This document shows, piece by piece, positions 1 through 34,409 of a DNA stretch of 34,409 nucleotides (position 1 is the first letter of the stretch; each line of letters starts with the position of its first letter). The notes below the pieces were generated by a model. That model did not search any database. It was given only the letters and a program-made list of their open reading frames with translations, and was not told the origin of the DNA. Position numbers and translations under genes: made by a program. The stretch lies in assembly GCA_027487315.1 (NCBI GenBank), contig JAIYDW010000038.1:1-34409 (forward strand), read 5' to 3'. This DNA comes from Verrucomicrobiaceae bacterium (GTDB lineage: Bacteria; Verrucomicrobiota; Verrucomicrobiia; Verrucomicrobiales; Verrucomicrobiaceae).

Positions 1-384
1 CTGCAACACCACCGGCTCCAACGAACCCACCCGCTCCCTGATCCACCCCTCCACTCGAACCACCGCCTCGGTCACCCCCGCCCCATCCCCCCCAAACGCC
101 CGCAACGCACTCCAGCACAGCAGCGTCGTCGAAAGGTTGCTCCCACTGATCGTCGTATCGCCCCACCCTCCATCCACATTCTGATTCGCCACCAGCCACC
201 GCACCCCCGCCCCAATCCGCTCCCCATTCACCACCGCATCCACCCCCCGCAATGCCACCACCGCCGTCGCCGTCGCCAACGCACTCCCCGACAAATACCC
301 CCGCCACACCCCTTCATCAGACCGCAAGCCCAACAAATGAGCCTCCGCCCTCGCAATCGCCTCATCCAACAACATCCCCACCAT
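1..384 (-). CDS. Squalene/hopene-cyclase-like (prenyltransferase repeat) protein, N-terminal part, cut by the window edge
   Basis: Reading the minus strand from an ATG at 384 gives 128 open codons running off position 1. The translation contains WRGYLSGSALATATAVVAL, then NGERIGAGVRWLVANQNVDG, then GWGDTTISGSNLSTT. Tryptophan/glycine-rich QNxDGGWG and 'S.LSTT' repeats are typical of the squalene-hopene cyclase and prenyltransferase alpha/alpha-barrel family, so this is the first third of such a protein. Full-length cyclases are about 600-750 residues; the catalytic DxDD region would lie outside the window, so a true cyclase cannot be told from a non-catalytic relative. The start is uncertain: the frame is open back to a stop near 465, a second ATG lies at 375, and no Shine-Dalgarno sequence is clear. 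Codons are strongly G-ending, like the other minus-strand genes here. Confidence 0.7.
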   Translation of the reverse strand, partial: MVGMLLDEAIARAEAHLLGLRSDEGVWRGYLSGSALATATAVVALRGVDAVVNGERIGAGVRWLVANQNVDGGWGDTTISGSNLSTTLLCWSALRAFGGDGAGVTEAVVRVEGWIRERVGSLEPVVLQ

Positions 385-615
385 CAAAGACCAATCCAAC
401 CTCAAAACAAGCCCCAACCCCAAAACGCAAAAAACCACCCTCCGCCACCCCCACCCGACTTATTACAGTTATTAACAAATTTCCGCCCCCCCTCGCCTTT
501 CGACCTCGCTCGCCATGTCAAGTGAGAATTTGCTAAAATTTTGAGGTTTTCTACCCTTTATTTGCTCTCAAACCTGAAAATCACCTCCTGTTTTTTGGAA
601 AAACACCCCCAACAG
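385..615. other. Non-coding gap between the cyclase-like gene and the small-RNA promoter
   Basis: No gene is supported here. The first half is C-rich on the plus strand. The second half (about 465-600) is AT-rich and probably holds the promoter of the minus-strand cyclase-like gene, but I could not pair convincing -35 and -10 hexamers. Confidence 0.4.
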
Positions 616-643
616 TTGACTGTGACCCAGAACTTTTTAACAT
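616..643 (+). promoter_or_regulatory. Sigma70-type promoter for the putative small RNA
   Basis: TTGACT at 616-621, a 16-nt spacer and TAACAT at 638-643. The predicted start is near 650, and an intrinsic terminator follows about 100 nt later with no convincing protein gene between them. Confidence 0.5.
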
Positions 644-649
644 TCCCCT

Positions 650-786
650 GTCTGTTGAGGTTCTTCTTCGCGGACCATGGAGTGCCCAGCTTCCTCGGCT
701 TAGCATTTCGTGAAGCGGTCCCTATCGTTGTTGGTTGCTGGATCGTTGGCCCTGCGGCTCCGCATGCCGCAGGGCCATTTTTTTTG
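650..786 (+). ncRNA. Putative free-standing small RNA of about 137 nt
   Basis: A sigma70-like promoter upstream and a strong intrinsic terminator at the end define a short plus-strand transcript. Between them, GGACC (672-676) can pair with GGTCC (717-721), with an inner stem of GCTT against GAAGC, so a central hairpin is plausible before the terminator hairpin. Base composition is balanced here, unlike the C-saturated neighbours, as expected of a constrained RNA. The SRP RNA core motif and a tmRNA CCA end were looked for and not found; 6S RNA cannot be excluded by eye. The cyclase-like gene diverges from it and the GTPase gene converges on it. Function unknown. Confidence 0.4.
748..785 (+). 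terminator. Strong Rho-independent terminator
   Basis: GGCCCTGCGGC (748-758) pairs perfectly with GCCGCAGGGCC (766-776) around a 7-nt loop, followed by A and an uninterrupted T run. The T run is on the plus strand, so it ends plus-strand transcripts and does not belong to the minus-strand GTPase gene whose stop lies at 793. Confidence 0.85.
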
Positions 787-792
787 CCTCGC

Positions 793-2241
793 TCATGCTT
801 GGTAGAGCGTCTCCAACACCCGCAACGTCATCCGCTTCACTAGCCGATTCGACTCCCGCACCAGCACATCCGGCATCGTCTGCTTCTCCACCCCCAGCTT
901 CCACAGATCATCCACCGAGATCACCTCCATCTCCGTCACCTGCTCCACCACCTCACGCCATTGCCTCGGCTGCTCCCCCTCCTGCCACGCGCCGCGCCCA
1001 CGACCAAAATGCGCCACTGCCAAATAGCACAGCACCGCCAGTCGCACCTGCTCGCGAAAGTGCTCCTTCGACCAGTGCATCCGCTGATCGCCCCCACGCA
1101 CCAAGTTGTAACTGCGGATCACCGCATACGTCGTCAACCCCACCCCGATCCCGCCCACCAGCGCCCCACCCCCAAACGTCATCCCTCCCGCCTTCAAGTC
1201 CGCGATCAATCCCAGCATCGCCCCACCGGCCACACCACTCATCGCTCCCCAAATGCTCTCCGAAATCTTCTCCGGCGTGTAAAACTGCCCCGCCAAGGCC
1301 GACGACGCCACTGTCCCCGACTCCCCTTCTAAACCATGCAGCAGGATCAGCGCGTTCGTCGTCCGCTCCATCCGCTCCGCCAACCGCGTCGCCAGTTGCT
1401 GCCTCGCCTCCGCATACTCCTGTTTGATCTCCGCCCGCCCGATTCCCACCTTCTCCCACAGCGACTCCGCCCTCACCTCCACCCCGTCCAGCACAGCCGA
1501 AGCCAGCAAGTCCGCCACCCGCCTCATCGCATCATCAAACATCGCCTGATTGCGCTTCTGCCACGCCAGCTTCAACTCCCCAAACAACTCCCGCCGCTCC
1601 TCCGGCAACACCTCTTCCAGCGTCGCCATCAAAAAATCCTCCTGCACCCAGCACCGCGCAAACGCATCCAACGATAGCACCCGCACCACTTGCGGATACC
1701 TCGCCAAATGCTCCCTCCACTCGCCTTCGTCCGCCTCGCTCGATCCCGCCGGCCCCGTCTGATTCAACAACGCCACCACCGGCTTCTTCACCCAACTCAA
1801 AATCTCCATCTCCGGCGCCAAATACCCCGCCGACTCCGGTGGCTCCCCCGCATTCACCAAATACAAAACCACATCCGCCTCATCCCGCACATTCTTCAGC
1901 GCCTGCTGACTGCACCACAGCGGCTTGTCCGTGATCCGATCCCAAGTCTGCGACAAAAACCAAATCAACGCATTGCTCTCCCGCTGCAATCGCTTCAACA
2001 ACCGCGCGCTATCTCCGAACCCCGGCGTATCCCACAACCGCAGCACCTTCCCGCCCTCCTGAATCAGCGTGTAAGACTCATTAAAGAGCGTCACATGCGG
2101 CGCATCCCGCACCTCTCCCACATCCCGCCGCAACAACGTCCGCGCCAGCGAGGTCTTCCCCGCATTGGTATGTGAAATCAAGCTCAGCGTCACCATCTCA
2201 GCAGAGGGTGCGGCAGTCGCGGATTTCATTACGGCAGGCAT
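793..2241 (-). CDS. DUF3482-type GTPase with C-terminal glycine-rich membrane-active region
   Basis: This is a GTP-binding protein of about 482 residues. The P-loop (SHTNAGKTS, residues ~23-31) is degenerate at its first position. The switch/G3 motif is DTPG in LWDTPGFGDS (~70-78), and G4 is NQTG in place of NKxD, a form I associate with DUF3482 GTPases. The middle is charged and helical. A glycine-rich hydrophobic stretch (~330-375, GGAMLGLI...GGALVGGIGVGLTTY) could insert in or lie on the membrane. The gene starts 28 nt after the stop of a DUF2868 gene; the DUF3482/DUF2868 pair also occurs in proteobacteria with unknown function, which supports both calls. Start codons are ambiguous: TTG 2247, ATG 2241 or ATG 2229 are possible, and all keep the P-loop. 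Confidence 0.8.
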   Translation of the reverse strand: MPAVMKSATAAPSAEMVTLSLISHTNAGKTSLARTLLRRDVGEVRDAPHVTLFNESYTLIQEGGKVLRLWDTPGFGDSARLLKRLQRESNALIWFLSQTWDRITDKPLWCSQQALKNVRDEADVVLYLVNAGEPPESAGYLAPEMEILSWVKKPVVALLNQTGPAGSSEADEGEWREHLARYPQVVRVLSLDAFARCWVQEDFLMATLEEVLPEERRELFGELKLAWQKRNQAMFDDAMRRVADLLASAVLDGVEVRAESLWEKVGIGRAEIKQEYAEARQQLATRLAERMERTTNALILLHGLEGESGTVASSALAGQFYTPEKISESIWGAMSGVAGGAMLGLIADLKAGGMTFGGGALVGGIGVGLTTYAVIRSYNLVRGGDQRMHWSKEHFREQVRLAVLCYLAVAHFGRGRGAWQEGEQPRQWREVVEQVTEMEVISVDDLWKLGVEKQTMPDVLVRESNRLVKRMTLRVLETLYQA

Positions 2242-2269
2242 AAACAAACAACGTCGAGAATGCCTCTAT

Positions 2270-3712
2270 CTAAAGGCCCTTTTGCGGCATGTCACTATTC
2301 AGATCGGTCAATCCTCGTTCGTCACCCACCCAAGTCCGTGTCGCCAAACCGGACACCGCCTCCCGCCAAAGCTGCTCCCGACTCCTCCGCTTCTCACCCG
2401 ACCACCGTGTCGCCAATCCCGCCGCATCCAGCAGCACCACCACCTCCGGCTCGTAATGCGCCGCCACCAGCGCCTCCCGCACCCGCATCAACCACGCCCG
2501 CTGCACCTCCTCCTCAGGCGTCGCCGCCAAAAAGAACACCACCACCACCCGGCCATCCTCCGGCCTCCACGCCTCCACCCAATCATCCTGATCCGCCTCA
2601 TTCACCCCCTCCATCGTGAACTCACAGCGGCCCCCATACACCCTCCCCAGCCATTCCCGCCAGCGCCCCCTCACCTTCTCATCCGGCGCGCCCCCCGCCG
2701 CCACCACCCGCACCACGTTCCCGGATCCCTCCACCCCCCTCAACAACCGCAACGCATACCCGCCCCATCCCTGCCCACCCACCGTCCGCTCCAAATCACT
2801 CCGCCCGCGCCACCTCGTCAAAAGTGCTAACCCCAGCCGCGGCAGCATCACCCCCAAACACAGCGTCCCCGCATACAACTTCAACCACGGCAGCGCCTTC
2901 CCTGGCACCGTCTCCAACCCCTCCCCACGCCGCATCCCCGCCAGCTCCGCCACCGGCACCGCCGGACCAAAAACCGCCGCGGCCGGCGCAAACAACCCTC
3001 CCAGAAAAGCCTCCGCATCCGCCCCATCCAAAATCGTGCTCTCCCACACCACCCGATACTCCCTCGACCACCCCCTCGCAAACAACGCCACCATCGACCC
3101 CAGCGCCACCACCGCCGCCCCCACATGCAGCCACACCCGCACCCGCCTCGCCAGCAACCGCCTCCCGGTCTCCCCCGTCAGCGTCGCAAACGCCTCCGCC
3201 ACCCGCTCCACCTCCACATCGCCTCCCTCACTCCGCTTCCGCCAAATCCCCACTCGCCTCGCCCCGCGCCTCGGCCAAAACTCCATCACCAACGCCCCCA
3301 GCATCACCACCGCATTCCACACCAGCAAACCCACCAACGGCAGCGCCAGCAAATTCAACTCCCGCTCATTCCCCAAACTTGTCATCCCAAACCCCAGCAC
3401 CAACGCCCCCACCCCACCCGCCCACAACACCCACCCCGGAATCACCGGCAATCGCACCGTCGCCAACAGCCGCAACATCGGCTCCTTCGACACCCCCATC
3501 GCCAAGTCGTCCAACCGCCTCGCCCGCCGCACCAAAAACGCCTCCACCTCCCCTTCCATTCCCACCGGATTCACTCCTTGCGACTCCAACTCACCCCGGC
3601 TCGCCACCGTCGCTTCCATCGCCACCGCCTGCGCCAAAAACACCCCCTTCTCATCCACACTCTCCACCGCCCGCCAAAAACAACACCGTTCCCATTCGTC
3701 AGTCGTCATCAC
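2270..3712 (-). CDS. DUF2868 family membrane protein
   Basis: A 480-residue protein with a soluble N-terminus (~1-90), two adjacent membrane segments (~95-115 and ~121-147), a third near 192-212 and a fourth near 275-298, then a soluble C-terminal domain of about 180 residues. The segment GMTSLGNERELNLLALPLVG, followed by LLVWNAV, is the DUF2868 signature (NLLAxPLxxLLxWN). A good Shine-Dalgarno GAGGAGG lies 8 nt before GTG 3712 and 11 nt before ATG 3709, so the GTG is slightly preferred. The gene lies 25 nt after the DUF721 gene and 28 nt before the DUF3482 GTPase, so all three are probably co-transcribed. DUF2868 and DUF3482 are likely partners at the inner membrane; what they do is unknown. 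Confidence 0.8.
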   Translation of the reverse strand: MMTTDEWERCCFWRAVESVDEKGVFLAQAVAMEATVASRGELESQGVNPVGMEGEVEAFLVRRARRLDDLAMGVSKEPMLRLLATVRLPVIPGWVLWAGGVGALVLGFGMTSLGNERELNLLALPLVGLLVWNAVVMLGALVMEFWPRRGARRVGIWRKRSEGGDVEVERVAEAFATLTGETGRRLLARRVRVWLHVGAAVVALGSMVALFARGWSREYRVVWESTILDGADAEAFLGGLFAPAAAVFGPAVPVAELAGMRRGEGLETVPGKALPWLKLYAGTLCLGVMLPRLGLALLTRWRGRSDLERTVGGQGWGGYALRLLRGVEGSGNVVRVVAAGGAPDEKVRGRWREWLGRVYGGRCEFTMEGVNEADQDDWVEAWRPEDGRVVVVFFLAATPEEEVQRAWLMRVREALVAAHYEPEVVVLLDAAGLATRWSGEKRRSREQLWREAVSGLATRTWVGDERGLTDLNSDMPQKGL

Positions 3713-3737
3713 ACCATCAGCCTCCTCAAAATTTCAC

Positions 3738-4115
3738 TCACCCATGCTTGAACCGCAGATCCTTGATGCCCACATGCCCCAGCTTCTCCCGCAACCGCGC
3801 CAAAATCCGCGGCTTCTCCATCATCAACGCATGATGCACCGCCGGTTGCATCAACCTCACCATCAACACCCCCCGCACCACCGAATCCGGCTGCGTCTGC
3901 CCAAACAAATACTCGCCCACAATCTCACGCCACACCTCCAGCACCTCCTCCAACTGCGCCCGCTCCGCCAACCCCGCCTGCTTCAAAATCCCCGCAATCA
4001 AATCCCCCGCCATCCGCGTCGGCACATTCACCAGCGACGGCTCCGGCGCCCCTCGCCACGCCGAAATCAACGCATGTCGCGCCCATTGGTGCCGGGTAGG
4101 TTTCGCTGCGGACAT
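3738..4115 (-). CDS. DUF721 family protein (DciA-like)
   Basis: A 125-residue basic protein. The conserved part (AGDLIAGILKQAGLAERAQLEEVLEVWREIVGEYLFGQTQP... then VVRGVLMVRLMQPAVHHALMMEKPRILARLREKLG) matches the DUF721 pattern of a helical W..IVG segment followed by a short KH-like alpha/beta module. In many bacteria lacking DnaC or DnaI, DUF721 proteins (DciA) load the replicative helicase DnaB; that role is an inference from the family. The ATG at 4115 is chosen because residues upstream in the open frame look non-coding. No strong Shine-Dalgarno is seen. It is followed after 25 nt by the DUF2868 gene. The 179-bp gap back to the ferredoxin gene could hold its own promoter, but no clear hexamers were found. 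Confidence 0.7.
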   Translation of the reverse strand: MSAAKPTRHQWARHALISAWRGAPEPSLVNVPTRMAGDLIAGILKQAGLAERAQLEEVLEVWREIVGEYLFGQTQPDSVVRGVLMVRLMQPAVHHALMMEKPRILARLREKLGHVGIKDLRFKHG

Positions 4116-4294
4116 ATCGAAAACAAGTTCGCCCCCACGTTGCACCCGCCATCCACCCCACGCCACCGAAATCCCCACCCCGTAGGCGCATTCGGCAGAA
4201 TGCGGTCCAGAGCACGAATCCCAAAAGACCCCCACCCTTACACCAGCACTTGATCAATCAGACACTCAGCGCAAACGCCAAGCCCACCAACCCA

Positions 4295-4528
4295 TCACTC
4301 CCCGTCCGAGCCAATCGCTTCCACCGGACAACCCGCCAGCGCCTCTTCACAAAGCGCACGCTCCTCATCCGTCTCAGGCTGCTTGAACACAAACGAATGC
4401 CCCCCGTCATCGTCACGGGTGAAATTCGCTGGCGCCGTCTCGCGGCAAAGATCGCAATCAATGCACTGATCGTCCACGTAATACTCGCCGCTCGTGTTCT
4501 GAGAATACTTGTTTGAAGCGTCTGCCAT
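4295..4528 (-). CDS. Small single-cluster [4Fe-4S] ferredoxin
   Basis: A 77-residue acidic protein with C22-x2-C25-x2-C28 and a distant C67-P, the four ligands of one [4Fe-4S] cluster. C60 is an extra cysteine that in related monocluster ferredoxins can form a disulphide. The second half lacks a CxxCxxC set, so a two-cluster ferredoxin is excluded. It is expected to be a soluble cytoplasmic electron carrier; its partner is not shown by the neighbourhood. HemQ lies divergently upstream. A minus-strand promoter is proposed at 4563-4590. Confidence 0.88.
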   Translation of the reverse strand: MADASNKYSQNTSGEYYVDDQCIDCDLCRETAPANFTRDDDGGHSFVFKQPETDEERALCEEALAGCPVEAIGSDGE

Positions 4529-4562
4529 GATGAATCTGAGGTTTGTTTTTCTTGGGGAAGCA

Positions 4563-4590
4563 AGAATAGTGCCCGGTCTATCGGTTGCAA
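4563..4590 (-). promoter_or_regulatory. Possible promoter of the ferredoxin gene
   Basis: On the minus strand, TTGCAA (4590-4585), a 16-nt spacer and TATTCT (4568-4563), four of six matches each. A small inverted repeat GCAAT-GAGAA-ATTGC (4587-4601) overlaps the -35 and could be an operator, though it is short. Confidence 0.35.
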
Positions 4591-4661
4591 TGAGAAATTG
4601 CCCCGCTTAGTTCATCTTCCCCCGTCCCATCAGCCCAAAAAAATTTCCCCACCTCCATCCC

Positions 4662-5516
4662 ATGACCCCCACTCCCTTCCCCTCCCCCTCCGAATCCACC
4701 TCCCCTGCCGCCCTCACCGCTGAAGAAGGCTGGTTCGTCCAACACCTCTTCTATCACATCGACCACGGCTTCTGGGCCGCCCTCACCCAGGACGAAAAAC
4801 GCCAGCGCCTCACCCGCCTCACCCAGACCCTCCAAACCATCCGCGCCCACGACAAAACCCAGCTCCTCACCCTCAGTGTCCTCACCCCCAAAGCCGACCT
4901 CGGCTTCATGCTCGTCACCGCCGACCTCCACGACGCCAACCGCTTCGAAAAACAACTCGCCCTCTGCCTCGGTCCCGACGTCCTCAGCCCCACCTACAGC
5001 TACCTCTCCATGACCGAGTGGACCGAATACTCCGAAAAAGAAGAGGACGCCTCCGCTCGCATCGCCCGCACCGAAAATCTCGAAGTCGGCACCGAGGCCC
5101 ACACCGCCCGGCTCGAAGAATGGCGCACCCACATGAAGAAGTACTACAACGACCGCCTCTATCCCAACCTCGCGGATTGGCCGGTCGTCTGCTTCTACCC
5201 CATGAACAAACACCGCAACGTCGGCGCCAACTGGTGGGCGCTCGACTTCGACAAACGCCGCGAACTCATGGGCAGCCACGCCCGCACCGGCCGCAAATAC
5301 GCCGGCAAAGTCCGCCAACTCGTCACCGGCTCCACCGGCCTCGACACCCACGAATGGAGCGTCACCCTCTTCGCCCACGACCTCTTCCAAATCAAAAGCA
5401 TCATCTACGAAATGCGCTTCGACGAAGTCTCCGCCGTCTACGCAGAGTTCGGCGACTTCTACATCTCCCTCCAACTCCCCATCCCCGCCCTCCTCGAGCG
5501 CCTCCAACTCACCTAA
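4662..5516 (+). CDS. chdC: Coproheme decarboxylase / chlorite-dismutase family (HemQ, ChdC)
   Basis: A 284-residue protein of the chlorite dismutase fold. It contains YPMNKHR (Tyr179), matching the catalytic tyrosine motif YPMxKxR of coproheme decarboxylases, and RRELMGSHARTGRKYAG with His206 as the probable proximal haem ligand. The end, GSTGLDTHEWSVTLFAHDLF followed by YEMRFDEVSAVYAEFGDFY, is near-diagnostic for HemQ. The enzyme converts coproheme III to haem b by two oxidative decarboxylations, the last step of the coproporphyrin-dependent haem pathway. It heads a short operon: a membrane protein starts 84 nt downstream and a glycosyltransferase follows that. The first ~18 residues are low-complexity (Pro/Ser) and may not be conserved. 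Codons are strongly C-ending. Confidence 0.92.
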   Translation: MTPTPFPSPSESTSPAALTAEEGWFVQHLFYHIDHGFWAALTQDEKRQRLTRLTQTLQTIRAHDKTQLLTLSVLTPKADLGFMLVTADLHDANRFEKQLALCLGPDVLSPTYSYLSMTEWTEYSEKEEDASARIARTENLEVGTEAHTARLEEWRTHMKKYYNDRLYPNLADWPVVCFYPMNKHRNVGANWWALDFDKRRELMGSHARTGRKYAGKVRQLVTGSTGLDTHEWSVTLFAHDLFQIKSIIYEMRFDEVSAVYAEFGDFYISLQLPIPALLERLQLT

Positions 5517-5545
5517 CCCCCCTCCGCACTCGTCCTCGTCCTCGT

Positions 5546-5587
5546 CATTCGTCATTCGTCATTCCCCATTCGTCATTCCTCATTCCC
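5546..5587 (+). repeat. Heptamer tandem repeat, unit CATTCGT (six units)
   Basis: Six consecutive 7-nt units, CATTCGT, CATTCGT, CATTCCC, CATTCGT, CATTCCT and CATTCCC, lie between hemQ and the next gene and end 12 nt before its ATG. Confidence 0.85.
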
Positions 5588-5599
5588 CCCTCCGCACCC

Positions 5600-6190
5600 A
5601 TGATCGAAGAGCTCTACCACTACCTCTACCACCTCACCCCTGACGGTGGTATCCCCCTCAAAGGGACGGGCATTCTCCTCGGTCTCATCCTGCTCGCCGG
5701 CCACCTCTGGGCATATCTGAAGCCCGCCCAAACCCAGGCCTTTCTCCGCGACTTCCCCCGCAACTACGCCTGGGGCGTCATCCTCCTCACCATCTGCTTC
5801 TTCTGGAGCATGATGATCATTCAACACATGGACATGGGCGAGTTCTTCCACCTCCGCCGCTGGTTCCTCATCATCGTCCCCGCAGGCTTCGTCGGCGTCC
5901 TTTTCTATGTTCGCGAGTTCATCTCCGTTCGCGCCCTCGGCTCCCTCATGCTTCTCGCCGCCGGCCCCATGCTCTGTGCCGCCTTCCTCCAGCCCCAACT
6001 CAGCCGCCTCCTCATCCCCATCCTCGCCTACGCCTGGATCATCGCCGGCATGTTCTTCGTCGGCATGCCCTTCCTCATGCGCGACGCCATCACCTGGGTC
6101 ACCGCCAATCCCGCCCGCTGGAATCTCGCCTCTATCTCCGGCATCATCTACGGCGCCCTCCTCCTCGTCGCCGCCGTCCTCTTCTACTAG
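5600..6190 (+). CDS. Polytopic membrane protein of unknown function
   Basis: A 196-residue hydrophobic protein with about six predicted membrane helices (roughly 22-40, 57-75, 86-106, 110-130, 134-156 and 175-195). It has a short N-terminus (MIEELYHYLYHLTPDGG) and no signal peptide or recognised catalytic motif. I do not recognise the family. It lies 84 nt after hemQ and 9 nt before a glycosyltransferase gene in the same direction, so the three are probably co-transcribed. A link to haem handling or envelope assembly is only a contextual guess. The ATG at 5600 follows a C-rich stretch with no evident Shine-Dalgarno. Confidence 0.75.
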   Translation: MIEELYHYLYHLTPDGGIPLKGTGILLGLILLAGHLWAYLKPAQTQAFLRDFPRNYAWGVILLTICFFWSMMIIQHMDMGEFFHLRRWFLIIVPAGFVGVLFYVREFISVRALGSLMLLAAGPMLCAAFLQPQLSRLLIPILAYAWIIAGMFFVGMPFLMRDAITWVTANPARWNLASISGIIYGALLLVAAVLFY

Positions 6191-6199
6191 CCCATTCCA

Positions 6200-7132
6200 A
6201 TGGCCGCACCGCGTGTCCTAGTCATCCGTGGCGGCGCCATCGGTGACTTCATCCTCACCCTGCCCGCCATACGCCTCCTCAGAGAAGGCATCCCCAACTG
6301 CCACCTCGAAGTCCTCGGTTACCCCGGCATCGCCGACCTCGCCCTCGCCGCCGGCCTCGCCGACCACACCCGCAGCCTCGGCCACCGCCACTTCGCCCCT
6401 CTCTTCGCCCCGGGAGCCCCCGTCCAGCAGGAGATCGCCGAGTACCTCGCCTCCTTCAACCTCGTCGTCAGCTACCTCTTCGACCCCGACGGCTACTTCC
6501 GCGGCAACCTCGAACGCCTCGGCGTCAAAACCCTCATCGAGTGCCCCCACCGCATCCTCCCCGGCCAGGGCCCCGCCGCCACCCAGCTCGCCCGCCCCCT
6601 CGAAAAACTCGCCCTCTTCCTCGAACACCCCGCCCCCCACTTCCCCGTCCCCCCAGACCTTCCCTCCCCCACCACCCCCACCCACTTCATCCTCCACCCC
6701 GGCAGCGGCTCCACCCAAAAAACCTGGCCCCTCGAAAACTGGCTCTCCGTCCTCCAATCCCTCGCCCAAACCCAACCCCTCCACATCGTCCTCATCACCG
6801 GCGAAGCCGAAGCCGAACGCGGCCTCCTCCCCACCCTCCAAAATCTCTCACATCCCAACCTCACCTTCGAATCCTGGCACCAAATCCCCCTCCCCAACCT
6901 CGTCCCCCGCCTCCAATCCCTCGCGCCGTCCGGCACCCGCTTCCTCGGTCACGACAGCGGCATCAGCCACCTCGCCGCCGCCTGCGGCCTCCCCTGCACC
7001 CTCCTCTTCGGCCCCACCGACCCCACCCTCTGGGCCCCTCAAAACCCAAACATCACCCTCCTCACCTCCCCCACCGAAAACCTCACCGACCTCCCTCCCC
7101 AAACCCTCCTCCACTCCCTACTCCGCCAATAA
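6200..7132 (+). CDS. Glycosyltransferase family 9 (heptosyltransferase-like)
   Basis: A 310-residue protein with the GT-B layout of family 9. The N-terminal Rossmann domain opens with VLVIRGGAIGDFILTLPAI (~6-24), where the GD..L..P motif is the family signature. The C-terminal nucleotide-sugar domain contains HPGSGSTQKTWPLENW (the K-x-W-P element), then GHDSGISHLAAACGLPCTLL and FGPTDPTLW, the donor-binding D-S-G-x-x-H-x-A-A loop. Such enzymes transfer heptose or related sugars to lipopolysaccharide core at the cytoplasmic face of the inner membrane; the actual sugar cannot be read from sequence. It is the last gene of the hemQ-membrane protein-glycosyltransferase run. Confidence 0.85.
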   Translation: MAAPRVLVIRGGAIGDFILTLPAIRLLREGIPNCHLEVLGYPGIADLALAAGLADHTRSLGHRHFAPLFAPGAPVQQEIAEYLASFNLVVSYLFDPDGYFRGNLERLGVKTLIECPHRILPGQGPAATQLARPLEKLALFLEHPAPHFPVPPDLPSPTTPTHFILHPGSGSTQKTWPLENWLSVLQSLAQTQPLHIVLITGEAEAERGLLPTLQNLSHPNLTFESWHQIPLPNLVPRLQSLAPSGTRFLGHDSGISHLAAACGLPCTLLFGPTDPTLWAPQNPNITLLTSPTENLTDLPPQTLLHSLLRQ

Positions 7133-7170
7133 CCCCAAAAATCCGCAAGCAGAGAACGTCTAGGCCAACC

Positions 7171-7217
7171 ACGGCGGGAATTGAAACTCGAATTCAAAGT
7201 AGGAAGTTACCCGCCGT
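7171..7217. terminator. Inverted repeat between convergent genes, possible weak terminator
   Basis: ACGGCGGG (7171-7178) pairs perfectly with CCCGCCGT (7210-7217). The interior can form a second GAATT/AATTC stem. Only TTT follows on the plus strand. It lies between the convergent glycosyltransferase and DUF7660-like genes. Confidence 0.35.
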
Positions 7218-7263
7218 TTGATGTGCCGGCTTGTTCTCCGGTCTTTCTCATTGGGCGGCGCGA

Positions 7264-7560
7264 TCACTCATAAAGCTTACCCATATGCAAAATGTGCGCC
7301 ATCCGAGTCCAGGGGTTCTGTGGTGGCGTGTAAAGAGGCAGGCCATTCTTCGATCCCTCGGCCCACGCTGAGGCGGCCCCCAGAAACGCCTCAATGGTGC
7401 CGTTCTCCCAACCATTGGCACCGGGTCCAAACGGTGATGTCGGGCTGATGGCTTCCTTCGCAAGCTCGTCTTCCCGATCACCAGCCAGCGCAGAAATGAA
7501 ATCGATCAGTGATGACTCATCTGTGACTTGGTCTGCCAGCGTGTGTAGATCGAGAGACAT
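7264..7560 (-). CDS. Small DUF7660-like protein
   Basis: A 98-residue acidic soluble protein. The pattern LIDFISALAGDRED ... GWENGTIEAFLGAASAWAEG ... PWTRMAHILHMGKLYE (W51-E-N, FL.A..AW, W..., G..YE at the extreme C-terminus) matches my recollection of the DUF7660 family; function unknown. Several small families of this shape occur as immunity proteins of polymorphic toxins, but no toxin gene is adjacent, so this is only a possibility. Codons are balanced rather than G-saturated, unlike the flanking ftsK, which suggests a more recent arrival. The ATG at 7560 lies 31 nt beyond the ftsK stop with no strong ribosome site. Confidence 0.6.
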   Translation of the reverse strand: MSLDLHTLADQVTDESSLIDFISALAGDREDELAKEAISPTSPFGPGANGWENGTIEAFLGAASAWAEGSKNGLPLYTPPQNPWTRMAHILHMGKLYE

Positions 7561-7591
7561 GAAGGTTTCTGGAGAACAGAGAACTGAGCAC

Positions 7592-10177
7592 TCAATCCAT
7601 GTGCACCAAAATCTCCCTCGGCTTCGCCCCCTCCTGCGGCCCAATGATCCCCCGATCCTCCAAAATATCGATCATCCGCGCCGCCCGCCCATAACCCAGC
7701 CTCAACCGACGCTGTAACAGCGATGTCGAAGCCTTCTTCTCCTGCCGGATCACCTCCAAACAATCCTCCAGCAGCGATTCCTCCTCCTCATCCATCGCCT
7801 CGCCACCACCCTCGCCCTCAAAGTCCCCCGTGATCTCGTTCACAGGCACATCAAAGATCGGTTTCCCCTGATCCACACAACGCTGCACCACCGAGTGAAT
7901 CTCCTCATCCGTCACCAGCGCCCCTTGTGACCGAATCGGCTGCGCCCCCCCGGGCGGCACATAAAGCATGTCCCCCTTGCCCACCAAATTCTCCGCTCCC
8001 TTGCGATCCAAAATCACCCGGCTATCCAGCGCCGACGCCACCTGAAACGCAATCCGCGTCGGAATGTTCGCCTTGATCACCCCCGTGATGACGTCCGCCC
8101 GCGGCGTCTGCGTCGCCACAATCAGGTGAATCCCCGCCGCCCGCGCCATCTGCGTGATCCGCGCAATCGCCCCTTCAATGTCCGCCGGCGCCGTCTGCAT
8201 CAAATCCGCCAACTCATCAATGATCACCACAATGTAAGGCAGCGTGTCCGGAATCACCAACTCCTGCTTCCTCGGCGGCGGTGGCGTCGCATCGCTCGAC
8301 CAGTCATGCCCCACCCGCGCCACTTCCCCTTCCTCATCCGGCGGGAACCCCAGCTCACTGTCCAGCCCCGCAAACGCCAGCGCCACCCGCGGATCATCCC
8401 GCTCATCCTTCGCCTCGATCACCACCTCAGCCATCTTCTTCGTCGGCGCCTTGCCATTCTTCCCGGCCTTCAGCTTGTCCGCCTCCACCTTCTCCGCCTT
8501 CCGCCGATTCCTCGTATTGAACGTCTCAAAATTCCGGCACGCCTCCTGCGCAAAAATCTGATACCGATTCTCCATCTCCTTCACCACCCACCGCAGCGCC
8601 AGCAGCGCCTTCTTCGGATCCGTCACCACCGGTAGCGCCAAATGCGGCAGCTCCGCGTAATTCTGCATCTCCACCACCTTCGGATCGATCAAAATAAACC
8701 GCAGCTCATCCGGCGCAAAGCGACACAGCAAACTCGTCACGATCCCGTTGATGCACACACTCTTCCCACTCCCCGTCGCCCCCGCCACCAGCAAGTGCGG
8801 CATCGCCGCCAGATCCCCGATGATCGTCTTCCCATACACATCCTTGCCCAGCGCAATCGGCAGCTTCGCCTTCCCGTTCTGAAAAATGTCATCCTCCAGC
8901 AGCTCCCGAATCGGCACAATCACCTTGTCCTTGTTCGCCACCTCAATCCCCACAGTATCCTTCCCCGGAATCGGCGCCAAAATATTGATCCGCTCCGCCC
9001 GTGTCGCCCGCGCCAAATCCGCATCCAAATTCGCAATCCGGCTCACCCTTAACCCATCCGCCGGCCGCACCTCATACCGCGTGATCGATGGCCCCCGCGT
9101 AATGTCCCCCGGCTCCACCGTGATCCCGAAACTCGACAGCGTCCGCACAATCGTCGCCTGAATCGCCAGCAACTCCCCCTTGTCCGCCGGCTTCACATCC
9201 TCCTCCGGCCAGTTAAGAAGCTCCAACTCCGGCAGCTCGTAGTTCTTGAACCGCACCGTCAAATTCCCCAGACTCCCATGCGGCGCCTGCTCGATCTTCT
9301 GCGCCCGCTTCTTCCCCCACACCTCCGCCAGCTTCGGCTTGTCGCCATCGGCCCCATGCTGCCGTCGCTCAGACGAATCAATGATCTTCGGTGCCGGCGG
9401 CGCAAACTTCAGCGGCAACTCCATGTTCGAAAGCGGCAGCGCCGGGATCGGCGCCTCCTCGGTCACCTCCCCCTCGTCCACCTTCCGCTTCCGCCTCGCC
9501 TTCACAGGCACCGCAACCTCCATCGGCTCCTCCACCATCTTCGCCGCCGCCGCCAGTTCCCGCCTCACCCGCCACCGCTCCAGCCAGCTCCTCACCTCCA
9601 CCTTCAACTCCTCCAGCAACCGCACCGGATGAATGTTCGTCACCATGAAAAACCCCATCAAATACACCATCCCCAGCATCAGCGTCGCCCCCACCCGCCC
9701 CAGCAGCGCCCCAAACAACGTCTCCCCCACCAGTCGCCCCAACCCGCCACCGCCCCCATGCGGCAAATGACCGTCCTCCCATTCAAACAAATGATTCACC
9801 GTCATCAAAGCCGTCCCACTGATCAACAGCAGCACCACCCCCAGCCACGTCACCCGCGTGATCTTCATTCCCGACGCCAGCTTGCACACCCCCAACCAAG
9901 TCAGCGAAATCGGCAAAATGTACGCCCCCAACCCCATCAAAAACAGCGAATACCCCGCCACAATCGCCCCCACTTGCCCAATGAAATTGTGCGTCACCGC
10001 ATTCGTCTCATCACTCAGCACCAGATGCGCCCAACCCGGCAAATCCCCCGGATCATAAGACATCAACGCCAAAAAAAACATCGCCGCCACCATCAGCAGG
10101 GCGATGCCATAGGCATCATCCCACGGACTGTCGGATTGATCAGTGGACCGGGAGCGTTCAGGACGGGCGCGCTTCAT
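7592..10177 (-). CDS. ftsK: FtsK/SpoIIIE DNA translocase
   Basis: An 861-residue translocase. Four membrane helices lie in the first ~180 residues (about 24-42, 67-92, 108-128 and 155-180), then a short charged linker (~190-300), the alpha/beta motor and a C-terminal winged-helix gamma domain (VIRQEKKASTSLLQRRLRLGYGRAARMIDILEDRGIIGP). Walker A is GATGSGKS (466-473) and Walker B is VVIIDELADLM (650-660), followed by QMARAAGIHLIVATQTPRAD. The linker is much shorter than in E. coli FtsK. A charged stretch of about 85 residues (~558-645, rich in Lys/Glu and then Asp/Pro) sits just before Walker B and is longer than usual. The protein pumps chromosomal DNA through the division septum toward the XerCD/dif site. 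Confidence 0.95.
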   Translation of the reverse strand: MKRARPERSRSTDQSDSPWDDAYGIALLMVAAMFFLALMSYDPGDLPGWAHLVLSDETNAVTHNFIGQVGAIVAGYSLFLMGLGAYILPISLTWLGVCKLASGMKITRVTWLGVVLLLISGTALMTVNHLFEWEDGHLPHGGGGGLGRLVGETLFGALLGRVGATLMLGMVYLMGFFMVTNIHPVRLLEELKVEVRSWLERWRVRRELAAAAKMVEEPMEVAVPVKARRKRKVDEGEVTEEAPIPALPLSNMELPLKFAPPAPKIIDSSERRQHGADGDKPKLAEVWGKKRAQKIEQAPHGSLGNLTVRFKNYELPELELLNWPEEDVKPADKGELLAIQATIVRTLSSFGITVEPGDITRGPSITRYEVRPADGLRVSRIANLDADLARATRAERINILAPIPGKDTVGIEVANKDKVIVPIRELLEDDIFQNGKAKLPIALGKDVYGKTIIGDLAAMPHLLVAGATGSGKSVCINGIVTSLLCRFAPDELRFILIDPKVVEMQNYAELPHLALPVVTDPKKALLALRWVVKEMENRYQIFAQEACRNFETFNTRNRRKAEKVEADKLKAGKNGKAPTKKMAEVVIEAKDERDDPRVALAFAGLDSELGFPPDEEGEVARVGHDWSSDATPPPPRKQELVIPDTLPYIVVIIDELADLMQTAPADIEGAIARITQMARAAGIHLIVATQTPRADVITGVIKANIPTRIAFQVASALDSRVILDRKGAENLVGKGDMLYVPPGGAQPIRSQGALVTDEEIHSVVQRCVDQGKPIFDVPVNEITGDFEGEGGGEAMDEEEESLLEDCLEVIRQEKKASTSLLQRRLRLGYGRAARMIDILEDRGIIGPQEGAKPREILVHMD

Positions 10178-10220
10178 GTGTGAGAGACCAACAAAACGAG
10201 AAAAGTGAACAGAGCTATTA

Positions 10221-10248
10221 AAAATACCAAAATATCAGGAAAACTCAA
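10221..10248 (-). promoter_or_regulatory. Possible promoter of ftsK
   Basis: On the minus strand, TTGAGT (10248-10243), a 16-nt spacer and TATTTT (10226-10221), inside an AT-rich patch of the 224-bp gap between nuoE and ftsK. This suggests ftsK is transcribed separately from nuoDE. Confidence 0.35.
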
Positions 10249-10401
10249 TCATATTCCTCCCCCCAATCCAAGAATCCATCCCTCCCCCATCACCACCCCA
10301 CGTTGAATGCCCCAGGCACAAAGCCAGCCACACTCCTCCATCGCCTCCTCAGCAAGCTGGGTCCCTAAATCCGTCTCACCGCGACCTCAAAAGCACCCCA
10401 C

Positions 10402-10905
10402 TCAGACCGGATACTTCGCCAGCAACTCCCCCACCTTGCTCACATCCACCTTCTCGTGGAAATCATCCTCCACCATGCACACCGGCCCAAATCCGCACGA
10501 GGCCAAACACTCCGCAAACTCAATGCTGTACTTCCCATCCTCACTCACCGAAATCGGATGATGATGATCCGCATGGGACCGGTCAATCTTCGTCGCCGCG
10601 CACAGCGCATCCATCAACTCGTAACTCCCCGCCATCGCACAGGACAACGTCCGGCACACCCGAATGTGATACTTCCCCGGCGCGTTCTGCCGAAAACCCG
10701 GATAAAACGTCACCACCTCCAACACCTGAATCGGCTCCAGCCCCAACTTCGCCGCCACCCAATTCACCGCCTCATCCTGGATGTAGCGGAACTCGTGTTG
10801 AATCAGATGCAGCAACGGCAACACCGCACTGCGCTTCGAAACAGGGTAATGCGTGATTACCTCGTCTATCTTTTTTTCCAACTCGGAAGAAACTTCAAAC
10901 GCCAT
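10402..10905 (-). CDS. nuoE: NADH-quinone oxidoreductase subunit E
   Basis: A 167-residue thioredoxin-fold protein of the 24-kDa complex I family. The [2Fe-2S] N1a ligands are C84-x4-C89 (CRTLSC) and C133-x3-C137 (CLASC). EVVTFYPGF followed by YHIRVCRTLSCAM is the usual family core. In complex I it pairs with NuoF in the NADH-oxidising arm. It follows nuoD by 40 nt on the same strand. A TTG at 10929 would add eight unusual residues, so the ATG at 10905 is preferred. No nuoF follows; the next gene is ftsK, so other Nuo subunits must be encoded elsewhere. Confidence 0.93.
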   Translation of the reverse strand: MAFEVSSELEKKIDEVITHYPVSKRSAVLPLLHLIQHEFRYIQDEAVNWVAAKLGLEPIQVLEVVTFYPGFRQNAPGKYHIRVCRTLSCAMAGSYELMDALCAATKIDRSHADHHHPISVSEDGKYSIEFAECLASCGFGPVCMVEDDFHEKVDVSKVGELLAKYPV

Positions 10906-10945
10906 GATGCGGGTAAACGATAAGGTCAATTGGTTCAGCGAGCGA

Positions 10946-12205
10946 TCAACGGTCGCACTCGCCCATCACGAAATCCAGGCTCCCCAGGATGGATGGAATA
11001 TCACTCAGCATCGCCCCTTTCAGAAGCTTCGGCAGAATGCACAGGTTAATGAAGCTCGGGCTCCGAATCTTTAAGCGGAACGGCACCCCGCCGCCCTTGC
11101 TGCAAATGTAAAAACCCAGCTCGCCCTTCGGGTTCTCAGCCCCAAAGTACACCTCTCCCGGCGGCGCATCGATCCCTTGGGTCGCAATGATGAAATGGTG
11201 AATCAACTCCTCCATCTTCATCATCACCCCCTCCTTCTTCGGCAGCAAACCCTTCGCCTCAGCCACATTGATCGGCCCGCCCGGCATCGTCTTCAACACC
11301 TGCCTCAAAATCCGCACACTCTGACGCAACTCCTCCATCCGCACCAGGTAGCGATCATAACAATCCCCCTTCGCCCCAATCGGAATGTCAAAATCGTACT
11401 TCTCGTAACCCAGATAAGGATGCGCCTTGCGCATGTCAAACTCCACCCCCGAAGCCCGCAAATTCGGCCCCGTCATCCCGTACGCAATCGCATCCTCCTT
11501 CGAAATGATCCCCACATCCTGCGTCCGCCCGATGAAAATCGCGTTCTTCGACAGCAGCTTCTCCGTCTCCTCAATCACCGGCTCCAACTCATCCAAAAAC
11601 TTCGACAGCGCCTCCACAAACCCCGGTGGCAAATCCCGGATTTGCCCCCCCACCCGCGTGTAACTCGTCGTGAACCGGGCCCCCGTGAGCTGCTCGCACA
11701 GATTGTAAATCTTCTCCCGCTCGTTGAACGTGTAAAGAAACACCGTCATCGCCCCCACATCCATCGCAAACACCCCCACCCCCAGCAAGTGCGCCGAAAT
11801 CCGCGCCATCTCACAACACAACACCCGCAACGCCTGCCCCCGCTCTGGCAACTCCCACCCCATCAGCTTCTCCACCGCGCACGCGTAAGCCACATTGTTC
11901 GCCAGCGGCGCCAAATAGTCCAACCGATCCGTATACGGCACGAACTGGTTGTAATGCATGCTCTCCGCAATCTTCTCGTCGCCCCGGTGCAGGTAACCCA
12001 CATCCGGATCCGCCTTGTCGATCATCTCCCCGTCCAATTCCAAAACCAATCGCAGCACCCCGTGGGTCGCCGGATGCGATGGCCCCATGTTCAACACCAA
12101 CTTCTCACCTACCAAATCCGTCGTCGTCTCCTCAAGCGCTTCGAGCTGTCGCGCCGCCTTCGTGGCAGTGTCCGGGGCTTCGAATTCGCGGGTAACAGTA
12201 GGCAT
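10946..12205 (-). CDS. nuoD: NADH-quinone oxidoreductase subunit D
   Basis: A 419-residue 49-kDa-type subunit. Diagnostic segments are LNMGPSHPATHGVLRLVLEL (~38-57), VGYLHRGDEKIAES, PYTDRLDYLAPLANNVAY, and the end GSLDFVMGECDR. It lines the quinone-binding cavity of complex I at the membrane-arm junction with NuoB. The first ~30 residues (acidic and alanine-rich) extend beyond the conserved core. It is the first gene of a nuoD-nuoE pair. Upstream, on the minus strand, TAGAAT (12229-12224) resembles a -10, and a CRP/FNR-type palindrome lies at 12257-12274, so expression may be controlled by a CRP/FNR-family regulator. The gene upstream diverges, so nuoA-C are not adjacent. Confidence 0.95.
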   Translation of the reverse strand: MPTVTREFEAPDTATKAARQLEALEETTTDLVGEKLVLNMGPSHPATHGVLRLVLELDGEMIDKADPDVGYLHRGDEKIAESMHYNQFVPYTDRLDYLAPLANNVAYACAVEKLMGWELPERGQALRVLCCEMARISAHLLGVGVFAMDVGAMTVFLYTFNEREKIYNLCEQLTGARFTTSYTRVGGQIRDLPPGFVEALSKFLDELEPVIEETEKLLSKNAIFIGRTQDVGIISKEDAIAYGMTGPNLRASGVEFDMRKAHPYLGYEKYDFDIPIGAKGDCYDRYLVRMEELRQSVRILRQVLKTMPGGPINVAEAKGLLPKKEGVMMKMEELIHHFIIATQGIDAPPGEVYFGAENPKGELGFYICSKGGGVPFRLKIRSPSFINLCILPKLLKGAMLSDIPSILGSLDFVMGECDR

Positions 12206-12256
12206 AACAGCAGATTTACGACTATTCTACGCCCCCCAAGAAGCGGCAACACGAAT

Positions 12257-12274
12257 TTGTGAAAAATTTCACAA
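12257..12274. promoter_or_regulatory. CRP/FNR-family type operator palindrome
   Basis: TTGTGAAAAATTTCACAA is a perfect 18-bp palindrome apart from its central AA and contains TGTGA-N6-TCACA, the CRP consensus core. It lies in the divergent gap, roughly 35-40 bp upstream of a TAGAAT -10-like box for nuoD and about 85 bp upstream of the start expected for the TPM-domain gene. Confidence 0.55.
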
Positions 12275-12313
12275 GCTCCCCTCTCACAATTCCCCACCCT
12301 CCCATCATCCCCA

Positions 12314-12342
12314 TTTACCCCACCCCAATTCCCCATTATAAT
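12314..12342 (+). promoter_or_regulatory. Sigma70 promoter of the TPM-domain gene
   Basis: TTTACC (12314-12319), a 17-nt spacer and a perfect TATAAT (12337-12342), 42 nt before the ATG at 12384. The heptamer repeat then falls in the 5' untranslated region. Confidence 0.55.
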
Positions 12343-12359
12343 TCCCACCATACACTCAA

Positions 12360-12380
12360 CGCAATCCGCAATCCGCAATC
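12360..12380 (+). repeat. Heptamer tandem repeat, unit CGCAATC (three units)
   Basis: Three exact copies of CGCAATC, ending three bases before the ATG of the TPM-domain gene. This is the same unit as at 13835-13862 and 33345-33407. Confidence 0.8.
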
Positions 12381-12383
12381 CCA

Positions 12384-13067
12384 ATGCCCCCCCGCCTCCA
12401 CAGCCTCCTCCTCGCTCTCACTCTCCCCGCTCTGGCTGAGCCCTCCCTCACCTACGTCAACGACACCACCCGAGCCCTCGACGACACCACCCAGCTCGCC
12501 CTCGAACAAGAACTCACCCAGTTCCATCGCGACACCGGCGTCCTCCTTACCGTGCAGGCCGTCTCCTACCTTGACCCCGGCGTCACCATGCGCACCGCCG
12601 CCCGCCAGGCCCGCCTCGCCACCGCCTCCTCCGGCCCGGTCGCCATCATTATGGTCGATCGCGGCAAAAACGGCCTCGGCATCTCCCACTCCCCCGAACT
12701 CTGGCAGCGCTACCCCCTCCCGGACATGGTCGAAGTCCTCCGCCACTCCCTCAGCGAAGCCTCAGACGACACCCTCCCCAGCCAGGAAAAACTCCTCGCC
12801 ACCGCCCGCCTTTGGATGACCGAAGTCCGCGCCCTCGAATCCCAACGCCAACTCAGCCTCGCCCCCTTCCAAAAAAAGGAAACCCCTCTCCTCCTCGGCT
12901 TCCTCTCCATCCTCGCCCTCGGCGGCATCACCGGCCTCCGGCTCGCCACCCAAAAACGCTTCCGCGTCGGCCTCCAAAATCAGCGCTTCCACTTCCCCGA
13001 CATCGTCATCGGCCAAAGACTAGGCGCCCCCCACGGCGCCCGCGTCATCCTGCCCGAAGAACCCTGA
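12384..13067 (+). CDS. Secreted/anchored TPM-domain protein
   Basis: A 227-residue protein with an N-terminal signal peptide (MPPRLHSLLLALTLPALA, cleavage near 18). A domain of about 130 residues resembles the TPM (DUF477, YgcG-like) fold: 'VNDTTRALDDTTQLALEQEL', 'FHRDTGVLLTVQAV', then 'GPVAIIMVDRGKNGLGISHS'. One membrane helix follows (~169-189, LLLGFLSILALGGITGLRL), then a short basic tail. The conserved glycines and the aspartate of VDRGKNG fit the TPM pattern but are weaker than in canonical members. TPM proteins are linked to photosystem assembly or envelope processes; the role here is unknown. It has its own promoter and a CGCAATC array directly before the start. Its stop lies one base before a 163-bp palindromic element. 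Confidence 0.65.
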   Translation: MPPRLHSLLLALTLPALAEPSLTYVNDTTRALDDTTQLALEQELTQFHRDTGVLLTVQAVSYLDPGVTMRTAARQARLATASSGPVAIIMVDRGKNGLGISHSPELWQRYPLPDMVEVLRHSLSEASDDTLPSQEKLLATARLWMTEVRALESQRQLSLAPFQKKETPLLLGFLSILALGGITGLRLATQKRFRVGLQNQRFHFPDIVIGQRLGAPHGARVILPEEP

Positions 13068-13068
13068 A

Positions 13069-13231
13069 CCCGAATTCCGCGATTCGAAGTGGCTCAAGCG
13101 CTGCCTTGCTTGCCGTTCCAAGGCTTTGCGGCTCGCAGTCCCTGTATCTTGACGATACTGGGCAAGAGCTGCGGAGTCTTGGAACCGCTATGAAGGTGCC
13201 GAATGGGCCGCTTCCAATGGCGGAGTTCGGG
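13069..13231. mobile_element. 163-bp full-length palindromic (giant hairpin) element, copy E1
   Basis: The ends are imperfect inverted repeats: the left end CCCGAATTCCGCGATTCGAA matches the reverse complement of the right end, CCCGAACTCCGCCATTGGAA, with four mismatches in 20. Pairing continues inward: a GTTCCAAGGCTTTGCGGCTC arm against its imperfect complement near 13160-13190, closing on GTATC-TTGAC-GATAC. The whole element can fold into one long hairpin. No open frame is supported. It fills the gap between two convergent genes, starting one base after one stop and ending 11 bases before the other, so it may also act as a bidirectional transcription stop. Related copies lie at 28097-28339. 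Confidence 0.75.
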
Positions 13232-13242
13232 ATGAAATGAAG

Positions 13243-13779
13243 TCACTTCGCACTCCCCGCCAGCGCCTTCTTCACCGCCGCGATCAAAGCCGCATCATCC
13301 GGCTCCGTGCCCGAGTCAAACCGCGCCACCACCGCCCCATCCTTACCCACCACGAACTTCTCAAAGTTCCATCCCACCTCACCACCCTCAGCCGTCAGCG
13401 CCTCAAACAGCGGATGCTTCCCCGCCCCCTTAATGACCACCTTCTCCGTCAAAGGAAACGACGCCTGATACCCCGTGGCACACGCCTTGATCTCCGCCGC
13501 CCCACCCGGCTCCTGCCCGCCAAAATCATTGCACGGCACCCCCAAAACCACCAACCCCTCACCCGCAAACGCCTCCTGCAGCTTCTGCAAACCCGCATAC
13601 TGCCCCGTGTAACCACACTGCGACGCCACATTCACAATCACCAGCGCCTTCCCCTCATGCGCCTTCAACGCCCCCTCCTGGCCATCCAGGGTCGCAATCG
13701 GAATCGAATGAATCGGGTCAGCAGCCATAACCCCCAACGTCAAGCATCCCATCAAACCAGCAACCATCAAAAGTGTCAT
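13243..13779 (-). CDS. Exported Cys-type glutathione peroxidase
   Basis: A 178-residue protein: a signal peptide (MTLLMVAGLMGCLTLGVMAA) and a thioredoxin-like peroxidase domain. The catalytic set is Cys55 in VNVASQCGYT, Gln89 in PCNDFGGQEPG, and Trp137-Asn138 in VGWNFEKFVV. The peroxidatic residue is Cys, not Sec. It should reduce hydrogen or lipid peroxides in the periplasm, probably with thioredoxin-like reductants as in other bacterial enzymes. An AGGGAG ribosome site lies 6 nt before ATG 13779 and would abut ATG 13785, so 13779 is preferred. It is followed downstream by the 163-bp hairpin element. Confidence 0.88.
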   Translation of the reverse strand: MTLLMVAGLMGCLTLGVMAADPIHSIPIATLDGQEGALKAHEGKALVIVNVASQCGYTGQYAGLQKLQEAFAGEGLVVLGVPCNDFGGQEPGGAAEIKACATGYQASFPLTEKVVIKGAGKHPLFEALTAEGGEVGWNFEKFVVGKDGAVVARFDSGTEPDDAALIAAVKKALAGSAK

Positions 13780-13834
13780 TTTCATCTCCCTTAAAACGCC
13801 CCCAACCTCAAAAAAGTTGCGCCTTACGACCCAC

Positions 13835-13862
13835 CCCAATCCGCAATCCGCAATCCAAAATC
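13835..13862 (+). repeat. Heptamer tandem repeat CCCAATC/CGCAATC (three clear units plus one degenerate)
   Basis: CCCAATC, CGCAATC, CGCAATC and a degenerate CAAAATC between two minus-strand genes. The right edge lies 2 bases from the stop codon of the small conserved protein gene. Confidence 0.75.
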
Positions 13863-13864
13863 TC

Positions 13865-14185
13865 CTACCACTCCTCTTCCTCACCCTCCTCTTTCACCTC
13901 TTCCTCCACCTCCGGCACATACCCCAAATCCTTCAAAATCTGATCCACCTGCTCCACAAATTTGAACGGCACCCGCTTCCGCTGATACTTCCGAAACAAC
14001 ACATCTCTCAATTCCAAAAACTCTGGAATCCCCGGATTCTCAATCGGCTGCCACCTCTCCACTTCCGGCACCAAAAACGAAAACTTCCAGTCCCGCCAGT
14101 CCCAGCGCGCCCGCTTGTAAATCTTCCCCCCACCCTCTTCCTTCGTCCGATTCTCGTGCCACTCGTGCGGCTGATGTTTGTGCAT
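13865..14185 (-). CDS. Small conserved-looking hypothetical protein
   Basis: A 106-residue soluble protein, rich in His/Trp/Arg at the N-terminus (MHKHQPHEWHENRTKEEGGG) and in Glu at the C-terminus (VEEEVKEEGEEEEW). The centre, WDWRDWKFSFLVPEVERWQPIENPGIPEFLELRDVL followed by FRKYQRKRVPFKFVEQVDQILKDLG, looks like a folded domain, but I do not recognise the family. The ATG at 14185 is preferred: TATACA lies just 5 nt upstream on the coding strand (14196-14191), so the mRNA may be leaderless or nearly so. The gene diverges from the CPBP protease gene. Confidence 0.6.
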   Translation of the reverse strand: MHKHQPHEWHENRTKEEGGGKIYKRARWDWRDWKFSFLVPEVERWQPIENPGIPEFLELRDVLFRKYQRKRVPFKFVEQVDQILKDLGYVPEVEEEVKEEGEEEEW

Positions 14186-14266
14186 AGTGTTGTATAAAGA
14201 AGAATCGAACCGGCCGCCATCTGAACTTTGACTGGCAACCCCCCAGAATGAGGTAAAATCCCCCCT

Positions 14267-15238
14267 GTGCAAGTCTCCAACCGTCCGATTGTCAGCCACG
14301 ACCTCCTCAAGCTCACCCTCTACGTGGTCGCAGTCCTCATCGGCGGCGCCCTCCTGAGCCCCTGGCTCGTCAGCGGCGGCCAGTGGTTGTTGACCACCTT
14401 CAACCCCTCCCAGACCGAGCCCCCATCCGGCCTCCTCAAAGAAATCCATAAAGCCGACTTCTCCCGCTACTTCTCCCGCGCCACCCAGATCTGCGCCGTC
14501 CTCCTCCTCTTCCCCCTCATCCGCTCCACCGACCTCAATCGCTCCCTCATTCCCTCCTGGACCCCCGCCCGCTCCGGCCTCACCCACTACCTCCTCGGCT
14601 TCATCCTCGCCGCCAGCCTCCTCCTCACCCTCGGCTGGTCCTTCTGCCAAAACACCATCTACCGCCTCCGACCCGAACCCACCTGGACCGCCCTCGCCGC
14701 CCCCCTCACCGCTGCCCTCGGCGCCGGCATCCTCGAGGAAATCTTCTTCCGCGGCGCCATCCTCGGCCTCCTCCTGCGCACCCTCCGCCCCATCACTGCC
14801 CTCCTCTTCTCCTCCGCCCTCTTCGCCTTCGTCCACTTCCTGCGCCCCCCCGAAACCTGGTCCTTACCCCTCAACGAAGTCACCTGGACCTCCGGCTTCC
14901 AAGCCCTCAGCGCCATCCTCGCCACCTTCAAAAACACCGACTTCCTCCTCGCCGAATTCGCCACCCTCTTCGCCGTCGGCTGCGTCCTCGCCGCCGCCCG
15001 ACTCCGCACCGGCCAGCTCTGGGCCTCCATGGGACTCCACGGCGGCTGGGTCTTCGGCCTCAAATACTTCAGCGCCCTCACCCTCAGCTCCAAAGCCCTC
15101 CGCGCCGGCGATCACCTCCCCTGGATCGGTCTTAACCTCAAAATTGGCCTCGCCCCCCTCCTCGTCATCACCCTCACCGGCCTCATCGTCCTCCGCCTCC
15201 TCCCCCGAACCGAAAATTCCCTTGGAAAATCCACCTGA
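14267..15238 (+). CDS. CPBP-family intramembrane protease (type II CAAX-like)
   Basis: A 323-residue membrane protein with about eight hydrophobic segments. The catalytic motifs are EEIFFRG (Glu157-Glu158 and Arg162), FAFVH (His190) and a later SMGLHGGWVF (His ~257), the three conserved motifs of the glutamic CPBP/ABI family. Substrate unknown; family members process prenylated or membrane-bound peptides, often in bacteriocin self-immunity. The start is GTG 14267: TAAAAT at 14254-14259 places the likely transcription start at or next to the GTG, suggesting a leaderless message. The TerB-like gene begins 17 nt downstream, so they probably form an operon. Confidence 0.88.
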   Translation: MQVSNRPIVSHDLLKLTLYVVAVLIGGALLSPWLVSGGQWLLTTFNPSQTEPPSGLLKEIHKADFSRYFSRATQICAVLLLFPLIRSTDLNRSLIPSWTPARSGLTHYLLGFILAASLLLTLGWSFCQNTIYRLRPEPTWTALAAPLTAALGAGILEEIFFRGAILGLLLRTLRPITALLFSSALFAFVHFLRPPETWSLPLNEVTWTSGFQALSAILATFKNTDFLLAEFATLFAVGCVLAAARLRTGQLWASMGLHGGWVFGLKYFSALTLSSKALRAGDHLPWIGLNLKIGLAPLLVITLTGLIVLRLLPRTENSLGKST

Positions 15239-15255
15239 ATAACCCATCCTCCGCC

Positions 15256-15618
15256 ATGACCCAAGATCAACGCGAAGCCGTCATCGACCTCCTGCTTCTC
15301 TCCATCTATTCGGACTCACACATCTCGTTAACCGAAGAAGAAGCCCTCGAACGCACCATCGCCGAGCTGGGTTGGGACTCGACCTTTCCCAAAGACCTCT
15401 TCATCCAAAAAGCCGCCCCCCGTGCCCGCGCCGCATCCGATTCCGCCGAAGCCACCAAAGCCTTCATCTTCGATCGCGCCGCGCGTTTCACCACCTCTCC
15501 CGCCCAGTTCCAAGCCTACAACTTCGTCCACCAAGTCCTCTCCCCCGACGGCGTCGCCGACCCCGAGCGCGGCTTCCTCTCCCTCCTCAGCAACGCCTTC
15601 CCTCCCGCTTCACCCTGA
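15256..15618 (+). CDS. TerB-like helical protein
   Basis: A 120-residue all-helical soluble protein. The opening QREAVIDLLLLSIYSDSHIS followed by EEEALERTIAELGW resembles the TerB/DjlA N-terminal fold, where a helix leads to a D-x-x-(I/V)-x-x-x-E turn. The rest (AFIFDRAARFTTSPAQFQAY...VHQVLSPDGVADPERGFLSLL) repeats a similar helix-acidic turn-helix motif (DGVADPER), consistent with the paired EF-hand-like halves of that family. TerB domains bind metal and are linked to tellurite resistance and membrane stress. Translationally close to the CPBP protease upstream (17 nt). Confidence 0.6.
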   Translation: MTQDQREAVIDLLLLSIYSDSHISLTEEEALERTIAELGWDSTFPKDLFIQKAAPRARAASDSAEATKAFIFDRAARFTTSPAQFQAYNFVHQVLSPDGVADPERGFLSLLSNAFPPASP

Positions 15619-15650
15619 TTCAAGCCGCGCCCCCCTCCCGTCAGGTTCGG

Positions 15651-15679
15651 CTGGCATTTGATTAGCAGAGGTGTAATAT
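15651..15679 (+). promoter_or_regulatory. Sigma70-like promoter of the amidase gene
   Basis: CTGGCA (15651-15656), a 17-nt spacer and TAATAT (15674-15679), 14 nt before the ATG at 15694. Confidence 0.45.
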
Positions 15680-15693
15680 CAAGCCTCCCGTCT

Positions 15694-16437
15694 ATGAAAA
15701 AAGCCCTGCCCGCCCTCCTCCTCGCGTGCGTCGTCATCTTCATCGGTTGCCGCTCCGGAACCGGCAACCGCTACGGCTCAGGCCCAGCCTCCGCTCCCTG
15801 GCAGTCCCGCTACAACGACAAACTCCTCGGCCCCGTCACCCCGGACCAACTCCTCCGCGAGGTCAACCTCCGCCCCGACCTCATCCGCGCCGGCACCGTC
15901 GGCCGCTCCTGGTTCCGGCCCATGAAGCCCCGCTACATCACCATCCACAGCACCCAAAACTACTCCGGCAACGCCTACAACCACGCCCTCGCCCTCAAAC
16001 GCGGCGCCCTCCGCGCCACCAAACGCAAAGGCGGCAACCGCATCGGCTACCTCACCTGGCACTTCACCGTCCAGGACAACGTCGCCATCCAGCACCTTCC
16101 CTGCCGCGAACAAGGCGAACACGCCGACTTCGACGGCCCCGGCAACAACTACTCCATCGGCATCGAAATGTGCGAGCACAAAGGCAACGACCTCGCCCTC
16201 ACCATCGACAAAACCGCCCGCCTCGCCGCCTACATCTCCTACGTCTACCAGATCCCCCTCAGCAACGTCGTCCCCCATTACCACTGGCCCCGCGCCGGCG
16301 CTAGCCCCCCCAACAAAAACTGCCCCCACTTCCTCATGGAAAATGGCCGCCCGGGCTCCCGCTGGCGTTGGTTCCTCGGCCGCGTCCAACTCCATTACAA
16401 ACGCATCCAGCCCGGCCAAGCCCGCTCCCTCGGTTAA
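15694..16437 (+). CDS. Lipoprotein N-acetylmuramoyl-L-alanine amidase (Amidase_2 fold)
   Basis: A 247-residue protein with a lipoprotein signal (MKKALPALLLACVVIFIGC, lipobox Cys19) and an Amidase_2/peptidoglycan-recognition domain (~75-215). Zinc ligands are probably His85 in YITIHSTQN, His195 in VVPHYHWPR and Cys210 in NKNCPHFL, the H-H-C set of T7 lysozyme-type amidases. WHFTVQDN and NNYSIGIEMC are further family segments. It should cleave the amide bond between MurNAc and L-Ala in peptidoglycan or muropeptides at the outer-membrane inner face, like AmiD. The secreted propeller-like gene begins 18 nt downstream, so both are likely co-transcribed from the promoter at 15651-15679. Confidence 0.9.
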   Translation: MKKALPALLLACVVIFIGCRSGTGNRYGSGPASAPWQSRYNDKLLGPVTPDQLLREVNLRPDLIRAGTVGRSWFRPMKPRYITIHSTQNYSGNAYNHALALKRGALRATKRKGGNRIGYLTWHFTVQDNVAIQHLPCREQGEHADFDGPGNNYSIGIEMCEHKGNDLALTIDKTARLAAYISYVYQIPLSNVVPHYHWPRAGASPPNKNCPHFLMENGRPGSRWRWFLGRVQLHYKRIQPGQARSLG

Positions 16438-16455
16438 ACCACCCCGCTCCTCCCA

Positions 16456-17403
16456 GTGACTGCCCCCTTACCTTGCTCACGTGGGGCGAGCCGCTGGCTC
16501 GCCCTCTTCATCCTCCTCCTCGCGCAGCTCACCCCAGCCCCCGCCGCAGACCTCACCCAGGCCGTCGAAGAAAAACCCGCCCGCTCCGAGCAACTCGCCC
16601 TCCTCGACGACCAGCGCATCAACGAAAGCTCCGGCCTCGCCCCCAGCCTCCGCACCCCCAACCTCCTCTGGACCCTCAACGACTCCGGCGGCCCCACCAC
16701 CCTCTACGCCCTCAACACCCAAGGCCAAACCCTCGCCGAGATTGACGTCAACAACGCCAAAAACATCGACTGGGAAGACCTCGCCTCAGGCCCCAACACC
16801 GAAGCCCAGCCCACCCTCTTCGTCGCAGACATCGGCGACAACAAAAAAGCCCGCCCCTCCATCCAAATCTACGAAATCCCCGAACCCGAATTCACCCCCA
16901 ACGCCAAACCCAAAAAAATCGCCCCCACCCGCACCTGGAACCTCCGCTACCCCGACGGCCCCGCCAACGCCGAAACCCTCCTCGTCCACCCCAAAACCGG
17001 CCGCCTCCACATCCTCACCAAAACCCTCCTCGGCACCGCCACCCTCTACATCGCCCCCGCCACCCATCAGCCCGACACCGTCCAGGTCCTCGAAAAAATC
17101 ACCACCCTCAACTTCCCCCTCCTTCACAAACCCGGCAAACGCCCCATCGACAACCTCATGACCACCGGCGGCTCCCTCTCCACCGACGCCACCCGCCTCG
17201 TCGTCGCCACTTACAACAGCCTCTACGAATGGACCCTCCCCGACGGCCAACTCACCGCCCAAGCCCTCGACGCGACCCCCATCCGCATCGACCCACCCCT
17301 CACCCGCCAAATGGAAGCCGTCTGCTACCAGCCCAACACCTACCACCTCCTCTTCACCAGCGAAGACCTCCCCACCCCCCTCCACCGCCTCCAAAGATAC
17401 TAA
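16456..17403 (+). CDS. Secreted beta-propeller-like protein of unknown function
   Basis: A 315-residue protein with a signal peptide (hydrophobic core WLALFILLLAQL, cleavage near PAPAA). The mature part contains NESSGLAPSLRTPNLLWTLN then DSGGPTTLYALNTQG, DWEDLASGP, LFVADIGDNKKARPSIQIYE and later TRQMEAVCYQPNT. This ESSGLA...WTxNDSG...DWEDxAxGP...DIGDN series recurs in secreted proteins of several phyla and looks like a beta-propeller related to phytase-like or SdiA-regulated domains. No enzymatic activity can be assigned. The start is GTG 16456, 18 nt after the amidase stop. Confidence 0.65.
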   Translation: MTAPLPCSRGASRWLALFILLLAQLTPAPAADLTQAVEEKPARSEQLALLDDQRINESSGLAPSLRTPNLLWTLNDSGGPTTLYALNTQGQTLAEIDVNNAKNIDWEDLASGPNTEAQPTLFVADIGDNKKARPSIQIYEIPEPEFTPNAKPKKIAPTRTWNLRYPDGPANAETLLVHPKTGRLHILTKTLLGTATLYIAPATHQPDTVQVLEKITTLNFPLLHKPGKRPIDNLMTTGGSLSTDATRLVVATYNSLYEWTLPDGQLTAQALDATPIRIDPPLTRQMEAVCYQPNTYHLLFTSEDLPTPLHRLQRY

Positions 17404-17419
17404 CCCTCCTTCATCCCCC

Positions 17420-17454
17420 TCCTGTTAATCCTCAAAAATCCTGTCAATCCTGTC
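17420..17454 (+). repeat. Short AATCCTGT(C/T) repeat tract
   Basis: Overlapping copies of (A)ATCCTGTC/CCTGTTAATCCTC fill the gap between the propeller-like gene and argA. Similar 'ATCCTGTCAATCCTGT' tracts recur between genes in many bacterial genomes, by recollection. Confidence 0.5.
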
Positions 17455-17544
17455 TCACCCAACCAACGACCGCTCTCTCCCCCTCCGCCCTCCGCAATCC
17501 AAAAAACCCCTTGGTCTCCCCCCCCAATTGCACGAACTTCCCCC

Positions 17545-18888
17545 GTGTCCCAGCCTGACCTCTCCAAAACCCACCCGCCCCGCTTCGAAGACCTTCGCGG
17601 CATCCTCCGCTACGTCCCCCAGTTCAGGCAGCGCGTCTTCGTCATCTCCATCGACGGCGACCTCGTCAAACAACCCAGTTTCTCCGCCCTCCTCCAGGAC
17701 GTCGCCGTCCTCCAATCTCTGAACATCGAAGTCGTCCTCGTCTACGGCTCCCGCTCTCAGATCCGCGACCTCGCCGCCGAACGCGGCGTCGAACTCACCA
17801 GTGACGACGGCATGGGCCGCACCGATGCCGCCAGCATGGACATCGCCGTCTCCGCCATCACCCGCCAGGCCAGCCTCCTCATGGCCGACCTCACCGCCCT
17901 CGAAATCCCCGTCGCCATCTCCAACGCCCTCGCCGTCCACCCCGCCGGCGTCATCAACGGCGTCGACCAGGAATTCACCGGCCGCATCGAACGTGTCGAC
18001 GTCGAAAGCCTCCAGGCCCTCCTCAAAGCCGACATCATCCCCATCCTCCAGCCCATGGGCTACGACGGCCGCGGCACCACCCTCCGCCTCAACTCCGACG
18101 CCGTCGCCGTCGAAGTCGCCATCGCCCTCCGCGCCGCCAAAGTCATCTTCATCGCCGAATCCGGCCTCTTCCTCGCCGGCCAGCGCATCGCCCAGATCGC
18201 TGCCATCGACGCCCGCCAGCTCGCCAAGCACCCCACCGAAACCCTCGACATCAACCTCCTCTCCAAACTCCGCTACGGCGGCATCGCCTGCCAGGAAGGC
18301 GTCCCCCGCGTCCACATCGTCGACGGCAGCCAGGAAGAAGCCCTCCTCGCCGAACTCTTCAGCAACGAAGGCGTCGGCACCATGATTCACGCTGACGACT
18401 ACCAACAAATCCATGCCGCCAGTGCCGCCGACGTCCCCGCCCTGCTCTCCATGATGCAGCAGTCCATCGACGACGCCGCCCTCGTCCCCCGCACCCGCGA
18501 ACAGATCCACGAAAAACTCGGCGACTTCTTCGTCCTCGAACTCGACGGCAACCCCATCGCCTCCGTCGCCGTCCACACCTACGACGACCCCGCCACCGGC
18601 ATCCGCACCGGCGAACTCGCCTGCCTTTTTGTCCGTCGCGCCCACAAAAATCGCGGCCACGGCCAAAAACTCGTCACCTTCGCCGAAGACACCGCCCGCG
18701 CCCGCGGCTGCCATCGCCTCGTCGCCCTCAGCACCCAGGCCTTCCGCTTCTTTGAAGAAAAACTCGGCTACACCGTCGCCACCCCCGACGCCCTCCCCGC
18801 CCCCCGCCGCGCCGCCTACGAAGCCTCCGGCCGCAACTCCAAAGTCCTCATCAAAGACCTCCAGCTCCCCCCACCCACCTCCGTCTGA
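17545..18888 (+). CDS. argA: N-acetylglutamate synthase (amino-acid kinase domain plus GNAT domain)
   Basis: A 447-residue protein. Residues ~20-290 form an amino-acid kinase-like domain (FVISIDGDLVKQPSFSALLQ, VLVYGSRSQIRDLAAERGV, IIPILQPMGYDGRGTTLRLN). Residues ~300-440 form a GNAT acetyltransferase domain with the acetyl-CoA loop RRAHKNRGHGQKL (RGHGQ near 370-374) and RFFEEKLGY. This order is that of classical ArgA, which makes N-acetylglutamate from glutamate and acetyl-CoA, the first step of arginine synthesis, with the kinase-like domain usually mediating arginine feedback. The usual GSRP-like segment reads YGSRSQI. The start is GTG 17545 with no visible Shine-Dalgarno. It stands alone, without other arginine genes in the window. 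Confidence 0.9.
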   Translation: MSQPDLSKTHPPRFEDLRGILRYVPQFRQRVFVISIDGDLVKQPSFSALLQDVAVLQSLNIEVVLVYGSRSQIRDLAAERGVELTSDDGMGRTDAASMDIAVSAITRQASLLMADLTALEIPVAISNALAVHPAGVINGVDQEFTGRIERVDVESLQALLKADIIPILQPMGYDGRGTTLRLNSDAVAVEVAIALRAAKVIFIAESGLFLAGQRIAQIAAIDARQLAKHPTETLDINLLSKLRYGGIACQEGVPRVHIVDGSQEEALLAELFSNEGVGTMIHADDYQQIHAASAADVPALLSMMQQSIDDAALVPRTREQIHEKLGDFFVLELDGNPIASVAVHTYDDPATGIRTGELACLFVRRAHKNRGHGQKLVTFAEDTARARGCHRLVALSTQAFRFFEEKLGYTVATPDALPAPRRAAYEASGRNSKVLIKDLQLPPPTSV

Positions 18889-18997
18889 CCGCGCAATCCA
18901 GCACCCAGAGGTGCCTATTCCAAAAGGCGTCCACCCGCACGTGCTTGGCGATCACGCCTGCAGCCGGAGCACTCCCCACCGCCTCATTCTTGCCAAG

Positions 18998-19026
18998 TTG
19001 CGCGCCCTTGGCTCTTCGATTAGACT
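18998..19026 (+). promoter_or_regulatory. Possible promoter of the mntA-hepT pair
   Basis: TTGCGC (18998-19003), a 17-nt spacer and TAGACT (19021-19026), 10 nt before the ATG at 19037. The -10 matches four of six bases. The message would have almost no leader. Confidence 0.3.
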
Positions 19027-19036
19027 CCTATTCGCG

Positions 19037-19363
19037 ATGAAGTCACCATCTGATCAGCTCGACCTGCCCAGCCTCCGCGCCGCAGTTGCCCCTGTCTGCC
19101 AGCATCATTCAGTGGCCCGCATGGAGTTGTTCGGATCGCGCGCCACCGGACAGGCACGCATCGACAGTGACTTTGATTTTCTCGTCGAGTTCCTGCCTCA
19201 AGCAAACGCGGGCCTCTTGGAAATGGGCGGGTTGAAGGAGGATCTTGAGGAACAGCTAGGCCACACCGTCGATCTCCTCAGCCGCCCGGCAGTGGAACGC
19301 AGTCGCAATCCCTACCGCCGCCGCTCCATCCTCGCCGACCCCATCACCGTGTATGCTCAGTGA
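19037..19363 (+). CDS. mntA: MntA-type nucleotidyltransferase antitoxin
   Basis: A 108-residue minimal nucleotidyltransferase. The motif GS-x10-D-x-D is complete (Gly33-Ser34, Asp45 and Asp47 in DSDFDFLVEF), and a third acid is Asp79 in HTVDLLSRP. Proteins of this kind pair with HEPN-domain HepT toxins; MntA enzymes studied elsewhere AMP-modify a tyrosine of HepT and so silence it. The gene overlaps the following hepT by 11 bases, which fits a two-gene toxin-antitoxin operon. Base composition is less C-biased than argA upstream, suggesting later acquisition. Confidence 0.88.
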   Translation: MKSPSDQLDLPSLRAAVAPVCQHHSVARMELFGSRATGQARIDSDFDFLVEFLPQANAGLLEMGGLKEDLEEQLGHTVDLLSRPAVERSRNPYRRRSILADPITVYAQ

Positions 19364-19715
19364 GAAACAACACGGCTTGCTAAAGGACATCCTCGACTCT
19401 GCGTCTGTCATCCAGACCTACCTCTCAGGCGTGTCAGAGGCAGCCTTCATGCAGAACACGGAAAAACAGGACGCCGTGCTTCGCCGCTTCGAAATCATCG
19501 GTGAAGCCTCCAACCGACTCGCCCCGGAAACACAGGCCCTCTTTCCAGATCTCCCATTCCGCCAAATGCGCGGCATGCGCAACATCATCGCCCACGACTA
19601 CGGTGATGTGGACCTCGACCAAGTCTGGCGCACAGCCTCCGGCAACGATTTGAAGGCATTGATCGCATCCCTTCGTTCATTCTTCGACCACATCGAAGGC
19701 CCCTGCGAAATCTGA
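19353..19715 (+). CDS. hepT: HepT-type HEPN toxin (DUF86)
   Basis: A 120-residue helical HEPN protein. The ribonuclease motif R-x4-H-x-Y is intact: Arg76 and His81-x-Tyr83 in MRNIIAHDYGDVD. RFEIIGEASNRL (~45-56) is another common DUF86 segment. HepT proteins are RNases or bind partner RNA; Tyr83 is the residue modified by MntA in characterised systems. With the overlapping mntA it forms a complete, apparently intact module between argA and the PVC haem-protein gene. No terminator is evident in the 108 bp before the convergent stop at 19824. Confidence 0.88.
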   Translation: MLSEKQHGLLKDILDSASVIQTYLSGVSEAAFMQNTEKQDAVLRRFEIIGEASNRLAPETQALFPDLPFRQMRGMRNIIAHDYGDVDLDQVWRTASGNDLKALIASLRSFFDHIEGPCEI

Positions 19716-19823
19716 TCGTTTGACCCATCACAGACAAGGCTAGGCCAACGCTTCGAAAACTGCCATGGTTGAGGTGCAAAAGCCTTGATCAGCCAATGCT
19801 CCCTCCAGCCTCGGAGTGCAGCC

Positions 19824-22800
19824 TCAATGCTCCTCCACCACCTTCTTCGGCAGCTTCGTCAGCGACATCAAATACGCCACCACATCCCGCACCTCAGCCT
19901 TCGTCAAGATCCCCAGCATCGGCGGCATCACTGAAATCGCAGGCGTCTGCATCGCGATCTCCCCCTTCCGGATCTCCATCTCCGCCCCGTCCACCGCCTT
20001 CACCTTCAGCACCTCCACCGACTCCGCCGAAACCGTCCCGGACACTGACTTACCGTCCTTCATCGTCACCGAAACCATCCCATACCCAGGAGCCACCACC
20101 GCCCCCGGTTGCAGCAGCGCCTCCAGCAAATACTCCCTCGGCTTCAGCTTCCCGATCCCCGTCAACCGCGGCCCCACATTGCTCCCCTCCGTCGCTTCCA
20201 CCACATGGCAGGCCAGACAGTTCCCTCCCAGGTGATTCGTCACCACCTCCTTGCCCATCGCTACACTGCCCCCCTTGAGCAACTCCTTCGGCAAAGGCAT
20301 CACCGGCAGGCCATTCGCCCCCATCACCGGTGCAGGTCGCGCCGCCTCATAAGCCGCCACCGCCGCCTGCAACTCCGGCACCGACCCACCCAAAGCCGTC
20401 GCCGCCTCCAGCACATCCAGCCTCAACTCCATCGGCACCTTCCCCTTCGGCATCAACGCCATCCACTCCTGCACCACCTTCGCCATCGCCGCCTCACTCG
20501 ACCTTCCCGCCAACGCCAGCGCCTTCTGCTTCAACCCCAAATCCTTCTCCTTCCCCAGCACAAACGCCACCCGCTCCGCCAGCAGAGCCGGACGTCTCTC
20601 CGCCGTTACCTCCAGCGCCGCCTCCTTCAACACCACCGGCGCCTTCCCACTCCATACCCCCTTCAGCACCTCATCCAACTCCGCTTTGTCCCCATGCTGC
20701 GCCGCCATTAGCTTCAAAGCCTCCGCCCGCACCGCATCCGGCGCTGACGGGTCCCCGATCATCGTCACCATCGCCTCCGCCGCCACCGGCACCTTCAACG
20801 CCACCAGCATCAAAATCGCTGCCGACTTCAAACTCGAATCCTTCAGCGCCAGCAACTCCCCCACCCGCTCCAGCGCCGCCTCATCCGCCCCACTTGCATC
20901 CCGCTTGGACAAATCATGCACCATCCCATCCACCCGATCCAGCCTCGGCACCTCCACCCACTCCGCCAAATGCTGAAACGCCGCCTGCCTCAGCTCCACC
21001 GGCCTCGACTCATCCAAAGCAAACCCCAGCACCCGAATCGCATTCTCCGCCCCACCCACCCGAAACGCCGCATTCATCACCCGTCGCCAAGTCATCTCCG
21101 AAAACACCCGCTTCTCATCCATCAGCCCCGCCAGTTTCCCCCACACCTCCGGCACCCCCGCATCATCATGAATCGCCCGCACCGCCTCCTCCACCAACCG
21201 CGCCTCCGCATCCGCCAAAAACACCGCCACCTCCGGCGCCCTCAACTGCCGCAACGCCAGCAACCCCGCTGCCCGCACCCACATCGACTCCGCCTTCGCC
21301 AGCCCCGCCAACTCCCCAACCCCCGCGCACCCCGCTAACCCCATCACCACCGCATGCCGCAGCACCGGATCCGCCCCATCCCGCTCCGCCATCGCCACCA
21401 ATCCCCCCACCGCGCCCGCCACCCTCATTTTCCCCAGCGCCACCGCCGCCTGCACCCGCACCGGCCCCGCCGCATCCGCCAACAACCCCACCAGCCGCGC
21501 CCCATCCACCCCCTCCGCCTCCGGCGCATCCCCCATCACCTTCGCCACCTGCTCCCGCACCCGCGCGCTCCCATCCCCCACCAGCTTCCCGCACACCTCA
21601 CCCCCGCACAACCCCCGCCGCATCCCCATCCCCAGCCCCCACACCGCATGACACCGCGCCAACTCCGACGCCCCCCCATCCTGCGCCACCCCCGCCAACC
21701 GCTCCCACTGCCCCCGCTTCACCAACTCCAACTGCGCCCCCACCCGCACCCGCTGATCCGCATGCCCCAGCAACCCCGCCAGCACCTCCACCGTCTCCCC
21801 CTTGAACTCCCCCTTCAACAACGCCAGCACCTCTTCCCGCACCACCGCTTCCTTCCCAGCCTTCGCATCCACCTTCCAAATCGCCCCCTTCTCATCCAGC
21901 GGATACCCCCCCACCCAGTCCGCCATGTAAAATGCCCCCTCCGGCCCCCACGCCATTCCGATCCCCATCACCCCCCGATTCACCATCACCTCCGCTGTCT
22001 GCTCAAAACTCGCCCCCTTCGCCTCAATCGTCAGCGCCGACATCTCCCCGGACGGAAACTGATTCAGCAAGAACTTCCCCCTCAGCCCCTTCCCCAAAGC
22101 CGTCCCCGGCTCCCAAAGAAACCCCGCCGGCCCATTGCGCGACAGCGCCAGCGGCGGCGTCACAAAAAGCGGCTGCCCCGCATGCGCCGTCTGCCAAATC
22201 CCCTCCCGCATCCACCGGCTCTCCGTTTTCATGTACTGATGCCCGCAGCGCCACCCCGCATCACTCCCCTCCACCACCCGCACCACCCGCTCCTTCTCCC
22301 CCGTCATGTCCGCATCGTTATCCACCCCGAACACATTCCCCCACGCATCGAACGCCACCTCCTGCACATTCCTCAACCCATGGGCAAATACCTCAAACCC
22401 TGTCCCATCCGGCTCCACCCGCAGCACACAGCCCTCATGCGGATAATAAAAACGCTTCCCCTCCTTGCTCGTCACATTCACCCCCTTGTCACCAATGCTC
22501 CAGTAGATCCTCCCATCCACCCCCAGACGCGGCCCGTGCATGTCATGCCCCGCATACGCAATGTGCATCCCAAACCCCGTCGCCACCACCTCGCGCACAT
22601 CCGCCACCCCATCATCATCCGTGTCCTTCAGCCGCCACAAATCCGGCGCCACCGTCACATACACCCAGCCATCATGATAAAGAATCCCCGCCGCAATCCC
22701 CGTCACCTCGGTATTAAAACCCTCGGCAAACACCGTCATCTTCTCCGCCTTCCCATCCCCATCCTCATCCCTCAGTTGGTAGATCCGCTCCGAATGCACC

Positions 22801-23150
22801 GTCAGATCTTTCCAATCGATTGACCCATCCTTGTTGTGATCCTTCAACCCCCCGCGCGGCGCCCGCAACTTCCCCAGCGCCAGCTCCCGCTGCAAAAACG
22901 CCCGCTTCGCCTCCACACTGTCCAGCCCCACATCATCCGCGATCCACATCGCATGCTCCCGAATATCCAAGTCCGCCCCCTTCCGCCGAGTCGTCGCCGC
23001 CACATACACCCGCCCCATCGGATCCACCGAAACCGCCACCGGATCCGGCACATTCAACTCCCCCGACCACTTCAAAAGCTCCAACTCCTGCCCCTGAGAA
23101 ACCCAGGCAGAAACACAATAAACCAAAATCAAAAAAGCACGGCAAACCAT
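19824..23150 (-). CDS. PVC-type membrane-bound dehydrogenase/HEAT/cytochrome c fusion protein
   Basis: A 1,108-residue exported protein with a signal peptide (~1-20, AFLILVYCVSAWVSQGQ). Residues ~25-430 form a propeller-like domain typical of the PVC 'putative membrane-bound dehydrogenase' family (TIGR02604/DUF7133 type): PDPVAVSVDPMGRVYVAAT, calcium-loop-like DHNKDGSIDWKDL and DEDGDGKAEKM, then GLRNVQEVAFDAWGNVFGVD. Residues ~430-900 are Ala/Leu-rich HEAT-like repeats. The C-terminus carries the haem c site CLACH (978-982), GPRLTGIGK, and Met1075 (VMPPM) as possible distal ligand. Such proteins are abundant in Planctomycetes and Verrucomicrobia; the physiological substrate is unknown, with polysaccharide-derived sugars often suggested. 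The start is ATG 23150 with GGAAAGGGG just upstream. It is a single-gene unit. Confidence 0.92.
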   Translation of the reverse strand: MVCRAFLILVYCVSAWVSQGQELELLKWSGELNVPDPVAVSVDPMGRVYVAATTRRKGADLDIREHAMWIADDVGLDSVEAKRAFLQRELALGKLRAPRGGLKDHNKDGSIDWKDLTVHSERIYQLRDEDGDGKAEKMTVFAEGFNTEVTGIAAGILYHDGWVYVTVAPDLWRLKDTDDDGVADVREVVATGFGMHIAYAGHDMHGPRLGVDGRIYWSIGDKGVNVTSKEGKRFYYPHEGCVLRVEPDGTGFEVFAHGLRNVQEVAFDAWGNVFGVDNDADMTGEKERVVRVVEGSDAGWRCGHQYMKTESRWMREGIWQTAHAGQPLFVTPPLALSRNGPAGFLWEPGTALGKGLRGKFLLNQFPSGEMSALTIEAKGASFEQTAEVMVNRGVMGIGMAWGPEGAFYMADWVGGYPLDEKGAIWKVDAKAGKEAVVREEVLALLKGEFKGETVEVLAGLLGHADQRVRVGAQLELVKRGQWERLAGVAQDGGASELARCHAVWGLGMGMRRGLCGGEVCGKLVGDGSARVREQVAKVMGDAPEAEGVDGARLVGLLADAAGPVRVQAAVALGKMRVAGAVGGLVAMAERDGADPVLRHAVVMGLAGCAGVGELAGLAKAESMWVRAAGLLALRQLRAPEVAVFLADAEARLVEEAVRAIHDDAGVPEVWGKLAGLMDEKRVFSEMTWRRVMNAAFRVGGAENAIRVLGFALDESRPVELRQAAFQHLAEWVEVPRLDRVDGMVHDLSKRDASGADEAALERVGELLALKDSSLKSAAILMLVALKVPVAAEAMVTMIGDPSAPDAVRAEALKLMAAQHGDKAELDEVLKGVWSGKAPVVLKEAALEVTAERRPALLAERVAFVLGKEKDLGLKQKALALAGRSSEAAMAKVVQEWMALMPKGKVPMELRLDVLEAATALGGSVPELQAAVAAYEAARPAPVMGANGLPVMPLPKELLKGGSVAMGKEVVTNHLGGNCLACHVVEATEGSNVGPRLTGIGKLKPREYLLEALLQPGAVVAPGYGMVSVTMKDGKSVSGTVSAESVEVLKVKAVDGAEMEIRKGEIAMQTPAISVMPPMLGILTKAEVRDVVAYLMSLTKLPKKVVEEH

Positions 23151-23205
23151 CCCCTTTCCTACGCCCCTCGCCCCCCCTTTTCAACCCCCGCTCACCAAAG
23201 TGGCC

Positions 23206-23254
23206 GTCACTCTCCGAGTGACAAGTCCTCCCCGTAGCACGACCATCTCGGTCG
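23206..23254. repeat. Two different REP-like hairpins
   Basis: GTCACTC-TCC-GAGTGAC (23206-23222) is a perfect 7-bp stem. GTAG at 23234 then precedes CACGACCATCTCGGTCG, a CGACC/GGTCG hairpin; a leading GTAG is the canonical tetranucleotide of REP sequences. A nearby CCGAGA (about 23281) can also pair with TCTCGG of the second hairpin. Both lie in the 340-bp gap between divergent genes, which holds no recognisable gene. Confidence 0.6.
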
Positions 23255-23490
23255 CCCTCGATTTGGCCCTAGTCCCACAGCCGAGACAAGGTGTGATCAG
23301 CTCTAACCCTTGTTACGCACTCTCCCAACCTTTATCCCCAGGGTGTCAAAACTTATGAGGCAACAGGGCAGCCCCTATCGCCAAAACTAGGGCTGGCCTT
23401 CATCCTGCTGTAAGTTACTCTGCACCGGGCAGTCCGTCGACATTTCACCGTCCACTTCCTCAGGGTCTTCCACCGCATCCCCATCGCGCT

Positions 23491-26400
23491 ATGAAAAAAG
23501 CCTTCGCCATCGGCATCACCCGTCTGCTCCTGCTGTCTAGCCAAACCACAGCTCCCTTGCTTCATGCAGGAGCGGCAGCGGGAGACTGTGGCATTGAGTT
23601 CTTCAACTCGGGCTACATTCAAACGCCAGACTTCCACAAGCTGGGCATCACGGGGGAAGTCACCGTCGAGTTCTGGGCCAAAACGGCAGGCACCGCAGGC
23701 CACTTTGTCTTTCGGCTTTCTCCAGATGATCCGGCCAATCGCTTCGCCGGGTCCATCAACTACGGCGGAGCAGATACCACCTATTGGGATGTCGGCGATA
23801 TCGGGGGCAACGGCAGACTCGCGCAGGACAACCCCTTCCCCACCGCTGGCAAATGGGTACACTACGCCATGGTATCCAGCAAAAGCGGGAACTTCATGCG
23901 CTACTACATGAACGGTGAGCTGATCGCCCAGAGAGCCGGCGCGCTCGAGTTTTTCCCCAATTTCAATGGCAGCGCTGGCTACGCTCTGCGGATCGGCCCT
24001 GAGATGACCGGTGCCTTGGATGAGTACCGCATTTGGAAAGGTGTCCGCACCCAGGCCGCCATCCGCGCTGATATGTATCGCACGCTGACGGGCAGCGAGT
24101 CAGGCCTGCGGCTCTACTACAAGTTTGAAGAACCCACCATCGGCACCGTGGTCAATAGCGCCAAAGCCACCGGCACAGCGTATGATGGCGCGTATGTCTC
24201 AGTCAGCGACCCTGCAGCAGAGCATCTCACCAATCGCGTGGGAGACTTCACCGTGCTCAATACCAACGACGCCGGCCCAGGCTCCCTCCGGCAGGCCCTG
24301 GCCAATGCCACCGCCCAGGCGATCGGGCCAAAGCGCATCACCTTCAGCCCTGCCTTAAATGGCAGGACCCTCAACCTAGGCTCCTCCTTTGTCATCACGG
24401 GCTTCACGGAGGGACTCAGCATCGACGCCAGCACCCTGCCCTTGGGCGTCACCCTAGCGGCTGCGCCTGCCTTTGACGGCATCATCTTTGACCATCGCGC
24501 CGGTTCCCGACTCTGCCTCACCCGCCTCAGCCTCACCGGTGCCAGTGCCACAGCCATCATCAACAAAGGCGCTCTAACCCTGAAAGAGTGTACCCTGAGA
24601 TCCAACCAAACCCAATTCGACGGTGGAGCCATCACCAACAGCGACGGCGGTCAGCTAGACATCAGCGACTGCACCTTCGCTCTCAACCGGGCCTCAACTC
24701 ATGGCGGTGCAGTCAATCTCGCTAATTCCTCCACCGCCAAGTTTGCCCGCTGCACCTTCTCAGGCAACACCTCCTCCATTGATGGGGGTGCCATTGAGAT
24801 CACCAGCAACTGCAATGTCCAATTCCAACACTGTACCTTTGCCAACAACAGCTGCGGCCGTGATGGGGGCGCCATCGACCATTTCACTACCTCCACCACC
24901 GTCACTCTCGCTTACTGTCTGTTTGCTCAGAATACCGCAGGACAACGGGGTCGAGACATTTATGTCCCTGGCAGCGCCAGTGCTGTTGTCTGCAATGGCA
25001 CCAACATCCTCAGCCAAGCCCCCGCCGTAACCACCGGCGTTTCTGTCTCCATCGCCTCGGTAGTCATGTCCCCGCTAGCGGATAACGGGGGCCCCACCCA
25101 GACCCTGGCTTTTCTCAGCAATGAACCGCTCCATGCTGCTTTCAGTGCAGCCACCCGGGACCAGCGCGGTCTCCCCATCCAAGCCGTGCCCGACGTGGGC
25201 GCCTACGAGTCACAGGACGGCGCCGTCTTCAGCTTCTCGGAGCCCAGCTACAACCAACCAGAGGGCAACATCGCCGTCGCCACCATCTACCGCAGCACCC
25301 AACTCCTGGGCAGCTACAGCGTCACCGTGAAGACCAATCCCGGCACCGCCAGCGCCGCCGACTTCATCGGCACCACCCAGACCCTGACCTTTGACGAAGG
25401 CGTATTCTCACGGACCATCAACATTCCCACCCTGAACGACTCCCTGGCCGAGGCCAACGAGACCTTCACCCTCACCCTCAGCGCCCCCTCCGCCGGGGCA
25501 AAGCTCGGCTCCCTGCCCACCACCCCCATCGTCATCCGTGATCCCTCGGCCACCGCTCCAGGGCAGGACACCACCCGGCCCGCTGCCCCCGTCATCATCA
25601 GCCCTGCGGCCAATGCCACCGTCAACGTGGATGACGACGGCCTGCTCACCATTACCGGCACCGCCAGTGACAACAAAGTCATCATCAGCGTCACCATCTC
25701 AGATCGCACTCCCACTTTCATCATCCCACCGCCAGCGCCACCTGCACCTGTGCAAGCCACCCGCGTGCCAGTAACCGGTGCCCAGCTGCAGTGGACCGCC
25801 AAAGTTCCCGTCACCTCCGGCCTCTTCACTTTCCTAGCGTCTGCAGGTGATGCAGGGAGCAGCACCACCATCAGCGCCCCCCGCACCGTGAAGATCCTCC
25901 GCCCGCTGAAGGTCAACCTCAGGGGGGATGGCGAGGTCAACCCCGGCTTTGCCCCCAAGTCCTTCCGCGAGGTGGGCCGCCCCTACACCCTCACCGCAAA
26001 ACCCCGCACCGGGGCCCTCTTTGGCGGATGGAGCATCCTGAGCAACCACACCGCCTCAGACATCAGCGCCACCAGCTTCAGCTCCCCGACGTTCAGCTTC
26101 ATCCACAAGGTAGGCCTCGTCCTCCGCGCCAACTTTGTCCCCAGCCCCTTCGTCAGTGAACTGGACATCTTCACCGCCAACACCTCCACCGTCACCACCT
26201 TCACCGGCCTCGTCCTCCCTTCCTCGTCCTCACCCGACCGCGCCCCCCTCGGCAGCAATGCTGGAGAAGACGGCACCGCGGGCAGCATCAGCACCTTGGG
26301 CTACATCAGCATCACCACCCAGAGCAGCGGCAGCTACACCGGCGCACTGAAGCTAGACGGCACCAGCTACCCACTCAAGGGAGCCTTTGACTCCACACTC

Positions 26401-27327
26401 AAAAGCGGCCTGCTCACCGTCCCGCGCCCAGGGAAGAGCAGCCTCTTCGTCGAGTTCGACCTGCGCAACGTCGGCTCCCCTTTTCCCCAGATCGAAGGCT
26501 ATGTCGCCGAGTTCGGCCCTCAGGGTCCCGTGGCCGTGTCCGAGTTCACTGCCCCTGCCTCCGGCTTCAGCAAGGCCAACCCCTTTCCAGCCCCCATTCA
26601 AGGGGCCTACACCGGCCTCGTCATCACTCCACCGGGCGTCCCCAACGCCGACTACCCCAATGGCGATGGCTTTTTCTCCATGAAAATCAACTCACTAGGT
26701 GTCCTCTCAGGTGTAGGGAAGCTCCCAGATGGCTCACCCCTCACCTTCAGCGCCCCGCTCGACTCCAATGCCAGATGGTCACTCTACGCCCCGCTTTACA
26801 AAGGCAAGGGTGTCATCGTAGCCATAATGAGTGGCGCGGGACAAGCGCCACGCCTCACCTTCACCGGCCCATCTAGCTGGCTGCGCCCCGTCACTGACTC
26901 CCAGCATTACCCCTCCGGCTGGCCAAATGGCATCGGCATGAGCATCAGCGCCAGCCAGTATCGCCCAGCCCCGGGCAGCAGCGCCCTGGGGGGCCTCAGC
27001 GCCATCGACAGCGATGGCAACACCACCCTCCAGTGGACAGACGGTCGCCTCACCAGCACCAAGACCGGCACCGTGGGCATCACCACAGCGGACAAGACTA
27101 GCCTCGTGCCCGCCGACCCTAGCTTCACCTTCAAGCTCAACCGCAGCACCGGCATTTTCACCGGCACCTTTCTCCACAGCGACGGCACCCGGCCCAAGTA
27201 TGAAGGCATCATCCTCAGGACCACCAACCCTGTCCACAGCGCCAGCGGCTTCTTCCTCAGCACCACGCCCAGCATCAAAGACTACCTCGGCCGAGGTGGT
27301 CGCGTCACGCTTACCCCGCAGCCGTAA
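23491..27327 (+). CDS. Giant secreted multidomain protein (LamG, beta-helix, Calx-beta, C-terminal shared module)
   Basis: A 1,278-residue exported protein. Signal peptide ~1-27. Residues ~35-240 form a LamG/concanavalin-like domain (VTVEFWAKTAGTAGHFVF, WVHYAMVSS, GALDEYRIWKGVRT, LRLYYKFEE). At ~255-580 lies a right-handed beta-helix of the choice-of-anchor Q type (NTNDAGPGSLRQAL, repeated C-T-F/L...N...GGA(I/V) rungs, DNGGPTQTLA, PDVGAYES). Residues ~585-690 form a Calx-beta domain (SEPSYNQPEGN, DFIGTTQTLTFDEG). An Ig-like part and a GG-W-S repeat-like part follow. The last ~420 residues form tandem beta modules with Y.GLV, GDGF, PDGS, FTGTFLHSDGT and GFFLS elements, shared with the gene at 33525-34409. 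It probably acts at the cell surface in adhesion or polymer binding. Codons are much less C-biased than in neighbouring plus-strand genes. Confidence 0.82.
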   Translation: MKKAFAIGITRLLLLSSQTTAPLLHAGAAAGDCGIEFFNSGYIQTPDFHKLGITGEVTVEFWAKTAGTAGHFVFRLSPDDPANRFAGSINYGGADTTYWDVGDIGGNGRLAQDNPFPTAGKWVHYAMVSSKSGNFMRYYMNGELIAQRAGALEFFPNFNGSAGYALRIGPEMTGALDEYRIWKGVRTQAAIRADMYRTLTGSESGLRLYYKFEEPTIGTVVNSAKATGTAYDGAYVSVSDPAAEHLTNRVGDFTVLNTNDAGPGSLRQALANATAQAIGPKRITFSPALNGRTLNLGSSFVITGFTEGLSIDASTLPLGVTLAAAPAFDGIIFDHRAGSRLCLTRLSLTGASATAIINKGALTLKECTLRSNQTQFDGGAITNSDGGQLDISDCTFALNRASTHGGAVNLANSSTAKFARCTFSGNTSSIDGGAIEITSNCNVQFQHCTFANNSCGRDGGAIDHFTTSTTVTLAYCLFAQNTAGQRGRDIYVPGSASAVVCNGTNILSQAPAVTTGVSVSIASVVMSPLADNGGPTQTLAFLSNEPLHAAFSAATRDQRGLPIQAVPDVGAYESQDGAVFSFSEPSYNQPEGNIAVATIYRSTQLLGSYSVTVKTNPGTASAADFIGTTQTLTFDEGVFSRTINIPTLNDSLAEANETFTLTLSAPSAGAKLGSLPTTPIVIRDPSATAPGQDTTRPAAPVIISPAANATVNVDDDGLLTITGTASDNKVIISVTISDRTPTFIIPPPAPPAPVQATRVPVTGAQLQWTAKVPVTSGLFTFLASAGDAGSSTTISAPRTVKILRPLKVNLRGDGEVNPGFAPKSFREVGRPYTLTAKPRTGALFGGWSILSNHTASDISATSFSSPTFSFIHKVGLVLRANFVPSPFVSELDIFTANTSTVTTFTGLVLPSSSSPDRAPLGSNAGEDGTAGSISTLGYISITTQSSGSYTGALKLDGTSYPLKGAFDSTLKSGLLTVPRPGKSSLFVEFDLRNVGSPFPQIEGYVAEFGPQGPVAVSEFTAPASGFSKANPFPAPIQGAYTGLVITPPGVPNADYPNGDGFFSMKINSLGVLSGVGKLPDGSPLTFSAPLDSNARWSLYAPLYKGKGVIVAIMSGAGQAPRLTFTGPSSWLRPVTDSQHYPSGWPNGIGMSISASQYRPAPGSSALGGLSAIDSDGNTTLQWTDGRLTSTKTGTVGITTADKTSLVPADPSFTFKLNRSTGIFTGTFLHSDGTRPKYEGIILRTTNPVHSASGFFLSTTPSIKDYLGRGGRVTLTPQP

Positions 27328-27439
27328 ACCGAATTCCAACCTTCAACGCACCGCAGGCCTTCGCCAAACCGGGTCGCACCCAACTTCAGAAACCGCAGCG
27401 ACTGGCAAAAATCGATACTGCCCCAGATCTCTCCCGGCG

Positions 27440-27493
27440 GCTTGTGCTGCCAATGACGGCGGCAGATTCGCCCTCAGCCGCTCCCGTTTTTAG
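27440..27493 (+). mobile_element. Right-arm fragment of a 163-bp palindromic element
   Basis: From about 27440, CTTGTG(C)TGCCAATGACGG, GGCAGATTCGCCCTCAGCC and a CGTTTTTAG end match the right arm of the element at 28177-28339 almost base for base. The left half of a full copy (27331-27439) is not complementary to it, although it begins with GAATTCC like copy E1. It appears to be a decayed or chimeric copy. The rest of the gap to the pilin gene holds nothing recognisable. Confidence 0.6.
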
Positions 27494-27542
27494 CCTGAGG
27501 CCTCCCCGCAGGTCGAGTCGACGAAATGCCAGTCGCACAAGA

Positions 27543-27968
27543 TCAGTTCATGTGACCCCCATGCGGATCGAACTGCAAGCCACTACTCGACCAAAAGAGG
27601 TAGTATCCTGACCTGTATTCGAGAGGCAAGGCATCGTCTTGGCCCTGACTCACTCCTGGGATGACAAACTTCACATTGTGCATGGCTTGCGAACCAAAGG
27701 CACCTACGCCGAGCGCATCTTGAGCTTCTCTGACATTCGAGGCAGCCAAAAAGGAAGGTGCACCTGCGACTCGACCTGCGGCGAATATAGCCGTCATTTC
27801 CTGGGCTCTCCGCTGAGCAACAGCGACTTTGCCGGCGTGACCAATGCTACCCACACTCGGAATCGCAATAGCGGCAATGATCCCCACAACTGCAATCACC
27901 ACAAGCATTTCGACAAGGGAAAAGCCGGTTCTTGATAGCCTTTTAGGAGTTTTAGAGGAATTAAACAT
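27543..27968 (-). CDS. Type IV pilin-like / pseudopilin protein
   Basis: A 141-residue protein with a class III prepilin signal: a short basic leader (MFNSSKTPKRLSRTG), processing after Gly15 before Phe16, Glu at mature position 5 and a hydrophobic helix (FSLVEMLVVIAVVGIIAAIAIP). The helix is followed by an Ala/Arg-rich helical spine and a small C-terminal domain with HNVKFVIPG and GLQFDPHGG. It should be cleaved and N-methylated by a PilD-type peptidase and assembled in a type IV pilus or type II secretion pseudopilus. No pilus assembly gene is adjacent; lone pseudopilins are common in this phylum. The upstream ~120 bp are very AT-rich compared with the rest of the window. Confidence 0.85.
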   Translation of the reverse strand: MFNSSKTPKRLSRTGFSLVEMLVVIAVVGIIAAIAIPSVGSIGHAGKVAVAQRRAQEMTAIFAAGRVAGAPSFLAASNVREAQDALGVGAFGSQAMHNVKFVIPGVSQGQDDALPLEYRSGYYLFWSSSGLQFDPHGGHMN

Positions 27969-28096
27969 CAGTGTTTATTGTATTTAATAATGTATTAGAC
28001 TTAGGGAATAGATACAGACGGATACCGCAAATACAAATAAACGCAATAAAATTTACAAAAACCATACAACGAGACCAAGTGCCATCGGCAAATAAG
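27969..28096. other. AT-rich non-coding island upstream of the pilin gene
   Basis: A stretch of strongly A/T-biased sequence in an otherwise GC-rich window, just upstream of the minus-strand pilin ATG at 27968. It probably contains the pilin promoter; TACAAT lies 11 nt before the ATG on the coding strand, but no matching -35 was found. Confidence 0.35.
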
Positions 28097-28176
28097 CCCG
28101 AATTCCGCGATTCGGAGTGGCTCAGACACTGCCTCGCCTGCCGTTCCCAGGCTTTGCGGCTCGCAGTCCCTTTATC
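28097..28176 (+). mobile_element. Left-arm fragment of the palindromic element (E1 subtype)
   Basis: This stretch matches 13069-13148 closely: the same CCCGAATTCCGCGATTCG start, the same GGCTTTGCGGCTCGCAGTCC core and the same end near TATC. The right arm is absent; a complete element of the second subtype begins immediately at 28177. Confidence 0.7.
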
Positions 28177-28339
28177 CTAGAAACGGAAATGGAAAGGGAT
28201 GAAGAGGCGTCGTGCTTGGTTCCACAAGGCTTCCCGGTTCGCAGCGGTTGCATCGATAAGATGATGCCACCCGAGAAGCGGGATGCCTTGTGGGGCCAAT
28301 GACGGCGGCAGATTCGCCCTCAGCCATTTCCGTTTTTAG
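28177..28339. mobile_element. 163-bp palindromic (giant hairpin) element, copy E2
   Basis: The terminal inverted repeats CTAGAAACGGAAATGG and CCATTTCCGTTTTTAG differ at one base. Inner arms also pair: GGTTCCACAAGGCTTCCCGG against the complement of GCGGGATGCCTTGTGGGGCC. Length equals that of copy E1, and both share an internal GCTTG...GTTCCA..AGGCTT..CGG.TCGCAG core, so they are two subfamilies of one element. No protein-coding capacity is supported. Confidence 0.72.
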
Positions 28340-28609
28340 GTTTACACGTGGCTGGGGGAAGCGGGGAACAACTTGACAAAAAGCGACGTGGTCAGTGCTC
28401 AATCATTCGAAATGCTTCGTCTATCGCTTGCCATCGGCTGCCTCGCGATAGGATGGCTATGGGTCATTTCAATGGGTCGGGTGTTCGCTGGCACCTTCCG
28501 AAAGCACCGGACCAGTAGCATTTGAAGCCGATCAAATCCCACTGCGACTCCCCACTCTCTCACTCTCTACCCAAAGGCACCCGCCGACTCCTTGTCAGGC
28601 GACCCGCGT
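28340..28609. other. Non-coding gap before the VapC remnant
   Basis: No gene is supported. A 37-codon frame (28412-28525, hydrophobic LSLAIGCLAIGWLWVI) lies here after a TTGACA at about 28373, but neither a matching -10 nor a ribosome site was seen. Confidence 0.3.
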
Positions 28610-29090
28610 TCACATCACACTAACCACCTCAAGTTTCATCGCCTTGGCCAGCCGCGCTTGCTTCAGATCCGCCGTGATAAACACCTCCGCATTCAACACC
28701 AGCGCCGCCGCCACCTGCTGAATGTCCAAAGCCCGTGTCCCAAGTCGCGTTGTGTGCGTCTCCGAAAGCCGCATCGCCTCACGAATCATCTCCTCCCACT
28801 TCACTGGCGTCGGCACCAACACCTGCCGCCGAATCAACGCCTGCAACCTGCCCTCGGCCTCAACCTGTTGCTTCTTGATTTGCCCTGGCTTGCCAGAACC
28901 CGCCGCCGCCAGGTAACTTCGCAGCCGCAGCGCGTTTCCCACCTCCAGTTCATGCAGCGGCGTGTACATCAAACGTGGCCGCCCCAGCTTCATGTAGGCC
29001 GCCTTGCACCCTTCACTGCGATTGTCTCTAGCGATGAGGCTGACAACCACACTGCTGTCCGCATAGACCGGTTCTCGAAAAGATTGTCAT
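28610..29090 (-). pseudogene. vapC: VapC-type PIN-domain toxin with a 1-base frameshift near the start
   Basis: The main frame (28610-29050, readable upstream to 29086) encodes a PIN domain: YADSSVVVSLIARDN, TPLHELEVGNALRLR, TRALDIQQVAAALVLNAEVF and ITADLKQARLAKA, giving the acidic set Asp, Glu, Asp, Asp. The first Asp (YADSS) lies before the only in-frame start codon, a GTG at 29050. An ATG at 29090 begins M-T-I-F and then leaves the frame. Removing one T from the TTTT run just after it would give MTIFREPVYADSSVVVSLI, a normal VapC N-terminus. So the gene is disrupted by a +1 change in a homopolymer: true pseudogenisation, slippage, or a sequencing error. VapC toxins are tRNA- or rRNA-cleaving RNases. 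Confidence 0.72.
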
Positions 29091-29149
29091 TTTGATCCGG
29101 CGAGCGCAGTGGCTTCAGTGGCAAGGAAGTCGTGCAGCCCGCTATTAAA
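29087..29149 (-). pseudogene. Possible 3' remnant of the VapB-type antitoxin
   Basis: A frame ending at TGA 29089-29087 overlaps the vapC ATG as ATGA, the usual antitoxin/toxin overlap. It reads ...HDFLATEATALAGSK and is open for only 21 codons before an upstream in-frame stop, so most of an antitoxin would be missing. Confidence 0.35.
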
Positions 29150-29310
29150 TCAATAGCTGGCAAGCAGCTGACGCAGCCAATGAGGCCGCTCTGCCGCCAC
29201 CCAAGGTGGTGCAACCCCTCGCCCGCACTCCCTCGTCGAGCCAGCCCCTCCCCCCCTCCCCATCAGCAAATCCTTCGCCCATTCCCGCACCCCAAAAAAA
29301 ACGCCCCCCC

Positions 29311-29361
29311 CGGAGGACAGGTCTCCCGACCTGTCAACGGCCAGCGGACTTTCCAGTCCGC
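29311..29361 (+). repeat. REP unit, double hairpin with GGAG head (copy a)
   Basis: GGAG, then GACAGGT-CTCCC-GACCTGTC, spacer AACGGCCAG, then CGGACT-TTCC-AGTCCG. It lies 23 bp downstream of the RAYT stop codon. Identical units occur at 30118-30168 and 33126-33176. Confidence 0.85.
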
Positions 29362-29384
29362 CCCCAACACCATCAACCATCCCC

Positions 29385-30053
29385 CTACCCCCCAAACCCA
29401 AACCCTGCCTTCTCCCAAGACGGATGCACCCAGCGAATCCACTTCTCCTCAGGAATCTGCGCCTTCTTCGGATTGTTCCCAACGTAACGCACCACCTTCC
29501 ACAAATGCGCAGCATCTCGGACCAGCGTATCATAGCTCTCCGGTTCCCACACCGCGCCAGTCCTCCCAAGACGCCGATTCATCTGCCGCGCCATGAAACC
29601 CTTCCAAGACTTCAGCACCTCCGACAACTCGTAGCCGGCAAAAGGCTGCACCGTCACATGAACATGATTCGGCATCACACAGTAGCTCGACAAAAAATAG
29701 CGCACCCCATCAAAATGACGCATCGCCCGGGTCACGACGCTGGCACAGGCCTCGTCACGCAGCCAGCACTCCCCGGAGCCCGCATCCAGCCACTCCTCCA
29801 CCCGCCGCAGGGTTTCACGAAAAAGCTGCTGCCAGTCCGCTTCATCCCGAGGCTCAGGATGAGCCCGTTCCCACTCCGCGCGAAACGCCTCTAGCGCCAC
29901 CAGCTTCTCCTGCGGCAGAGAGTCAGCCAGCCGAAAAGTAATGAAGTACGTCGCCCCCTCCTGGGTCCAATGCGGCAGCTTCCGACGGCTTTTCACGATA
30001 GGCTTCGACCAGTCAAGCCCCACAAAATTCGGCGGACCCTCCACAAACGACAT
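29385..30053 (-). CDS. REP-associated tyrosine transposase (RAYT, Y1 HUH family)
   Basis: A 222-residue Y1-transposase protein. The HUH motif is His130-Val-His132 in YCVMPNHVHVTVQP; Tyr174 in EPESYDTLVRD is the probable nucleophile, followed by VVRYVGNNPKKAQ, a typical RAYT end. The N-terminus (RRKLPHWTQEGATYFITFRL) also matches RAYTs. These single-copy relatives of IS200/IS605 transposases cut and join REP single-stranded DNA and are thought to spread REP sequences. The same double-hairpin REP lies 23 bp downstream and 65 bp upstream, in direct orientation, which makes this the probable source enzyme for that REP family. The ATG at 30053 is preferred; upstream residues in the frame look non-coding. 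Confidence 0.88.
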   Translation of the reverse strand: MSFVEGPPNFVGLDWSKPIVKSRRKLPHWTQEGATYFITFRLADSLPQEKLVALEAFRAEWERAHPEPRDEADWQQLFRETLRRVEEWLDAGSGECWLRDEACASVVTRAMRHFDGVRYFLSSYCVMPNHVHVTVQPFAGYELSEVLKSWKGFMARQMNRRLGRTGAVWEPESYDTLVRDAAHLWKVVRYVGNNPKKAQIPEEKWIRWVHPSWEKAGFGFGG

Positions 30054-30088
30054 CGCCAACCAAAAACCCACCCAAAAAGCCTGTCAAC

Positions 30089-30168
30089 CCGGAGGACAGG
30101 TCTCCCAACCGATCACCCGGAGGACAGGTCTCCCGACCTGTCAACGGCCAGCGGACTTTCCAGTCCGC
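30089..30168 (+). repeat. REP units upstream of the RAYT gene (copy b, one and a half units)
   Basis: A degenerate half unit (30089-30112, GGAGGACAGGTCTCCCAACC) is followed by a complete double-hairpin unit (30118-30168) identical to copy a. Confidence 0.85.
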
Positions 30169-30236
30169 CATCCCCAACCCCCTCAAACAAAAACCCCTCT
30201 CCCTCCCCAATCCCCACTCCCCAATCCCCACCCCCC

Positions 30237-32993
30237 TCACGGCCTCCCCTTCCACACCTCCCGCGCCCGATTCCCAAACTCCAGCGTGATGACCACCTCT
30301 CCCGCGCTGTTGATCGCCTGCCCGTGCCCCTTCGCCCCCGCTCCCGTCCGGTCCGTCGACACCGGCAGCGTCATCGTCTTGATCGTACTCGTCACCCCGC
30401 CCGGCTGCTGATAGCCCTGGCCCTTGCGCAGCACCATCGCGGGCAGGCGGCTGCCGATACGGTCGTCGTTATCGCCCAGCTCCACATTCCCCTGAAACAA
30501 AGCCTGGTTGCGGCCGGAGGAGCCAGTCAGGGAGGCGAGGATGTGGTAGTGCCCATTCACGCTGTCCGCATCCACCCGCTGGAGGGTGGCGATGCGGCTG
30601 GCGTCGTCCGCGCCGGCGAGATCGCCCTCCCGCAGGAGGATTTGCAGGTAGTTATTGGTGCGTCCAGCCAACACCACGGCACAGTCATTGGCTCCCGTCA
30701 CGCCAGGGCCCCGCAGTTTCACCAAGGCGATGATTTTGCTATCGGCGTCGACCGGCCAATAGCCGAGGAAGCCCGCGATCACCAAGCCGGGGGCATTCGC
30801 CAGGTCCAGGGCCTGCCCCTCCCGCAAATAGGGTCTCTGGGTCTGCTCGTGAAAGATCCCCTCATCGTTTGCCGCCGTAATTCCCGTGCCGGTCACAAGC
30901 GCTCGGAAGACGGAAAATCCCAAGTCCGACATCGCTTCACCCAGGAAGCCGCGGAAGGTTGGCGCTGGCACGCCTGGGAGTCCGACGGTGGACTGCCCCT
31001 GCCGGGCGACCACCCCCGTAGTATCCGAGCCAAGCGCGTCAAAAAAAACTCCCTGCCGGACCACATCGGGCAGCGGATCTGCCGGAGAGGTGTCGAGGTA
31101 AAAGGCCGGGAAGGTGAAGAAAACGTTGGTGGGTGAAAGGCCTACTCGCCCGAAGAACTGTCCATACCTGTCGCCTGCATTGCCCGTAGGCGCGGCCTCC
31201 CCCTCCCGGTGGCGGGTGTCCGAATCGCGTGCCCCATCCGTGCTTCCTGACGATGTCCGATACGTAACGCCCGAGTCATTTGCCGCCGTCGCCCCAGTCG
31301 TCGCGCTCCGCGCCAGCGTGTAAGCCGCCAGCACGTGGCCGCTGTCGGCTCGCTGCACCACCTCTGGCAAGCTGAGCACGGCAGGGGATCCGTCCTCTTT
31401 GTCATAGGGCAGCCCTGTCTGGAGCATGTCGAACAGGTTCCCTCCGTTGTGTCGCAACCAGAATTGGTTGTTCGTCGCGTTAAATCCCTGGCCGCGCAGT
31501 GTCGCCTGGATCAACAGCCCATCGCCATGCTCAGGGATGATCTCCCCGATTCCACTCACAAAGATGCCGGAGTCCACCTCCTCCCCCACCCGCATCGCCG
31601 AGCGCAGCGGACCCGCATACTGGCTCCAAACACCCCGTCCTCGATTCGACAGCGTCCCAGAAAGCCCCACCTCCCCCTCGTTGTTGAGATACGCCGCCGG
31701 AAAGGAGGAAAAATTCGTCTCCACCGTCCCAGGCGCAAAGTCCCCCACCTTTGCCACAGCCGTCAGCGGCAGCGACATCGACACCGGGTTGAACAGGTAG
31801 GCTGCCCCAGCAGCGACGCCGAGGTCGGCATCTTGCCTGGCTCCCACCAGCACCCGATTACCAGCTACCGCCACAGGAAGCCCAAAATCATTGCCAGCGG
31901 CATCTGGCGGTCTCAACTGGCCGATCTCCCCACCCGTGTTCGTATCATAGAGGAACACAGTGGATTTTCCAATAGCGCCAATCACCGCCAAATTCCCATT
32001 CAGAGCGACGCCTGCACCAAATTGATCGAAGTCCGCCGCGGCGGCCGCACCCAATTGGAAACTGCCTATCGACGTTGAAGTGGTGGCGCGCGCATCGAAG
32101 AGGTAGGCCTTGCCTCGGGAAATGCCACCCAGACCTTTAGCAAATGCCCCGATCAGAGCGCGATGGCCGCTAAGGGAGACCGACCCGCCGAAAAAATCGC
32201 CGCCCGCTCCGTCGGACGCCGTCAAGATGGCCAACTCGGAGACGCCCCCCCCAAGCACAAAGTCTCCGCTCACGTCATAGACATAGGCGGCTCCCGCATT
32301 CGCCACGGTGCTCCCAGGCCCCCCTCTCGCCCCACTTGCACCCACCACCGCTAGCGATCCGCTCAACGAGACACTAAACCCAAACGAATCATTCGCCACC
32401 CCATTGGACGCAGTGATCTTTCCCAACTGCTGTCCCGTCCGGGCGTGGAACAGATAGGCCGCTCCCGATCTGCCCGTAAAAAAAGCCGGAGCCCCAACCA
32501 ATGCCAAATCCCCAGCCAGTGTGACGCTCGACCCAAGGAAATCTTGACCGACTCCATCGGCGGCGACGAGTCTTGCCAACTGCCTGCCCGTGCGCAGATC
32601 GAAGACATAGGCCGCTCCCCGCCGCCCATCCTCTCCAACCGACCCGACCACGGCCAGCGGGCCGCTGATCGCCACGCTTCTGCCGAACGACGCATTGGCA
32701 GGGAGCGCCGTTGCAGGCGTGAGCCGACGCACGAAGCGCCCCGTGGTGGCCGCATACACATAGGCCGCCCCAGCATCGGAGGCGCTGTCGTCATTACTGG
32801 ATTCGCCGACCACCATCCAAGTGTCCGAGACCGCCACCGAAACACCGAAATCCTCGCCAGACTTATCCCCCGTGCCACGGCTGTGCAGCTTCAGCACCCC
32901 CGGCGGCAGAGACTGCCCACCAGCTGGCAGCGCCGCCAAGACCAGCGCCAACCCCACCCCAGCCACCCGAACCCCCATCAAACAACGCACCAT
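30237..32993 (-). CDS. Secreted FG-GAP repeat protein with C-terminal NxxG-type repeat region
   Basis: About 918 residues. Signal peptide MVRCLMGVRVAGVGLALVLA, cleavage near PAGGQS. Residues ~25-410 hold seven or so FG-GAP-like blades with the pattern (D)xFGxSVAxSGxxAVVGAxxxxxxxGAAYVFDxxTG, predicting a seven-bladed integrin-like propeller. The second half (~410-918) has repeats such as VAKVGDFAPGTVETNFSSFP, PAAYLNNEGEVGLSGTL, ATNNQFWLRHNGG, GANDCAVVLAG and REGDLAGADD, resembling DUF7453 (choice-of-anchor NxxG) proteins. Location should be periplasm, outer membrane or outside; ligand unknown. ATG 33023 is an alternative start; an even longer frame would read through the REP at 33126-33176 and is rejected. 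Codons are balanced. Confidence 0.78.
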   Translation of the reverse strand: MVRCLMGVRVAGVGLALVLAALPAGGQSLPPGVLKLHSRGTGDKSGEDFGVSVAVSDTWMVVGESSNDDSASDAGAAYVYAATTGRFVRRLTPATALPANASFGRSVAISGPLAVVGSVGEDGRRGAAYVFDLRTGRQLARLVAADGVGQDFLGSSVTLAGDLALVGAPAFFTGRSGAAYLFHARTGQQLGKITASNGVANDSFGFSVSLSGSLAVVGASGARGGPGSTVANAGAAYVYDVSGDFVLGGGVSELAILTASDGAGGDFFGGSVSLSGHRALIGAFAKGLGGISRGKAYLFDARATTSTSIGSFQLGAAAAADFDQFGAGVALNGNLAVIGAIGKSTVFLYDTNTGGEIGQLRPPDAAGNDFGLPVAVAGNRVLVGARQDADLGVAAGAAYLFNPVSMSLPLTAVAKVGDFAPGTVETNFSSFPAAYLNNEGEVGLSGTLSNRGRGVWSQYAGPLRSAMRVGEEVDSGIFVSGIGEIIPEHGDGLLIQATLRGQGFNATNNQFWLRHNGGNLFDMLQTGLPYDKEDGSPAVLSLPEVVQRADSGHVLAAYTLARSATTGATAANDSGVTYRTSSGSTDGARDSDTRHREGEAAPTGNAGDRYGQFFGRVGLSPTNVFFTFPAFYLDTSPADPLPDVVRQGVFFDALGSDTTGVVARQGQSTVGLPGVPAPTFRGFLGEAMSDLGFSVFRALVTGTGITAANDEGIFHEQTQRPYLREGQALDLANAPGLVIAGFLGYWPVDADSKIIALVKLRGPGVTGANDCAVVLAGRTNNYLQILLREGDLAGADDASRIATLQRVDADSVNGHYHILASLTGSSGRNQALFQGNVELGDNDDRIGSRLPAMVLRKGQGYQQPGGVTSTIKTMTLPVSTDRTGAGAKGHGQAINSAGEVVITLEFGNRAREVWKGRP

Positions 32994-33125
32994 CAAAAGC
33001 AAAGGAAAGGAAACCGCATTCATAAGCAAAGCCAAAGCACGGGAAAAATCACCCAATCGATCCGCCCCAAGGCACGTCACCCCTACCAGCAATTCCAAAG
33101 CCATCAACTCCCCAAATTCACCCCC

Positions 33126-33176
33126 CGGAGGACAGGTCTCCCGACCTGTCAACGGCCAGCGGACTTTCCAGTCCGC
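33126..33176 (+). repeat. REP unit, double hairpin with GGAG head (copy c)
   Basis: Identical to copies a and b, in the 531-bp gap upstream of the FG-GAP gene. That gap contains no supported gene and is built largely of repeats. Confidence 0.85.
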
Positions 33177-33231
33177 CATCCCAACACCCTCAAACAAAAA
33201 CCCCTCTCCCTCACCACTCACCACCCCCCGT

Positions 33232-33299
33232 GAAGCAGACACTCCTGTCTGTCCCGCCAACTCCGCCCCCAAAAAAGGTAGTGCAAGCATCTTGCTCAC
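33232..33299. repeat. Two further REP-like hairpins of different families
   Basis: CAGACA-CTCC-TGTCTG (33236-33251) is a perfect 6-bp stem. GTAG (33278-33281) precedes GCAAG-CAT-CTTGC (33283-33295), a second GTAG-headed REP family. Confidence 0.6.
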
Positions 33300-33344
33300 A
33301 CTCCCCCCCCCACATCCTCATACCCCACTCCGCCCTCCGCCCTC

Positions 33345-33407
33345 CGCAATCCGCAATCCGCAATCCGCAATCCGCAATCCCCAATCCCCAATCCCCAATC
33401 CCCAATC
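33345..33407 (+). repeat. Heptamer tandem repeat, CGCAATC x5 then CCCAATC x4
   Basis: Nine uninterrupted 7-nt units with a clean switch from CGCAATC to CCCAATC after the fifth. This is the longest array of this family in the window. Confidence 0.9.
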
Positions 33408-33416
33408 CCCACCCCC

Positions 33417-33439
33417 CGGAGGACAGGTCTCCCGACCTG
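33417..33439 (+). repeat. Half REP unit (copy d)
   Basis: Only the first hairpin of the GGAG family (GGAGGACAGGTCTCCCGACC) is present, then the similarity stops. Confidence 0.8.
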
Positions 33440-33524
33440 CCCCCATCCCATAACGCCTCCCCCTCTGCGGCCATCCAATCTCTCGCGGTGCCAAACCCTC
33501 ATCCCCCCTCTCCGCCCTCCCCCC

Positions 33525-34409
33525 CTATTTCCGCGATATCCCCACCTTCCCACTCCGCTTCGCCACCGTTCCCACCGTCTCCGTCCCCACCGGCACCCCC
33601 GGCAGCAGAAAATACCCAAACGCCTCTCTCACCGCCCCAATCTTCACCACCTGCCCAACAAACGGCGCAGACCGGTTCAGGGCCGCTGTCGCTCCCGGGA
33701 TCACAAAACTCCCCCCAAACGTCCCCTTCCTCGAATCCAAACTCGTCACCCGCACCCCATTCGTCACCGGCCCCACCACACTCACCCGATTCACCGCTTC
33801 CAAAGGCGTCCGTGTAAAAAACCGCAGCCCCTGACTGAAACCACCAAGTTCTCCCAAACCTCCCTCGAGGAAAAAGATCGCTGTGTTGGACTGTCCCTCC
33901 GCCACCACCGGCAGCCCCATCACCAGATTCCCCGCCGTCGGTGCCACATACACCCCACCTGCTGCCGTCACCCCCAGCGGCCCAAACCCCGCCCTGTAAA
34001 CCGTGTCCTTGCTCCCCGCCAACGGCCCAGGCTTCAGCCAGCTCGTACTCCCCGTCACTCCATTGTCCACCACCGCCACCGCCTTCCCGATCCCCCACTG
34101 CCCCACCTGCGATCCCCGATTCCCATACAGCAGGTTGAACACCAGCACCTGCCCCTCCGGCCCCACGTGCGTCCGCCCCGTGATCCCGCTCCCATCCGGC
34201 AACCGCCCCGCCAGCGTCAGCAGCCCCGCCGAACTCACCGTGAAACTCGCAAATCCATACCCATCTGGCGATACCTCCCCACCCTGCCCCGCATCCAGCC
34301 GCACCGTGTAGTTCGCCGCATACCCCGTCGCTGGGTTGTTCAGCGCCGGCGTCCGGCTCACCCGCCACGGGTTCCGCCACGCCGTCCCCAACAGCGTCGT
34401 CCCATCCGC
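33525..34409 (-). CDS. Secreted protein C-terminal region (5' end outside the window)
   Basis: The frame is open from 34409 to the stop at 33525, so this is the last ~294 residues of a longer gene. It consists of beta-rich modules with YTVRLDAGQGG, DGYGFASFTVSSAGLLTLAG, RLPDGSGITGRTHVGPEGQ, VLVFNLLYGNRGS, TSWLKPG, then FGGSFVIPG, FVGQVVKIG and FGYFLLPG. The same order (Y.G, DG.GF, LPDGS, LY...G, SWL(K/R)P, FTG.F, G.I, GFFLS) is found at the C-terminus of the giant protein at 23491-27327, so the two share a module. Its position at the extreme C-terminus in both suggests a surface-anchoring or export-related role, but this is inference. Confidence 0.75.
   Translation of the reverse strand, partial: ADGTTLLGTAWRNPWRVSRTPALNNPATGYAANYTVRLDAGQGGEVSPDGYGFASFTVSSAGLLTLAGRLPDGSGITGRTHVGPEGQVLVFNLLYGNRGSQVGQWGIGKAVAVVDNGVTGSTSWLKPGPLAGSKDTVYRAGFGPLGVTAAGGVYVAPTAGNLVMGLPVVAEGQSNTAIFFLEGGLGELGGFSQGLRFFTRTPLEAVNRVSVVGPVTNGVRVTSLDSRKGTFGGSFVIPGATAALNRSAPFVGQVVKIGAVREAFGYFLLPGVPVGTETVGTVAKRSGKVGISRK

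Follow-up and report, generated by a model that had tools for sequence, protein, structure and literature searches.

Positions 616 to 786 of the 34,409 nt of Verrucomicrobiaceae DNA analysed here (hereafter the window) almost certainly form a real and autonomous small RNA gene, with a promoter, a predicted transcript of ~137 nt and a strong terminator. The first-pass annotation had listed this interval as a candidate novel small RNA, and the gene is upheld by its conservation across the family and by covariation; it has no match in Rfam. It is reasonably probable, judging from the comparison of genomes, that the RNA acts in trans as an antisense RNA that would block the internal translation of the tail of ppdK.

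The promoter proposed in the first-pass annotation, TTGACT-N16-TAACAT, is present on the plus strand and conserved in 49 relatives. Both elements were recovered by a promoter scan and by the alignment of relatives: the -35 element TTGACT at 616-621 and, after a spacer of 16 nt, the -10 element TAACAT at 638-643, whose conserved form is TTTTTAACAT. The scan found 2 sites in 3 kb where 0.4 were expected. Because of this background, the promoter by itself is weak evidence and its weight rests on conservation. TTGAC and TTTTA occupy identical positions in 49/49 distinct aligned relatives, a conservation that is partly by construction, since these rows were picked by a pattern requiring TTGA[CT] and TTTTA. 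Upstream of the -35 element, an A/T tract on the plus strand (TTTTTTGGAAAAA, 591-603, conserved as CTTTTTGCAAAA) may be an UP element. Three further blocks, with no strand assigned, were delineated from the aligned upstream regions: an imperfect palindrome at 565-581 (family form TCTCAnnnnTGAGAAT), which is a putative regulator-binding site, the conserved element CTAAAAT (533-539) and the element TGTCAAG (516-522), in which GTCAA is invariant. The conservation of the blocks between 516 and 603 suggests a binding place for some regulator. As a separate observation, TGTCAAG, CTAAAAT and the palindrome persist even when the upstream gene is reversed.

At the other end, the GC-rich stem and long T run announced earlier were confirmed as an intrinsic terminator on the plus strand (P4, 747-777) followed by eight T (778-785). 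The terminator scan, which gave 8 sites in 3 kb for 1.8 expected, assigns it 12 pairs, 10 of them G-C; in the aligned relatives it has 11 pairs, 7 of them changed on both sides, and 100% of the cells are paired. The transcript is unlikely to be translated, as had been proposed: the longest complete ORFs within the 49 transcripts have 0 to 36 aa and none is plausible. The interval does escape its C-saturated surroundings, with a C content of 0.28 in 647-786 vs 0.51 and 0.44 in the flanks.

The gene following the RNA encodes a GTPase with DUF3482 (793-2247, minus strand, Pfam PF11981 and PF01926). It lies outside the RNA gene and is convergent with it, and the next gene is also convergent in most relatives. 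Downstream neighbours vary and include TrpE, PheS and others besides the GTPase of the window, which was identified with Pfam. Upstream neighbours, putatively identified by reading the sequences, include a PQQ-type beta-propeller, a NagZ-like hydrolase, a prenyltransferase-like repeat protein and ProA. The promoter, the A/T tract, the terminator and the further upstream blocks persist as these neighbours change. Since the neighbour genes vary among genera, the RNA is not a leader. A cis-acting role, as leader or attenuator for a gene on the plus strand, is indeed exceedingly improbable: pheS lies downstream on the same strand in one genome (G011, locus L101), but the convergent orientation prevails both here and among most relatives, and the next gene in the window is not on the strand that a riboswitch or leader would control. 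The first-pass annotation had foreseen that the interval might prove to belong to the leader of an extended plus-strand transcript, an outcome that was thus not encountered. The RNA gene appears to be an independent transcription unit located away from its putative target, as is typical of trans-encoded RNAs.

The predicted folding energy of the 140 nt at 648-787 is -65.5 kcal/mol (z -5.85), and 0/200 shuffles are as stable. The structure comprises four hairpins on the plus strand, of which the last is the terminator. P1 (650-675) has 9 pairs, 6 of them changed on both sides. P2 (676-712) consists of three stacked helices (helices 2-4: 11 pairs, 6 double-changed) and its apical loop is C/U-rich in many members. 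P3 (716-745) has the stem CGGUCC/GGAUCG, with 98.1% of the cells paired, and a large loop predicted to be exposed. We assessed covariation, a check suggested by the first-pass annotation, in an alignment (A4) of 35 of the 49 distinct sequences, which omits the divergent members of g2, g9, g10 and G002, because P2 has to align, as well as some near duplicates. In A4, 93.8% of the cells pair vs 86.5% in shuffles, and double-sided changes affect 19 pairs and 120 cells vs 10.6 and 36.6 in shuffles; 0/500 shuffles reach either value. Slid versions of the structure pair only 33-41% of the cells, a comparison that favours the proposed structure, which was drawn from the same sequences and their folds. 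P3 is so constant that A4 contains no double change in it; G008 has U-A in place of C-G at the outer pair of this hairpin. The core of the P3 loop, UUGGUUGCU, is almost invariant and occurs in the extended form GUUGUUGGUUGCU in most genera. UUGGUUGC is invariant in 49/49 rows, partly by selection, since the rows were found partly via this core.

A covariance model built from 35 sequences retrieved the RNA in 65/68 Verrucomicrobiaceae genomes and in 11/11 genera, so that it is conserved well beyond the original strain, the first requirement expressed in the first-pass annotation. Among good-quality genomes of the family the proportion is 46/47. There is one strong copy per genome wherever the model matches in the family, and the model has no match in G421, G434 and G016. 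In a scan of 387 genomes of the phylum (E <= 0.01), 30 match: seven from the family, with at least 49 bits, and 23 others, with at most 35.3 bits. We rejected the latter as members. We inspected 21 of them and the other two (L139, L140) are partial matches of 27 nt; nearly all of the 21 resemble terminators located where coding genes end and have neither the core nor the promoter, and one (L141) is just a partial look-alike of the core. The RNA is therefore without convincing occurrence beyond Verrucomicrobiaceae among these 387 genomes. With blastn, the 38 relatives searched yielded strong matches, at 99% in two congeneric genomes and at 71-83% in other genera, some covering part of the query, while many of the 37 genomes with matches at E <= 1 hold chance-like ones only. 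A scan of named genomes for the core KTRTTGGTTGCTGGATCG returned 74 stretches, with a promoter upstream in 44 and without it in 30. All 44 are in records labelled Verrucomicrobia or its genera. Among the other 30, two (L069, L075) look real, their upstream end being missing, and one (L026), in a contig labelled Paceibacterota, has the P3 hairpin and no recognised promoter, which is probably a binning error. The rest were discarded as chance-like, most being devoid of the P3 stem.

The RNA does not correspond to a known class. Rfam gave no match in the window at gathering scores and only two weak matches 5' of the RNA at E <= 5, and neither Rfam 15 nor the literature searched yielded a description of this small RNA family. 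The RNA resembles 6S RNA in size and single copy, and a diverged 6S or SRP RNA might be envisaged on these grounds. This is hardly credible, since genuine loci for both are found elsewhere in the same genome: 6S RNA at G000:C56:28951-29133 (55.2 bits) and the bacterial small SRP RNA at G000:C235:37319-37413 (54.4 bits), both above the cut-off. The models RF00013 (6S) and RF00169 (bacterial SRP) have no match at the RNA gene, and ARAGORN detected no tmRNA in the window, in line with the absence of SRP and tmRNA hallmarks noted before; the model search of Rfam, including 6S, that had been advised gave the same answer. A plasmid search returned no match. Hfq-dependent base-pairing small RNAs have their own promoter, an exposed seed and a terminator with a U tail. 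The RNA gene shares these features, its seed being predicted to be exposed. Yet, unlike in those systems, Hfq (PF17209) was found in 0/38 relatives, whereas it was detected in 5/14 control genomes; the presence of Hfq expected of a dependent RNA was thus not observed among the 38 genomes.

The P3 loop is G/U-rich and nearly invariant, which fits the expectation for a seed. The exact complement of a 12-mer of the loop occurs at two places in the genome: the RNA gene itself and ppdK (G000:C103:66753-66764, preceding ATGGCTAAAAAAGC). The proposed seed, GUUGUUGGUUGCU at 727-739 on the plus strand, has a 13-nt complement there (G000:C103:66752-66764). When one mismatch is tolerated, 12-nt complements are not enriched across the same genome (44 vs 53 in the reversed control). 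It is important to highlight that the ppdK target was identified post hoc. The frame upstream of the site is that of ppdK (TIGR01828, E 1.4e-195; the protein is partial and scores below the whole-protein cut-off). The site is in the 3' part of the gene, ~15-30 nt 5' of an in-frame AUG, at which a histone-H1-like tail rich in lysine and alanine begins. A pattern made of AACCAACA, 8-38 nt and ATGGCNAARAA matches 54/68 genomes of the family and 0/68 with the reversed control, and GCAACCA is at the ppdK site in 8 further genomes. In total, the complement is conserved in 62/63 family genomes with a visible ppdK site, i.e. the 68 minus G016 (cut off), G415, G428, G454 and G455. In G008 the RNA is kept and ppdK has neither the insert nor the site; its match to the pattern is on a different contig from ppdK. 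Nine ppdK genes fetched by similarity rather than by the motif (from G004, G005, G006, G007, G012, G014, G015, G020 and G022) all carry GCAACCA. In outgroups, 13/13 ppdK genes lack both insert and motif, and the site pattern matches 16/380 genomes of the phylum outside the family, in a chance-like manner. A looser pattern (GCAACCA..GAGG..ATG) gave mostly chance-like sites in three genomes.

Regarding gene architecture, ppdK of Verrucomicrobiaceae (L184, L213-L255) has a short in-frame insert, an internal ATGGCNAAG start and then the lysine/alanine-rich tail, and in related families it has the tail or a plain end, the insert being absent. Two other configurations were discarded. The site does not belong to the 5' UTR of a separate histone gene, as it is inside the open ppdK frame. 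Pairing of the 5' end of the RNA with the 3' UTR of ppdK looked plausible and was dropped because the element in that UTR lacks family-wide conservation.

The ppdK frame continues uninterrupted across the site in the 30/30 loci fetched by motif and in 39/39 linkers overall. This implies that the site is translated and that constraint on the peptide contributes to its conservation. The indels near the site are mostly frame-preserving, and thus the region is also translated. The codons at the site are GCA-ACC in 38/39 linkers, and the remaining linker (L223) retains these nucleotides although they are read in a different frame. We compared this with 41 control columns of the ppdK body (invariant residue and four-fold degenerate codon in 38 of the 39 sequences): none has a single codon, and the share of the commonest codon is 0.61 on average and 0.89 at most. 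GCA accounts for 120 of the 916 alanine codons in the ppdK body. The codon invariance is partly by construction, because 30/39 linkers were fetched by a pattern containing AACC; the 9 linkers fetched via ppdK similarity show the same frozen codons. The comparison shows that the ppdK site is under constraint at the nucleotide level. The energy of the duplex between RNA and site of the same genome is below the shuffle mean in 33/33 pairs, and in 20/33 no more than 25 of 500 shuffles attain it, although the pairs are not independent because the genera are related. The longest complement spans 9-13 nt in ten linkers, where between 0 and 25 of 1000 shuffles attain the observed length. The base adjoining the 9-nt core is matched in g4 and mismatched in g2, g3, g5 and g10, with no consistent covariation. 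The RNA would thus combine a conserved and exposed seed with a conserved complement in an mRNA, the hallmark of trans-encoded small RNAs, and we consider it likely that the pairing between the P3 loop and ppdK is functional.

Alternatively, the small RNA could be real and its invariant loop could bind a protein or another main target, the match in ppdK resulting from a conserved peptide linker and an A/C-rich composition. The open frame through the site would fit such an explanation, as would the retention of the loop in G008, where ppdK lacks the site, and the fact that the invariant loop and 3' stem arm exceed the ppdK match in length. The frozen codons, when compared with the 41 control columns, and the frame-changed linker argue against it, as does the length of the complements relative to shuffles in the ten linkers. 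Moreover, GCAACC is absent from 12/14 leaders of DUF1428 genes, several of which are likewise A/C-rich. Overall, we find this alternative rather unlikely. Two leaders from g3 (L302, L303) carry GCAACCAA and could be a genus-specific target; we take their genes to belong to the DUF1428 family. We rejected these leaders as a second target for the whole family, because the motif occurs in 2/14, both in g3.

Returning to ppdK, the position of the loop match just before the histone-like tail suggests that the RNA controls the tail. The RNA of ~137 nt, presumably transcribed as an independent unit, would act in trans: the P3 loop would pair with (A)GCAACCAA(CAAC) in the ppdK message and, in many genomes, UCCUC in the 5' arm of P3 would pair with GAGGA, the Shine-Dalgarno of the internal AUG. 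Shine-Dalgarno-like sequences are found in 31/39 linkers, and the remaining 8/39 have no clear one before the AUG. Occlusion of the internal start would reduce internal initiation and lower the amount of free H1-like peptide, in a pairing that would proceed without the Hfq chaperone. The comparison of genomes establishes the gene, its structure and distribution, the complementarity and the constraint on the site; we infer the expression of the RNA, its pairing in the cell, the use of the internal AUG and an effect that is repressive, as opposed to activation or decay. In our view, such repression at the internal start has slightly less than an even chance of being the outcome. The ppdK target is thus a strong comparative lead and not a demonstration.

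Chlamydia, which belongs to the same superphylum as Verrucomicrobiota, provides a parallel. In Chlamydia, IhtA is described as a small RNA that targets hctA and ddbA, with predicted stem-loops whose loops pair near the hctA start, including the Shine-Dalgarno, and occlude the HctA initiation region (PMC4355289, PMC3469542, PMC8343073). The RNA studied here would resemble IhtA, as described there, in acting in trans through loops predicted to pair around the initiation region for a histone-like protein that is small and basic. It differs in having four hairpins ending in a terminator, with the putative seed in the third, and a site inside ppdK, 5' of an internal AUG. The likeness is functional only and we claim no sequence relationship. 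More tentatively, the RNA might set, across the family, the amount of free H1-like nucleoid peptide via the internal ppdK start, as an Hfq-free switch that arose in Verrucomicrobiaceae with the ppdK insert, in parallel to IhtA/HctA. If the ppdK reading is true, it would connect nucleoid packing with the metabolism of carbon and pyrophosphate via an internal start codon, and would be a second case of a small RNA acting on a histone-like protein in the wider group, in bacteria that are free-living and in part cultured. The newly described RNA now has a known gene and structure, a defined phylogenetic range and one specific candidate target.

The direction of control could also be the reverse, with the ppdK message capturing the RNA as a sponge and other mRNAs being regulated. 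A site within translated sequence is an unusual place for repression, and there are possible extra sites in the DUF1428 leader of g3 and in the 3' part of a gene for a small secreted protein in g9 and g10. However, these are confined to one or two genera and the ppdK site alone is family-wide, which makes the sponge quite improbable. Concerning the secreted protein, three loci (L177 in g10, L178 and L179 in g9) have a close copy of the core on the strand opposite to the 3' part of the gene, so that its mRNA would carry a 14-nt complement, CGATCCAGCAACCA, beside a terminator-like hairpin. These loci may represent a second target or a second RNA.

Follow-up and report, generated by a model that had tools for sequence, protein, structure and literature searches.

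The window analysed here, the whole 34,409-nucleotide stretch of DNA from a Verrucomicrobiaceae bacterium (genome G000, 256 contigs), carries a type A hairpin element between two convergent genes and a type B hairpin element further downstream, together with partial copies of both types (Table 1). The type A element is flanked by a plus-strand ORF ending at 13067 and a minus-strand ORF ending at 13243, the latter encoding a glutathione peroxidase (Pfam). These ORF ends agree with the initial annotation, which had placed the element one base past one stop codon and 11 bases before the next, and had described it as a single, nearly full-length imperfect hairpin. Indeed, a 181-nt segment including the element folds with a minimum free energy of -106.3 kcal/mol, and none of 200 dinucleotide shuffles folded as well (z = -11.2). 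In the same-genus genome G001, the orthologous site holds a 37-nt type A remnant followed by a complete type C element, suggesting that the site at 13069 probably already carried an element before the species of G000 and G001 split.

Table 1 Hairpin elements, remnants and target-site duplications in the window.
Feature	Position	Strand	Remarks
Left target-site duplication CTGAA	13064–13068		Holds the stop codon of the upstream plus-strand gene
Type A hairpin element, 163 bp	13069–13231	+	Ends CCCGAATTCCGC / GCGGAGTTCGGG; fold, copies, covariance-model match of 151 bits
Right target-site duplication ATGAA	13232–13236		4/5 letters match the left one
Type B right-arm fragment, 53 bp, solo remnant	27441–27493	+	91% identity to query 118–170
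Left half of a second type A copy	28097–28175	+	90% identity over 80 nt (query 1–80); interrupted by type B
Left target-site duplication TTTAT	28171–28175		Flanks the type B element
Type B hairpin element, 165 bp	28176–28340	+	Ends CCTAGAAACGG / CCGTTTTTAGG; fold, copies, duplication
Right target-site duplication TTTAC	28341–28345		4/5 letters match the left one

A relative of the type A element had been annotated at 28177–28339 with a length of 163 bp. It is a real hairpin element (z = -9.4), but its target-site duplication sets the borders at 28176–28340 and the length at 165 bp; most other copies of type B are 166 bp long. Full-length alignment upheld the earlier view that the two window elements have a common core and differing ends. 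A second type A copy had been overlooked: its left half directly precedes the type B element, which was inserted into it, and its right half is absent beside the type B element. In G001 (contig C40), a type B copy likewise splits a type A copy, and taking out the type B copy plus 5 bp yields a full 163-bp type A element with 88% identity.

With a covariance model built from types A to D, 43 distinct element places were located in G000. Type A is complete there at three loci, present as one half copy and reduced to an end fragment at two more, and type B has 18 full copies, one truncated copy and others interrupted by contig ends, with 93–97% identity to the window copy in nearly all cases. The model also found more type C copies, and no longer element bounded on either side by type B ends was seen in G000. 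The 43 places also include 76–86 bp type C versions without the core (L333–L336 on contigs C22, C27, C147 and C213). In three of these the same deletion, between GCTCAAG direct repeats, is present, and one has an exact TTCAA duplication. Of the other genomes from this genus, types A and B are both present in G001 and G003, and neither was matched in G002. Type D, a relative at ~72% identity, occurs in the same-family genomes G028, G042, G050 and G019, and among the matches listed in a pattern scan of named genomes, the carriers were Verrucomicrobiaceae, several of them labelled Prosthecobacter debontii. The family comprises at least four subtypes (A–D), all of which align end to end.

A covariance-model search of 384 genomes of the class gave matches in nine, G000 included and eight outside the family, a minimum count because strict filters were used. 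Outside the family, the matches in G217, G206, G322, G296, G205, G349 and G218 look genuine and come from at least five other families (f16, f17, f31, f36 and f48). Locus L342 is likewise a real element copy. The match in G148 (L196), which has neither CC..GG ends nor a duplication, looks spurious and was rejected as a member. The members outside the family are 161–164 bp long, most with CC...GG ends and several with exact duplications (CTAAG, TTAAA and ATAAT). Overall, 83 of 84 distinct model-aligned copies are 161–166 bp long, a narrow range that arises partly by construction since the model favours these lengths, although the duplications independently support the borders in 62 of 83 copies. 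The initial annotation had made its reading depend on further copies in the genome and its relatives, and such copies are present in both.

Exact 5-bp target duplications flank 43 of 83 copies, against a mean of 2.9 with shuffled flanks, and duplications matching in at least four of five letters flank 62, against a mean of 14.8. The target has the form NTNAN, its second position being T and its fourth A in more than 95% of the duplication letters, and the element ends are conserved as CC...GG. The comparison with empty sites proposed earlier gave direct evidence of insertion: a related Verrucomicrobiaceae MAG carries a single TTTAA at the position orthologous to the filled type B site on contig C72 of G000. 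Insertion sites therefore differ between close relatives, one allele being filled and the other empty. An ORF-span test for insertion into genes did not discriminate, because GC-rich frames are open anyway. These data show that the elements insert as discrete units, that their 5-bp NTNAN target is duplicated on insertion, and that one element can insert into another. We also observed composites of one hairpin and a linker ending in CAAGTTAGTCGGGAGG in Prosthecobacter-related genomes (L072, L081, L088, L089 and L093 in G019, G028, G042 and G050) and in G206 (L192, L200 and L202), with nearly the same right end in the two families. In several cases the 5-bp duplication lies outside the composite, so that a hairpin can act as one end of a larger unit.

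The fold is conserved between subtypes. RNAalifold on types A–D gave a consensus of 64 pairs, 35 of which show two-sided compensatory changes between subtypes, so that the differences between the arms, which would have spoken against the initial reading had they not been compensatory, are abundantly so. Of the cells in this alignment, 95.2% are paired. Compensation is seen in 182 cells, compared with 66 in column shuffles, which ignore relatedness, and 16–41 with slid partners, a control that leans in favour of the structure because the structure was derived from the same sequences. All four types have their internal loops in matching places. In a consensus fold over the most distant members the apical part was lost, probably owing to poor sequence alignment there. 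Within subtypes, the frequency with which private changes preserve pairs is close to the expectation for transitions in types A (p = 0.69), D (p = 0.45) and C (p = 0.09); in type B it is slightly in excess (p = 0.04), which counts against neutral decay. Judged from these substitution patterns, the private changes suggest that resident copies decay roughly neutrally after insertion.

The hairpin is also asymmetric between strands. For a strand-neutral list of mismatches, each element was aligned to its own reverse complement. In types A–D, with orientation fixed by sequence homology, G.T mismatches number about 8 per element and A.C mismatches 2.5, and G.G/C.C and T.T/A.A mismatches are balanced in types A and C. 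Between subtype consensuses, 23 distinct column pairs are G.T and four are A.C (p = 3e-4), and the sense consensus folds 24–30 kcal/mol better than the antisense under RNA parameters. Only types A–D serve as a strand test, because the orientation of the distant members came from the model, and the model prefers the strand that folds better. Private or singleton mutations do not lean towards a G.T excess; the trend is the opposite if anything (C>T 0.16 per C and G>A 0.24 per G). With rough gene calls, no orientation bias relative to neighbouring genes was detected. These patterns suggest selection on the sense-strand fold in source copies, with little or none in resident copies, and the folded strand may be RNA or single-stranded DNA alike.

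A PF01609 profile search of six carrier genomes led to a candidate partner, a 1505-bp insertion sequence (IS) in G042 that encodes a 468-aa IS1380 transposase (NF033539, E = 2.4e-76, above the cut-off) and is bounded on each side by a perfect 14-bp end, CCCGGATTCCGAAG, and a TTAAA duplication. These 14 nt also form the left end of the type C element of G001 and of L183 in G000, and hairpin L195, from another family, agrees with the left end of this IS at 21 of 23 nt. A second copy lies in G042 and a very similar IS1380 start in G007. Target duplications of the IS1380 family are 4–5 bp, and that of the hairpin elements is 5 bp, as in the G042 IS. Moreover, type D begins with CCTAGATTC, as does the IRL of ISEcp1, CCTAGATTCTACGT, ISEcp1 being a member of the IS1380 family (PMC7864471). 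Past the terminal ~23 nt, similarity between the IS ends and the hairpin arms does not exceed that of shuffles, and the interiors do not match. IS1380 elements were also found in a PF13701 search of 59 relatives, mostly with unrelated ends, and those of G349 and G322 have ends that differ from the hairpins of the same genomes. The IS1380 transposase models had no match in G000 (a draft) or G003, no IS1380 transposase was found in the carriers G217, G205 and the single-contig G218, and the genomes searched yielded no IS whose ends are those of type A or type B; since most of these genomes are MAGs that break at repeats, absence of IS1380 is weak evidence. The end matches of type C, L195 and type D favour an IS1380-type transposase acting in trans, and an IS1380-family transposase is the best partner candidate, with matching ends for type C and nearly so for L195 but none for types A and B. 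In G014, two IS1380 copies (L137 and L160) have ends CCCGCATTTCTCATAC and apparent 4-bp CTAG/CTAA duplications, which count against this partner.

The hairpin elements resemble several known systems in part. They share with IS1380 elements (ISEcp1 and relatives) the CC-starting ends, the end matches of types C and D and a short AT-rich target duplication, but they are without transposase, are about 163 bp long, form a hairpin over the full length and have an unrelated interior. Like ERIC, they are multicopy intergenic imperfect palindromes of 100–200 bp, but ERIC differs in length, sequence, ends and target duplication. Integron attC sites are likewise imperfect palindromes whose fold favours one strand; in contrast, the hairpin elements have target duplications and CC...GG ends, and no integron context was seen. 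TIMEs duplicate 5 bp of target and are, like the hairpin elements, miniature and found in mosaic composites. They derive from Tn3 (PMC4133298), whose inverted repeat is 38 bp and carries GGGG (PMC7864471), and membership was rejected because the hairpin ends are CCC/CCT. REP/RAYT palindromes are 20–40 bp and tagged with GTAG or CGTC (PMC3733652); this class was rejected as well, REP having no target duplication whereas the 163-bp element has one of 5 bp. Bacterial MITEs such as Nezha, Chunjie, RUP, NEMIS and QMITE are short, non-coding and multicopy, with terminal inverted repeats, target duplications and foldable transcripts (PMC10969869). The hairpin elements are equally short and non-coding (161–166 bp, a full-length palindrome with no transposase inside), with terminal inverted repeats, target duplications, an empty allele and multiple dispersed copies. 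In contrast to these MITEs, they are held at 161–166 bp over several families of a class, and have a strand-specific wobble fold, conserved internal loops and subtypes with different ends on one core.

Rfam gave no match above threshold in the window, and a known structured RNA family was rejected for lack of any match above the gathering score; an E-value search of six loci returned sub-threshold matches only, mainly to long-hairpin miRNA models. Phage and plasmid searches gave nothing useful, and searches of the open-licence literature on MITEs with IS1380 or Verrucomicrobia returned no account of the family. The proposal of a non-autonomous family with subtypes that corresponds to no named repeat is therefore well founded, given the 43 places, at least four subtypes, duplications, empty allele and nesting. 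The elements are a new family of MITE-like elements, of which the strand-specific fold and the narrow length range are the unusual feature.

We consider it probable that these elements are MITE-like non-autonomous DNA transposons of ~163 bp, mobilized by IS1380 in trans, with a fold that matters at the propagation stage and resident copies that are neutral. An IS1380-family DDE transposase would act in trans on the ~14–23 bp ends, the fold of one strand, as RNA or single-stranded DNA, would be required during propagation, and an inserted copy would have no selected host role and would decay neutrally. The same mobile element could instead be moved by a non-IS1380 transposase, such as IS1634 or another DDE family, since several carrier genomes have no detected IS1380 and types A and B no matched IS; we find this unlikely in view of the type C (14 nt) and L195 (21/23 nt) ends, which match the IS1380 end, and the same 5-bp NTNAN duplication.

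Two other readings concern the hairpin itself. Template-switch repair can make quasi-palindromes more perfect, and a palindrome over the whole length would fit an inverted duplication of an IS end whose symmetry comes from such repair alone, with the fold unselected. However, types A to D retain their internal loops at corresponding positions, the wobble is strand-specific, which is not expected from symmetric correction, and the interior has no match to known IS ends; we disfavour this origin and regard it as quite improbable. Strand-specific G.U-type pairing and conserved internal loops could also mark a host-serving structured RNA or terminator, an ERIC/REP-like 3'-UTR element that spreads by transposition and is retained for a regulatory role. 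This is very doubtful, as resident copies decay roughly neutrally, show no orientation bias to neighbouring genes (on rough gene calls) and occupy sites that differ between close relatives. Within the preferred reading of MITE-like transposons, a wider proposal is put forward tentatively as a possibility: a class-wide mobile element might carry a folded RNA or single-stranded DNA of fixed length (~163 nt) and defined strand that is required for its own propagation and not for the host, with selection acting on the fold in source copies alone and inserted copies released from it.

Bacterial MITEs are commonly seen as decayed insertion sequences, with the hairpin as a by-product of the inverted repeats. 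Here, length, internal loops and strand-specific wobble are kept over deep divergence while single copies decay, which offers a testable case for a role of the folded strand in transposition. In addition, annotators of Verrucomicrobia genomes gain a defined repeat family, as yet without a name, that lies between genes and breaks assemblies.

Other repeats also occur in the window. A second interspersed repeat of ~150–170 bp (29061–29209) has many copies in the genus at 79–95% identity, and sometimes directly adjoins hairpin elements (L103 and L068). A REP-like short repeat, CCCGGAGGACAGGTCTCCCGACCTGTCAACGGCCAGCGGACTTTCCAGTCCGC, is present in several copies (29294–29389, 30101–30196, 33109–33204 and 33398–33442), and tandem 7-mer runs (GCAATCC / CCCAATC) lie at 12345–12385, 13820–13860 and 33330–33408.
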